Shown here piece after piece: positions 1-64,000 of a DNA stretch of 64,000 nucleotides (its first letter is position 1; each line of letters opens with the position of its first letter). Origin of the DNA: Hexactinellida sp. DTS-2022 (taxonomy: Eukaryota; Porifera; Hexactinellida); NCBI GenBank assembly GCA_028753945.1, contig JAPNXP010000001.1:1726501-1790500 (forward strand). Reading direction: 5' to 3'. The position numbers and the translations under genes were made by a program. The notes under the pieces are model-generated. The model worked only from the letters and a program-made list of their open reading frames with translations. It did not search any database and had not been told where the DNA came from.

Positions 1-1030
1 GGCCCATTTCATGTGAAACTGTGCTGGCTATGGAGATCGCGTTATTCCCACTGGTGTCCCGATTAACCCCGCCAGAATTCGAGAAACACATGGTCCCAAC
101 AGTAGCCATACCCACTACACTACTGGAAGAATCCATCCCTGTTATAAGTTGTGCGTTATCAAATGTTACTGCTGACTGCATCTTTAAGTTAGGAAGGTGC
201 TCTAACCAGTTGGTCAGGGTAATACTTAAGTCGCCGCTAACAGTAATCATATCTGTGGTCCAAACAGTCACACCAACAATGGCTACTTTCACATCAATTG
301 TAAAGTAGCTCATATCCATTTGATTAGCTATATCAATCGCGTACTGGCGACTCTGTGTTATTCCCCCGATCATACCATTTAGTGTGCTATCAATTACGAT
401 AAGAAGCTCGACGAATTTGTTAACCGGACTTTGTCTTCTCAGTCTTGAAATACTCGCAGGGAAATGATCCGGTATTTTGGTTTCACTTTCTTTATTTCCA
501 TGGGAATCTGTTCCACAAGTATTGTACTTGCTGGCATGTTCATCTTTGATATTATATAGAAAATGGGATTTTTTGGGTGTAAAATGAAGCACATAGAACT
601 CGGCCCTAATATAAATCCTTCCACGCAGTCCATCACATGTGCTCATTGCTACAACAGAATCAGCTGATTCTTCAAGATAACCTCTGTAGTAACAATGTTC
701 TACTTGGTTCGATGCGAATTCTTGGGCAATTCCAGTAGAACGGAACTGGAAATTTTCTGGGACTAGTTCAACATTCAATTGAAGAACGAGGTGCCATTGA
801 GTTCCGTTCTCAAATTCTATCACATATTTCTCTTCGAAGGGGTAACCTGGGTAACCAAAGTGTATCTCCTTAATAGGAGCTGAGGAATGCAAGATCTGTA
901 GCGAGACAAATTCAAAATCTGAGGCTCTGGAGTTAGCGAATTCAATTTCTTCACTGTTTATTTTGATATTTTTCCCATTAATAATTGTAAATATAATGCA
1001 AATGCAAATAATCCACAATATTTTATTCAT
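1..1030 (-). CDS. ADAM-family (M12B) metalloprotease, N-terminal part, cut by the window edge
   Basis: One open frame of 343 codons runs from the ATG at 1030-1028 to the window edge without a stop. It starts with a hydrophobic signal peptide (about residues 1-19). The prodomain follows and carries the family block with CYYRGYLEESADS near residues 113-125 and SVVAMSTCDGLRG near 125-137. A furin-type site RLRR lies at 196-199, and the protease domain begins with FVELLIVIDSTL. The last residues are VSHEMG, and the next base fits His, so the frame reaches the zinc motif HExxH just as the window ends. This is known of ADAMs: zinc proteases of the secretory pathway and cell surface. Disintegrin, Cys-rich and membrane parts, if present, lie outside, so ADAM versus ADAMTS cannot be settled. 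The frame shows no intron. Confidence 0.88.
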   Translation of the reverse strand, partial: MNKILWIICICIIFTIINGKNIKINSEEIEFANSRASDFEFVSLQILHSSAPIKEIHFGYPGYPFEEKYVIEFENGTQWHLVLQLNVELVPENFQFRSTGIAQEFASNQVEHCYYRGYLEESADSVVAMSTCDGLRGRIYIRAEFYVLHFTPKKSHFLYNIKDEHASKYNTCGTDSHGNKESETKIPDHFPASISRLRRQSPVNKFVELLIVIDSTLNGMIGGITQSRQYAIDIANQMDMSYFTIDVKVAIVGVTVWTTDMITVSGDLSITLTNWLEHLPNLKMQSAVTFDNAQLITGMDSSSSVVGMATVGTMCFSNSGGVNRDTSGNNAISIASTVSHEMG

Positions 1031-1470
1031 TTTGCGAGTCATTATGTATCAAGAACTAGTAAGATAGTTTGATACATTCATGCTTATATACTCTGCTAGA
1101 ATCTACTGAGATGGACATTTCATGTTATTTCTATTGAGCTAGCTGAATCTCTAACAGTATAGAAAACGGAGTATAGTCTTAACTGATGTAATTCAATTCC
1201 AGTCTTTCCATGTATTATATAGAAATAATGGGTTGCATGCGATCATCCAACCCTGTATTCATAGTTCAGTAATACAATATGACGCAGGGGACGCGATATT
1301 TTCGAGATTTTTAACAATCTCTGCAAAGATTCTAACGGTACTAGTTCTATTATTTGAACACTCTGGGTGATTTAATTTGTTTGGTTAACAAGAATGCAAT
1401 ACAATAGCTAAATTATCTTCTTTATTAATTATTACACCTATCTAGGCAAATAATACTATCGTTGGAATTA

Positions 1471-1663
1471 CAGTCAGGTTTTATTATTATGAACATTAAA
1501 GGGACCAAAAATTGTGTTCATAATAAAGAGACTTCATAATAAGCGAACTCAACTTAATACAAATATGTAAGTTGTTAAATTGGGACCATAGGGCTTGTTC
1601 ATTATTTTAAAAAACTTCATATTAAGCAGACGAAAAGTTGTTCACAATAAGCAGGCCTGATTG
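1471..1663. mobile_element. Pogo/mariner-like MITE (CAGTCAGG family), copy 1
   Basis: A 193-bp element with ends CAGTCAGGTTTTATTATTATG and CAGGCCTGATTG, flanked by TA on both sides. Phrases such as TTCATAATAA recur inverted inside. A near relative is 51293-51486 and a worn copy lies near 44330-44520. The TA target and CAGT start fit the Tc1/mariner/pogo group. There is no coding capacity. Confidence 0.7.
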
Positions 1664-2885
1664 TATGTAAATTATAACCTAATATTTATGCAATCAACGA
1701 AATTATCCCATCTTGTTTGACAATTCCCAACGTTACACTGTAAATGTTGAGATTTATTATGATTAGTATTATTACAAAGTGAATTAATAATTACTATCAC
1801 AGCATTCAGCCTGCATAAATGTTTTAATGGTGAGAATAAACCATATATTATGCAGACTAAATCCAAGGTTAGTAAATCGTTTAATTACAACAATATTTGA
1901 TTCGAAATAACAATTTTCTCAATGAAAGGGCTAATCTTAATAATTTAATGAGCCATCAATTAACTAATAACTGAATAGGTTAAGGCGGGGGCTCATGGGG
2001 AGGCTGCAGCCCCAGGACCATCTTCAAAATAGGTCCACCGCGTTGTGTCATAGGCCCCGAAGGCTTAGCCAAGAGTTGGTTTTGGTTGGGCGCTAGAAGC
2101 ACCCAAGTATCAGATGCAGGTTTCAAGTAGACCTATGTCAAATTATCACCACGTTAAGTTGACTATTTCATTGGAAAATTCCAATGATTAATGCGGATGT
2201 ACTTCTAACTCTACATGTGTCCTATACATTTTTGACTAAACAATAGTTTAGATTTTCATTGTGACATTAATTTTTTCTATTATACTAAGTATATTTTATT
2301 AAATATCAAAGAACAATGTGATCTGTCACGCAAAATTGGTACTGGACCTGTATTGTCAAGTAAGTAGGCCCATCAAAAATTTTAGCTCCAGGCCTATTAC
2401 TAGGCCCTGGTAAGCAGTGGCGCAAACAGGGAGGGAGTGGGGGCGCGAGGGGGGGCATGCCCCTCCGTAAAAGTTAGAGAGAGCAACATTAATGGTGCGG
2501 GTGTTATCGTGCTAAATGTTCAAATAAAATGTTCAATATAATTTAGGAAAAACTCACCCATAAACAACAGTTACACGTTAAATACAGTGTAATTGTGTTA
2601 ATTCAAAATAACACAATTAAAATATATTAGGTACCAAATGTATTTGGTAGCCAGGCTGTGTCGGATTGCCTGGGTCCATCGATATTTGCAATTTCATTGC
2701 CAATATATAAGGAAGTTTACATTATTTAGTATGGACTTGTTGCTCTATTGGTTCCATGAATGGTTACAAATTGATATCTCTGGGTATCTCGCAATCAATT
2801 TTTTGTCATTAGCATCACCGCGAAGTGAAGCTAAAGACCAGACCTATTATTCGGTAAATATTGTTCCATTTGTTTGTGTTATAAC

Positions 2886-3010
2886 CAGGACCAAATTAAG
2901 ATCTTCGCAGGCCCTAGGCACTTTGAGGATACCAGGCAGCAATAAGGCACCAAATTTTTCGTAGGCCCTAGGCACAGTGCCTACTGTGCCTATTGGATAA
3001 TCCGGCCCTG
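2886..3010. mobile_element. Short hAT-type non-autonomous element with 8-bp TSD
   Basis: Starts CAGGACCAAATTAAG and ends GGATAATCCGGCCCTG. It is flanked by the exact 8-bp direct repeat GTTATAAC at 2878-2885 and 3011-3018. The right end resembles that of the element at 20652-20829. The 8-bp target duplication and CAGG...CCTG ends are typical of hAT. Confidence 0.72.
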
Positions 3011-3325
3011 GTTATAACTGTATTTGAAAAATACCACTTTAGTTTTGCGGACCTGCAGACTCTATCTAGTCTACTAGATGGTCTGTTGGGACATTGTTCT
3101 AACTCGATAATTAAACTTTAAAAATGGTTATACTAAGGGTGAAGCCTTCATATTAAATAGGCTATTTCTCAGCTCAGCTTGTATCGGAGCTAATAATTGA
3201 CATTTGTGAATATTTGCTATTTTTATTAGCTGAACAGGGAGAACAACATCATCATAGACTTAGAAAGGAAATTTATTTGGGGACAGTAAAATACAAATAA
3301 TAATTATTAAAATAATTAAAATTCA

Positions 3326-4228
3326 TTAAATAATTATTGTACGGCTGAGATAATTATGTAAACCCAAATCCCTCATAATCTTGATGAGCGCTTCCACATC
3401 ATTCTCTGCAAAATGGAGAATGAAAGGCTCTCCGTTGTACTTCTTCAGTTCAAGGTGTCTGACGAGAGATGACAAACTGAAAGGTCTCTCCTTTGGGTGA
3501 GGGACAGTATCATCAGGAAACTTCAACACATGTCCCACAGAGGGGAGGTTTCGAATGAGAGGCAATGAATCAATCCAGCCAATTAAATTCATCGCTACAC
3601 GGAAAGTTTCCAAAAGTTCTAGTTGTTTGAGTTTGTACTCAAATACTATTTTATCAAACCCTTCTGCATTGTGTGCGATTAGAAAAACTGGCTTACATTT
3701 TCCATACAATTTGATTTTCCACTTAATCAGATATTGTAGTGCTTTATCAAACGTGACTGCTCTTCTCATTTTACGATGCTTAAAAATATAGCACTTTTCC
3801 TCTGCGTCATAGCCATTATAACTCGTTTGCAGAAATTTAGATTTGGATAACTTCGCAGGAAAATTATCATTTTCAATATAAAAATTAGTAACGTATGCTT
3901 TATTCGCTACCATTTCCAGCGGCCCGAATGCCACTTGAGTGATAGAGGGTACCGACAAAGTTCCTTCCTTTTTTCTAATAAGTCCATCAGTCTCGAGGTC
4001 CAACACTATAAAGCCAGCACTCCCGATGTTTGGACAAGGGTTCAACTTGTCGAGATCGAGTCCCACAAAATAATCTTTTACTAGCATAGACTCAGATAGT
4101 AGAATATTATCATCCACACTACTGCTCTCGTGTTCAGCACAGTGTTCGTCTTCACTACTATTATTACTTTCTTCTCCATTGGTAGAAGAGTCCAAAGGCT
4201 CTATATATTCTGCCATAGCTAAAAGCAA
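3326..4228 (-). CDS. DEDDh 3'-5' exonuclease domain protein (PML exon-9/TREX-like)
   Basis: A 300-residue single-exon frame. Residues 1-50 are acidic and Ser-rich, probably disordered. The exonuclease fold follows. ExoI motif DLET is at 77-80, ExoII is AHNAEGFDK with D192, and ExoIII is HFAEND with H272 and D277 in the H-x4-D spacing of DEDDh enzymes, so all acidic residues and the catalytic His are present. The family removes nucleotides from 3' ends of DNA or RNA with two metal ions. The stretch IGWIDSLPL before the last motif recalls the exonuclease-like domain in PML exon 9 and its free-standing relatives, some of which have been linked to retroelement control. The substrate cannot be read from sequence. 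No RNase T or TREX tail is seen. A second Met at residue 5 is an equally good start. Confidence 0.75.
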   Translation of the reverse strand: MLLAMAEYIEPLDSSTNGEESNNSSEDEHCAEHESSSVDDNILLSESMLVKDYFVGLDLDKLNPCPNIGSAGFIVLDLETDGLIRKKEGTLSVPSITQVAFGPLEMVANKAYVTNFYIENDNFPAKLSKSKFLQTSYNGYDAEEKCYIFKHRKMRRAVTFDKALQYLIKWKIKLYGKCKPVFLIAHNAEGFDKIVFEYKLKQLELLETFRVAMNLIGWIDSLPLIRNLPSVGHVLKFPDDTVPHPKERPFSLSSLVRHLELKKYNGEPFILHFAENDVEALIKIMRDLGLHNYLSRTIII

Positions 4229-4383
4229 TTATTTAAACACATACAAACTCTGCAAAAAAGACGAATTAGTGTGAAGTGAATAGGGGCCTTACAAAATATG
4301 TTGCATTGTCAACTTTAAAATATTTCTCAATTTAACACCAACTACAATTAGTATTTAAAATAATTATTAATTGTGGTTTATTG

Positions 4384-4890
4384 CAGTGGCGGCGCCAGGA
4401 TGTTTAATCAGGGGGGGGGGGGCTCTGGGGGGGGGCACAATTAATTTATATTTTTTAATGCTCCATTACAAGACTATAGTATAAAGTTTAAGAAATCGAT
4501 CAAATTTATAGATGTAAAGGAGCTACAGCAGGGAGGGAATTGTCGATTGGTACAGCGGTGAAGGCATTTAGGAATACTTGAAAATTTCAGAATTAGAATA
4601 AATAAAAATTATTTGCCATTTTTTAATGAATTATATAACTTAGATAGTGAATTAGACTAGTGATTACGAAATGAAAACAAATGAATTCCAATTACTGTAC
4701 GGATATGCTTTCATTTTTAAAATATTCATTCAGATTCAAGGTACAGGGACAACATAAATGTAATTTCTAATATACAACTTCGTACAGAGCTTGTAACATC
4801 CTTATGAGGATGATATTCTATTGCAGTTCCAGGGGGCTCAGAGGGGGGGGGGGCTTGAGCCCCCCTGTCCCCCCCCTGGCGCCGCCTCTG
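4384..4890. mobile_element. hAT-type MITE with 8-bp TSD
   Basis: Ends are CAGTGGCGGCGCCAGG and, inverted, CCTGGCGCCGCCTCTG. The flanks are GTTTATTG (4376-4383) and GTTTAATG (4891-4898), seven of eight bases alike. Both subterminal regions contain long G or C runs. The 507-bp body has no transposase. It lies between the exonuclease gene and JMJD4. Confidence 0.75.
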
Positions 4891-5120
4891 GTTTAATGGT
4901 ATAGATATTTCGTTCCTGGACATAATCCATTTACACCCTTCTGAGTCCAGAGTCAGAGTGGCTACAATCACGGTTCATACCATCCATTGCACGGTACAAG
5001 ACACAAGGCAAATTGATTTGTCTGCTTTGGATAATCTCAATAAGTAAATATTGATGGTTGGAAATTAAACTTGACCAGAATAAATAAGAAATAAGCAAAT
5101 GAGAAAGGTAATTAGTAAAA

Positions 5121-6650
5121 TCATGTATTGTTTGATACCCAAATAGAAGACAGATCAAATTTCAAATTATTCATAAGATAACACAATTTAGAATTTCCCA
5201 AATACAAATTAAATTCTTTTGATTCTACAAGTTCCCTCAATACAGTCAGTATTTTTGAGAGTTCAAAAAATAGGAAAATTATATGTTTGTTTAAATCTCG
5301 ATTTAAAATCCCAAGAACTGAAGGGATAAAACTGTCTAAACTATCTGTAGAAGGAACAAAACTTGAGTTACCAGGTTGTACCATAGATCCTATTTTAAAT
5401 TCCACTTGCTCGATTAGGAATCCTTGAGTATATATGATAATTTTGTCACAGACTTTAAATATAGCTTCAAACTCAAGATTTCCATGACACAAGTCCCTTA
5501 ATTGAACTAACCTGGGTAGCGAAATAATAAGAATGAATTTACAGAACATGACATAGTCCATGCCAGCTAGACTGGAGAGGATCAGCTGACACTGTGAGTG
5601 CCATCCCTCCATCTCCACACAGTCAGAGATGGACTCTCTCACACGGTCGAGCTCATCCCTCAGATTACTCCACATCTCATAGAGATTGCAAGCATTTATC
5701 CAATTGTGGTTTATAGAAATTACGTCATCGAGGTTGTGCACTTGGTGATGCCAACCACTCGGAACAAAAATGGTCTCTCCTTTCTTCTGCAAAACCACAA
5801 TTACTCTAATTACCCCATTACTCGCTATCTTAAGCGCAGAACTGCCTTTGGAACTGTTCAGTTCTTCAGTGGCTAAAGAGAACTCGCGAAAATGCTCTTC
5901 TTTACAGCTGAGAGCGCCCGCCAGCACATCCCGCACATACTCCCCAGCAGGAGTGCCCCTCAACGCTGACGTCACATCATACGTCAGCTCTCCTCTGATG
6001 TTCTTCAACCACTTTTCATCTCCGCTAGGGAACAGAATCCACATTTTAGCGCCCGCGATGTTGCTAGACCAGCTGTAGGACCTGAACACATCGTAGTGCA
6101 GCGGGGTCCATGTGCCCCTGCCTCCCATGTACACGAACCTATAATCGTCTTTGAGGTCCGCTCTCTGAGAGCAGAACTCGTTAAGCCAGTCTGATGCGAA
6201 TATTGATGGAGTCGTGTAGGGACAATAATCAATGACGTCACGAGTGAAATGCCAATCTTTTAAATAATAACATTTCGGATTCTTTACTTCACCTATCTCT
6301 TCTGGAAGTAAATGATGGGAGTTTTCAGATCCGCTAGCTGCTGACAGGCCGCTGGCTATGTCAGTGGCAGATTGAGAATGCTCTCGCCAATATCTGAGGT
6401 ACTCCTCGAAGACCCAATCTGACTTAGGATTAGCGTTGAACTCCTTGACGTCACAGTGAGCAACAGGGACTGACAGGTTACCGAAAGCTGATGCTAGGAA
6501 GTCAAATCTAACAACATTTCCATCACACCACTCGTTAGCTTTCCAACTGGTCGTTAAGTTGGAGATTAGACAAGGCCGATTGGGATACAAAAATTCAACG
6601 AAAAACTCCTCAATTGATATCTTGTCTCTATACACAAATAATAATTCCAT
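5121..6650 (-). CDS. JMJD4: JMJD4, 2-oxoglutarate/Fe(II) lysyl hydroxylase
   Basis: A 509-residue single-exon frame matching JMJD4 over its whole JmjC region. The cupin-like core has FVYMGGRGTWTPLHYDVF; H185 and D187 form the HxD iron motif, and IFVPSGWHHQVHNL supplies the distal His (H302 by alignment with other JmjC hydroxylases). K202 in AKMWILFP is placed to hold 2-oxoglutarate. Family knowledge: human JMJD4 hydroxylates a lysine in the NIKS motif of release factor eRF1, improving termination. The protein is somewhat longer than human JMJD4, with an extra C-terminal helical stretch of about 130 residues. The ATG at 6650 gives the usual N-terminus leading to the PNRPCLI segment. The stop lies about 0.23 kb from the hAT-type element downstream. 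Confidence 0.9.
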   Translation of the reverse strand: MELLFVYRDKISIEEFFVEFLYPNRPCLISNLTTSWKANEWCDGNVVRFDFLASAFGNLSVPVAHCDVKEFNANPKSDWVFEEYLRYWREHSQSATDIASGLSAASGSENSHHLLPEEIGEVKNPKCYYLKDWHFTRDVIDYCPYTTPSIFASDWLNEFCSQRADLKDDYRFVYMGGRGTWTPLHYDVFRSYSWSSNIAGAKMWILFPSGDEKWLKNIRGELTYDVTSALRGTPAGEYVRDVLAGALSCKEEHFREFSLATEELNSSKGSSALKIASNGVIRVIVVLQKKGETIFVPSGWHHQVHNLDDVISINHNWINACNLYEMWSNLRDELDRVRESISDCVEMEGWHSQCQLILSSLAGMDYVMFCKFILIISLPRLVQLRDLCHGNLEFEAIFKVCDKIIIYTQGFLIEQVEFKIGSMVQPGNSSFVPSTDSLDSFIPSVLGILNRDLNKHIIFLFFELSKILTVLRELVESKEFNLYLGNSKLCYLMNNLKFDLSSIWVSNNT

Positions 6651-6983
6651 CAGAAGTAAAATGAATCTACTTCAAAAGTTAATAAAAACTAAGTGGATAT
6701 CCTCCAGTTTAAATGTATGCTAGGTTGTAAAATATAAACTAAATTATAACATGATTTCAATACTGGTCACCAAACAATACGTAACAATTCTGATCGTCGC
6801 GAAGCGACCGAGACCGAAGGGCTCGTAACTCTGAAAACATAGGAAAATATTTAAGTCAAGTTGTGTGGTAGTTAAGGCAAATTATTGGAATTATTGCTTA
6901 AAAATAAATATTTACTAGCACGATGAGTGATACAGCTCTTCCACAATTTAATATAGTATTGAAATAAGTAATTTGACAAACCG
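6651..6983. other. JMJD4-WDR70 spacer with one GC-rich hairpin repeat
   Basis: A 333-bp AT-rich gap between two minus-strand genes. Its only striking feature is the GC-rich hairpin motif at 6795-6826, listed separately. No clear poly(A) signal or spliced-leader acceptor could be picked out. Confidence 0.5.
6795..6826 (+). repeat. GC-rich hairpin repeat, copy 1
   Basis: GTCGCGAAGCGAC forms a perfect stem-loop and is followed by CGAGACCGAAGGGCTCGT. The same hairpin plus tail recurs at 40979-41015, 41611-41636, 53739-53867, 54379-54480 and, in worn form, 54607-54633, always reading on the plus strand. It stands out against AT-rich flanks. Confidence 0.7.
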
Positions 6984-8879
6984 TTAGCTCTCAGGCTCTT
7001 TATCAGCTGCCTCTTCTGTGTTGCCAGATTCTTTGAACAGAGAGTGTGGCTGCGTCTGGTTGTACGCAGGAGCAACAAAGAACGGATTACTAACCGCAGA
7101 TTTTGCGAATCTGAGAATAGCCGCGCGGGGATCCTCCACCTCCCTGTCCACCTTTTCGAGCGCCAGGTTCTTAACCACGTACGAGGAGATCGACCCCCCG
7201 CCCGCGGCCAGCCTGCCCCCCTTCCCTTGCTTCCCGACAGGTCTCTCCGGGGCTCTGGAAGCGGATATCTCCTCTCGCTCCTTCTCCCGCTTCCGCTTCA
7301 GGGTCCAGGGCCGCTTCTCCCGGAAGAGAGGGAGCGAGTGCGGCGTTATTATCATCCCCTCGAGCTCTCCGCCCACGTACGACTCCTTGGGCCGAGCCCG
7401 CTTGGGATTCTTCTGAGCTCCAAAGTGGAGGGCCCCTCTCTGGCTCTGGTTGACGTCATATAGGAAGCAGACCCCGCCCCCGGAACACCCGCCCACCAGC
7501 TGATTCAGGCGCGGCTGCCAGATCAGAGGCCCGACCCCCTCCACCTCTGGAAAGCTGACGCGTTCTATCTCCCGCAAGGAGTCTCGCTCCATAAACACGA
7601 CGGCCCCGTCCCCTCTGGAGCCCCCGCTGGCAGAGACAGCCAGCATTCTCTCGTCGGGGCTGAGGCAGAGGCCGGAGTGCTGCAGGCTGCAGGGAACAGA
7701 GCTGGAGGAGACGGGCTCTCGGAACTTTCTCAGATCCCAGCTCTTAACGCTGCCGTCCCTTGACCGACTGAACAGGAAGTTCGAATTGGCACTGAAAAGG
7801 AGACTGCACACGTCAGTCCCGCTCTCGTGAGCTGATTTCGCCCAGTGGGTCGGTCTGCTATTCCAGGACTTGTTGCCCGCCCATATCTGAATGCTCCCAT
7901 CCAGACACCCTGTGGCCAGATGTCTGCCTTCCAGGGAGTAACACAGCGAGCTGACCACGGTCTTCCTGCCCTGCGGGTCCCTCGCCTTCAGCACTTGCGT
8001 CTGGACGAGTTTATCTTTCTTAATCTCCCACACGCGAGTTGTACAGTCCTCTCCACAGCTGGCCAGCACGTGCTTCTCACGCGGGTGCCACGCCCCTGCG
8101 CGCATGGAGGCCACGTGGCCCTTTGTCTTTGCCATGTCCGAGAGGTACTGGTCCCCCTTGGGAGAGGCGGCCAGCTGTCTCCCGTCTCTGTCCAGCAGCA
8201 GCAGCTCTGCGCTGGCCGGACACACGAGCACGCGGTCCCCGCTGCTGCTGAAGGCCACGGACAGAAGGGCGTGGCTCTCGCAGGGCTCGGAGGTCCGGAA
8301 CGGGTGCGGGGGTCCTCCCTTGTTGGCCTGGGATTCTGTGAAGTCCCACAACCCGAGACAGAAGTCGTAGCCCCCAGACACGAGCCTGGTGCCTGAGGGG
8401 TCGAAGGAGAGGGCGGAGACCTGCTTGGAGTGCGCCTCCTGGGACCACAGCTGCTGAGAGGGAGGGCGCGTCACGCCCGCGGGCTCCTCCCCCTCGGAGC
8501 TGCTGGAGTCCTCTCCCGAATCCTGAGAGGCGTCCGGAGGGTCCGCTGGGAGCAGGTGTAGGGGGACAGGGGGACCAATAGGAGGCGTGTCATCTGACAA
8601 CATGTGAGACTCTGGGAGGGTGGAAGAGAGAGGGATTTCGGAAATATCATCTTTGGAATCCTGATTAGAAGTGTCGACTGGTTGAACATAGGAATTTTCT
8701 GGAATATCTTGATTTATGAATTCAGTTTGTTCATCGTCACTCTCTGAGTCAGATTGATATGGATCTGCTTGGCTAATGTGAGACCGCTCTTTCGCGGTCT
8801 TTCGAGCTTCTAGGAACATTTGCTCAAAGTCGAACTGCCTGGCTCTCTTATTAGCAGGCTTACAACTCTCTTGCTCCAT
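6984..8879 (-). CDS. WDR70: WDR70, WD-repeat protein
   Basis: A 631-residue single-exon frame, close to the length of human WDR70. The N-terminus (FDFEQMFLEARKTA, then an acidic Ser-rich stretch to about residue 130) and the C-terminus (DPRAAILRFAKSAVSNPFF, then PAYNQTQP) are family signatures. Between them lies a beta-propeller of WD repeats from about residue 150, for example QVSALSFDPSGTRLVSGGYD and VCSLLFSANSNFLFSRSRD. WDR70 is a nuclear protein linked in other animals and yeast to CUL4-DDB1 ubiquitin ligase, histone H2B ubiquitination and DNA-break resection. Codons are strongly GC-rich over most of the gene but AT-rich for the first 90 or so, unlike JMJD4 next door. It lies between JMJD4 and METTL14 on the same strand. 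Confidence 0.92.
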   Translation of the reverse strand: MEQESCKPANKRARQFDFEQMFLEARKTAKERSHISQADPYQSDSESDDEQTEFINQDIPENSYVQPVDTSNQDSKDDISEIPLSSTLPESHMLSDDTPPIGPPVPLHLLPADPPDASQDSGEDSSSSEGEEPAGVTRPPSQQLWSQEAHSKQVSALSFDPSGTRLVSGGYDFCLGLWDFTESQANKGGPPHPFRTSEPCESHALLSVAFSSSGDRVLVCPASAELLLLDRDGRQLAASPKGDQYLSDMAKTKGHVASMRAGAWHPREKHVLASCGEDCTTRVWEIKKDKLVQTQVLKARDPQGRKTVVSSLCYSLEGRHLATGCLDGSIQIWAGNKSWNSRPTHWAKSAHESGTDVCSLLFSANSNFLFSRSRDGSVKSWDLRKFREPVSSSSVPCSLQHSGLCLSPDERMLAVSASGGSRGDGAVVFMERDSLREIERVSFPEVEGVGPLIWQPRLNQLVGGCSGGGVCFLYDVNQSQRGALHFGAQKNPKRARPKESYVGGELEGMIITPHSLPLFREKRPWTLKRKREKEREEISASRAPERPVGKQGKGGRLAAGGGSISSYVVKNLALEKVDREVEDPRAAILRFAKSAVSNPFFVAPAYNQTQPHSLFKESGNTEEAADKEPES

Positions 8880-9184
8880 TAACAGGAATAAAATACTAAT
8901 TGCAAGACCTCAGTTACTTAATTATTAATAATATTTGAACATAAAATAATGCATTTCATACAGTAAGTAAAGTGGTTGTTCTTCATTCTGAGACGCCTTT
9001 GAAAAACAACTGTAAAAGGGGCTCCGTATGGATAAAAGGTTTGCGCTGAGTTGGGAATACGGATGTGTGTTCACAATAACATCAAATATATAACAGCAAG
9101 TGTATTCTGGAAACAGAAATTAAAATGGTAACAAACCTCTTAATCTATCGTTATTGCCATATTTGGTAAATCTCCTTGCTTGTA
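8880..9184. other. WDR70-METTL14 spacer, nothing recognised
   Basis: A 305-bp AT-rich gap between same-strand genes. No repeat, RNA gene or clear processing signal was seen. Confidence 0.5.
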
Positions 9185-10684
9185 CTAGAGTCTATCCTTC
9201 AAATAATCGTGTAGGATTGGTATATGCGAGTGAGAGGGGAACACAGAGGTAGCAACAGTAGCAGGCTTAATCTTGTTAGGAAGCTTCTTTGTGGGAGACT
9301 TTGGTCTCAACAGTTCTATGTCCCCCCGAGTGCCGAGCATAAACTTACCCTCTGGCCCCCCGCATAGCTTAAGGTACTTTTCAATGTTGAAGTTAGTAGT
9401 GGAGATGCTCGGCCCGACAGTGACCCAGCCCCTTCGGATAGTATTGTCATTCCCAAACACGTGCAGCCTGCGTGTGCCCAGACAGAAGTGCTCTATTATG
9501 TGGAATATCTCCTCCGGTTTATCAGTGCTGGCGTACTCGGGCTCCTCCGTTATTATTATGTCCAGGTCTACATTGGCGTGGATGAACTGGGAGTCCGTGT
9601 TTCGCCGCACGGTCCCGCGAATCCCCATCAGACAGTGCTCCTTCGTGTGCTCCAGCACTGCGCCCATCATCTCCAGGTGCTGCATGTGTCCCGGGAATTT
9701 GCTGTTCCGCTTCACCCAGCAGATGTCCTCGCATCTCCGGAAGCCCCACTTCCGGAGGCACTCCCGTCCGATGTCGAGCCCCTCCGCGGAGCCGCACCAC
9801 AGGAACACGAACGCGCGCTGAGAGGCTATCGTCTCGATCGGGAGATTTATTATCTCCTCGAAGTCCCAGGGCGCCTGGTTGAACTTTGCGCCGGGGGCCC
9901 TCCTCTGGTACTCCTCCAGCGGCGGGTCAATCAGAATCACGTCGAACTCACTCCCGATCTGGTGCAGGTCGTACACCTTCAGGTCCGCGTGAATGTACAT
10001 CGGGTCGAATGCCACCTCTCCTATCTGGTCGTCCTTCAGCTTGATCAGCTCCCGCAGCTTCGGGTACTCCTCGAACCTCTCCTCCATACCGAAATCGCGT
10101 ATGAAGTTCTGCGGCCTTTGTCCCGTGTCTACAAAGTTCTGAGAATAGTCGTTGTGTGGGTTGAGGCTCTGCGTGCCCTTGAGGAAGGTCTTGCTGTCGG
10201 AGAAGAACTTGGGTTTCAGATCCTCCGCGTGAGCCAGTGCGCTGGCGTGGAGCGGCTTGACGTACTCCTCCGGCTTGCGGGCCTTCTGGGCCAGGTAGCT
10301 GCTGGAGAGGGAGCGGGGGCGGTAGGGCTTGGACCGCGGAGACTTGGAGGAGCGGGACGAGTGGCGGTCTCGCTTCTTGCTCTTGGAGTGGAACCTAGAG
10401 GAGCTCGAGTGGTAGGAGGGTTTGGACGAATAGGGGTAGGGGGAGGAGTCCTTTGCCTCGTCTGACTTCTTGAGTGCGTGTCTGTGGCTGCTCGAGTGGT
10501 GGGCGGCGTGGAACTGGTGAGGGGGGAGAGGGGTGATCGTCGGGTGCGGGTAGCTCTCCTTCATGTTGAGCACCTCGCGCAGGGTGTGCCCGTCCGAGAG
10601 GTTGAAGCACTGGGAGAGGATTTTGCGACGCTTGCGTGATTTCTCTCGTAATCGCTTCAACTGAGTAGATATCGCCTCATCCAT
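9185..10684 (-). CDS. METTL14: METTL14, subunit of the m6A mRNA methyltransferase
   Basis: A 499-residue single-exon frame. Residues 1-40 match the conserved METTL14 N-terminus (RLREKSRKRRKIL, then LREVLNMKE). A Ser/Arg/His-rich linker of about 100 residues follows, richer than in vertebrates. The MT-A70 domain runs from about 190 to 470, with FLWCGSAEGLDIGRECLRKWG, TKEHCLMGIRGTVRR, IHANVDLDIIITEEPE and HIIEHFCLGTRRLHVFG. The partner METTL3 is the catalytic subunit; METTL14 binds RNA and supports it in the nucleus. Two oddities: the signature EPPL reads DPPL (residues 253-256), and the Arg-Gly-Gly tail that binds RNA in vertebrates is absent, the protein ending in a short Lys/Pro-rich tail. 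The start at 10684 restores the family N-terminus. Confidence 0.93.
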   Translation of the reverse strand: MDEAISTQLKRLREKSRKRRKILSQCFNLSDGHTLREVLNMKESYPHPTITPLPPHQFHAAHHSSSHRHALKKSDEAKDSSPYPYSSKPSYHSSSSRFHSKSKKRDRHSSRSSKSPRSKPYRPRSLSSSYLAQKARKPEEYVKPLHASALAHAEDLKPKFFSDSKTFLKGTQSLNPHNDYSQNFVDTGQRPQNFIRDFGMEERFEEYPKLRELIKLKDDQIGEVAFDPMYIHADLKVYDLHQIGSEFDVILIDPPLEEYQRRAPGAKFNQAPWDFEEIINLPIETIASQRAFVFLWCGSAEGLDIGRECLRKWGFRRCEDICWVKRNSKFPGHMQHLEMMGAVLEHTKEHCLMGIRGTVRRNTDSQFIHANVDLDIIITEEPEYASTDKPEEIFHIIEHFCLGTRRLHVFGNDNTIRRGWVTVGPSISTTNFNIEKYLKLCGGPEGKFMLGTRGDIELLRPKSPTKKLPNKIKPATVATSVFPSHSHIPILHDYLKDRL

Positions 10685-11198
10685 TATAATATTATGTCCC
10701 TTTACAATAGTTACTATACAGTGGAATTACTGTCGCTAATGTGAAAGTCGTGTACAATTAACAAAAATTGTTTAGATTTGTGAATGCTCAGTGACTAGTC
10801 TATAGTATTATACAAATCGAGAATATTTGGATTAGGCATGCGGTATTGTTGAGTACCCCGGCATAGACGGGCCCTAAAACGCTGGGGTCCCCATAACGGG
10901 CTTACACCGGATTTACACTTGAGAAGCTACGAGTAGCCTGATTTCGCCTGAAATATTATAACTGAGACCCCTCAAATGTATTATTTATATGAACTATTAG
11001 GTGTGAAATTGTACAGTCTAGGCTGTAGGGCAACATGGTTATGAAGAGGACTACATTTGACCAGTGGCGGCGGAAGCATTTCGATGTAGGTGCGAGAATG
11101 TCTCAATTAGGCCCAAATTTTCTTAAAATACTATGATGTGCCAAAATCATTTGTAAACAAAAAATTGTCCCAAATAATAGCTGACTAATTGACTATTA
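10685..11198. other. Intergenic DNA with a CCGGTGTAA-family end
   Basis: No gene. At about 10858-10917 lies GGGCCCTAAAACGCTGGGG followed by CTTACACCGG, an end of the family also found near 20592-20909 and 27850-34057. CAGTGGCGGCGGAAGC at 11064 is a lone hAT-like end. Confidence 0.45.
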
Positions 11199-11550
11199 GG
11201 CCGTATAAAATAAATAACTTGTTTATCATCCCCGTCCGCCCCAATTTTAACTACCCGTCCGGATCTATTTTATTATTATCTTATGAACCTAATCGTACAA
11301 AATATAAGCAATAACTTGTGTAAAGTACCTACTTATGTATGCATTTTTAATAAGTTCTATATTTTAGAGCATTACTTTAATTATTTGGCATTGTCATGTT
11401 ATTTTATAATTAAATTAAATATTTATATTTATTTTTTGGAATAGGATGATGTTATTTGCATATTAATAGAAATAAAAATAAAATCCCGTCCGCCGTCCCA
11501 ATTTTCTCGAAAAATATGGATGATAAACAAGTAATTTATTTTATGTGGCC
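11199..11550. mobile_element. PIF/Harbinger-like MITE
   Basis: Inverted ends GGCCGTATAAAATAAAT and GGCCACATAAAATAAAT, each followed by an ACTTGTTTATCAT-type block. TTA flanks both sides (11196-11198 and 11551-11553). A 3-bp TTA target and GGC start fit PIF/Harbinger. Subterminal CCGTCCGCC phrases recur in both halves. It is non-coding. Confidence 0.6.
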
Positions 11551-11574
11551 TTAATATAGTAATTGCAGAATTAA

Positions 11575-11765
11575 CAGTACACTTCGCTTAATAGGGTCAG
11601 ATCGGGAATCGAGACTTCACAATTTTGAGTCGATGGAGCGGAATAAAGGTGTTGGCGATTAACCGGAATATCTTAACACCTTTAATATGTTTCTATTTCA
11701 AGCCAAGTGATCCGATTTGGGCGGTTGATACGATTAACCTGTTTGCCATTAAGCGGATTCTACTG
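11575..11765. mobile_element. Pogo/mariner-like MITE (CGCTTAATAGGG family)
   Basis: Left end CAGTACACTTCGCTTAATAG and right end ATTAAGCGGATTCTACTG, the right flanked by TA. It shares the '-CGCTTAA-' inner phrase with the elements at 49105, 49584, 51923 and 61848. Confidence 0.6.
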
Positions 11766-12007
11766 TATCAATTAAATCCAGATAGAATATCTGAATATAG
11801 TAATCACTGATGGTATAAATGCAGTTGATGCCCTTAAAAATAGTTAGCCCCAGATTTTCTGATAACATATAGGTGCGAGCAGTGGTTACGCCGCCTATGC
11901 ATTTGACTGATCTGACAATACAGGAGTTAAAATTAAAATAAGAATCTAATAATCAGGTTACTGTAGTTGAAGTAGTTAACATATGGAAGGGTGTTCACGC
12001 TTTAAAT

Positions 12008-12814
12008 CAGGGGTCGGCAACCTTTTGAACCTACGGGCCAGATTGATTAATTTACCGCATTAGTCGGGCCAAGCGATTTACCATCCTTTAGTCTTACTCC
12101 GAATTGTTCCATTGTAGAATTGTTGATAATGAGAAAATTTGAATTGACATATAACAATAATGTTACCACACTATAATTTATAAAAATATTGTTCACCCTC
12201 CCTCTTCCGAACCTTGCTAGTCCGAACAGCAGATCCAAAATTATAATTCGTAAAATTTGGAATTTTTTTGAACATTACATTGGAATTGTGAAAAAATGTC
12301 TTAGAGAAGTATTTGGGTAGTACATTAGATGTCGAATATAAGCACACCGGTTATAAGAACATATCGGATCTAAGAACACTATTTGGAAAACGGTTGACAT
12401 TTACCCTATATAATTTATGTCAGTTATAAGAACATGCCAGTTATAAGCACATTAAGTGCAGTTCCCGATGATGTGCTTATACCCGGCATCCAACCTACCA
12501 TGTTAACTGTTTAGTTAGGATTTAAAAGCTCTGGACTGTATGGTTTGGATTATCAAGAATTCAGGATCTCATTTATAGAAGCTTATATAATCATATTAGT
12601 TGACTATTCCATACAAATTCACAAATAGGAACAGAATTTTTTAAAATCGGACACCTCTCTTCCGGATAGCTAGGGACTAGGGTGTACTGTATTTGGATTT
12701 ATTTGAATGAACAAATCGGAGGTCATGATGAGCATATTTATAGAGAGCAGCGGGCCGGAACATTTCGCCTCGCGGGCCAGATCTGGCCCGCGGGCCGGGG
12801 GTTGCCGACCCCTG
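12008..12814. mobile_element. hAT-type non-autonomous element with exact 8-bp TSD and a nested MITE
   Basis: Begins CAGGGGTCGGCAACC and ends GGTTGCCGACCCCTG. It is flanked by the exact 8-bp repeat CTTTAAAT (12000-12007 and 12815-12822). Subterminal GGGCCAGAT and ATCTGGCCCG blocks are typical of Charlie-like hAT elements. Inside it, about 12323-12495, sits a different MITE. A truncated right end of the same family lies at about 38330-38395. There is no transposase. Confidence 0.82.
12323..12495. mobile_element. Pogo/mariner-like MITE nested in the hAT element
   Basis: Starts ATTAGATGTCGAATATAAGC with CACCGGTTATAAGAAC, and ends with the inverted phrase GTGCTTATACCCGGCATCC. Left TA at 12321-12322; the right edge is approximate. 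An 82-bp deletion relative is 20275-20356. Confidence 0.55.
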
Positions 12815-13276
12815 CTTTAAATGGTCCGTCGAACTAATTGTCCCCAGACAATCCACAGAGTCGTGGATGGTTGTTTGGACAATTTTTAGAGGAACAGCAG
12901 GAAAGTATATGATTCTAGTTTTCATAAAAAATTTCAGATTGCCTAGAAATGGCCGGTGTTGCCAGACCAATCAACCGGCTTCAGCGCCTCTGTATCCAAT
13001 GCAAGAAAGGACAAACAGTATAAAGATGAAAAGTAACATGAATAGAGGCTATGATACATTAAATTTAAATGTGATATCTGGCCACCACTGTTCGGAATAG
13101 CTTGTATTGAACTTAGATAAATACTTGTCTGACAAATGCAAGCACCTCGATTAAAACAATTGTAAGATTTTCAAATAAAAATAGAAATATTAATGATCCA
13201 AAGGATTTCAGTAAAAATACAGGGAAAATTTGAAGGGATGAATAATTAAAAAACAGATCAACATTCATAAAGTTCA

Positions 13277-13282
13277 TTTATT
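13277..13282 (-). promoter_or_regulatory. Possible poly(A) signal of the ADAMTS gene
   Basis: AATAAA on the minus strand about 126 bp after the ADAMTS stop. In AT-rich DNA this motif is common, so the call is tentative. Confidence 0.3.
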
Positions 13283-13407
13283 AGTAAATATTCAGATCAA
13301 CTGAACCATTAATGAATAAAAAGAGACGCTTTAATAAAGCTGTTGCTTTTGCTGTTAGATAGATACTATAGTATAATGAATAAAATCCCAGTAGACTCTG
13401 TGGCAGA

Positions 13408-16065
13408 TTATATGCTAAGTAGTGCTGTGCAGGGCTGCCAGCAAGAGAGGGAGGACTTGGGTCTCTCACCCGCGACACAATTGGAGTCATGAGTCACCTG
13501 GTAGCCGAGCTCTGTCTTGACTAAGCAGAAGGTGTTTTGGGTTTTGCGTCCCTTGCCACAAGTGGCGGAACAGGGACCCCAGCCCGAGGAGGCCCATATA
13601 TAGGTGGCGCAGGGGGGCAGCTCACTGCAGGGTGTAGTGGTGTTAAGTGGTTTTGTGTACTTGTCGCAGAAGAGGGAGCTGACTGGGGAATTATTAGCGT
13701 CGACACATTGCGGGACACATTCCTTGACAGCAGTTCCGCAAGTGGCGTTGCAGGCGTGGCACAGAGTGTCTGCCACCCAGTGGAGTGCCTCGTCTGAAGC
13801 TAGCCTGGCCTGCTGCACCGGTGGCACCGAGTAGGAGTAGAATAGTGCCACACGTGTCGGGCCACCGAACAACTTAATTTCCAGGATCTCCTTGGTGGGC
13901 CCGTGGGTTGAGAATGTGACGGATCCGTTCGATAAAGTGGCAGAGCGCCATGGGACACCGTATATAACCGCATTCGCGTTGAGAGGGAACAGCAGGTTTT
14001 GTCCGAGCTGAGATATAACCAGGCCTACGTCGGGGCGAGGTGTCAAGTGGATTAGTGTCACTTCTCGCGCCTCCGGGGGGATAGAGAAGAGTCGGTGCAG
14101 GTTGTGGTTAGGCAGGTCCTCCCTGATGGTACCTGACACGAAGTGGCAGCTCGCGCCACCTCCGTTACAAATGCCACACGCGTCGAGTCGCGCCTCTCCG
14201 GCCAGCTCGCCGTAGCAGTCCACCGGGACACAGCTTCCCAGGAGACACATGGCTTGCTCGGGCAGCGAGCCGTGGCACTCGCTGCCTTCCTCCACAGAAG
14301 GGCGGAACTTGACCTCCTCGGAGCCCGGTCTCTGGCAGAAGAGATCGCAGGCGCTATCGACCCGGTAGCGGTCCGACAGGGCTAGCCAGCTGCCGCCGTA
14401 CTTCTGCTGGCACTGCAGATCCCGCCGCGAGGGCTGGGAGGAGGAACACAGTGACGCTCTACAGGTGGAGAACTGACGCCTGTCTCCAAGACACACCTCC
14501 CCACCATTTTCGGGAGCGGGTTCGGAGCATGTCCTCTCTCTGTGTCGGACCCCCAGCCCGCAGGAGTGCGAGCAGTCGGACCAATCGCGCCACTCAGCCC
14601 AGCGGCCGTTAATCTGCGGGTCCCTATTAGTCCCAATCCGGACACAGAGGCCGCTGAGACACTCCCCCTCTACGTCCCTATTTATAGAGCAATCCGTTCC
14701 ATCCTGCATGGGCATGGATAGAGTGAGCCACCTGTTCATCTCCGGGGTGGAGGAGCAAGTGAGCGCGCCACAAGTGGTCCGAGAGGGCACGGCCCGGGCG
14801 GATGGGCCCAGGGCGGAGCGACACTGCTCGTCAGCTGTAAGCTCTAGACTAGAGAGCTGGATCCGATTGGTCGGTTTGTTGAGGATACACGCGTCTCCGC
14901 CTCGAGACAGGTAGTCCGCAATGGAATGTCTGGAGCATTCAGACCACTTGAAGTGGTTTGTAGCTGAGGTGAATCTCTGGGTCATTATGGAGGGTCTGTT
15001 TTGCGTTGCAAAAGCGTCACATTTCCTGTTCTCGTCGTGACGCGACCCGAAGAGATGTCCCATCTCGTGTGCCACTGTGGACCCCGCCAGCATTAGGCCC
15101 CCGTCCCTAACCACGAGACAGGACTGCCTCTCGACACACAAGCCTCCGACAAAGGCGCGTCCGAGAAGCGAGCAGCTGTCCGGGGGCGCGCAGAGGGACC
15201 GACGGGTGAAGAAGAGGGCCAAGTCGTGTGTCGGGCGGTCGTGCGACCCGTTGATACGGTGCTGCCATTCACAGAAATTGGGAAGGGACCGGTTCGGATC
15301 GTCGCTGTCCCAGTCGAAAGTGTCTGCGCCCGGGGAGGTGGTTATCAGACGCGACACCACGAGGGAGAAGTGCTGTCCGAGAGAGGGCTGCGACAGGAGC
15401 CCGGCCACTATATTCATTATGGTCAGTGCGTAGCTCTGCGTAGCCGCCCCGTGATGCGCCACCATCGTGCCATCTAGCACCACGAGGGACTCCAGGTAGT
15501 AGCGACGGGTGCGTAGGGCGTAGGAGCGAACGGAGCGGAGCTGGGAGTGGGCCGCCTGGCCGAGCCGCTCAGTGTCGACATGCAACACCTCAGTGTAGCT
15601 GGCTGCATCTGCCACTTGTGTGTACACGAAATGCTTCTCGCCCTGAGACCCGAGCAGAGGCTCGATGAAGTGGTCCGTCTGGTTAAAGCTGAATAAGCCC
15701 CTCAACTCGCCGAGGCAGGTCGACACAAAGGCGCGTGTGTCACTACAGCCAACACATTCCACGTCTCCCCTGTAGTGGCACATAGTGGCGACACCAGACT
15801 GCCACGTAATGCGGCTGTTATTGTCGAGGTGTTGGGACGCATAATTTATGTGGAATAGGTTCTGGTTTGGAATCAAATTAAGTGTCACATATTTCCCAAA
15901 TACCTCTAGACCAATTCTGATTCTGTAGTTAGTGCCCTCTCCAAGAGAGCGGATGGATCTGTGTGGATGTGACACCAAAAGTGGCGTAGTGTGTCCTAGC
16001 TCACATCTGGTTGGCTGGGGACACAAAATTGAGAAAAATATTAAAATCAAAATCTTAGAATACAT
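13408..16065 (-). CDS. ADAMTS-type secreted metalloprotease
   Basis: An 885-residue single-exon frame. Signal peptide about 1-20; prodomain to the furin-like RTRR (185-188); M12B protease with HEMGHLFGSRHD at 333-344 (all three zinc His and the Glu intact) and a Met-turn at M361. A Cys-rich disintegrin-like part follows. Next is a first thrombospondin type-1 repeat (WAEWRDWSDCSHSCGLG, about 489-505), the ADAMTS Cys-rich module with DACGICNGGGASC (about 628-640), a spacer of about 120 residues, and C-terminal TSP1-like repeats (WASSGWGPCSATCGKG near 824-839). The order is that of ADAMTS enzymes, which cut extracellular-matrix proteins. The C-terminus is short, with one clear and one degenerate TSP1. 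Coding DNA is GC-rich in AT-rich surroundings. Which subfamily it belongs to cannot be told from sequence alone. Confidence 0.9.
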   Translation of the reverse strand: MYSKILILIFFSILCPQPTRCELGHTTPLLVSHPHRSIRSLGEGTNYRIRIGLEVFGKYVTLNLIPNQNLFHINYASQHLDNNSRITWQSGVATMCHYRGDVECVGCSDTRAFVSTCLGELRGLFSFNQTDHFIEPLLGSQGEKHFVYTQVADAASYTEVLHVDTERLGQAAHSQLRSVRSYALRTRRYYLESLVVLDGTMVAHHGAATQSYALTIMNIVAGLLSQPSLGQHFSLVVSRLITTSPGADTFDWDSDDPNRSLPNFCEWQHRINGSHDRPTHDLALFFTRRSLCAPPDSCSLLGRAFVGGLCVERQSCLVVRDGGLMLAGSTVAHEMGHLFGSRHDENRKCDAFATQNRPSIMTQRFTSATNHFKWSECSRHSIADYLSRGGDACILNKPTNRIQLSSLELTADEQCRSALGPSARAVPSRTTCGALTCSSTPEMNRWLTLSMPMQDGTDCSINRDVEGECLSGLCVRIGTNRDPQINGRWAEWRDWSDCSHSCGLGVRHRERTCSEPAPENGGEVCLGDRRQFSTCRASLCSSSQPSRRDLQCQQKYGGSWLALSDRYRVDSACDLFCQRPGSEEVKFRPSVEEGSECHGSLPEQAMCLLGSCVPVDCYGELAGEARLDACGICNGGGASCHFVSGTIREDLPNHNLHRLFSIPPEAREVTLIHLTPRPDVGLVISQLGQNLLFPLNANAVIYGVPWRSATLSNGSVTFSTHGPTKEILEIKLFGGPTRVALFYSYSVPPVQQARLASDEALHWVADTLCHACNATCGTAVKECVPQCVDANNSPVSSLFCDKYTKPLNTTTPCSELPPCATYIWASSGWGPCSATCGKGRKTQNTFCLVKTELGYQVTHDSNCVAGERPKSSLSCWQPCTALLSI

Positions 16066-17607
16066 TTCACACTATTTGGTTGGAATGCTAAATTAGTTTA
16101 TTTTGTGTCTATTTATAATCACAGCTCGTATACCACTTGTAATATGTAATAATGCAATGAAGGAATGTCTCCTTATTAAGTGGCACAGCAATTAACTGAA
16201 AGTCAGAAGCATACGGGTACAAAACAAAGTATTTAGTAAATAATATTTACGTAAATGACTGAAGCAGTTTAATAGTGGCTAGTTGTATTATAATAACCAG
16301 ATTATACGTATAGACTATAGAGAACAACTAATTGTAATGCTCCATTCTGTGGACACGTTAGTACTTAAAAGGGCACTTTTGGTGCTGTAAGGACGCACGA
16401 GCGAGCATACAGCGCATACGTCAGTTACGTATCAATAGTTTGTTGAATATCCAGTACTACTTAATATACTTAACAAACTGTTAATTCAAGTAAAGTAATA
16501 TATGTGCTGCATGAATTCGAACCAATAATTAGTCAATTATTATTGACTCACTATTGTAACTTATAAAAATGTTTTGAAACATCGCATCAATAGGGGTTGC
16601 TAACAGGGTATAATGCAATCTGAGTACAAAGGTGAAAATATGTAAAATTACTTACTTCGTAAATAATGTCTGTCCGTTTTACGCGATTTCTCCGAAAAGT
16701 TAAACTTGAGTAATTTCGGATGCTATAAAGGTATAGTCCAGTGGCATCACCTAACGGTGTATGTACTATGCAGACTCCTGTGCGGATAACGTGTCTCCTG
16801 CGGAACGAGCTAACAGACAGCGGTGAGGTCACATCTCATCCTTCCACAGAGTGCAATGGTCTGGCTGGTGGTGATTAGCCAAGTTGTATCTAAGCAAGCG
16901 TGTACTTAAATTCAATTTAATAAGAAAATATGTGTCGGTGTAGCTTATAAATTTGCAAGCAATAATTAAATCTTTACGATACGAGTCTAATCTCAGGGTG
17001 TCACCTGATTTTAGAGCTATATTTATTAAAATTTTGTTTCAACAAACGCAATTGTTTCCATTATTACCTAGGGGACACGCTGTAGTGATTGCAGAACTTC
17101 TCCGACCTTACATGACCCAATTTGGTCACTATGCTCATCAAGAATTGGCAAAACCAAGTAACTTTAACAATGAGTAAGGCATCTCACCATCGTTTTCGAT
17201 TTTGTGCTACTTTGCCGAGAGGGACTTTATGAAAGGGCCATCTGGGGCTATAATCAAACGATGGTGTAAGTTAAAAATCCGTACTTCGGATGCGGAGTAG
17301 GCTTCATATAAATCCCTTCTGGGCAATTCGGAGCAGGATCCGCTGTGAGAACAGATGCATGCCCAGAGAAGAGGTCTCCGCTGTCTGTCTGAGCTACATT
17401 ATTGGATTTGCTTTGAGGACTGCGACCGATGGTTTGATGGAAGTTGCGGAGTATGAAGGTCTTCTATTTGAGGAGGGTCGATTGACCCCTAACGAGTGGA
17501 TTTGCTTCATACAATCACTTTAAATCTTAATGAATAGTTCAAACTAAACCCAAGCCCTAACGACAATGCAACATTCCAGGGCGTACAGTCTCTCTAAAGA
17601 CTATCAA
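16066..17607. other. Intergenic DNA, no convincing gene
   Basis: Short open frames here (for example about 16953-17177 and 17290-17523 on the plus strand) show no family I recognise. A phrase near 17490-17515 (AACGAGTGGATTTGCTTCAT) recurs imperfectly near 19389-19412 in the same orientation, so the stretch may belong to an old duplicated element around the NACHT relic. Confidence 0.4.
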
Positions 17608-18248
17608 ATTGGTATAAAATGGGCCGAACTAATCAGTGATCAGTAGTTTCGATTTGATGTGAGGAATACAGTGGATATATATTCAAAATATGCTACTTAA
17701 CAATTCCAATGTTTCCAGCGGAAAAGGAATTTACACCTTCCATAAAAGGAAATTGTGCTTCTAACCAGGAATTTGTTAGGTTTAAGGCATAAATATATTA
17801 TCGAAAGATAGGAAGTCGCCAATTCTGAATCTTTGGTAAATAAAGTTCATTTGAGAACATGGGTCAGCGAGATATGATTTTTCTTTGTAGTACAAAATCT
17901 GCAATTTTGAAAAACCTGATTTTTTGGATTTACAGTGTTAGAAAAGTCATAACTCGCTGACCCATGCTCTTACAAAGAAGCTATATTTTCCAAAAGATTC
18001 GTATTTGGCGACTTCTTATCAATCGATAATACATTTTAATAAGTTATCCCTTCAAAACCTAATAAATTCTTTTTTAGAAGCACCATTATATAAGTTATCC
18101 TATAAGTAGGCGCAAAATTGCTATCCCCTTGGAAACTTAAGAAATGTGCCAAGAAACATATTTTGAATAGTATATATCCGATGTAATATTACATCAAATT
18201 GAAACTACTGATCACTGATTAGTTCGGGCCATTTATATCAATTTGTGC
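17608..18248. repeat. Long snap-back inverted repeat
   Basis: Left end GGGCCGAACTAATCAGTGAT and right end ATCACTGATTAGTTCGGGCC are inverted copies, and similarity continues inward: AGGAAGTCGCCAA near 17810 against TTGGCGACTTCTT near 18005, and GGGTCAGCGAG near 17861 against CTCGCTGACCC near 17952. The arms are about 250-300 bp and diverged. It is probably an old foldback MITE; no target duplication was recognised. Confidence 0.6.
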
Positions 18249-18252
18249 AATG

Positions 18253-18860
18253 TGTCGCAACAACGAATAGCATTTCATAGAATTTACTCGAGTAGAGAAG
18301 ATAAAGAAGTCCTATCAGAATTCGTTCAAGAATGGTCCGTTTGGACGAAAGATCTAGCTAAACTGCTAACTAAATGGTTGGGGAGGGACTATACTAATAA
18401 TTAATGGGATAGACGAGTTCACAAAGAAGATCCCATTTGAGAAGTCTCTCCTCTACAAGTTGTTAACAAGACAAACATTACAAAATCTACCATCATAATA
18501 ACAACAAGACCAGGTGCGTGGGCTGACATTAGCTCTCGTCAGGAAATCAACCGATTTGATCAAGTCTTGGGTTATTTACCTGAAAATCGATACTTTTAAT
18601 TCGAAAAGCTGATCATAAAGCTGGAAAAGTTGGAAGTATGCAATAATTTACTATTTCTGTAGGATAAAATGAACCAGCTTTCTCTGTTACCTGTAAACAC
18701 CTCTCTATTCGCGGCCTATTAAAAGATGATATCATGCGATAGCACCTATCTGCAGATTCTGCACTGATCAGACGTATATTATCTAGGATAATAATTAAAA
18801 ACTGGCAAAAGATGGAATTAATTGATTGTCTCAATGCCAAAGGATCGCAATGAAAAGTGT
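18253..18860 (+). pseudogene. Decayed NACHT (NLR/STAND-type) NTPase gene fragment
   Basis: Pieces in different plus-strand frames together resemble a NACHT ATPase of invertebrate NLR-like proteins. There is VLSEFVQEWSVWTKDLAKLL (about 18309-18370), a Walker-B-like ILIINGIDEF (about 18391-18420), a sensor-1-like STIIITTRPGAWADI (about 18486-18530), then FDQVLGYLPENRYF, and further on MNQLSLLPVNTSLFAA (about 18669-18716). The order and the TTRPGAW phrase fit the STAND family, which senses pathogens or damage in other animals. The frame changes near 18390 and again near 18484, and stops follow, so it is broken. The Walker A P-loop and any C-terminal repeats were not found. Whether it is a host NLR relic or was once part of a larger array is unknown. 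Confidence 0.65.
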
Positions 18861-19773
18861 AGCTAGCCGCTAACAGATCTCCACATAATTAGTGACAATG
18901 GCAATTCACCATGTAGAAGTAAAATGTCATTGTTTAGGCCTGGCACATTCATTTACACAAAAGATTGTAGGTATTGTTAAGAAGGTGTGGGCAATTGTCC
19001 ATCTAACAATAGGAATTTACTTTGGCCATCTAGAAATCAACCACGAGCACAAATCAGTGTATGAGTCCGAACGGCTATTCTAAATACTGAGATTATGAGT
19101 GTAATCTCAGTATTTAGGATAGTCGTTCGTTTCCTCTGTGGACTTCTAACTGGCGGGGTGAAGCTTAGCTAACTATTCTGTATGAAAATTGAATCCTGAC
19201 ACAATTATAAATATAGTACCAAGTTTCACCAATTTGGAATCGATTATTAGGCCAACAGGTTGGTTTGACTCTACAATAAATATTTTGAATAATCATTCTG
19301 TTCGAGAGAAATCTCCCCCTAGCCCACAAACAAATCCTCCCCTCTTCTGTTTCGCTATATCTCAATGAGAAAGCACTATCAGTGACTCCTAACGAGTTGA
19401 ATTGCTTCATACTTCAACTAGTCCAGCCATAGCATTCTATACGAACTCTTCTACAAAGCCTTCACTCGAATCACCAGTTCACATCTCTAATGAGGGAAAT
19501 AAATAAAATTACTTTTGGGTTTAGTGATCCGCAAGCCATAACTCATCCAGGATCAGTTATAGTTGCAGTAACTGATCCCATCTTGCATACTAGATCCGTC
19601 TACTAATTATAAAATAATAGCAAAAAGGAATAGTTATAGTCTCAATAACTCATCCGGCCCTGATCTGATATAAGGAATTTATCCCACTCGGGTTCATCGA
19701 TGATCCCTTATATTCAGGAGCGGGAGAAGCTCCTTTTGGAGTATGATTTTAGGAAACCTTGAAATAGGAGCGC
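18861..19773. other. Intergenic DNA next to the NACHT relic
   Basis: No intact gene. The sequence just after the relic may hold further, unreadable NLR-derived DNA. A short hairpin lies at about 19085-19120 (ACTGAGATTATGAGTG against GTAATCTCAGT). Confidence 0.4.
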
Positions 19774-19781
19774 GTAAATTT

Positions 19782-20166
19782 CAGGGCTTTTCATGAGACA
19801 CTAAGTCATCTGACTCGAGTAACCGAGCCACTTGACTCGAGTAACTGAGTATGAATTAACTCGAAGATTCGTGGTGAATCGAGAGTCATCAGATCAATTA
19901 GATAATATCTTCTGAGATTCATGGGTTTTTCTAATTCTGATTACCATCAGATTAGTAAAATAATATAATATACACTATAATACAGGTCTATACTATATTT
20001 CCAATTGCTTATTCTTACCAATACGTACACATCGATGACTCGATAATTCGAGTCACCGAGTCAATTGACTCGTAATAAAATTCGGTGACTCGAGTAACCG
20101 AGTCTGACTCGATGACTCGTGGTGCGCGAGTCATTGAGTCAATCAAATGACTCGTGAAAAGCCCTG
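19782..20166. mobile_element. hAT-type MITE with exact 8-bp TSD
   Basis: Ends CAGGGCTTTTCATGAG and CTCGTGAAAAGCCCTG, flanked by GTAAATTT at 19774-19781 and 20167-20174. The interior is built from repeats of GACTCGAGTAACCGAGT in both orientations, making a dense set of potential hairpins. Confidence 0.8.
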
Positions 20167-20274
20167 GTAAATTTGGAATTTTCTCCTATACCGTAACATT
20201 AATTTGTGATTTAGGCGTATGCAAATTGGATCAGACCAGGATTAGGAGCGTATTTACAAATGACTGTATAATAT

Positions 20275-20356
20275 AGTGGATGCCGGTTATAAGCACATCG
20301 TCGGGAACTGCACTTAATGTGCTTATAACCGGTGTGCTTATACCCGACATCTACTG
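20275..20356. mobile_element. Short pogo/mariner-like MITE
   Basis: 82 bp, nearly all palindromic: GGATGCCGGTTATAAGCAC against GTGCTTATACCCGACATC. It has TA flanks and is related to 12323-12495. Confidence 0.6.
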
Positions 20357-20380
20357 TACACTGAATAAATACAAACATCA

Positions 20381-20942
20381 CTGTCACTGTAAAATTGGTC
20401 CCCGAAAAAATTGGTCCGGGGGATCAAAATTCCATGGAAAACTGGTCGTAGCCTGAAATTTTTGGTCCACCATGGAACAATATTCCCTGAAATTTTGGTC
20501 CAGGGGACCAATTTCCCCCAAAAATTGGTCCGGGGGACCAAAATTCCATTGAAAAATGGTCCTAGGACCAGTTTTCCATGGAATTTTGGTCCCGGTGTAA
20601 ACGTATTTTGGGGCCCCTGGGCTATAAAACACTAGCGATATGGGGACGGGGCAGGGCAGGATTTACCCTTGAGTGGCCTGAAGGCTGAACCACACAAGTG
20701 GCCCGAACATGATAGACATTGGTCGGTAGTGGTCCTGTAGTTGCCCATTGGTCCTGTAGTGTCCTGTCATTTGTCCTGTAGTGGCCCGAAGGCTATAGCC
20801 TACTTAGCCTAATGGTAAATCCGGCCCTGGGACGGGGGTCCCTAAAACGCTAGGGCTTTAGGGACGGGGACCCAAAACGCTGGGCGTCCCCAAAGCGCGC
20901 TTACACCGGAACAATTTTTCGGGGCCAATTTTCCAGTGACAG
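20381..20942. mobile_element. TIR element with GGTCC minisatellite, containing two nested insertions
   Basis: Inverted ends CTGTCACTGTAAAATTGG and, at the right, CCAATTTTCCAGTGACAG, continuing with CCCCGAAAAA against TTTTTCGGGG. The left part (20395-20590) is an array of GGTCCGGGGGACCAAAATTC-like units. Inside it lies a second inverted pair, CCGGTGTAAACG (20592) against CGCGCTTACACCGG (20909), and inside that a hAT MITE (20652-20829). No target duplication of the outer element was recognised. Confidence 0.55.
20652..20829. mobile_element. hAT-type MITE nested in another element, exact 8-bp TSD
   Basis: Starts CAGGGCAGGATTTACC and ends GGTAAATCCGGCCCTG, flanked by GGACGGGG at 20644-20651 and 20830-20837. 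Taking it out leaves a continuous GGGGACGGGGTCCCTAAAAC, a phrase seen in other copies of the host element, which supports the insertion order. Confidence 0.78.
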
Positions 20943-21392
20943 GCTTATTAATAAAAATGTTTGGTCCCAATATGGCGAAAAATCGTCTAGGCTACTATTC
21001 TAGTAAATACGGTAATTAAATTAACACAAACCTAGAGGGACCAATTTTACACAGAAGGACCAAATTTCCATGAAAATTTTGGTCCCCCCAGACCAATTTT
21101 CCAAGGGGACCAAAATTTCCGTGACAATCGCAACTACGGTATTGAAGACCGAGGTTTAGATTTTCGAGCCCTCTAGAAATGTGTCCAGGGAAGTGAGCTA
21201 ATTAATGTCCAGGGAATTCTTGGCATACGCCCATGTATCTGCCAGGATTAAGTTAGCAGGTATAATTATAGAAATCATTTTGCTCTTTTTAATGGAAATT
21301 AGTTACTGTTCTATAGATGGTGCTAGAGGAATAATCGCATCAATTTTCTTTCTTCACTGTATGGGCAGGGCATTAATTGTAGTATAGGTACG

Positions 21393-21826
21393 GCAGTGGT
21401 GTTTTGCCAAAAAAAGAAGTGGGAGGGGGGCGCTCCCTTTTCAAATTTAGCATTTTCTTATAAAATATAGGTGAAAACGGCCCCCAATAATGAAGTGGGG
21501 GGCCATGTACATGCTATAGGTTCATGCCAAAGCCATAATCTAGGAGCATTGTTCATGATCTGTTAACACTGCTCAAATTTCACAAATATAGTATATAGGA
21601 TGATAGGAAATTTAGAAATTTTCAAAAAATCATCGTAAATCTGTTATAATAGATCCATAGTGAACTATAATGATATTAAATGAGGGCAAGTTAAAATGGC
21701 GACAAAATGAAGTTAAAATGGCGATTAACTTGATGTTACATTCTATAGATAGCTGATAGGAAGGAGCGACCCCCTAGCGAAATAAGTGGGGGGGCGGGGG
21801 CCCCCGAGCCCCCCAAAACATCACTG
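21393..21826. mobile_element. hAT-type MITE with 8-bp TSD
   Basis: Ends CAGTGGTGTTTTG and CAAAACATCACTG, with TAGGTACG at 21385-21392 and 21827-21834 (one extra G at the left junction). G-rich and C-rich subterminal runs resemble those of the element at 4384-4890. It is non-coding. Confidence 0.7.
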
Positions 21827-21947
21827 TAGGTACGTGTATTTCTCTGTACAATGGATTAAAGAAATTTGTTAAATTTAAACTAAGTTAGCTGTGTTGTATA
21901 ATGTGCTTGGGCGATCTATATATATTTTGGAGCAATTTTATTATGAG

Positions 21948-22109
21948 TTTACTTATCCACCGATCATCGGTAGCACTGATCATCGGCGTTTGTATTAAAA
22001 AACCTGGCTAGATTCTACCGATGGAGTTTTTTATGTTTATAAAAAACTCCATCGGTAGAATCTAGCCAGGTTATTTAATACAAACGCCGATGATCGGTGG
22101 ATAAGTAAA
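21948..22109. repeat. Hairpin-forming inverted repeat
   Basis: TTTACTTATCCACCGATCAT pairs with its reverse complement at the right end, and AACTCCATCGGTAGAATC pairs around a 10-bp loop. The left arm has an extra 16-bp duplication. It ends 72 bp before the gypsy element's target duplication. Confidence 0.7.
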
Positions 22110-22184
22110 TTCTTTTATTATAGTCTATATTGATAGTAATTCAGATAAATTCTATTTTTCTAGATAAACTACTAACATACTTAG

Positions 22185-22380
22185 TGTTATGTCCCAATTA
22201 GGATAACCAGTAGAGAATATACAAGTAGAGGATAATGAAATATCAACTTTAAGAGTGAACAATAGGTGAATAAATAAAGACTAAACTAAAAGAGTATATG
22301 GTTAATCTTACTTAGTATAGTTCTAACGAAGTGCCTATTCGGTAGTAATCGACTAGGGAGGTAATAATCACTTCACAACA
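22185..22380 (-). repeat. 3' LTR of the gypsy element
   Basis: 196-bp terminal repeat, nearly identical to 26680-26876. Confidence 0.9.
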
Positions 22381-25300
22381 TCACCCCCTCCTCTACAAAC
22401 TCTCGTCGTCAAAACTGTCATCAGAGAGGTCATCTAGCCATTCTGATTCGATCAGTTTCCTGGATGGCTTCCTTGTCCTGTTTGATGTGCGAGGTCCTAC
22501 GTCTGATACGATTTCTTCGAACTCTGGGTTCTGTACCGGGACGGTTGTGTACTCTTCCTCGCTAAGATCGTCTTCTGAACCGTATCCTTCCGGTAGGTCA
22601 ATGTCTGCAGGTTTGGTCCTGTAGCAATTAGGGAAGTAGAGTTTTGGAAGGTAATGTTTGCATCTATTTAGATGTATCCACTTTTCTAGGGACCTTTCCT
22701 TCCCTATTCTTTGTTTGATCAAAACATTAGGTCCTTTTCTATGTATTACTACATACGGCCCGTCAAACTTTTGGTCGAGACTACTCTTTCTATTCTGGTT
22801 CTTCAGTAGTACTAAATCTCCAATACCTATCTTGGAATCGACTTTTCCCTTATCGAAGTAATTTTTCATAGTGGCCCTAGATTGGGCAAGATTTTCTCCC
22901 ACTTCGTCGTTGATCATATCTTCCATGAGTTCCAATTCCGTTACCCAATCGAGTATAGAATCATATCCCTCTCGAGTACTAGTTTCCAAAAAGGCGGTCG
23001 ACAAAGGTTTGGGATCGATTCCATACATAACCCTGTAGGGTGTAAAACCTGTACTCATATTAGGTATAGAGTTCATTATGTAACTCACTTCGGGGAGGAT
23101 GGTCGGCCAACTATCTTTCGCCACCTGTCTCTCCTCAAGCATACACCGCATGATCTGTTTTATTGCCTGAATACCACGTTCGCTTTGGCCGTCCCCTTCT
23201 GGATGGTAAGGCGAACTTCTTTTCTTCTTAATTCCGTGCATTGCTAGGGCGGTCCTTATTTCGCTCCCGTCCACGTTAGGCCCCTGATCACTAAGTATGT
23301 AGTTTGGAGGACCATGTCTATAAACCCAACCATCGAGTATTCCTCTCACGATAGTGGACGACTCTTGGTCTACCATGGGATACAATTCTACGAATTTGGA
23401 AAACAGGTCCACCATGAGTAAAAAATAACGGTGGTTGGATGATGCCCACGGTAAAGTGGCCACGTCGAAGGCAATCATCTCTCGAGGCCTCTTGGAAACA
23501 TTAATTGGGATAAGTTTTTCTTTCGGGTTGCTGTTGGGTTTATTTTTGTGACATATGAGACACCCCCTGCAATATTCATCAATATCAGAATCCATTCGCT
23601 TCCAGAAGAATCGGGTTCTGACAAGGCGTGTCGTCTTGTCGACACCTGGGTGACCCATACTGTGCACTATCGAGATTGCTTCTTGTCTCATAACCCTTGG
23701 TATAACGACTTTACTTCCTCTGCACAGTAATCCTTCCCTCAAGGTCATTCCAACTTGGTTCTTGAATTGGCCCTGAGTGACTTGGTTCGTTTCCCGGAGT
23801 TGACTAATCGCCGAAGATACAAGAGCATCTTCCTCTTGGCATCTCTTCATTTTGTTGTGCCAATTAGGATCATAGCTAATCTGGTAAATGTGTCTTTCGA
23901 AATGTTCTTCCTCGTCGTTCACTTCCCAATCGATATCGGTACTAATCCTGGAAAGGAAATCAGCCGGCCCATTCTCGACACCCTTTACGTATTTGATCTC
24001 GTAAGCGAGGATCTCCAGTTCCTGTATCCATCTCGCGAACTTCCCCCGCGGGTCCTTTTGTCGTCGTAGCCACACGAGAGGGTTATGGTCAGAAAGGAAC
24101 TGAATGCTAGGAGCTGCTTGTAAATACTTTCTGAATTTTCTACTGGCTGCAATTACCGCCCAGCACTCCAGTTCTCCTGCTGAGTACTTCTTTTGAGCTG
24201 GGGTTAGCCCTGATGAAAAGTATGCGATTGGTTTCAATCGCCCGTCTGTCCCCTCTTGGGATAATACGCCTCCAACGGCTATTGCAGAAGCGTCTACTTG
24301 TAATGTAAACTCAGAGTTCCAATCTGGGAACGCTAGCATTACCGGTGGCTTAATTAGCTTGTTTTTGAGGCTGTTGAAAGCGGTCTCAGCGGTTTCGTTC
24401 CAGATCCATTCTGCTGAATCACGTGTCAATATATATAATGGTTCTGCGATATCGGCGAATCCCTGGACATGCTCTCGGTAATAATTAACTAATCCCAGGA
24501 ACCTTAATAACTCTTTCTTTGACCTTGGTCTCTCGGCTGTCTTGATCTTCTCTACGAGCCTTGGGGTGGGGTGGTGACCATCTGCTGTGATCATATGGCC
24601 GACGAATTCCCCTTCGGGATACCCGAAAGAGCATTTATCCCGCCTGAGTTGGACGTTCGCCTTACTCAATGCCTCCAAAGTGGATTTAAGGTCTGCAATG
24701 TGAGTGTCAAATTCTGATGAATGCACGCAAATATCGTCAACGTATGGGTCTGCGTGGATTACGGGTCTCAAAGTCTCGTCCATTAATCGCTGGTAGGTTG
24801 AACCACTATTTACTAACCCGAAAGGCATCCTATTAAATTCGTAAAGGCCCTTTGGGGTCGTAAACGCTGTCTTGAATTTATCTTCCTCCGATATTTCTAT
24901 TGCCCAATATGCCGAAGCTCCGTCCAAAAATGAAAAGTATGTATCACCAAACATCCGATCTAGAATATCTTTCGGATGGGGCATGGGATAAGAGTCGGTG
25001 CGCGTAACCTTGTTTAGTTCGCGAAAGTCAACGCAAAACCTTCTGTTACCATCACGCTTGGACACCAATAAGACTCTGCTCGCCCAAGGTGAGTTTGAAG
25101 GTCGACAAATCCCGTTAGATATCATATCCGTAACCTGACTCATAATTTCTTTTTCGACCGCCGGCGCCACTGGGTAAATTCTCTGCTTAATAGGTTGTGC
25201 ATCCCCTGTGTCAATCTTGTGTTTTACTCCCTTGGCGATACTCGGGCATTTTGGGTTGTCAGCGAAGACGCCGGATAACTCTCTAAGCATAGTTGTCAAT

Positions 25301-26664
25301 TTGTACTTTTGTTGGTTAGATAGGCCTGGGTTAATGTTAAAGCCTGGTCCGGTACAATTATTTTCTCCTGCAACTGTACTGCTCGAGCTATTACAATCTT
25401 GGTAAGTTGGGAGAAACGATTCTGCCAAATAACCATCAAGTACGCCTATGCGTACTTGATGGTTTAGCCAGTCGAATTCCAAAGCCCCGAACTTAGAGAG
25501 TAAGTCTCTCCCTAAAATGCAAGTGTTTTGGACTCCGTTCAATACTTCGAAAGAGTGTTGCACGGTTTGATCGTTTCCGAGGTCTAATAGAACCTCTAAT
25601 CTCCCGACAACGTTTATCGGTTCTTGAGCTAAACCGAATATCTTGCTTGTAATGTTGCGCATGCGTGTTTTAAGTCCCAGATTTCGAACGGTTTGCAAAT
25701 CTACGACTGAAGGACCGGCGCCGCTATCGAGTAACGCTGATACAGGTTCGCCATCTAACTTCACGGGTAAGACCACAGCCAGGCAGTCGAGTGACTGAGG
25801 TTGACCAACACAAAATACTTTTCGATTGTCTTCTGAAGGTTTCTTCGTGGAACAGTCCTTCAAAATGTGACCTTTCTGCCCACAGGAGGGGCACCTCTTT
25901 TCAGGACAGAATCTCCACGCGTGTCTATCCCCGCAAATATAGCATCCGCTGCCGCTTGCACGCCTCGATCTGCCTGTCTGCTTGGACCTCCAATTATTGG
26001 GCTGTCCCTTCAAGTAAGCGACTTGGTTTGCCGGTTCTAGACTATCGTCATTCCCTGCATCGTTTTGCTCTATAACTGCTACTTTCGTGATTGATTCAAA
26101 GTTGCGGTTTCCTTTATTTAGAGCATAGCCTTTCTCTGTTAGTTCAGCTTTAACTGACCGGATGAGTTTATGAGCGTCTGCGTGTTCTAGACTGTCGTTT
26201 ATTCCGACTACCTCCGCTTTAATTCTCGTTTGGACATCTCTTGGTACTTGCGCGGCCAATAAGGAAGCGACGTGTTTCAACCCTAATTTGGCGTAGGTAG
26301 CCTTTCGTTTCAGGAGGAAGAAATATTCCCCTATGTCTTGGCCAGGTTGCCAATGTAATCGACTGACTTCCTGCATGGCTATGAACGTGTCCATCGGGGG
26401 GTCTAGTACCCCTGCTAGGTTGCTGAGTGCCTCTTCCAGACTGTTCGCAGACTTCACGATATCTCTCACTGCTTCGCGGTCAGCAATGTCTCTATTAACA
26501 TAAGCTGGTAATAATTGAATTGCTCTTTTCTCCCCATCCTCTGCCGCAATCATATGTTGAGTGCTTGCCTCGAAAAGGTGCCGCCAATCCTCGATTCGGT
26601 CGCCTTTCTGTAGAGGGGGTACTGTGATCGGAGCGGTAGCCATTCACGATTAGTTCCGATTTAA

Positions 26665-26678
26665 TAAAGTTGATATTT
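26665..26678 (-). promoter_or_regulatory. Probable self-priming primer-binding site
   Basis: On the element's sense strand AAATATCAACTTTA begins one base after the 5' LTR and is perfectly complementary over 14 nt to TAAAGTTGATATTT within the LTR. I found no match to a common tRNA 3' end there. The arrangement resembles the self-priming used by Tf1-type gypsy elements. Confidence 0.6.
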
Positions 26679-26679
26679 G

Positions 26680-26876
26680 TGTTATGTCCCAATTAGGATA
26701 ACCAGTAGAGAATATACAAGTAGAGGATAATGAAATATCAACTTTAAGAGTGAACAATAGGTGAATAAATAAAGACTAAACTAAAAGAGTATATGGTTAA
26801 TCTTACTTAGTATAGTTCTAACGATTGTGCCTATTCGGTAGTAATCGACTAGGGAGGTAATAATCACTTCACAACA
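26680..26876 (-). repeat. 5' LTR of the gypsy element
   Basis: 197-bp terminal repeat. It contains AAATATCAACTTTA (26733-26746, plus strand), whose reverse complement occurs at 26665-26678, immediately inside the element. Confidence 0.9.
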
Positions 26877-27627
26877 TTAGTATACCTTATTATGGACATA
26901 CCTAATTTCCGGAACGGGACGGTATGGAACGGTACCATTCCGGAAAATAATAGTACCTAAATTACGGAACGGTACCATTCCGGGAAATTTATGTACCTAA
27001 ATTACGGAACGGGATAGACCCCCAAGTTATTGGTTAATTTGTTTATTATAGACTATAACAACATTTGGTTTTGTATTCTGATATACTATTTTGTACTAAA
27101 TGTGCTAAATTATCAAGATAAAATGAAACAAACCGGTGTAAGGGCGTTTAGGGACCCAGGGCCCGAATAGCTAACCTATTGTGTTCTAGGGGTGCCCTAA
27201 ATCGCTAGCGATTTAGGGGCCCCGAGTTTTGCATAGATTGAATATATTGTTATAGGTTTAATTAATCAATCTTTAGTTGATCTATCCCAGCTCAAGTACC
27301 TAAATTAACAATTTAAATACTGGAACCCTAACTACAAATAAATTACAGGAGTTGTATTAGTTGGACTTTCAATTAGGTAGTAACTCAGATTTCATCAGTA
27401 TGTAATGTGTACGTGCGTGAGAATATTTGGTGATGGTGGTGCTCTACACCACCTTGTCTACAGTCTACACGTCCGACACGTGTCATTTATACATACTTAG
27501 TGTTTAGGGACTTACATACGTTTTTAATTAATGATAACTCTCGTGTAAAATGCACATTGTATCACTGCCGTCCTTCCTGAGTGCGACACTTAGTTAGTAT
27601 GACTAATAGTATTGTAATATTTTAAGG

Positions 27628-27768
27628 AGTCCTCTGCGCGGGTCGTATACGGGTGCCGCCCCCGCCCCGCAAAATATTCAGATCCTTTGTTCCGCATGAA
27701 TCCGCGGGTTGCGGGTCCCGCGACCCGCATTAATTAATTAATTAATTAATTAACCCGCGCAGAGGTCT
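27628..27768. mobile_element. Small TIR element with CCTCTGCGCGGGT ends
   Basis: AGTCCTCTGCGCGGGTC and, inverted, AACCCGCGCAGAGGTCT, with a (TTAA)n run before the right end. It is GC-rich against its flanks and probably hAT-like; no exact target duplication was found. Confidence 0.5.
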
Positions 27769-28085
27769 AGTCTCTATCACTGGACTGGTCCCTACATTTA
27801 GCGATTTCGGACTAAGCTAAGCGGGCCCTAAAACGCTAATGATTTAGGGCCGGTGTAAGCGCGTTTTGGGTATCCAGCGATTTAGGGATCCCCGTCCCTA
27901 AAACGCTAGCGTTTTGTGATCGTGGGGTCCCTATATAGCTAGCGTTTTGTGATCGTGGGGTCCCTATATAGCTAGCGTTTTGTGGTCGTGAGGTCCCCAA
28001 ATCGCTAGTGATACAGGTACGCCAGTGTTTTGGGTATCCTCGTTTCTGTGCCCTAAAATTACTAGAGATTTAGGGAACTAAGTTT

Positions 28086-29911
28086 ATGGATGTGAAGTTA
28101 GCAGCAAGTCCAGCAGCAAAAAGTGAGCACGATGCATCTGGTTATAACTCCACTCTACCATAGGCTGTGGGGCTAAAATTAATACCACAGCTCTATCCCC
28201 GATGTAGGTTTATGAAATTTCAATTTTTAGTCTCTAACACCCAAAACCACTTGACAGTGACAGTGCAAAAATTACCCTTTTTCACTAGATAACCCACATC
28301 CAATTTGAGTGAGCACGATACACCTGGTTATAACTCCACTATACCATTGCTTGGCGGGCTGAAATTTATACCACAGCTTTATCCCCGATGTAGGTTTACG
28401 CTATTTCAATTTTTAGTCTCTAACATCCAAAACCACTTGACAGTGACAGTGCAAAAATTACCCTTTTTCACTGGATAATTATCCCACATCCAAATTGAGT
28501 GAGCACGATGCATCTGGTTATAGCTACACTATACCATTGCTTGGCGGGCTGAAATTTATACCACAGCTCTATCCCCGATGTAGGTTTACGCTATTTCAAT
28601 TTTTAGTCTCTAACATCCAAAACCACTTGACAGTGACAATGCAAAAATTACCCTTTTTCACTAGATAATTATCCCACATCCAAATTGAGTGAGCACGATG
28701 CATCTGGTTATAGCTACACTATACCATTGCTTGGCGGGCTGAAATTTATACCACAGCTTTATCCCCGATGTAGGTTTACGCTATTTCAATTTTTAGCCTC
28801 TAACATCCAAAACCACTTGACAGTGACAGTGCAAAAATTACCCTTTTTCACTGGATAATTATCCCACATCCAATTTGAGTGAGCACGATGCATCTGGTTA
28901 TAACTACACTATACCATTGCTTGGCGGGCTGAAATTTATACCACAGCTCTATCCCCGATGTAGGTTTACGCTATTTCAATTTTTAGTCTCTAACATCCAA
29001 AACCACTTGACAGTGACAGTGCAAAAATGACCCATTTTCACTAGATAATTATCCCACATCCAAATTGAGTGAGCACGATGCATCTGGTTATAACTCCACT
29101 ATACCATTGCTTGGCGGGCTGAAATTTATACCACAGCTTTATCCCCGATGTAGGTTTACGCTATTTCAATTTTTAGTCTCTAACATCCAAAACCACTTGA
29201 CAGTGACAGTGCAAAAATTACCCTTTTTCACTGGATAATTATCCCACATCCAAATTGAGTGAGCACGATGCATCTGGTTATAGCTACACTATACCATTGC
29301 TTGGCGGGCTGAAATTTATACCACAGCTCTATCCCCGATGTAGGTTTACGCTATTTCAATTTTTAGTCTCTAACATCCAAAACCACTTGACAGTGACAGT
29401 GCAAAAATGACCCATTTTCACTAGATAATTATCCCACATCCAAATTGAGTGAGCACGATGCATCTGGTTATAACTCCACTCTACTATAGGCTGGCGGGCT
29501 GAAATTGATGCCACAGCTCTATTCCCGATGTAGGTTTATACTATTTCAAAAAACATGTATCAATTTTCATCCCATAATGACTAATCATATTTACGAGTGT
29601 GAAGTTGGCGCAGTATTCAACTGAGCACAGATCAAATCCAAATTTGAGGCCCTTCCCACAGTTGGATTTGGCCAAAAATTACACCCCTTAAAGGGGAGAT
29701 ACGGACATTTTTGATTCTGGATAAAAATCTTATAATTTTTATTTTTTGTATTTATTTTAAAAATTATGTCTGAGCACTAAAAAAAATTATTTTTGACAAC
29801 AATTTTTCGAAAATGAAGTTAAAACTTTGCAAACTTTGCATACATGTTTGTGAGTAAGGGACGTTTCTTATTTCAAAATATTTCAAAAAAATATCAATAT
29901 TCCTATGAGAT
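28086..29911 (+). repeat. Left arm of the FB-like element (about 8 units of 190 bp)
   Basis: Tandem units to about 29560, then a single-copy segment to 29911 (ending AATATTCCTATGAGATA). Units are very alike, with a few site variants (ACTCCACT or GCTACACT; CACTAGAT or CACTGGAT) that alternate between units. Confidence 0.88.
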
Positions 29912-30278
29912 AGAGCTTGGCAAAGTTTAACATCTATTTACTTCAGATTATATATTTCTATATTGATCGAGTGAACAAGCACATGTGCTAAAGTATTCAT
30001 CTATTTGGTAATAATTCGATAATGATTTATTATAGTTTAGCGTTTCCAATTTGTCTTTGCCATAGTCAATTATATACAGCCTAGTTCTCGTATTTTCTGC
30101 TCAACATTTATACTGCATTCAAAACTCTAAATTATTATTATTTTTAAAAATACTATTTCATACAAAGACAACTGATGTATTAATAATACACAATACCTCA
30201 CAGACAATACCTAATACAGAATAACTTTTGTATGTAAGATGAGGGAGAGCAATGGCATATAATAAGTTAAGATATATT

Positions 30279-32069
30279 CTAGGATTTGTGGGTAATAACA
30301 TAATTTTTGTTAGATGTCAATTGTTTTAGTTTTAAAACTTTAGCACAGATTTCACTGTAGATCCCCTCAAAATGTCTCCCAAAAGGGGAAGTTTTTATAT
30401 AGGTATCCTTTTCAAAATTTTCAGGGTTATCGTCTTTAACTATACTTTCTAAATCTAACAAACTCTTAGTAACTGGGGGTAACATTGATTCAGTTGTCAT
30501 TAAAACACACAGGGATGCAAAAACAATATTTATTTCGTCGATGTTTGAATTTGTTTTGTACCATAGTACCGCATGCATGTAGCACTAACTGTTTGAGTCG
30601 TTTATCAATTTTATAATTCTTAGCTAATTTGTAACTAATACTTGGATTATGTGTGTCGAAGGAGATGCAATACAGTTGGTAAATTTAAAATTTGCATTGG
30701 TTTTACAGTTTACAATTTCCCAGCATTTAGATAAATATATATGGATATACTTTGTTTATTGAATGCTAAACATGTACTATGCATTAATGGTTAACTATAG
30801 TCCATTTCAACTTGGTCAATATTTATATCTTATGGAGAATTAGCTTACTAGTTAAAATCCATTTATTTAAAAAAGGAGTTATTTCGGAGAATCCCTGGGC
30901 ACTACTTATCATTTCTGCAACAGGTACAGGGCTCGTGCAAAATTCAGGGTGCTGTAAAGTAAGAGCATAATAGTATATCGATTTTGCACATATTGATGGC
31001 ACTTTAATAATAGAACTCGTGGCGTCGATATTCAGTACAATATTTTTATTTTTTAAGAATTTAAAAACTTCTATCTGTTTTAAGGTATATACATTAATAA
31101 TAAATGGATCTTGTACCATATATTTAATGTAACCGGTATTTGATCGTCAGGTAACTCTAAACGGAAAAGTATTTCAGTTTCCAAAATATCTATTATATCG
31201 TCATTGGAGACCTATCTATAGAGTTCATGTCTGATTTAATTCTTCACAAAGTTTGTCGGGATTTTAGATTAGAGAAATTACCCCTTTTGAATGCCTCGAT
31301 ATTCTTTTCCAATATAATTGTCTATTAAAAATATTACTTGCTGAAATATTAATTAATTGTTACCCCATTTTTTTCCTTTCACATGCATTAATGTGACGTG
31401 CATGAGTAGTTTTATTATTTGCATGTTCTAACGAAATATCACCATTGGAATGATAGCCGATAGCTAAGCATTATAATCTATTGAATTAAAATCATTCTCA
31501 ATTGAAAAAGTTACAGAAAAACAATTAGAGAATTTACATACTGCCCAAGTTTGGAAAAACGAGGATTTAAATTTCCTACTATCACATTTTTTTGAACCAA
31601 TAATGTTTAAACTTTAAAACACAAATTGAATTTATTTCTGAAAAACTTTTAGCAATTAGACTAGTCCATTCTATATTCAATCGATATTTACCATCATCAT
31701 CTATGTAACTATGCTATTTAACTCTTCTCTATCTATATAAAACTCGCCGAAACAATTTCTACTATAAAATAATTTTGTATCTTTTTCAAATGCATTAATA
31801 ATTGGAAAATCAACATTTTCAGGTTTACTAAAAATAAAGCCAAGCATGTTTTCTAAATTATTCGAATTTTTTAATGGATCATTAAGTGCAAAAACAATTG
31901 TAATCAATATATATATTTTTGAAATACAAACGTCTCCTCCATTGAATGACACTATTTTTGTCCCGTTCCAACAATGAGAAGTGTCTAAAATTATAACTTG
32001 AAGCATGCTCAGTTGAAAATGTATTATAAGGGTACTGAGTCTACTGACGTGATCAATGAATAAGTGCAA
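30279..32069 (-). pseudogene. Relic of a MULE/NOF-like transposase in the FB core
   Basis: Three minus-strand open stretches lie in the unique core: 31701-32069, 30823-31119 and 30279-30578. The middle one reads NIVLNIDATSSIIKVP, then IYYYALTL and SPVPVAEMISSAQ, with FLNKW. This is a pattern I associate with the RNase-H-like catalytic core of NOF/MULE-type transposases, where the Asp of IDAT is the first catalytic acid. Between 31120 and 31440 the minus strand has coding-like but interrupted sequence. Frame changes and stops separate the pieces. Assignment rests on the motif and the FB architecture, not on a database match. Confidence 0.55.
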
Positions 32070-32083
32070 AATTATTTCAATTG

Positions 32084-33341
32084 TATCTCATAGGAATATT
32101 GATATTTTTTTGAAATATTTTGAAATAAGAAACGTCCCTTACTCACAAACATGTATGCAAAGTTTGCAAAGTTTTAACTTCATTTTCGAAAAATTGTTGT
32201 CAAAAATAATTTTTTTTAGTGCTCAGACATAATTTTTTTAAATAAATACAAAAAATAAAAATTATAAGATTTTTATCCAGAATCAAAAATGTCCGTATCT
32301 CCCCTTTAAGGGGTGTAATTTTTGGCCAAATCCAACTGTGGGAAGGGCCTCAAATTTGGATTTGATCTGTGCTCAGTTGAATACTGCGCCAACTTCACAC
32401 TCGTAAATATGATTAGTCATTATGGGATGAAAATTGATACATGTTTTTTGAAATAGTATAAACCTACATCGGGAATAGAGCTGTGGCATCAATTTCAGCC
32501 CGCCAGCCTATAGTAGAGTGGAGTTATAACCAGATGCATCGTGCTCACTCAATTTGGATGTGGGATAATTATCTAGTGAAAATGGGTCATTTTTGCACTG
32601 TCACTGTCAAGTGGTTTTGGATGTTAGAGACTAAAAATTGAAATAGCGTAAACCTACATCGGGGATAGAGCTGTGGTATAAATTTCAGCCCGCCAAGCAA
32701 TGGTATAGTGTAGTTATAACCAGATGCATCGTGCTCACTCAAATTGGATGTGGGATAATTATCCAGTGAAAAAGGGTAATTTTTGCATTGTCACTGTCAA
32801 GTGGTTTTGGATGTTAGAGGCTAAAAATTGAAATAGCGTAAACCTACATCGGGGATAGAGCTGTGGTATAAATTTCAGCCCGCCAAGCAATGGTATAGTG
32901 TAGCTATAACCAGATGCATCGTGCTCACTCAATTTGGATGTGGGATAATTATCCAGTGAAAAAGGGTAATTTTTGCACTGTCACTGTCAAGTGGTTTTGG
33001 ATGTTAGAGACTAAAAATTGAAATAGCGTAAACCTACATCGGGGATAAAGCTGTGGTATAAATTTCAGCCCGCCAAGCAATGGTATAGTGGAGTTATAAC
33101 CAGGTGTATCGTGCTCACTCAAATTGGATGTGGGTTATCTAGTGAAAAAGGGTAATTTTTGCACTGTCACTGTCAAGTGGTTTTGGGTGTTAGAGACTAA
33201 AAATTGAAATTTCATAAACCTACATCGGGGATAGAGCTGTGGTATTAATTTTAGCCCCACAGCCTATGGTAGAGTGGAGTTATAACCAGATGCATCGTGC
33301 TCACTTTTTGCTGCTGGACTTGCTGCTAACTTCACATCCAT
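32084..33341 (-). repeat. Right arm of the FB-like element (about 5 units, inverted)
   Basis: Starts with the inverse TATCTCATAGGAATATT, then a single-copy segment to about 32440, then five inverted units of the 190-bp repeat. The terminal unit variants mirror those of the left arm. Confidence 0.88.
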
Positions 33342-33711
33342 ACTAAGTTTACATAAAGTGAGTATATCCTAAACTAAAGGTCTAAAGTACCTAATTATGT
33401 GACTACTTGATGATATATAGATAGGTAATTATAATTCCTACGGTAGGCCGAACTAAAACACTACATTTCTTTGCAAATTTCACACGCCCCTTATAGTTTG
33501 GGTCTGTCCACGCCAGTATCGGGATCCGGCGATCCGCAATTCCGCATACATTCTTCGTGAACAATCTGCATATTGTATCATTTCCTCCTTCCTGAGTACG
33601 GCATTTACAAAATATATCGATCCTCTTTCTATTTTTCACTTAGAAAGATTTTCACTTTCTATTTTTCTAATTTTACTCAAATACTAAAGATAGTGAAGGA
33701 TTTGGGCAATA

Positions 33712-33870
33712 CAATGCAACCTCGATTATCCGGACTTTGATTATCCGGACACTCTATGTTGGTCCCAACTGTTATGTAATTATTTTATCCGGACTCGGTT
33801 ATCCAGACTGTAAATTATCCGGACTCATTTGAGTGTTCCCAAAAAGTCCGGATAATCGAGGTTGCACCTG
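33712..33870. mobile_element. Pogo-like MITE (TTATCCGGAC family)
   Basis: TGCAACCTCGATTATCCGG at the left and its inverse CCGGATAATCGAGGTTGCA at the right, with the phrase ATTATCCGGACT repeated inside. The outer edges are approximate; TA lies at the left. Confidence 0.6.
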
Positions 33871-34602
33871 TTTATACGTAGAAGACTATGCCTTGTGCCT
33901 ATAGGTTCTATATGGGTAGCCTTGGGTGGGGTCCCTATATCTCTGAATTGATCCCTATATCGCTAGCGTTTTTGGGATCCAAGGGGTCCCTAAATCGCTA
34001 GCGATATAGGGACGGGTATCCCTAAATCGCTGGATACCTAAAACGCGGTTACACCGGGGGTAAAAGAATAAAAAATAGGAATTTTAGACGGGAAAGGAAG
34101 ATTGGAATTTGGAATCACTATTTTGGTTTACTCGGGGTCTCGGTAGGGCATCCACGGGGTTGCACATATCTTTCGATCGTGGGCTAAGTGAAAGGAGGTA
34201 TCTTTGTTCTGGAAATTAGGGATCAAAATTAACGGAATCGTATATTCCGGAAATTAGGTATTTAAATTCCCGGAATAAATTTGTTCCGGAAATTAGGCAT
34301 TTATAATTTCCGGAATCGAATATTCCGGAAAATAGGCATTTGAATTTCCGGAATAATTTCGTTCCGGAAATTAGGTATTCATATTTTCCGGAACCGTTCC
34401 GCGGAATTCCGTAATTTAGGTACTTTGATTTTCCGGAATGGTACCGTTCCGTACCGTCCCGTTCCGGAAATTAGGTATGTCCCTTATTATAGGAAATTAA
34501 CGCGAAGGAAATTTACGCTCCATGAAATTAACGCGAAGGAAATTTACGCTCCATGAAATTAACGCGATTTGGAGAAATTCGCGTTAATTTCCTATAATAA
34601 GG

Positions 34603-34718
34603 TACTTAGTGTCATTGTCCAAAAATCCTTAATTAATTGGGCATAAATAATTTCTGGGACGGGACATTGTGTACTCATTTTTACCTTTGCACTTATTTGT
34701 TAGGAAACTTTTTATAGA
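34603..34718. other. Upstream region of CZIB
   Basis: AT-rich leader between the last TA of the repeat block and the CZIB start. No TATA box or other element is clear. Confidence 0.3.
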
Positions 34719-35201
34719 ATGGGAAAATTTGCAATTCAAGTAAAAGCTATGCTCGAGAACTGTACCAACCTTCGTGTCTCGGGAGCTGACTATATTTGGA
34801 ATTTTAAACTGCGTTGCACGTCATGTGGCGAGTCGACAGGAAAGTGGCACACAGTAAACCCACTAGAGACTTTCCCAGTAGCAGGCGGTAAGGGTAAGGC
34901 GAATTTAGTAATCAAATGCAAAATGTGTGGACGGAGCAATAGTCTGATTGTGTGCTTAGAATTTCTAAAGGCTTACACGAGTGGGGACAGTGAACAGTTC
35001 AAAACTATTGTGATTGTAGAGGGTAGGGGAATAGAGCCTTGTGATTTCTTGCCGCGAGGCGACTTCATTTGCGAAGGAACAGAAACTGGTACTGCTTTTA
35101 AAGGAATATCTCTCGACCAAGGAGACTGGGGGGATTTCGATGAGGCTAATAACCAGCCAGTTGGAATATACGATTGTACTACGCAAGTTGTTCCGACTTA
35201 G
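34719..35201 (+). CDS. CZIB: CZIB (C1orf123/UPF0587), CXXC zinc-binding protein
   Basis: A 160-residue single-exon frame with the family's usual length (about 160). It carries two CxxC pairs, C33/C36 in LRCTSCGEST and C67/C70 in VIKCKMCGRSN, that bind one zinc ion. Other family features are KFAIQVKAMLENCTNLR at the start, the RGIEPCDFLPRG segment and the final ...YDCTTQVVP. The precise biochemical role of CZIB is unsettled; links to metallochaperone and mitochondrial functions have been proposed. The start ATG is the only one that yields the conserved N-terminus. The gene begins only about 115 bp after the nested repeat block and is the first plus-strand gene of the window. Confidence 0.92.
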   Translation: MGKFAIQVKAMLENCTNLRVSGADYIWNFKLRCTSCGESTGKWHTVNPLETFPVAGGKGKANLVIKCKMCGRSNSLIVCLEFLKAYTSGDSEQFKTIVIVEGRGIEPCDFLPRGDFICEGTETGTAFKGISLDQGDWGDFDEANNQPVGIYDCTTQVVPT

Positions 35202-35288
35202 CTCTCCTCAAAAGTGAACTTTACTGACTGTACATGTTAAGTATCTCAGAATATACTTATTGGATTATGCTAGATTAAGTTAATATTA

Positions 35289-35294
35289 AATAAA
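35289..35294 (+). promoter_or_regulatory. Poly(A) signal of CZIB
   Basis: AATAAA 88 bp after the CZIB stop, followed by a T-rich stretch, the expected layout for a cleavage site. Confidence 0.55.
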
Positions 35295-35538
35295 CCTTTT
35301 TTTGGATTCGTATTTCAGTAGTAACTGCATGTCTCGATTATTATTTAATAAAACGAATGCCTATGTAACGTTAGTCTTATGATGAACTGTCCAAAAGTCC
35401 AAATGAAAATCCACACTCGTAATACGCAAATTGTGAGGGATTAACACTCATGGTTTGGTTGACTAGCAACCAAGTTAGAGCGTTCGGGGGAGAAAAAATT
35501 GCTTTAATTTCATTTTAAATATGGTATCAATCCAGGCC

Positions 35539-35693
35539 TGTAACCAGAAAGTGATAGTGGGTGGGGCTATGGGAATTGCAGGGGGGGCTGAGCTCATATA
35601 TTATGAAAACTCTGTGTATATTCATTCAACGGAGTACAATTGGGCACCTAGAGTTCTGATGGGCAGCCCCCTCTAGCCCATCCCCTGGCCACG
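35539..35693. mobile_element. Possible hAT-like remnant
   Basis: CAGGCCTGTAACCAG at the left and CTGGCCACGGGCCTA at the right, with imperfect flanks TATCAATC and TACCAGTC. G-rich and C-rich subterminal runs are as in other hAT MITEs here. Confidence 0.4.
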
Positions 35694-35734
35694 GGCCTAT
35701 ACCAGTCTCATGAGAATGAATTGATTTGTCAACT

Positions 35735-36209
35735 CGTGACCTACGTTATAATAAGGCCTGTTCACTAGTGTTAAATTTTGGACCATGGATGTCGTTTAAG
35801 TCCATTGATAATTTTACAATAAATGTTATAGTCAGAGATAATTAACCAAGTAGTAATCCAGAACGAAAAATATGAATGCCTTGCTACCCTTGCAGTCGGT
35901 TCGTGTCGAAAATTATCTAAAAATAAATAAAGTTAAACCCAATTAGTTGTTATTGTTCTTCAAATGTTTATTTGCTAAAAATTTATATTCACTTTCATGT
36001 TTTCTTTAATATTTTGTACAATTGTAACATTCATTTACTTCAAATGTGCTCGGTATTAAACCCAATAATATTTTACTTCTTCTGGATTACTACTTGGTTA
36101 ATTATTTCTGACTATAACATTTATTCTAAAAAGAATCAATGGACTTAAACGACATCCATTGTCCAAATTTTAACACTAGTGAACAGGCCTTATTATAACG
36201 TAGGTCACG
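35735..36209. mobile_element. Snap-back MITE
   Basis: Arms of about 130 bp: CGTGACCTACGTTATAATAA at the left and its inverse at the right, continuing through GGCCTGTTCACTAGTG and the TAACCAAGTAGTAATCCAG region. Flanked by the 7-bp direct repeat GTCAACT (35728-35734, 36210-36216). Confidence 0.65.
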
Positions 36210-36723
36210 GTCAACTGTAAATTGAGCAAATTCAGTCCTAATCCATGGTACCGGTAATGTTGAAACTCCTTAAGGCATGAATACTTGGCCAGTTTAACTG
36301 ATTTACAGGTTAAGTTATTCATTAAATGGAGGTAAAGACGCTGATATGGAGAAGTCCTCACGATCCATCGACATTTAAATGTATGCCATATCATAAATCA
36401 CAGTAATATGCCACTTTTCATGACAACTAACATATTTACTACCAGTATTCTATTTTATAATTATATTCAGTCTGATAATGAAGGGATTCCATCGAGTTAT
36501 ATCGCCAAATTCAATAGAATATTCTCTTCAGCAGCGTATGCAGTATAGAACCAGGCTCAGTGATGAAACTAGTTATTTTATTTCTTATTACTATTAGAAA
36601 TAACATTAATATTATGTCGGTAATAATACCTATGTGCAGTATTGTACAACTCATATGATCTTCCAGTCTGATTTGATAGGTCAACAAAAGTAGCCGACAT
36701 ACTACTGCAGTTATCTAAGCCAG

Positions 36724-37482
36724 ATGACTGCTTCCATCTCACTCGCTGGGGATTGTTGCCTGGACAGAGTGGAGCCTCGGACTGATTCAATAGAAGTCTC
36801 AAAGGAAGCAGAAGTTACAACTGAAGAGAAAAATGATTCTCTGAAGAGAGAACACGAAACTACTGTTACAGGACAAGGAGATTCTAATGGAGAAATTAAA
36901 CGTATTAGAACTAGCGAGTATTCAACAGAAAGTCGGGATTCCGGCTCGCTTACCACTAACATTTGTATTGATTGTTCGACTAAGTTCGCTTCTTCTTATC
37001 TCCTTAAGAGTTTCTCTCTCGGCGTATGTGATAATTGTAAGGAGATCGATCAGAAGTATAAGCTCATCACAGCGACAGAAGTTCGCCAAAGGTATTTACT
37101 GACTGATAGACATTTTGTAGATGAATCAACAGGAAAGTTGAAATTCATTGAGAAGAGAAATCCCCGAAACACCGTCTGGTCCCGTATGAAACTGTTCCTG
37201 GAGTTCCAGGTTAGGGAGAAGGCGTATGCGGCGTGGGGCGGAGAGGAGGGGATGGAAAAGGAGGCAAAGAGACGCAGAGAACAGTCGCATAATTTGAAAC
37301 GGAAAAAATATGAAAAAGAAATGAAAGAATTACGATCTTCTATCAAGGTAGCTTCCGCATCTTTCAGACCTGTCTCCCATGAACACTCGTACGGTGCTGA
37401 AGAGTTAGTCAATGCCGATACGGAGGAATACAGAAAGACTTGTTCGAGCTGCGGATTTGTTCTTACTTATGAGAAATTATAA
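36724..37482 (+). CDS. XPA: XPA, nucleotide-excision-repair damage-verification factor
   Basis: A 252-residue single-exon frame (human 273). Residues 1-75 are a loosely conserved, charged, disordered start. The zinc finger is CIDC (C81, C84) and CDNC (C102, C105). The DNA-binding domain follows with KYKLITATEVRQRYLLTD, LKFIEKRNPRNTVWSRMKLF and a Lys/Arg-rich helix (RREQSHNLKRKKYEKE). The family C-terminus is intact: HEHSYGAEE, then YRKTCSSCGFVLTYEKL, which in human XPA contacts TFIIH. XPA binds kinked damaged DNA and organises RPA, TFIIH and ERCC1-XPF in the nucleus. The first ATG is used; an alternative would be hard to justify because no Met follows soon. The gene lies 1.5 kb after CZIB on the same strand. 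Confidence 0.93.
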   Translation: MTASISLAGDCCLDRVEPRTDSIEVSKEAEVTTEEKNDSLKREHETTVTGQGDSNGEIKRIRTSEYSTESRDSGSLTTNICIDCSTKFASSYLLKSFSLGVCDNCKEIDQKYKLITATEVRQRYLLTDRHFVDESTGKLKFIEKRNPRNTVWSRMKLFLEFQVREKAYAAWGGEEGMEKEAKRRREQSHNLKRKKYEKEMKELRSSIKVASASFRPVSHEHSYGAEELVNADTEEYRKTCSSCGFVLTYEKL

Positions 37483-40300
37483 CAATTGTCATTTATCCTT
37501 ATTAATGTGAAACTTCAATGGTAAATATTAAAAATTAATTACTAAACTAGTAATACATCAGTTATCTGATTCTCATTGTTACCCACATATCAATCACAAT
37601 ACAGTGGAAGCCGCTTAATACATTGGGAGAGGATAAACGGGAAAATGTTTACTACGAACTAGCATTTAAACGTACGGTACATACATGTAATAATCCATTA
37701 TTTTTGTCTTTCTTCAGTAAATGTGATACGGGTCACACGTCAGATTAGAGTCAGAGCACCCCGAATGGTTCCGGGGGACCATATACGGTGCCATGCTTGG
37801 TCTGGGGGACCTTATATGGCGGAATGGGACGTTCCACGGCACTGTACATGGTCCCCCGGATCATCCATGACGGCATGGATGGTCCGGCCGGACTAACCGT
37901 AGGAGACCATACTATATATGGATGACAATAATATTATTAAAGATAAGTATTTACTCCTAATTAATAATTTTACAGTGGAAAATTTCGAGTAAACCAAAAT
38001 ACGGCAGATCGCTTGGCCCGAGTAATGCGGTAAATGCTCAAGTATAGCACTTTTCAAAATGCTATAAGTCAAGCCAGCACTATTGAACTGACTATGCTTC
38101 CCCTATATACTAACAAGTGAAGACTAACACGAAGTGGTACTAATTCAAGGGGGTTACTCCCAGGAAGTGAAGTTTTCTATTCAATATTAAATCAGGGGAA
38201 CCATATCCACAGCAGGGGGGGGGGGGGGGGGGCATCCACGGCTGGCATGGATGGTCCGACCGGACCATCGACGGCGTGACATTATCATACTTTATTATAT
38301 TTATTTAAATATTATGGATTTCAATTGAATGACCCAATCGGAGGTCATGATGAGAATGTTATAGAGAGCCGCGGGCCGGGGGTTGCCGATTCCTGGCTTA
38401 AACCCTTTTAGAAAAAGGGTTTAAGAGGATTTTGACTTCAGCCTTTTGAAATGGTTATATCACATGCCTGCTTGTCATTCCTCTCGTTAATAATTAAACA
38501 CTAAAACGTAAACAATAGAAAATAAGCAGGACTCCTATTTTACTTATTCTTTTTTCATGGAAACTATCTCAAGTATTGAGAGTAAGAAAGATTTACTATC
38601 GCATGAAATTTAGACTTCTGCAATACCCAGTGTTTCATACAGAGGAGGGCACCTCAGCTTGAGTTCCTCAGAATTTGGAAATTATGATGTCATAATTATC
38701 CATCTCTTTCACCTAGTAAATATAGTTTATTAGTCAGATGAGGTTTAGTACCTAGTTAGCTGCGGAAAACACCTACTAAGTTCTTATTTGAGGGTGCTCC
38801 AAAAGAACATGCTGTCGACACAGGTGCAATTTTAGATTTTCGTCACGTCATCATCACTATGAAGGTGTTGAACCATTTCAGAAAGGTGTTTCGGAAGGCA
38901 GTGTGCTTCTTCTAGTAAAAACGTTATAGTAGAGTCCTACTATAGTTTTATACTATAAGTGCACACTATTGAAATCGTTCTGATGGATTTCCTGCCGGCC
39001 GTACGCGATGGCCTGACTAAACCATTAGGGATAGAGATTTGAAATTTAGACAGGGGATAGAGAATTTCCTGGAGATGATCACCTCAAAACCTGAATTCTC
39101 AATTTTGTCTTTGTTCGTCAGTTATATCGAAATTTGTGTTCTGGTCTAGTGACTCTTTAATAATTAGAATTTTCAATTGAAAATATAGAGGTTGTGTTCT
39201 CCTAAGGATGTTCTTTCTATATATCAATTAAAATGAATAGGTCGCTAACCAATTCTACGTAAATCAGCCATATTTTCCATATTGTAAATTACTCTATAGT
39301 ATACTGATACTAATATAACATAACGTAAGCCTTTATACTGCTAGATAAGACTGTTATTTGGTAGGTTGTAAGTGAAGCTATGTTTCATACAAAAATTAAA
39401 ACACTTGGAACATTTTACAGTTGATGATGTCAATTCTATTATTAAATATAGTATCGTAAATAATTAATCTTTAATTAATTAAACATTTGAAGTCTTCACA
39501 ATTCAAACATTAACTAAATTATATTAAACTAAAGTTGAAATGTAATTTGAATATTTAAATTCTAGTTAAATTAAACATTGGGTGCCTGTGCAACCTGAAG
39601 AAGCACTCTCCCATCCCGTCTGTGAGGGTTTTTTTAGAAAGTTGTTACTAAAAGTATATAGTTACAACTTACAAGTAGTAATATAGTAGTATAACTTAAA
39701 TTTCGTACTAAAAGATACGTATATAACTTCATTGGACAATTTTGTTGAGCTGTTGAATATTAATTGCTAACCTAATTAGTTTACTATTATAATTTAAATA
39801 CGCCAGACAATTATAAAGAGAACTTATTCTGTAGGCTTTTATGTGCCTTTATTGAGTATATATACAACAAACTTTGTAATTTTGAATACAATAAAAAAAT
39901 TGATAATACAAGGTTTTTAACAACGGATAGAAACCGACCCAATTCACAACAAAGGTAAGTACAGTATAGACTCCACTTAAAGGTACAAATTGGTTCCAAG
40001 ACGCTTGTCCTATTAAACTTTTAGATTTTAGTGTTTTCTCAACTGTGCGGATTTTCCAGGAATTTTGGGCCTTATTCACTATAATTTCTTGAACTACGTC
40101 AAAACTAGTCTAAACTAAATCATGACTTAGTTTATGACTTTATGCTAAGTTTACATATCTTCTCAAATCTTGTTCCAAAACTTAGTAGTTATTGCTTAAA
40201 CTTAAAAATTAAACCACGAAGTCAAAACTAGTCTTTAAATTAATTAACTTAGTTGATGGTTAGTTTACTTAACTTCTCAAAACTTAACTCGTACTAACTT
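37483..40300. other. Intergenic stretch with broken repeats, no gene
   Basis: Contains the start of a pogo-like MITE (CAGTGGAAGCCGCTTAAT near 37600), GGTCC-rich patches at 37760-37890 and 38205-38275 related to the array at 20395, a 16-bp G run at 38217, a truncated right end of the 12008-12814 hAT family (about 38330-38395), and, near 38795-38905, a copy of a repeat also present inverted at 46600-46800. I see nothing coding. Confidence 0.5.
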
Positions 40301-40307
40301 TCAGTGG

Positions 40308-40393
40308 TACTGTCACGGAATATTCGGTCCGTGTTATTTTTGGTCCGGCTGCACCAAAAACAATACTGACCGAATATTTCGTGACAGTACGAC
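40308..40393. repeat. Short hairpin element
   Basis: TACTGTCACGGAATATTCGG pairs with CCGAATATTTCGTGACAGTA around a central TTTTTGGTCC-rich loop. It is probably a tiny MITE. Confidence 0.6.
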
Positions 40394-40629
40394 CATAAAC
40401 TGTAAATATCTTTGCCATCTACAAACTTGATTTATATGTATATTATCGTAGCGCTTTCATTTGTTCGAAATTTTGAGGTTGTCATTTGTTCGACTAATAT
40501 TTTCCTATGTTGTCATTTGTTCTAAATTATGAGGTTATTATTTTCGTAGTTAAAGTACTATCTGGCTACTTACGGAAATGTTTAATTAATTAATATAGGT
40601 TATTAAGTGTATCCAAAAAGTTCCATATC

Positions 40630-40860
40630 CTAGGCTTGCAACATTTTATTAATGATTTTAATCTGCCATACGTTGTTAGTATCCATTTTCTGGTGAAAGA
40701 TGGATAACTCGTTAGCGGGTATTTGGTTAATCCACCTTCTTTGAATATATTTTTTAAATTTGATGACGTTAACCATTGTAGCCTCATCCAGATTGAGAGA
40801 CTGATGATCGATTTCATTGTATGTTGATTGTAATACTGGTGGTAAGAAAGATAGAGCCAT
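40630..40860 (-). pseudogene. FLYWCH/MULE transposase fragment
   Basis: Contains FKKYIQRRWINQIPANELSI followed by FHQKMDTNNVWQIKIINK. The 'YI-RRWI ... TNN-E' layout is seen near the C-terminal half of MULE transposases of the FLYWCH type; the intact gene at 56740-58168 has PRTNNSVEGWH at that place. Only some 76 residues remain, inside the repeat-ended element. Confidence 0.55.
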
Positions 40861-40978
40861 TAAAAATGGAAATCTTATAAAGAGATGTATATATTCACGT
40901 CCCTTTCTAGCTTTTCCATCTTAGAAAGGGTGAGGAGTAAGGCCGCATAGCGGCCGTTAATTTGAGGATGCGTAGCAT

Positions 40979-41015
40979 CGATCTGTCGAAAAGCGACCGA
41001 GACCGAAGGGCTCGT
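40979..41015 (+). repeat. GC-rich hairpin repeat, copy 2
   Basis: CGATCTGTCGAAAAGCGACC with tail GAGACCGAAGGGCTCGT. Upstream at 40940-40960 is the accompanying GGCCGCATAGCGGCC hairpin. Confidence 0.65.
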
Positions 41016-41610
41016 CAATAATTAAGTAGGTAGCCTTTTCATTGTATAAAATATTAGTCGAACAAATGACAAAATAGGAAAATATTAGCGAACAAATGAC
41101 AACATAGGAAATATTAGTCGAACAAATGACAACATAGGAAAATTAGTCGAACAAATGACAACCTCAAAATTTCGAACAAATGCAGCGCCTCCATATTATC
41201 TTCCTTAGCTTAAATGCAAATTATTTTTATAATGGAAAACCAAAACACGATTCCACACAACCCTAAGATTAAGATATAATACAGTAGTGTTTTAATACTG
41301 TAAATAATGTCAGAGATAAATAAATACAGTTTAGTTATTTTTCGACAAAATTTCGGTTGATTGACTCAATATTCGTTTAAAAAATCCAAAATCACAATTA
41401 ATCGGGTCAATATTATGTCTATTCTTGGGCCAAAGTGACCCATTATGCGGAGTTGACATGACTGTAAATAAAATAATTGTAAATAAAATAATTTTCAAAT
41501 ACAAGTATATATTAATTAATTATAGTTAAAATTTTCAGTTAAGATGTTTTTTAAATTTCAATAAAATTAAATCTAATAGAAGAATAACGAGTGGTTGAGT
41601 GGTCCATTGC

Positions 41611-41636
41611 CAAGCGACCGAGACCAAAGGGCTCGT
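41611..41636 (+). repeat. GC-rich hairpin repeat tail, copy 3
   Basis: CAAGCGACCGAGACCAAAGG followed by GCTCGT. The first half of the hairpin is worn. Confidence 0.6.
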
Positions 41637-41830
41637 TATAATATAGATCGTATTTACTTTTTAGGAAATATATACAATTGAGTTTAAAAAAGGACATATT
41701 ATTATTAATCAACAGCTTTGGATATGATATCTAATAAAGTACCGGAGTTAAAATTATCTTCCATTCAGGTATAAAGAAGATCCCACAACAATCTACTAAG
41801 TGATTAACCACAGTGTATGATATCCAACAA

Positions 41831-41915
41831 ATGGCGAGCGGGGCAGAGAAACTTCGGAAAATAAAGAGTTCAATAAACAATCACAAACATAATACGAAGT
41901 ATGAATTGATACCAT
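41831..41915 (+). CDS. Lipoxygenase exon 1 (tentative)
   Basis: ATG followed by MASGAEKLRKIKSSINNHKH; the donor CCAT|GTGAGC leaves one base, exactly the phase exon 2 needs (T+GT gives Cys). There is no homology support for these 28 residues, so another first exon is possible. Confidence 0.45.
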
Positions 41916-44900
41916 GTGAGCTGACTCATATAAAACATCTCAAGATTGAGCCATTCGCACTAAAACCACATCGTACGTCGTAGGTTTATTTATGACTACA
42001 AATATATTTGTATATGTATATGGTAATATTTTGTTTTGTCTTGGAAATTCACCTAGTAGATAGTACCTTGAAAATATAAAAATTAACGTTATTTGGAACA
42101 AATTTAACAACGCCATTGCGCGAAAAATTATAATATTAAAATTATAGTGATTAGAGAAATATATTCATCTTTCAACTGAAAATATATAGAAATATAAAAT
42201 GAGAAAAGAGGTAAAAAGGAAGTACCATCTCGCTCCAAAATCAAAAACGGCACATCTACATTATACTATGTTACTACGGCATCTGGTTTGTCCCAGATCT
42301 ATTATTCGTTGGCTGCAATCAGTACAAAATGTTGCATGTGTCATGGGAACATCATCTTCATTATTTTATTGTCACTCAGAGCAAGTTGGTTCCTTTACAA
42401 CCACTTCTAAAGATTATATATTTTGGGTATACAAGTTTTTCGTGATCTTAGATTGGATATATTTTAAAATCATCTGTAGTAGTAAAAATATTGCCTACAC
42501 AATTCTTCTATGGTGAATTCCATGATAAATGTTTAAAATAAAAAGATGAGTTGATATCTTTGGAATTAACTATTTAATTAATATGCATTTAAGATTCAAC
42601 TAGTTTCACCCACAAAATCAATAATATGGTTGTTGTTTGATTAATAACACTAGTATTTGTTTTGCTTGAATCAACACATTTTATCAATTAATATCCAAGA
42701 TTAATGCAGATTCGGACAAATGTATAACTTAAAACCTATTCTCACAAGCGACAACTGAACAATTAGGACAAGTTCAGTTCTCCCTTGATGACATACCTAT
42801 AACCTTAGCGAACGAGCGCCTTTGGTGGTAATTACAAATTCCATATTAGTTCACAACTTAACGAAAGAAAGTACACAATTATATTGTAGTATTTATTTCT
42901 TCTGGATCACTTTTGTTTCTTACAAATGTAAAAATAAATATGTTGTTAAACAATGTATTTCTTTGAGTAGGAAAAATGACTCTAACCCGCCCCAAGTTAT
43001 GAAATTATGGTAAGTTAATTTAAACCAGCTCTTGTGAAATGGTGTTAATTTTGGTAAGGAAACAACTCCATCTTTTAATGGAAAATTGGTAATAACCATT
43101 AAGGAATGATTAATGAATAAATTACAATACTACTTAAGTTCTATTCAATTTGTGAAGCGGTTACACTCCAAGCTTAATATCAAGATGACCACATATTTTC
43201 ATATAATTAATAATAGCGCGGTCAAAACTTTGTTCTAGACCACCTCAACAAAGTAGGAGTATAAATTGAATAATTGTTCTCAGAAATATACATAGATCGA
43301 TAATTTTGAATTTTCTAATAGGTACTGCTTTGCCAACAAACACATGCTACGGGGTTCGTATTGTAAACGGAAATATGGAGAATGCAGGGACAGCATCCAA
43401 TGTATATTTGGAATTAACTGGAGACAAAGCAAGAACAGAAAAGATAGGATTAGGGCATCATATCCAATTTCTAAAGAATTCAGATGCTACCCATGATGAC
43501 TACATAGTAGAGTGTGAGGGAGATCTAGGAGAAGTACAGCTAGTCACTATTGGGAATGATGGATTTAGGATGGTTGGTGCAGATGCGTCTTGGTATGTTG
43601 CATTCAGTTATGTAATAAACCTCCAGACACAGTGTGAGAAAAACTTCCCTTGCTATCATTGGATAGGAGAAGGAGACCACTATACCAATTCAGCTGACTG
43701 TGGTGAGTTATACCATAAAGAACATACTATCGATAATTCGATATCCATAGGAAATATTTAAGTGACCCATGGAGATGATAAAATTTATAAAAAAGATATC
43801 CAAATAAGAAATAAGTAGAAATAGGTTACAGATTTTATCTTCGAGTTCACGTCATAGCTTTAATTATAGTTATACAAAATATTTGTTTGTAAGAAACAAA
43901 TGTATAAATAGTGGAACATCCCATAACGCACCCTCCGAGAAGCTTAAACCTCACAAACCTCGGAACGAACTGGATATAACATAACATACATGCAATAGAT
44001 AAAAATTACAGCTGTGCAGACCGGAGGGAGACAGTTGTGTACAGAGACATTAGTGTACAAGCCTAGTGCGACACTTATGTACAACTTAGTGCGACATTTG
44101 TGTACAGAGATTTTTGTGTACAGCGACATTTGTGTACAGCGACATTTATGTACTGCGACATTTGTGTATAGACTACAGAGTTTTGTACATGGGGACACTT
44201 GTGTACAATCAGTCAACCTGGTAAGGTGAAGAGATTGTCTCATTAAAATGAATGAAAGTTTAATACTAAATTAAACATTTTTACAAGTTTTATTTAAGTA
44301 TAAATAATTAACAATTTTTAAGATAACATTCAGGTTCTTTTATTCTAAACATTCAAGGAACCAAAATTGTGTTCATAATATAGAGGCTTCTAATAAGCAA
44401 ACTAACTCAAACAAACCTAAGTTGTTAAATTGGGAGCCGTAGTACTTGTTCATTATAATTATTATAATTTCATAAGTAGACGAAAATTGTTCATAATAAG
44501 TAGACCTGATCCTGACTGTCAGTTTCTTTTCTTTCACCCTAAAATGAGCCCTCTTACTGCAAATTCAGCTTCCATAAACAAGTACGTACACATGATTATT
44601 TTCGTTACTGAAAATCTAATAAATGAAATACTTGTACTTTTTACTGTGCCGACTATACTAATAGTATAGTGGCCCAGTATTGGTCTTAGTGCTTTGGTTA
44701 GTTATTATTTTCCTTCCGTATCCTCTCCACAGAACAGAGTTTTATTAACTAAGAACTGAAATTTCAGGACAGGTGTCTCATGGGTTACAGATGTGCACCT
44801 GGGGTCACGATTTTTGATTAATAATTTTTGGACACATTTTAGCACCTGTTTAATGCTAGAAAAAGAACAATAAATAGTCCGCGAATAACTAATTTATATG

Positions 44901-47900
44901 CATTCGATAGATAATTAAATTCTACACCTTTTCACAGTGCACGAATTTTTAAATTGGGTTTCGTTAGTGCCAGAATAGAGTTGCAAATTTCCTTTGTTTA
45001 CTAACACTTCAGTTCAATTGAAAGTGTTAAATCTAATTCTATTGTTTCAACTTGTGATAATTATATTGATTCAACTTGTGAGATCGAGTAGGCTTCTATT
45101 TTCTAATTGAAAACTAATATTTTACATTGCATAACAACGACAGATTATGTGATTTTAAACTTCCTTCTGCTTAAATATTTTGCACAATGGATACATGACA
45201 TATTTAATTCCAATTAATTCGCTCTGTGTTTAACTTATAGAGACGGTTCCAATTAGATTATTGGGGTTATCGAGTGCGCTAAATTCAAATATGATAGTGA
45301 AATTAAATTAAAATTAATAATACAGGTAAACCTCCCAAAGCGGCACCCATCGGGAGAATGATTTTGTGCCGCTTCTCGGAGGTTGCCGCTTTGGGAGGTT
45401 GCTCGTAAGGTAAAACTCCCAAAGCGGGACCCATCGGGAGAATGATTTTGTGCCGCTTCTCGGAGGTTGCCGCTACTCGGAGGTGCCGCTTTGGGAGGTT
45501 TACCTGTAATTGCAAATAATTTGAACTTCATTTATTTTGCTGTACATATTAATGGTGTTAAATTATTAATAAATTAATACTAATTAGCTAAATTTCATTA
45601 ATCTCAGAAATTATATCAGATAGAAACAAACTTTAAATTGATCAATTGGTCCTTATGCTACGTACCACCTATACAAGTGGGTCTTGACACCTTGAGGTGA
45701 TGATGACATCATCAAAAAAATGTGTTTTTACAATTTTGTGAATTTTATATTTCGAACGGGTTGGTTGGTGTTGGGGGATCACACAATACGCACATAAAAA
45801 ATGCTGACTCATCACTTATTATATTCTACTGAAACTTGAATATCTTTTAAATGAAGTGAGCTAAGGCTAAGTTCCTTCTGGAATTGAAAACCCTAATTAT
45901 CTTCCTTAGTTTGTATTCTATTTACTCTCTTTATTATCTATCATTTAAAACAAAGTTTGACTCTCTAGCTCATATACATTCCGAGTTACAGCCTGGTATG
46001 TGAATATGGAACTAAATGACATATCATTTAATTTAACATTAATTGAAATTTTACTATAAACAAAGTTACTTTGGAAATTTGGGTAGTTATCAATGCGATG
46101 TTAATGCCTATATAGTTAGTACTAACTAGTAGCACGGGGGCGTCAGACTGCTTTAAGCAATTACTTGTTTACTTTAAATTTTTTCTGTAGTGACTAATCG
46201 GAATTTTCAATAAATATTTCGAATTCTAAAAATTCCGATTAGTCACTACAGAAAAAATTTAAAGTAAACAAGTAATTGCTTAAAGCAGTCTGACGCCCCC
46301 GTGCTACTAGTTAGTACTAACTATATAGGCATTAACATCGCATTGATAACTACCCAAATTTCCAAAGTAACTTTGTTTATAGTAAAATTTCAATTAATGT
46401 TAAATTAAATGATATGTCATTTAGTTCCATATTCACATACCAGGCTGTAACTCGGAATGTATATGAGCTAGAGAGTAGAGAGTCAAACTTTGTTTTAAAT
46501 GATAGATAATAAAGATAGTAAATAGAATACAAACTAAGGAAGATAATTAGGGTTTTCAATTCCAGAAGGAACTTAGCCCTAAGACGAAACTTCCAACTCA
46601 CTAAGGGTCGTTGCATTTTGAAACACCTTTCTTAAATAATTTAACACCTTCATAGTGATGATGACTTGGCGAAAAAAAAATCCAAAATTGCAGCCTGTGC
46701 CGACAGCATGTTCCATTGGAGGCACTATCAATAAACCACCAACAAAATATAGTGCCACCAAAGGAACATGCGTCGGCACAGGCTGCAATTTTGGATTTTT
46801 TTAATGGCTCTAGCGTGCAACCTGCGTGCTGGTGCTAATTCTAGTGTATCGACTTATCTGATACCGTAAGAATTCTCATTTCCCTGACTTTGATTAATTA
46901 ATATACTTATACCACTTTGAGGCACTTTTTAATAGTTTTTATTGATCAATCAATGTATATGTTATATCGATTTTGTCAAATGTTGATTTTACAAAATCAA
47001 CATGTCGATTTTACAAAATCAACATGAATCAACGGAACTAAAACAAGTGTTCGACTTTGGCTATATTACTCGGATAAGCCTAGGTTTTATTGCATTTTGT
47101 TCAGAATTCGCTTCATCCAAGTATATACCGACTTGTATGAAGAAATTTCTTTACCAAAATGAAATTTTTTTACCAGAAAGAAAAAATATTCCAGGGTGCT
47201 TTGCAAAATCAACGAATAAAATATGTCGATTGTATAAAATCAACATTTTTTATTAGTTGATTTTGTAAAATCGACATTCTGAAATGTTGATTTTACAAAA
47301 TCAATAAATAAAATATGTTGATTTTGTAAAATCGACATTCTAAAATGTCGATTTTACAAAATCAACTAATAAAAAATGTTGATTTTATAAAATCGACATA
47401 TTTTATTCGTTGATTTTGCAAAGCACCCTGGAATATTTTTTCTTTCTGGTAAAAAAATTTCATTTTGGTAAAGAAATTTCTTCATACAAGTCGGTATATA
47501 CTTGGATGAAGCGAATTCTGAACAAAATGCAATAAAACCTAGGCTTATCCGAGTAATATAGCCAAAGTCGAACACTTGTTTTAGTTCCGTTGATTCATGT
47601 TGATTTTGTAAAATCAATATTTGACAAAATCGACATAACATATACATTTAATATTCTCTACTATATAATTTACCTGTTATGATATTCAATGAAAATGTGT
47701 CCAAAAAATGTAATCAATAAATTAACTCGCGGTAGACTGTAGTGCTTTAGGAAGGCCAGATCACGATCACGATTCTTATTTGACGATCGGAGTGAGATCG
47801 ACGATCTTATTTATATCAGGGATCGACGCACGATCGCAATCGTTTTTAGTAAAATACGAGCTTTTATTTGTTATATTTTCTTCTGCATGGGTATGTAATT

Positions 47901-50900
47901 TGGACTACGTCATCAAGTCATGTAAAATCAAACAGATCATACTATATTTCGAAATGTCAGCAGGGTTGCAACTTGCAAACAATACTATTTAAACGACCAA
48001 AGTTTTCATTACTTGGTAAATAACTTCAAACTTTTTGCAAACAAAATCTTTGAAATATTAGGGGATTCATAAGGTAAAATAATATGCACAATTAAGTAGT
48101 TATGTTATTATTTATTTAAGTACATACTGAGTGTTGTACTGAGGCTCGTCGCTCCGTATAAAGATTGTAATAACCGGTTAGAATGTTACTATTCGTATTT
48201 TGTATTTAGCTACACTCAAGCAGGTTGGACATAATTCTGTATTAGTGAAACAGAGACAGCTTCAGTTAGAAGAGAGAAGAAAAATTTATATTTGGAGATT
48301 TTTCCCAGATAGCGGATATGCTTCCGCCATTAAATTAGGAGACGATCCTCCTTTGGACGAGAAATTAGAGAGAGCAAAGAGCCAAAATTTCCTTGGAAAT
48401 CAATTCAAAGGGGTTGTATTAACACTGAGTTCGGGAATTACCAAAGGGAACATTTTACATGAACTAGTTTCGGTTTTGGTTGGTAAAGAAGTGAAATATA
48501 CTGATACTTTTAAGAATCTAGTTGAATTCTATGACCTAGCAAAATTACTACAGAAGGAAGATGTTAAATTTATTACCAAACACCACCATTCAGTAGATCT
48601 TATCGAGGATAAAATAATAGCGTTCGAAGGATTTCGTTGGACGAGTGACGTAGAATTCGGCCGTCAGATTCTGAATGGAGTTAACTGTGTACTCCTGAAG
48701 CGTTGCACTGCTTTACCAGAAAACTTTCCAGTGACGAATGAGATAGTTGGAAACTTGTTGTGCAGAGGAGTACCATTGGAAAAGGAAATGCAGGTATAGT
48801 CTACAGTAGGGATCTGCTTAAGCAAGTAAAAATTTTTCAGAATGTTAGCTTCTAGTTGGCACTTCAATTAGGTGATCTGATTTAATAATTGGACAATCAC
48901 TATAGTTTCCAAGTTTATATATTGCTTCGCCTTCTGGAATTAATTTAATTTTGTTTTGTAACTATTTTGTTCGGATTACTTTATCTACTACGATGCCTAG
49001 ATTTGCATTCACGTCTAATTAAGTCCATATAAATCATAGATTAATTGCAGCTAGAAGGATAATGGTATAATATAATATAATATAATATAATATAATATAA
49101 TATACAGTGGAAGCCGCTTAATCGGGAGACGGTTAATCGGGAAATTCGGTTATTACGGACGAGGCTTTGGAAACTATTTCGTATCAAATAGTATAAAGTA
49201 TATCGGTTAATCGGGAGAACCGGATAAACGGGACTAAATTCCTACTCCCGAGGCGTCCCGATTAAGCGGCTTCCACTGTAATATAATATAATAGAAAATA
49301 AAATAAAATAATATAATATAATATAATATAATATAATATAACATAATATAATATAATATAATATAATATAATATAATATAATATAATATAATATAATATA
49401 ATATACACGTAATATAATTTAATTCATATTATATAATATTATATTCAAGGTTGAAACCGCTCGAACCGAATACCAAATACTGATACACGTATCAGGTTGG
49501 CAACCAAATATCAACTATTCGGCAAATAATATTCGGTTCAACGAAATATATCAGTATTCGGTTTCAACTTTAAACCTTGATTACAGTCGACTCCGCTTAA
49601 TAGAGCCACCTTGGGACCAGGTTGGTTTGACTCGATTAAGCGGAGAAACCGATTAACCAAAAAATATTGTAAGCCAAACTGTAATTCTGTCCTATAAATC
49701 GTGTGAAATTTTGACCCGATTAAGCGGAGAAACCGATTAACCGGTGGCTCTATTAAGCGGAGTTGACTGTAATTGATATTATAAACTATTATTTTATCAT
49801 ACGATTAAATCTTTATTATATAAATGTCTTGATTTTAGGATGGTTACGTGTACATTTGTGACTTGAGTGAGATAATGGATGGACTACCTTGTCAAGAAGG
49901 TTTCTTCTGTGCTGCGCCTTTGTGTCTTCTCTATGTAAATCCTACAAAACGTCTTGTTCCAATCGCCATACAGCTAAAGAGAATACCAACTGAAGATAAT
50001 CCCATATTCCTACCTACTGATGGATGGATAGACTGGCTTCTAGCAAAGATGTACTTTTCAAATGCTAATGCAATGGTAATATTACTATCAGTTATCAATT
50101 ATAAACTCTTATATTAATAGTTACAGTACATACAAATTTGTATATACAGGAGAACCTCTTAAGTACCAACAAAATTAATACGAAATTCCGGTAAATACGA
50201 ACACTCTTTCAATTCCCTTCAATGCTTTTTCAATACAAATTATATTAGTTAACAGGAATTCCGGATAAGGCGCACCCATTTTGCAATTTTGACGGACCCT
50301 GGTGTTCGTACTAACGAGGTTCTACTGTATATATTTATAGCAAAAGTTAATTTGGTAGGATGTATAACAAATAATACTTTATAATCCTTCCCTTCCCTGA
50401 GTAAATATTATCCCCGTTATACTTCAAATCGATTATTCTTTTAGCATCACGAAATATCATCTCACTACATAAGCTGTCATACGGCAATGGAGGCATATGG
50501 CGTCGCTATAATGAGAACTCTACCTGATGCTCATCCAGTATACAAACTACTTAAACCAGCAATCCGCTATACGATGGCAATAAATAATGGAGCGAGAAAA
50601 ACGTTGGTCAATGAAGGAGGTCTTATTGACCTTGTTTTTGGAATTGGAGGAAAAGATCATTTATCAGGAAAATGTAAATTAATACAGCGTACCAATGATA
50701 AATATAGTGTACACTGGACTAACATTAAGAGAAATCTTGTTGAGAGGGGAGTGGATGATCCAGATAAACTACCTAACTATTACTACAGAGAAGATGGGCT
50801 GAAACTGTGGAATGCAATAGAATCATTCGTCAGGTCTATCATTGATCTGTTCTACAAAGACGATACAGATGTTCAGCAGGATACTGAGCTCAAGGATTGG

Positions 50901-53900
50901 GCTAATGAGATTCACCATTATGCGTTCCCTGTTTTCCGTAGCCAACCAATGGGCAGAGGATTCCCAGAAACTATAACGAACAAGAATGAATTGATTGAAT
51001 ATTGCACACTAATAATATTCACTGGGACAGTGCAACATGCTGCTGTTAATTTCGGTCAATTCCAGATATATGGTTATGTACCCAATGCTCCACTTAACCT
51101 CAGGAAACCAGTGCCGACACAGAAGGGAGTTGCTACAGAAGAAGATATACTCCATTGCTTGCCTAACCTGGCGCATACTGCACTAAGTATAGGTTTATGT
51201 TTCCAACTGTCGCAGTTTAGTCCAGACGAAGTGAGTTAAGTTAATTTGATTCTATACATTTGCACACTTCTTCTTTTCTAACTAACTTCATACAGTCAGG
51301 TCTGCTTATTATGAACAAGATTTCGTCTGCTTAATATGAAGATTTTTTATTATGAACAAACCCTACGGTCCCAATTTAACTACTTACATAGGGTTTGTAT
51401 TAAGTTGAGTTCGCTTATTATGAAGTCTCTCTATTATGAACACAATTTTTGGTCCTTTGAATGTCCATAATAAAAGAACCTGACTGTATTTGTATATGAG
51501 AATCCTTATATAGAGCTGAGCTTTGTAGAGTTCGGATTTTTTCCCATACTAAAAGCCCAGGCTTACTTTCTAAAGGTCAATTTCAAAGCTTTGGGAAAAA
51601 ACTGACCTTTCTCAGTGCCTGAATACACATACTGAAAAACTGAACTCTACTAGAGCTGAGCTCTATATAAGTAATTTATTTGTATATAACGTAAAAGAGG
51701 GACTCGTAGATATGTAGGTATGAAGTATGTACCTTATATAAGAATACTGTATTTTTGGTATATGATAAAGAAGTTGTATTTACAACTATAAATATTCCAT
51801 AATCCAAATAAGTATCGTAATAGTCCCTGATTAACTGTACATAATAAATCTCAATCTATATACGTAATGTGTTTGTTTGTCTGGATTGCATTAAAATGAT
51901 AGGGAAATATAAAACGCATATACAGTAGATTCCGCTTAATTGGGACACCGGTTAATCGGGACAACCACTTAATTGGGACAACTCACCAAGAACCAAATAT
52001 TTTATATGAAGCTAATACTAAAAAATTTCGGTTAATCGGGACAAATTCCGCTAAATCGGGCTCAACAAATTGGGTTCAAAATTGGTGTTCGCTCAATAGA
52101 AAATTCATATTGATCAGAACAAATTCTAATAATCTTGGACAATTCTGATGAAGGCATAACAAATATCTTAATAGGGCCTATTTTCTTATTGATTTCCGTA
52201 ATATCGCAATTTACCTTGTGGTTCACGGATAGTTCCAAACGGTCTACAAAATATTAAGGCTCATACTTAGAGTGTGAGTAGCCTCAAGGGTCCGCAGGCA
52301 GTGAAGGAATTGTTATAACAGGTTTAATTAAAACTGAGATTGTTGTAGATCGCTAGTTAAGCGTTATTTAATATTACATTTTTCGTTTAATTGAGACAAG
52401 ATGCCTGAAACAAACGTGTCCCAAATAAGCGGAGTGTATATGAAGTTAGACGAATTTCCAAATTATATAATATGTAAACAAATCGGAGTGGACACTTGTG
52501 TACAAGACTAAGAGAAACATTTGTGTATAGCAAACTAATGCTGATTATTACATTAATCCGAACAATTTTAGTAGAATACGTCTATCTGTATATTAAAAGC
52601 GGAATTGTTGTGTGTTTGTTTGGATGTTTGTCCAGAATTAATTGGAAAGACTACAAGTCCCAGAAAGCTGAAAATTTGTATACAGGGGTAATTTTGTACT
52701 GCGACAACGATCTATTGGTTTTTGAAACAAAATAACGGGATTATGACGTCACAGTTTCGAAAAACAGATATTTTGTACTAGCTTCCCAATTTTGCTCCGA
52801 TTTGTGGAAAATTCAAAGCATTAGACGTACACTAAATTTTTACACCTGATAGCAGTTCACGAATTCCCATTTTACTTCTGATTGTGACACAGTTAATTAA
52901 TTAGTCCCTGCACTAATCAACCATAAATAGTGTATCGTACCAACACAGGTATAGCAAAGTGCAAAATCGATTTTCGATTGTGTTCTATTGCAAACAATTC
53001 AAGGGAGAGTGATTAACGAAAGTTATTAGTTCAAATGTATCATATTATTCTTAGCACTATGTGGGTGATCTGATTTGTTTGGTTAACAAGAATGCACTCG
53101 AGTAGTTAACTTCTCTGATGTATTGTTTATTTATTACACCTATATTGGCTTCCTATTAATAAGACAATTAATGGAATTACGTAATTTCTAACCTATACTG
53201 AAATTATGAAATTAATTAAGTAGTTGATTCATCAAGGATTTAGGATCTGTCTAATTATGAGATTGATATGTTTATTATTACTATCAATTAAATCAAATAT
53301 TTTACAACCCTGGATTTAATCTCTGCATAATAATGGTTTAATGGTGAGAATAAGACCGCGAAGCGGTCTTATTTTCATCTTTATACCATTATTATGCAGA
53401 GATTAACTAAGTAAATTACTTTGCAATATAATATACTGAAATAAATAATTGGGTATAATTTATCTGCCACGGGTTTCAATTTATTTGAGCTAACAAGCTA
53501 ACCTTTTAATGGAGCTGAAATGAGCTACCTTAATTAAGAATTATTGAGCCAATATCATATATTATTAACTAATAATTAATAGCTAATAAGTAATGGGAAT
53601 AACATACATAAACATCATTTCCCAAACAGATTACATTAACGAATCACAACCCAGAATGAATTTAACCGCGAGTTAAGTAGTGTGTGTAATATACTAGCCA
53701 CAGGTTAACTTATTTATTATTAATATTACTGTCTTTTAGAGGAGGGAAAGGCCGCGAAGCGGCCGTTAATTGCATCGCGTAGTGCCTAACACGAACGAAC
53801 AAAGGTCGCGAAGCGACCTTTGTGAGAGAGTGATCCGTCGCGAAGCGACCGAGACCGAAGGGCTCGTCCTATTAAAACGCAAACCTTTGTGTAGTGTTAT

Positions 53901-54832
53901 GTTGATTTTGTAAAATCAACATTCGATTTTACAAAATCGACATGAATCAACATTCTCTGTCAAGGTGTGGAATGAGGGTTAAAGCCATGCTTAACTGAGT
54001 AGGCATGTAGCACATAACAAGATAAAATAACTAGGCTTTAAACAAAGTGTCTTGTATGGTTATTTGAAACGCTCGGCCATTTTAAGTGTGTGTTTACAAA
54101 ATCAACGAATAAAATATGTCGATTTTGTAAAACCAACTATGTATTTTCAGAATGTCGATTTTATATAATCAACATATTTTATAAAATGATTTTGTAAAAT
54201 CGACATTCTGAAATGTTGATTTTACAAACTCAACATTTCAGATTGTGTTTCAGTTTTAGGATGCATGAGATGTATTGATCCGCGTTTACTAAGTGGCCGG
54301 TGTTGCTCAGGTATTCGTTATTGATTGCTTCGAGGGTGTAATATTGTGTAAGATATTTATTTATTATGAGTGATATTTGGAGGAGGATAAGGCCGAAAAC
54401 CGGCCGTTAATTGTGTTGCGTAGTGTCTAACTAACATGAACTAACAAAGGTCGCGAAGCGACGGAGACCAAATGGCTCGGAATATATTAATGCATAAGCT
54501 GAATACAATGTCTACTGAAATAGAATGACGTTGGTGTTGTTAATTTAATTAGCTAATGATAAGACAAATACATTAATGAGTAAATCCAGACGGCGTAGCT
54601 GTTGAGTGATCGACTGAGACAAAAGGGCTCGCTTAATATACATTCTTTCTAGATATACCTTGGAGGATATCCCACTATGTGGTTTGCTGGAGAGGATGAA
54701 AATGCTTGTGTGCATGCATACCTGCATTCTCTTTATGAAATAAATACTGAAATTATTGAAAGAAACAAGAAATTAGAAATACCATACAAGTATCTACTAC
54801 CCGCCCGGTGTCCCAACAGTATTACTGTTTAA
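41831..54832 (+). CDS. PLAT-domain lipoxygenase (arachidonate-lipoxygenase type), six exons
   Basis: Exons by splice sites and frame: 41831-41915 (tentative), 43322-43702, 48210-48793, 49839-50075, 50445-51230 and 54653-54832. They join in phase and total 2253 bases, 750 residues. The PLAT beta-sandwich is in exon 2 and ends in the FPCYHWI signature of animal lipoxygenases. Exon 3 has LEERRKIYIWRF and EFGRQILNGVN. The iron ligands are two His in HHEISSH at the start of exon 5, His and Asn in VQHAAVNFGQ, and the C-terminal carboxylate of ...CPNSITV, Val instead of the usual Ile. Lipoxygenases add O2 to polyunsaturated fatty acids such as arachidonate; PLAT targets membranes. Position specificity cannot be read here. 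The introns are long (up to 4.5 kb) and full of miniature elements. Confidence 0.88.
43322..43702 (+). CDS. Lipoxygenase exon 2 (PLAT domain)
   Basis: Acceptor TTTTCTAATAG; donor CTGTG|GTGAGT. It encodes CYGVRIVNGNMENAGTASNV through FPCYHWIGEGDHYTNSADC. Its single leftover G joins CT of exon 3 to make Ala. Confidence 0.85.
44030..44215 (+). repeat. Minisatellite of GCGACATTTGTGTACA units
   Basis: About ten imperfect 16- to 24-bp units (for example AGCGACATTTGTGTACAGCG) in lipoxygenase intron 2. A two-unit relic lies at 52489-52530 in the last intron. Confidence 0.65.
44330..44520. mobile_element. Worn CAGTCAGG-family MITE, copy 2
   Basis: Internal phrases GGAACCAAAATTGTGTTCAT and CCTGATCCTGACTG match the elements at 1471 and 51293. 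The ends are eroded, so the edges are approximate. Confidence 0.5.
45323..45506. mobile_element. Pogo/mariner-like MITE (CTCCCAAAGCGG family) with internal duplication
   Basis: Ends CAGGTAAACCTCCCAAAGCG and its inverse, flanked by TA (45321-45322, 45507-45508). The interior is a tandem duplication of about 90 bp containing CATCGGGAGAATGATTTTG. Confidence 0.72.
45860..46582. repeat. Large near-perfect palindrome (arms about 350 bp)
   Basis: The left arm begins CTAAGGCTAAGTTCCTTCTGG and the right arm ends with its inverse. The centre, about 46205-46240, is AATTTTCAATAAATATTTCG between GACTAATCGG and CCGATTAGTC. The arms differ at only a few sites. It is probably a recent foldback insertion in lipoxygenase intron 2. 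Confidence 0.75.
46600..46803 (-). repeat. Dispersed repeat ending in a hairpin
   Basis: ATCCAAAATTGCAGCCTGTG at 46680 pairs with its inverse at 46780-46800. The adjoining ACACCTTCATAGTGATGATG is shared, inverted, with about 38850-38880. Confidence 0.6.
46953..47647. repeat. Large palindrome with GTTGATTTTGTAAAATCAAC units
   Basis: Arms of about 330 bp, almost identical, from ATGTATATGTTATATCG to CGACATAACATATACAT. The centre and ends are arrays of the 20-bp unit, itself a perfect palindrome. A related, worn copy lies at 53896-54240. Confidence 0.78.
47755..47850. repeat. GATCG-rich patch
   Basis: A dense cluster of GATCG, ACGATC and related words in lipoxygenase intron 2. No larger structure is recognised. 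Confidence 0.4.
48210..48793 (+). CDS. Lipoxygenase exon 3
   Basis: Acceptor TTTTGTATTTAG; donor ATGCAG|GTATAG, phase 0. It encodes the linker LVKQRQLQLEERRKIYIWRF and the first helical part up to LPENFPVTNEIVG, a typical lipoxygenase phrase. Confidence 0.88.
49065..49405. repeat. (TATAA)n microsatellite split by a MITE
   Basis: Pentanucleotide TATAA runs lie on both sides of the element 49105-49278 (about eight units before, more than twenty after), in lipoxygenase intron 3. Confidence 0.8.
49105..49278. mobile_element. Pogo/mariner-like MITE (CAGTGGAAGCCGC family) inside the microsatellite
   Basis: CAGTGGAAGCCGCTTAATCG and its inverse, flanked by TA. Inner phrase GGTTAATCGGGA in several orientations. 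It is whole and little worn. Confidence 0.75.
49584..49769. mobile_element. Pogo/mariner-like MITE (GACTCCGCTTAATAGAGCC family)
   Basis: CAGTCGACTCCGCTTAATAG and its inverse, TA flanks (49582-49583, 49770-49771). It is very similar to 61848-62032 over the whole length. Confidence 0.78.
49839..50075 (+). CDS. Lipoxygenase exon 4
   Basis: Acceptor TTGATTTTAG; donor GCAATG|GTAATA, both phase 0. It encodes DGYVYICDLSEIMDGLPC and the strand segment PIAIQLKRIPTEDNPIFLP that leads to the catalytic helices. Confidence 0.87.
50147..50327. mobile_element. Pogo-like MITE (AGAACCTCGTTAGTACGAAC family)
   Basis: CAGGAGAACCTCTTAAGTACC at the left and GTACTAACGAGGTTCTACTG at the right, TA flanks, in lipoxygenase intron 4. 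A sister copy is 61431-61603. Confidence 0.72.
50445..51230 (+). CDS. Lipoxygenase exon 5 (main catalytic exon)
   Basis: Acceptor TTCTTTTAG; donor GACGAA|GTGAGT, phase 0. It holds the first iron ligands in HHEISSHYISCH, the KLLKPAIRYTMAINNGAR helix, and the third and fourth ligands in FTGTVQHAAVNFGQ. Confidence 0.9.
51293..51486. mobile_element. Pogo/mariner-like MITE (CAGTCAGG family), copy 3
   Basis: CAGTCAGGTCTGCTTATTATG and its inverse ending CCTGACTG, TA flanks (51291-51292, 51487-51488). It is the best preserved of three copies in the window. Confidence 0.78.
51923..52436. mobile_element. Longer pogo-like element (CCGCTTAATTGGGAC family)
   Basis: Starts CAGTAGATTCCGCTTAATTG after TA; the right end is near TGTCCCAAATAAGCGGAGTG. 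The interior repeats GGTTAATCGGGACA. The right edge is uncertain and no coding frame is kept. Confidence 0.5.
53739..53867 (+). repeat. GC-rich hairpin repeat, fullest copy
   Basis: Order: GGCCGCGAAGCGGCC hairpin, TTAATTGCATCGCGTAGTG, AAAGGTCGCGAAGCGACCTTT-type hairpin, then GTCGCGAAGCGACCGAGACC and the tail GAAGGGCTCGTC. It lies in the last lipoxygenase intron. A lone ACCGCGAAGCGGT hairpin is nearby at about 53356-53370. Confidence 0.72.
53896..54240. repeat. Array of GTTGATTTTGTAAAATCAAC-type units
   Basis: Several palindromic 20-bp units with variants, related to the palindrome at 46953-47647 but without its long arms. Confidence 0.55.
54379..54480 (+). repeat. GC-rich hairpin repeat, copy 5
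   Basis: GGCCGAAAACCGGCCGTTAA, then AAAGGTCGCGAAGCGACGG and tail AGACCAAATGGCTCGG. Same layout as 53739-53867, 640 bp upstream. Confidence 0.65.
54607..54633 (+). repeat. GC-rich hairpin repeat tail, worn copy
   Basis: GATCGACTGAGACAAAAGGG then CTCGC, about 20 bp before the last lipoxygenase acceptor site. Confidence 0.45.
54653..54832 (+). CDS. Lipoxygenase last exon
   Basis: Acceptor TTCTTTCTAG. Encodes IYLGGYPTMWFAGEDENACV to the stop after PNSITV. The C-terminal carboxylate is the fifth iron ligand of lipoxygenases. A worn GC hairpin repeat ends about 20 bp before the acceptor. Confidence 0.88.
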   Translation: MYLGGYPTMWFAGEDENACVHAYLHSLYEINTEIIERNKKLEIPYKYLLPARCPNSITV

Positions 54833-56434
54833 CCTGCCTGGTTTATGATGTCTAATTGCTGAATTATGCAATACTAGTTTTAAACAGTTTAGTTTCATGT
54901 GCTAACATAACCTATGTGATTCTAACATATTCTTAAGATACTATTTGTATATTGTGTGGTATAGAGGATCTTACTAAATAGGAAAAGTACATAAATAGTG
55001 GGTGTATATATGTATACTTTTATGAATTTATACATTCTAAACAGAGTAAATTGAGCTCTATGGGGCTCTCTAAGGTAAATATAGTAAAGAGAGTACTGTT
55101 GCATTATATTTAGAGATCGTTGTATTGATTAATCATAGATTTTTAGAGCAGTACAATTCTGAGACTCAAAAGTTAAATTCTCAAATTTACTGTTCTTACA
55201 TATTATTTATTTGAAAAACATATTGTTATGACTTGTAGAATTATAGGGAAGTAAGTTTATCAAGAAAGTTGATTATTTGGCTTGGTCAATTAATTCATTG
55301 AAATACGAATTCGGTAACAGTCCTTGCAAATTACAAGGTCAATTAGTATCAGAGATTTTCGGTCTTTCAATGACTAATTCGAACGAGATGAGCTAGAGCC
55401 GAAGAGATTCTACTAGAGTATGAAAATATCGTTCGATAGAATAGCTACCAAGCCAAGAGAGGTATGACCAAATAAATAACGTGCTATGTAAACATTTTCC
55501 GAGTGTATTCATCCTTCACAAGGATTGCCAATACTTTATTGGGCTAGTAGTATCATTCTGGGAGACAAGCTAATATGTTCAGAAACATGACGTGCCTCAT
55601 CAGCTAGAGTTCGAGTATCAAAAGCTTTAAGTTCTAACTGGTTTTAAACAACAATGATTTGTTTGTTTGTTCGGAATTAATGAGGAACTGGTAGAGCTGC
55701 GACTTGAAATTTGGCAGGGTGGGGAATAATGTTTCTAGGAACAAGTCCTAATATCTAAGAAAAATATTCACATCTTCCCTCTCAAAAGATGACAAAATTT
55801 AACCAAGTAAATTCGAGGGTTGTCCCAGTATGAATTAGCAGCTAGCCGTTGACGGAAACTTCGTCGAAAGGAAAATTCGTCGACGGAAATTTGGTCGAAA
55901 GTGTAATAATTTAGGCTGAATCCTTTGTAGATTCACAACTCTTGCTATGGTCTTAACACGATAATGGTTTTGATTTTAACACAAAGCAATCTTATAACTT
56001 CGAGTTGTCATGAATCACTCATGAATAGACTCGCCATTTGTTTTACGTAAACACTCAGGGCCACCGGGGGTGTCCTGGGTGTCCGGACACCCACTGCCTC
56101 AAGGAAATGAAGCGGTGCTTGTACACTGACACCCACTAAACTATACAGTGGACACCCACTACTGCCACACCTCATAATACGTGGCGCCGGCAATGACACT
56201 TAAAATCATATTAGTTTTAAGTTACATGGTTATCATAGCCAACATTTCAAAAAGATATAAGTATACTATGTAAGGAATGCTGTATTTATTATAATAAAAA
56301 TCAACCTTCTTAACATCTACTTTCAACTTGTACGACAGACATATGGCTACCCCTCTTAATTCAATGACCATTGAGAAAATAAAGACAATCGTAACAAAGA
56401 TAAAGCTGTTGGAAACGGATTTATCTATTCCCTA
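54833..56434. other. Intergenic stretch, no gene recognised
   Basis: AT-rich. Around 55845-55905 there are GGAAACTTCGTCGAAAGG-like phrases resembling the MULE end at 56440-56530, and 56060-56170 is a GC-rich patch with GTGTCCGGACACCC and repeated GGACACCCACT. Nothing coding is convincing. Confidence 0.45.
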
Positions 56435-56535
56435 AATCCGTTGACGGACAATTCGTCGCCGGACAATTTGTCGCGGACAATTTGTCGCCGGACAATTCGT
56501 CGCATGGACAATTCGTCGCATAGAAAATTAGTCTC
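56435..56535. repeat. Tandem GGACAATTCGTCGC repeats, probable end of the MULE element
   Basis: Five copies of GGACAATT(C/T)GTCGC in about 90 bp, some 200 bp before the transposase start. Short tandem units in the ends are also seen in the MULE-type element at 40448. No inverted partner was found after 58168. Confidence 0.5.
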
Positions 56536-56739
56536 AAAGATGTTGTTGTAGAACATAACAACGAATGAGGTGTGAACGATAAATTGTTTATTTTCCCACT
56601 CTGGAAATTTGGCGTTCTCACCTGATCGTTATATGGATTCTAGTTATATGGTTTATAGTACAACATAATATCAAAATGGAGTATATAAATAGTCAATAGT
56701 AATTACGTAATTACAAAAAATCATATTTACAAGATTCTA

Positions 56740-58168
56740 ATGGCTATTTCCTTAACTTCTTTTTCGATTGAGAGGATTACGAGTGAAAAGAACAAAGATA
56801 AAGCAACTATACAAGGTTTTATTTATACTTTAAATAGGAAATCTCACGATATTGAATACTGGGTCTGTGAAAAACGCGGGATCTGTAAAGCGAGGTTACA
56901 CACAAATAATAATCAAGTAGTCAAACCTACAGATCCTTCCACAATACCAAGTGAACACTCCCATAGTTCCGATGTAATTAGGGTCAATATGCTAAAAGGG
57001 TATACAAACCTCAAAGGCATTGCTCGAAATTCTGATTCAAGTACACGCACTCTCCTTGCTAATTCAGTGGAAGAAATGACTGCAGAATGTATTAACAAGT
57101 TGCCTAAACTTTATTCTGTTAAGAGAACTATTAGAAAGTGTAAGAGAGGAGAAGAAGAATACTATGGGAATCCAAGTTCTTGTGCTGAAATAATAATTCC
57201 TGACAGATATAAATTCACACTCAATGGTAACAGCTTCCTACTGTTTGATTCTGGAGAAGGTGATATGTATAGAATGATGCTCTTTGGAACTACAAAGTTT
57301 CTATCGATACTTAAAGAAAGTAATAACTGGTACTGTGAGTCTGTGATAGTACATTTAAAGTGGTTCCAAAACATTTTTTCAACTCTACACTATCCATGCA
57401 CAAAGAGATGCATATATATTCCCTTGTGTGTATGCCTTGTTACAGGCTAAGACTGAAGTCACTTACGAAAGGATGCTCTCTAAACTACTCCAGCTAGAAC
57501 CAGAATTAAATCCCACATCTATAATGGTGGATTTTGAAAAGGCCGCGATTAATGCATTGGAAAATAAGTTCATTGCCTGTGTTTATGGATGTTTCTTCCA
57601 CTTATCTCAGAACATTTACCGGAGAATTCAAGCTGATGGATTAGCTACCGCGTATCAACAAGATGCTGATTTAGCTTTGAAGCTGAAGATGCTGCCCTGC
57701 CTGGCTTTCGTACCCGAGATCGATGTAATTGATTGTTTTAGTATTTTGATGGAAGAATATCCCCAATCTGGGATGACGGTAGCGAAATATTTTGAAGACA
57801 ACTATATTGGAAAACAACTCCCAAATGGTTCTCGCAGGACGCCACTATTTCCCATAAGAATGTAGAACATGCATCAAAGAGTGATGGATCAAATGCCTAG
57901 AACAAATAATAGTGTAGAAGGCTGGCATAATGCATTTAGACATGGCATTGGTCATCCACACCCAAGTTTTGTCTAACTCTTAAGTTTTTTGCAAAAAGAG
58001 CAATCGCTTCAGGATGCAATTTATGCAAAGTGGGAAGGAGGAACTATAAAGAAACGTTCGAAATTGAGTGTTGAACGTGAAAAAAGAATTTATAATATCG
58101 TTAGCAAATATGATAATCGCGAAACCTTGGAATATCTTCGAGGGTTAGCATATAATATGGAATTTTGA
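56740..58168 (+). pseudogene. FLYWCH/MULE transposase gene, broken
   Basis: The N-terminal FLYWCH-like zinc module has GFIYTLNRKSHDIEYWVCEK, a second Cys in GICKARLHT and His in EHSHS. The MULE catalytic part follows with ALLQAKTEVTYERMLSKL, IMVDFEKAAINAL (catalytic Asp) and CFFHLSQNIYRRIQ, then PRTNNSVEGWHNAF. It is a DNA transposon's own gene, not a host gene. It is broken: the frame changes near 57375 (the continuation QLYTIHAQRDAYIFPCVYAL lies in another frame) and stops occur near 57863 and 57976. About 80% of a typical protein can be followed. The decay is light, so the copy is not ancient. An inverted terminal pair was not found. Confidence 0.8.
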
Positions 58169-58240
58169 TTATAGCTATTTAACTCATTTACATTATATAC
58201 TTTCCATTTATTTATCTTAATTGTTTTCCTTCCTCATACC

Positions 58241-59027
58241 CAGGGCCGTCGAGAGGGGGGGGTAGCCGGGGTAATTACCCCGGGGCCCGGGGCCCGAAGG
58301 GGCCCGGGAAATTCTGTCTGTGTAGGTATGCTCGGGCTTTATTGGCTGTATTAATTAAGCAGACAAGTCAAGGGGGAAATAAAGACATCGCTGGGTAGAG
58401 TAATACCTTAGTTATTTAATCCTTCCTAGAAAACCAAGCCAGACTTACTTTGTAACAGTTATTTAATTTTCCATAACTAACTCAGTTACGGGATCCGATC
58501 CAAACGACAGCAACGCATAAATAGGCTAACACAGGCTTTCATCCAGGAAAAATTTTCTGCGCGCCTAGATTAAGTTTGAGCTCGCTCACAAGCGCCTAAA
58601 ATACTTAATTTGTATAACGCTATGGTAGCACCTCTCGATTTTCGCGCACCTAGAAAATTTCTCTTTCAAAATTTCGCGCCTAGAGGCGCGTCGCGCACAC
58701 CTGGATGATACCCTGGCTAACAACCTTTTTGTTTCTTTGACTGTTTAGAATAATAAGTCACAACCTGCGATGTCCTCTTATTAACATAGATATGGTGCAA
58801 AAAAATAGTATATCCTAAACTCTATAGCTATATAGCTAAAGGTTATTTGAAAATTCATAAAAAATAAGAGTAAATAGGATTTAATTTATTTAATAATTAA
58901 AATATATATAATCGAATACGATAGTTTGCGTTTAGTTTATTCACTTCACGATAACGGAACTAAATATCAGAGGGGGCCCGATTCCAAAATTTTGACCCGG
59001 GGCCCGCTCGCGCTCTCGACGGCCCTG
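58241..59027. mobile_element. hAT-like element with CAGGGCCGTCGAGAG ends and a nested MITE
   Basis: CAGGGCCGTCGAGAGGGG at the left, CGCTCTCGACGGCCCTG at the right, with GGGGCCCGGGGCCC blocks inside both. No matching 8-bp flank was found. Within it, about 58539-58706, is a second inverted pair, CATCCAGGAAAAATTTTC against CACACCTGGATG, carrying GCGCGCCTAGA phrases. Confidence 0.6.
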
Positions 59028-60041
59028 GGAAGGGGTGATAATTTTCGCTAATAACGTTTTAGCAGCTCATATTCACCCGTTTCGGCCAGTCCAGTCCTTT
59101 TGGTGAACGTTACTGTTGCACTTCTTAAATGCAAGAGGCATATAATTTGAAGTGTATAGGCTTGGAATACCGAGGGCCGCTGGCCCGAGTGTAAGATATA
59201 AGAATAAATAATAATATAGCTATTGCGAATAGTTAGGCAGAGTAGACCAGATTTGAAATTTATAAAGCACCAAATATAATATTTACTACATGTTACCTAT
59301 TTTTTGGCTTTCGATTTTTCGGTAGGAACCACTTCAAATGATAGGGTCACTCGCTAAGGTAGATACAATAATTGAGAATTAAATGTTCCACATTGCAGCG
59401 TTGTCAAGGCAAAAAATTTCCCACATAAAATGTGTGGGAAAATTTTGTGCTTTTGTCGGGAACCGCCACAACTAGCATTGCCAGATTATCATCTAGCCAA
59501 ACCCGGACAAAATATAGCTATATAATATTAACCCTATTTGCTGTACTAACAATACTGCAGTATTTACTCGAAGAGTAGCCTAGGCGATTATTATTATAAT
59601 TTTTAGGCGCCCGGGATATTATTTAAGTTGAGCATCTATTTGTTATTTGAGGAAATAAGTTAAAATCATGAACCTGTTAACACGAACACTAATTTAGTCC
59701 CTTTCAAAGCATTTCAATAAAAATATCACTGGTTAATAGAATTTCGGAGTACAGATCTTTTTGTTCTTAATTATTTAATTATACCTTTATGGATTTTATA
59801 ATTTGATATACAAACATTTGTACAGTGTATCCCGATAGATTACGCAGCTCATAATAATAGACAAATAATAAAATTAGATGGTTAGGATTAATAAATCTTA
59901 CCAGAACACACTTATTGTCCTACAGTGATGTACACTAGGGAGAAAACTCCAGTTTTTATATTACACTATGTATCTGTTCAAATATATACACACTCCTTTG
60001 TCTTTCCACAGAAACTAAAAGGAAGGATAGTGAATACACTG
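59028..60041. other. Intergenic stretch before twinfilin, no gene
   Basis: One strong small hairpin, TTTCCCACATAAAATGTGTGGGAAA-like, is centred near 59440. Otherwise nothing is recognised. Confidence 0.45.
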
Positions 60042-61127
60042 TTAGATATTCGAATTATAAAATTCTCCGAACTCGGGATTGGATTCAGCAGAAGTTTTTG
60101 GACGTGTTCCTTGGCTCTGTTTGCTTCTAGAAGGAGGTTTTGGTTTAGAAAAATTGTTCATAGGAGCTACTTTTGGAGGATGAATCTCGTTGATGAGAAA
60201 GCTTTCAGTGAACTCATCTTCCGCGTCCAGCTCTATTCTCTTGAAGATCTCTAAGCCCTTTTCCTGTGCTTCTACCAGAAATCCAGAGATTGAAGAGGAG
60301 TATAACATGCGTTCCTTAATGGTACATTTATAACCAGGAGAATAGAACACAAAAACTATATGACAATCAGAAGCGCCTTCATAATTATGTTTGAACTTAT
60401 AGAAATAATAACGAGGAGAGGCAGAAGGAAATATCTTTTTCAATTCTTCAGGTGATTTGCTTCCGCTTTGTTCAAACTTTATACTTTCGCCATCGATATC
60501 TATGGACATCTCAATAAAATTGCACTTGCCCTTTTTGAATACGTCTAATTCAGTCAAGAGTTGTTCCTGAATACGAAAGTTGAGTCCACCGATATGTGAG
60601 CTCCTATCCTGAGTTCCAGCAACTAGTGGCTCGTTTTTCTGCATGTCAGAAAGTATTCTTTCTTCCTCGGTCAGAGGGTTAGGAGCCTCTTTCGATACAA
60701 GAAATCCCTGGTAGCCTTCAAGCGTTAGGTCCTTCTGTTCTGTTCCGAACACCTCCGTTTTGATATAGTCACTTCCAAATTCTTTCTTGACAATGGAACG
60801 TGAGGCCGAGTATAGCATTTTCTCTCGGGAAGAAGCAGTGTCTGGCGAAAAGACAAGAAGCAACCACTGGTAATGACCGATATAATTCTTACTATCCAAT
60901 TTGAAGAATATGTAGCGCGGTTCTTTATCAATTAGATGTGGTTTCACAAGTTCATCATACTCCAACTCCCAATTCTTTTCAGGCGGCTGTGAACAAGTTA
61001 AGATTAATTCCTCCCCTTCAATTTTTACCACTACCAAACGGTACAGACCTTTACGAGCATCAGAGAATACATTTCGAAGCTCTTCATTCAAAGCAATTCC
61101 TGAATGTAGGCTGCTCATGCTATACAT
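60042..61127 (-). CDS. TWF1: Twinfilin, actin-monomer-binding protein
   Basis: A 361-residue single-exon frame, the usual twinfilin length. Two ADF-homology domains: about residues 7-140 (SGIALNEELRNVFSDARKG ... WLLLVFSPDTASSREKMLYS) and about 180-315 (VFVFYSPGYKCTIKERMLYSS). A basic Pro/Ser-rich tail, with FSKPKPPSRSKQ, corresponds to the capping-protein-binding tail. Known role: twinfilin sequesters ADP-actin, caps or depolymerises barbed ends and binds capping protein in the cytoplasm. The fourth codon is also Met, and MSSLHSGI resembles vertebrate starts more closely, so translation may begin at 61118. It is followed on the same strand by NTHL1 and ARL2BP upstream. The gene symbol follows the vertebrate name; invertebrates usually have one twinfilin. 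Confidence 0.93.
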   Translation of the reverse strand: MYSMSSLHSGIALNEELRNVFSDARKGLYRLVVVKIEGEELILTCSQPPEKNWELEYDELVKPHLIDKEPRYIFFKLDSKNYIGHYQWLLLVFSPDTASSREKMLYSASRSIVKKEFGSDYIKTEVFGTEQKDLTLEGYQGFLVSKEAPNPLTEEERILSDMQKNEPLVAGTQDRSSHIGGLNFRIQEQLLTELDVFKKGKCNFIEMSIDIDGESIKFEQSGSKSPEELKKIFPSASPRYYFYKFKHNYEGASDCHIVFVFYSPGYKCTIKERMLYSSSISGFLVEAQEKGLEIFKRIELDAEDEFTESFLINEIHPPKVAPMNNFSKPKPPSRSKQSQGTRPKTSAESNPEFGEFYNSNI

Positions 61128-61430
61128 AATACAATATTGTTTTAATTAATAGCAATTCCTGAAAAAAAATAGCAGGGGTCAATATAAATACTGGGGAAGA
61201 TTACTTCAGTTTCCCCCCCCCACCCCAAAAAATGTTAAACTTTACATATGTAACCACATGGAGCAAATTCTTTTGGTATAGGGAATCCTAAGATGGGTTT
61301 CTGTAATAGCGACCAGCTCCCGGCTCCCCTCTCAATTAAAAATCCTACATTAAACATGAATTATATTGTCTAATCAAAATCGAGTAAAGCAAATTCGGAA
61401 AAAGTTTAAAGCTACGTAATTTGTATAATA

Positions 61431-61603
61431 CAGTGGAACTTCGTTAGTACGAACACCAGGGTACCGTCAAAATGAGTTGACCTTATCCGAGATTCCCATC
61501 AACCTAGATCATTTGTATTGAAAAGCCTTTCAAGGGGACTGAAATAGTGTTCGTATAAAACAGAATTTCTATTAACCATGTTCGTACTAACGATGTTCTA
61601 CTG
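61431..61603. mobile_element. Pogo-like MITE (CAGTGGAACTTCGTTAGTAC family)
   Basis: CAGTGGAACTTCGTTAGTAC and its inverse, with TA flanks. Sister of 50147-50327. It lies upstream of twinfilin. Confidence 0.72.
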
Positions 61604-61847
61604 TACATGAAATTTGTTCACATATTACGGTACAATACGTATTTATATATCACAAAAATAATATCCATAGTATAAAAACACAATTAATCTTCATACATAC
61701 AGACGGCCACTTTTTGAATTACCGTTAAGATCCCATAGATTAGTAAATTTCCCAAATACCAAGCTATTCAGAATTAAGACCGTTGTTTTAGGACTAAACC
61801 TACTATTTTACCTCACAAGAATTAATAGTCACCTCTCATTATAATTA

Positions 61848-62032
61848 CAGTTGACTCCGCTTAATAGAGCCACCTCGGGACCAGGTTATTTTGACCCGAT
61901 TAAGCGGAGAAACCGATTAACCGAAAATATTGTAAGCCAAACTGTAATTTTGTCCTATAAATCCTGTGAAATTTTGACCCGATTAAGCGGAGAAACTGAT
62001 TAACGGGTGGATTTATTAAGCGGAGTTGACTG
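61848..62032. mobile_element. Pogo/mariner-like MITE, sister of 49584-49769
   Basis: CAGTTGACTCCGCTTAATAG and its inverse, TA flanks (61846-61847, 62033-62034). Nearly the same length and sequence as 49584-49769. Confidence 0.78.
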
Positions 62033-62317
62033 TATTAATTGAAATTTGAATAGATTGGTACTTTTTCCGGATCTCGATTAAAAAGGAATTTCGACTATAG
62101 TTCGCTTAAGTCAATGTAAATGCAATTTGAATAGTTTGAAATTACATTGGCTTCCTAGAAATGAGGAGTATCCATTCATCAAGTATAGTCAACTCCCTTT
62201 ATAACTAAGTCCAAAAATAAAAGGAGGTAGAAGTAATTGAATTGCGAAAATAAACTATTATCAACAATAACGTTATAAATATTAAGGGAAATAGGTCACT
62301 AAATAAAGTGTAGAATG

Positions 62318-63280
62318 CTATTTCTTGAAGTTAGAAGAAGGACAAATGTGTCTGTTGAGACATTTACTACAGAGAGGGTTAATAGGTCTACATATTTGCT
62401 GTCCAAAGCCTACTAATAACCCATTTATTTCCGCCCAATACTCCCGTGGAAGCCAATCCTCCAATGCCTTTCTGGTCTGCTCGGGAACATCGGTGCTTTT
62501 TGCTCCGGTCCATTTCAGTCTGTTGGAAATTCGATGCACATGTGTATCTACAGAGATGCCTACAGTCTTATTCCATGCTACGCTCATCATTAGTAGCGTC
62601 ATTTTAGGGCCAACACCTGGGAGGGCAAGTATATCGTCATAATCGCCGGGCACATCATCAGCATATTTTTCATGCAGAATTTCTACAACCATTTTAATGT
62701 GTTTTGCTTTAGTGTTTTTGAATCCAGCTGGTTGGAGTAATTGGGTCAATTCTTGCAAAGACGTATTTCTAATGTTTTCAATTGTCAGTCCATGACCTCG
62801 TAGTTTGTCCATTACAAAGGAATTGGTGGTGTCCTTGGTTCGGCTAGAAATCATGAGCGAAATTAAAACATGGAAACGACTCACAGCAGGTGAAATTTTA
62901 TCAGATAGGTTTGTTTGGACACCCATGGTATCAACAGGGGCTATTTTATATGTTCGCATGTTTTCTATATTTTCATATATTTCCTTCCAACCCTCCGGGG
63001 CAGTGACACCAATTACCTTTTTTCTTGTATTATTTTTCTTAGTTTTTTTTTCAAAGTATTCACTGGATGTGGTTGTCAATTTTTCGGGATTTGAATCAGT
63101 CTCAGCCTTCAGGGAAATTTTTACTTTTTTGGTTTTAATATCTGTTCGTTCATCTTCAGTCAAATTGAAGTGCTTTCTTTTAGATGCCATGATATATCTG
63201 AATTGTTTAATCAATGAATTAACTCTATTCGAGGTAACTTGGGTTATTTGTAACTTTTTATAAGCTATTCTGGAGAACAC
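62318..63280 (-). CDS. NTHL1: NTHL1, endonuclease III-like DNA glycosylase/AP lyase
   Basis: A 320-residue single-exon frame. The helix-hairpin-helix is LPGVGPKM with the catalytic Lys K226; the catalytic Asp is D245 in VDTHVHR. Four Cys, C297-x6-C304-x2-C307-x5-C313, hold the 4Fe-4S cluster. The enzyme removes oxidised pyrimidines such as thymine glycol and nicks the abasic site, in nucleus and mitochondria. Two starts are possible: Met1 gives a 30-residue leader rich in Arg/Lys and without acidic residues, like a mitochondrial signal; Met31 (MASKRKH) starts a Lys-rich, nuclear-type N-terminus. The usual SSQTKD of the family reads SSRTKD, putting Arg147 where a Gln normally enters the DNA helix. 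Residues 31-95 are low in complexity. Confidence 0.93.
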   Translation of the reverse strand: MFSRIAYKKLQITQVTSNRVNSLIKQFRYIMASKRKHFNLTEDERTDIKTKKVKISLKAETDSNPEKLTTTSSEYFEKKTKKNNTRKKVIGVTAPEGWKEIYENIENMRTYKIAPVDTMGVQTNLSDKISPAVSRFHVLISLMISSRTKDTTNSFVMDKLRGHGLTIENIRNTSLQELTQLLQPAGFKNTKAKHIKMVVEILHEKYADDVPGDYDDILALPGVGPKMTLLMMSVAWNKTVGISVDTHVHRISNRLKWTGAKSTDVPEQTRKALEDWLPREYWAEINGLLVGFGQQICRPINPLCSKCLNRHICPSSNFKK

Positions 63281-63324
63281 ACCTATTGATATGCAAGTTT
63301 TAACAAATTCTCATGAAATATCTA

Positions 63325-63640
63325 CCTTATTATAGGAAATTAACGCGAATCGCTCCAAATCGCGTTAATTTCCTTCGGGTAATTTTCAGCACAGTTATAC
63401 AATTGATATGCAAAATTGCAAGCTACATGTTTTCTGATGTGCAAATGGGGGTATGACAGAATACCATGTCTATCAAGTAGATCGGAAGCCTATTTTAGGA
63501 GAAGAAATAGTAATTAATTAATTATTAATATTTATTCGCGATAATTTCATGTGATCTAAAAATGTTCTTCCCCTCAATCGCGTTAATTTCATGTTTAAAA
63601 AATATTTTCCAACAAATTGTGTTAATTTCCTATAATAAGG
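63325..63640. mobile_element. MITE with CCTTATTATAGGAAATTAACG ends
   Basis: Left CCTTATTATAGGAAATTAAC and right inverse GTTAATTTCCTATAATAAGG, TA flanks (63323-63324, 63641-63642). The phrase AATCGCGTTAATTTCC recurs inside. The ends equal those of the outer shell at 26885-34602. Confidence 0.72.
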
Positions 63641-63857
63641 TAGTATTTATGTAACATTTTAAGCATGCGTAGTAAATAGATAGAAAAACAAAAACGAACA
63701 ATTACAGTTGAATCAAATCCACCAAGTAGTGAATATATTTTGCAAATTTATTTCGATTGGACAAAAACACTTCACTAACAAGGGCTATGGCAAGGATAGT
63801 ACAATTTACAAGTTACAATTTCTAATAGTGTCCAGTGATGAATTGTTAATAGCCAAC

Positions 63858-64000
63858 TTAACTAAAATTAAATGATGACGTCATGATTAGGTCAGATAGG
63901 TCTAGAGCCTTCCCTTCCTTCTCTTCTTTATAACGTAGCATCAGATCCTTAAATGTGAGAAAGTCACTGAATGAGTGCAGGATCTCCATCACTCCCATAT
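63858..64000 (-). CDS. ARL2BP: ARL2BP (BART), C-terminal part, cut by the window edge
   Basis: An open minus-strand frame from the window edge to a TAA at 63858-63860, 46 codons and two bases. It reads MEILHSFSDFLTFKDLMLRY then KEEKEGKALDLSDLIMTSSF. This matches the C-terminal helix of ARL2BP, whose human version has FTDFLAFKEM...YRAEKEGRGLDLS and VVTSL. Known role: binds the GTP form of ARL2 (and ARL3), at cilia, centrosomes and mitochondria. The human protein continues a little further after VVTSL than this one. The rest lies outside the window, so whether this is one exon of several is unknown. Confidence 0.8.
   Translation of the reverse strand, partial: MGVMEILHSFSDFLTFKDLMLRYKEEKEGKALDLSDLIMTSSFNFS

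Follow-up and report, generated by a model that had tools for sequence, protein, structure and literature searches.

A composite foldback transposon in which the tandem-repeat arms of one family enclose a dead member of a related family

INTRODUCTION

How does a foldback transposon come to have doubled inverted ends, and where does the transposase that moves it come from? These questions are raised by an element at positions 28086-33341 of the window, the 64,000-nucleotide stretch of DNA analysed here (C1:1726501-1790500). In Drosophila, FB-NOF combines tandem-repeat foldback arms and a 9-bp target with a coding element between the arms; its tandem-repeat foldback arms and 9-bp target are like those at this locus. 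A sequence-only reading had described the element as a MULE-type foldback of an animal with a unique 2.2-kb core, overlooking both its composite nature and the OTU domain of its relatives. In plants, the origin of doubled inverted ends was called unclear by the authors who described tandem-TIR MULEs (PMC3310237), and the authors of the Tetris study searched without success for a transposase source of their foldback (PMC4079207). Here, a single genome holds the composite, relatives of both single families with their own target duplications, and encoding relatives, so that the origin of the doubled ends and the source of transposase become directly testable.

RESULTS

An intact-ended foldback inserted into a host repeat

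The element is bounded by the exact 9-bp direct repeat ACTAAGTTT (28077-28085 and 33342-33350), starts with ATGGATGTGAAG, and ends with the reverse complement of ATGGATGTGAAG. Its outermost segments are the termini of a family that we call A: the left one (28086-28121, plus strand, ATGGATGTGAAGTTAGCAGC...) lies outside the array and has its first 20 bp in common with a distant family, A2, and the right one occupies 33306-33341 (minus strand). Tandem Repeats Finder placed 7.5 copies of a 190-bp unit at 28122-29549 (plus) and 4.5 copies in the opposite orientation at 32448-33305 (minus). The arms form inverted repeats that pair in two registers, one 904 nt and the other 895 nt long, with 98% complementarity. 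The direct repeat, inverted ends, and oppositely oriented arms noticed from the sequence were all confirmed, and the foldback architecture holds in that the long tandem-repeat arms vary in unit number between copies and a target-site duplication is present.

Empty sites demonstrate that the element was inserted. A 135-nt query made of the joined flanks matched 42 places in the genome, and 20 of these matches span the junction over nearly the whole query (from position 11 or before to position 127 or beyond) at 87-98% identity with small gaps only; by this alignment extent, rather than letter by letter, at least 20 other copies of the host repeat were judged to have neither the foldback nor the duplication. 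Several further matches cross the junction partly, and two are the window's own halves, overlapping by the 9-bp duplication plus one base. The directly enclosing host repeat has mirror ends at 27850-27915 and 33992-34057 and occurs without the foldback in at least 20 copies elsewhere. It interrupts in turn an outer high-copy element that encloses the whole stack, with inverted ends of about 120 bp at 26894-27011 and 34360-34482, a left portion reaching across 26889-27853, and 106 matches. Just left of the nested stack, a Ty3/Gypsy-type retroelement has an uninterrupted frame of 1416 codons (22393-26643, minus strand). Among the genes of the window, one shows an ADAMTS-type domain architecture (reprolysin, ADAMTS cysteine-rich, TSP1); together with other genes it points to an animal host, in agreement with the sequence-only reading. 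A search for Wnt domains gave no match, which for this kind of search is no sign that they are absent.

Copies across the genome

The genome searched comprised 112,398,167 bases in 18 contigs, and we examined the window and 25 further loci, one per further match cluster (n = 26). Both ends were found in 12 composites (the window and L009-L019), in three elements consisting of family A only (L020, L022, and L027), and in two members of the A2 family (L029 and L030). One composite is one-ended (L021), seven loci showed a single end (L023-L026, L028, L031, and L033), and L032 showed none; some of the missing ends may fall outside the stretches examined.

An exact 9-bp duplication flanks 9 of the 12 composites (window, L010, L011, L012, L014, L015, L017, L018, and L019), so insertion at the A ends took place with a 9-bp duplication; L009 matches in 8 of 9 positions, L013 has 8 bp, and L016 has none. 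Among the elements of family A only, the 9-bp duplication is exact for L020 and for L022, and that of L027 agrees in 8 of 9 positions; in the A2 family that of L029 is exact (GAAAAAAGT) and L030 lacks one. Taken over all 19 relatives with both ends read (12 composites, three A-only, two A2, and two members of family B described below), 14 duplications are exact, two match in 8 of 9 positions, one is of 8 bp, and two are absent (L016 and L030), which is beyond chance. L016 (C1:10411890-10421715) is a composite with intact ends and differing 9-bp flanks, as expected from recombination between two copies.

Arm lengths range from 556 to 1506 bp on the left and from 738 to 1696 bp on the right. Most of them differ by multiples of about 190 bp (the 1188-bp right arm of L011 is an exception), and the two arms of one copy are frequently unequal. 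With L013 and L019 left out of the comparison for length differences, the core is 99.89-99.96% identical to that of the window in 9 of the 11 other composites, which suggests that movement of the composite was probably recent. That the whole assembly moves as one unit is evident from its presence, almost unchanged in sequence, at about ten places. Left and right outermost 240 bp agree at 97.1-100% within each of 14 copies, and a divergence of 4-7% separates those of L019, L020, and L022 from those of the window; arms alike within copies and unlike between copies are predicted by conversion from arm to arm.

The same survey bears on whether the 190-bp unit might be an ordinary satellite that was inverted by chance or in the assembly, which the sequence-only reading had named, along with copies lacking paired arms or a 9-bp target, as speaking against a foldback. 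Tandem arrays of 4.5-7.5 units would fit a satellite. Empty sites exist, however, and paired ends occur at 12 places with different flanks, varied arm lengths, and nine exact duplications, and no free long array was seen by eye among the 149 matches listed (40 of 56 candidates scored). The 12 two-ended composites recovered with their flanking 9 bp all have paired arms and give no sign of a satellite. This explanation, which we regard as negligible, is refuted by the empty sites, the paired-end copies, and the want of free long arrays among the matches listed.

The core is a member of another family

What had been read as a unique core of 2.2 kb is instead a transposon of 2,812 bp (29593-32404) from a second family, B, whose ends are ACGAGTGTGAAG; uniqueness was rejected since the core sequence recurs elsewhere in the genome as free family-B elements. 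The inner end of the left A arm (29550-29592, plus) adjoins B and resembles by eye the inner arm end of the A-only element L020. It is followed by the left inverted terminal region of B (29593-29912, plus, ACGAGTGTGAAGTTGGCGCAG...), delimited by inverted-repeat and free-B comparison. The corresponding right region of B (32084-32404, minus) was delimited by inverted-repeat comparison and the inner end of the right A arm (32405-32447, minus) by comparing composite copies. The inverted ends of B, about 300 bp long, prolong the arms inward.

Families A and B exist separately. A 191-nt query across the inner arm matched at full length in most composites, and 15 of its 40 rows matched only from query position 53-67, i.e., from about 29582-29596 of the window inward, and represent free family-B elements. 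Four free B copies were tried. In two of them both ends were seen, each pair with an exact 9-bp duplication: the copy at C14:3091421-3101439, with ends ACGAGTGTGAAG..., is flanked on both sides by ACTATTAGA, and that at C1:15587704-15595391 by CTATCCATT. The second ends of the copies on C3 and C11 do not lie within the stretch examined. Conversely, L020 and L022 have A arms, and no B end was found in them. The element is a composite: its arms and termini are those of family A, and they surround a transposon of the related family B that is dead and has internal deletions.

Plain nesting is an alternative history. B would have jumped into a short palindromic A derivative, its arms nearly adjacent, with later amplification of the composite; L027, which measures 200 bp end to end, is an A element almost devoid of a core, and B abuts in the composites about where the two A arms of L020 cease to match each other (by eye). 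The flanks of B do not agree with this history. B is bordered on its two sides by the 9-mers ATCATATTT and AAATATGAT, which are reverse complements of each other and match as a direct repeat in only 2 of 9 positions, so that the composites have no B duplication; it is missing from all 12 two-ended ones, including the more diverged L019, whereas both free B copies with two ends read do have one. The 40 nt on either side of B form inverted repeats, which are exact in 11 of the 12 composites and have a single mismatch in L019. We therefore regard plain nesting as possible, though on the unlikely side.

Transposase and OTU coding capacity

The core contains B-type transposase remnants on the minus strand (30241-31817), broken, internally deleted, and in several frames, which match the two transposase pieces of the free family-B element L038 up to residue 323 of the second piece. 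Beyond this residue no significant similarity to the L038 pieces was found, nor any to the part around the E motif or to the OTU domain, so the region of the third catalytic motif and the OTU domain appear to be missing from the B core.

Transposase pieces are also carried by the A-only elements L020 and L022. L020 has a frame of 688 codons and, in another frame, a domain of the OTU cysteine-protease type (PF02338, 4.8e-10). Its gene is broken, since frame changes and a stop separate the two regions; no intact A-type transposase was seen at the A-type loci examined. The A2 family has a 20-bp end identical to that of A and an OTU piece, and its arms are built of units 185-187 bp long. A related family, found through 48% identity to a B piece, is represented by L039, in which a single frame of 1,255 codons spans the transposase and OTU regions; its OTU match (5.4e-5) scores 24.1 bits, slightly above the Pfam cut-off of 23.3. 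When the genome was searched with this B piece of 98 aa, at least 24 among at least 150 places were seen by eye to lie in open frames of at least 1000 codons, and at least eight of these 24 have an OTU match about 1.6 kb downstream on the same strand. Against solved structures, L039 gave a single weak OTU match (E 0.17) and the family profile none, and the 1255-aa protein found no relatives in a viral collection. Upstream of the L039 frame lie inverted arrays of units of about 38 bp (TAGTGGAATC, L039:6155-7433); the ends of the L039 element were looked for and not found.

Placement relative to MULE transposases

The interpretation given in the sequence-only reading is supported in part, its MULE-type assignment being no more than plausible. 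The target duplication of about 9 bp, exact in 14 of 19 two-ended relatives, agrees with this assignment, but the Pfam MULE domain PF10551 is unmatched by the transposases of these families: it gave no match up to E 1 in eight pieces, some of which cover the OTU region only, and none up to E 10 in the 1255 aa of L039 or in both L038 transposase pieces, in searches whose HMMER filters drop most matches above about 0.1. Canonical MULE transposases are abundant in this genome, with at least 150 PF10551 places and FLYWCH/MULE pairs; the best 150 of these places, in which weak matches are invisible, do not overlap by eye with the listed places of the B piece. FLYWCH and MULE transposase fragments in two frames lie within the window itself (56689-57865).

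The catalytic core of the MULE superfamily has the order D, D, C-x2-H, E, and L039 offers the candidate motifs LHLDATG, IDFSW, CSAH, and NAIVENW. Aligned by hhalign/HHsearch with five MULE proteins of the same genome, a small profile of the family brought the second D and the CxxH into register, in a match that is weak (probability 0.7%, P 0.075). One of 60 block shuffles reached this score, none of 60 column shuffles did, and reversing the alignment lowered it. Such a resemblance to MULE transposases is suggestive at best. In L039, no match up to E 10 was found to a PHD finger, an rve integrase domain, or a THAP DNA-binding domain, the marks of Rehavkus, Ginger1, and the P superfamily with Galileo, respectively; in Ginger1 the integrase domain is accompanied by GPY/F. 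MULE membership seems plausible, and we term these families MULE-like.

DISCUSSION

Our results are best explained, with good confidence in the account as a whole, by a non-autonomous cut-and-paste composite foldback, with A arms and a dead B inside, which would move as one unit through its A ends and would have arisen by capture of B followed by conversion between the arms. The position of B inside A, with inverted flanks and without a duplication, points to mobilization through the A ends: most likely, an A-type transposase from another locus would bind and cut these ends in trans, and insertion would be staggered by 9 bp. Action of B-type proteins on the A ends is conceivable as well, given the ..TGTGAAGTT.GC common to A and B ends. 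The 190-bp arm units might serve as extra binding sites, by analogy with the arm units of Galileo, for which this role is cited in the Tetris paper (PMC4079207). As to its origin, B may have inserted at the edge of one A arm, whereupon gene conversion between the inverted arms would have transferred the A-arm/B-end junction to the opposite side as well, with loss of the gene of A and the target duplication of B; the copies examined include no intermediate of this step.

Several known systems share parts of this design. Tetris of Drosophila virilis, as described (PMC4079207), likewise has long inverted arms of about 220-bp tandem units in variable number, an outer flanking domain, and 8-10 bp duplications, and is non-autonomous. 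In contrast to the present element, whose core is another transposon and whose A-only, A2, and B relatives include transposase pieces and OTU, no autonomous partner is reported there. Tm1, a Mutator/Foldback of Meloidogyne, also has foldback arms with variable repeats, 9-bp duplications, and non-autonomous forms alongside a transposase-encoding one; by its description it differs in units of about 14 bp and in a transposase with FLYWCH and Pfam MULE domains (PMC3169594), neither of which was detected in the family studied here. Rehavkus (PMC6446971) resembles the element in its 9-bp duplication, a minisatellite near one end, and animal hosts, and differs by description in its PHD finger, none having been found here.

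Doubled ends also occur in the tandem-TIR MULEs of plants, which, as reported (PMC3310237), have outer and inner inverted ends, the inner ones without a duplication, and were amplified as a unit. Their authors left it open whether these ends arose by slippage, by recombination, or by nesting with later loss of the duplication (PMC3310237). Here, unlike in the plant elements as described there, outer and inner ends derive from two families, each existing alone with its own 9-bp duplication, and the window locus supports a nesting origin in one case.

The OTU domain ties this kind of transposition to the removal of ubiquitin. The account of Ginger1 (PMC2836005) describes OTU in Ginger1 and in Helitron elements and assigns Ulp1 to Mutators. 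Some Ginger1 families carry a C-terminal OTU domain on the transposase as here; the integrase-type catalytic domain of Ginger1 is unmatched in our elements. Among the papers listed in a survey of the open literature, no foldback or MULE whose transposase has an OTU domain was mentioned in titles and abstract openings, and the terms "OTU" and "foldback" are absent from the available text of PMC6446971 and PMC13359780. It is tempting to speculate that the families belong to an animal lineage outside the canonical MULEs, with satellite-like arms, 9-bp duplications, and an end motif of its own (..TGTGAAGTT.GC), and that their DDE transposase is joined to an OTU deubiquitinase in one protein. In such a lineage, long arms would allow cores to be swapped through arm-to-arm gene conversion, making the arms of one family vehicles for the body of another. 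We put this broader proposal forward as tentative and, in its full extent, rather improbable.

The termini of A and B both contain ..TGTGAAGTT.GC, equally far from the end, which might instead speak for one family only, in which the inner inverted region would be the original terminus and slippage or the duplication of terminal DNA would have added the 190-bp arrays on its outer side, along a tandem-TIR route. A directly repeated end, as in L038, would fit this growth. Yet the A arms and the B inverted region have no convincing similarity beyond the terminal stretch (best E 0.51), L020, L022, and L029 combine A arms with another core and lack B, and B occurs without A arms, so that we regard a single family as very unlikely. 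Simple slippage as the origin of the doubled ends is likewise disfavoured by the dissimilarity of A and B and by the A-only and B-only copies. The repeated end of the free family-B element L038 itself measures about 330 bp, its two copies being 87% alike (L038:7235-7912), and may perhaps represent a first step toward array arms.
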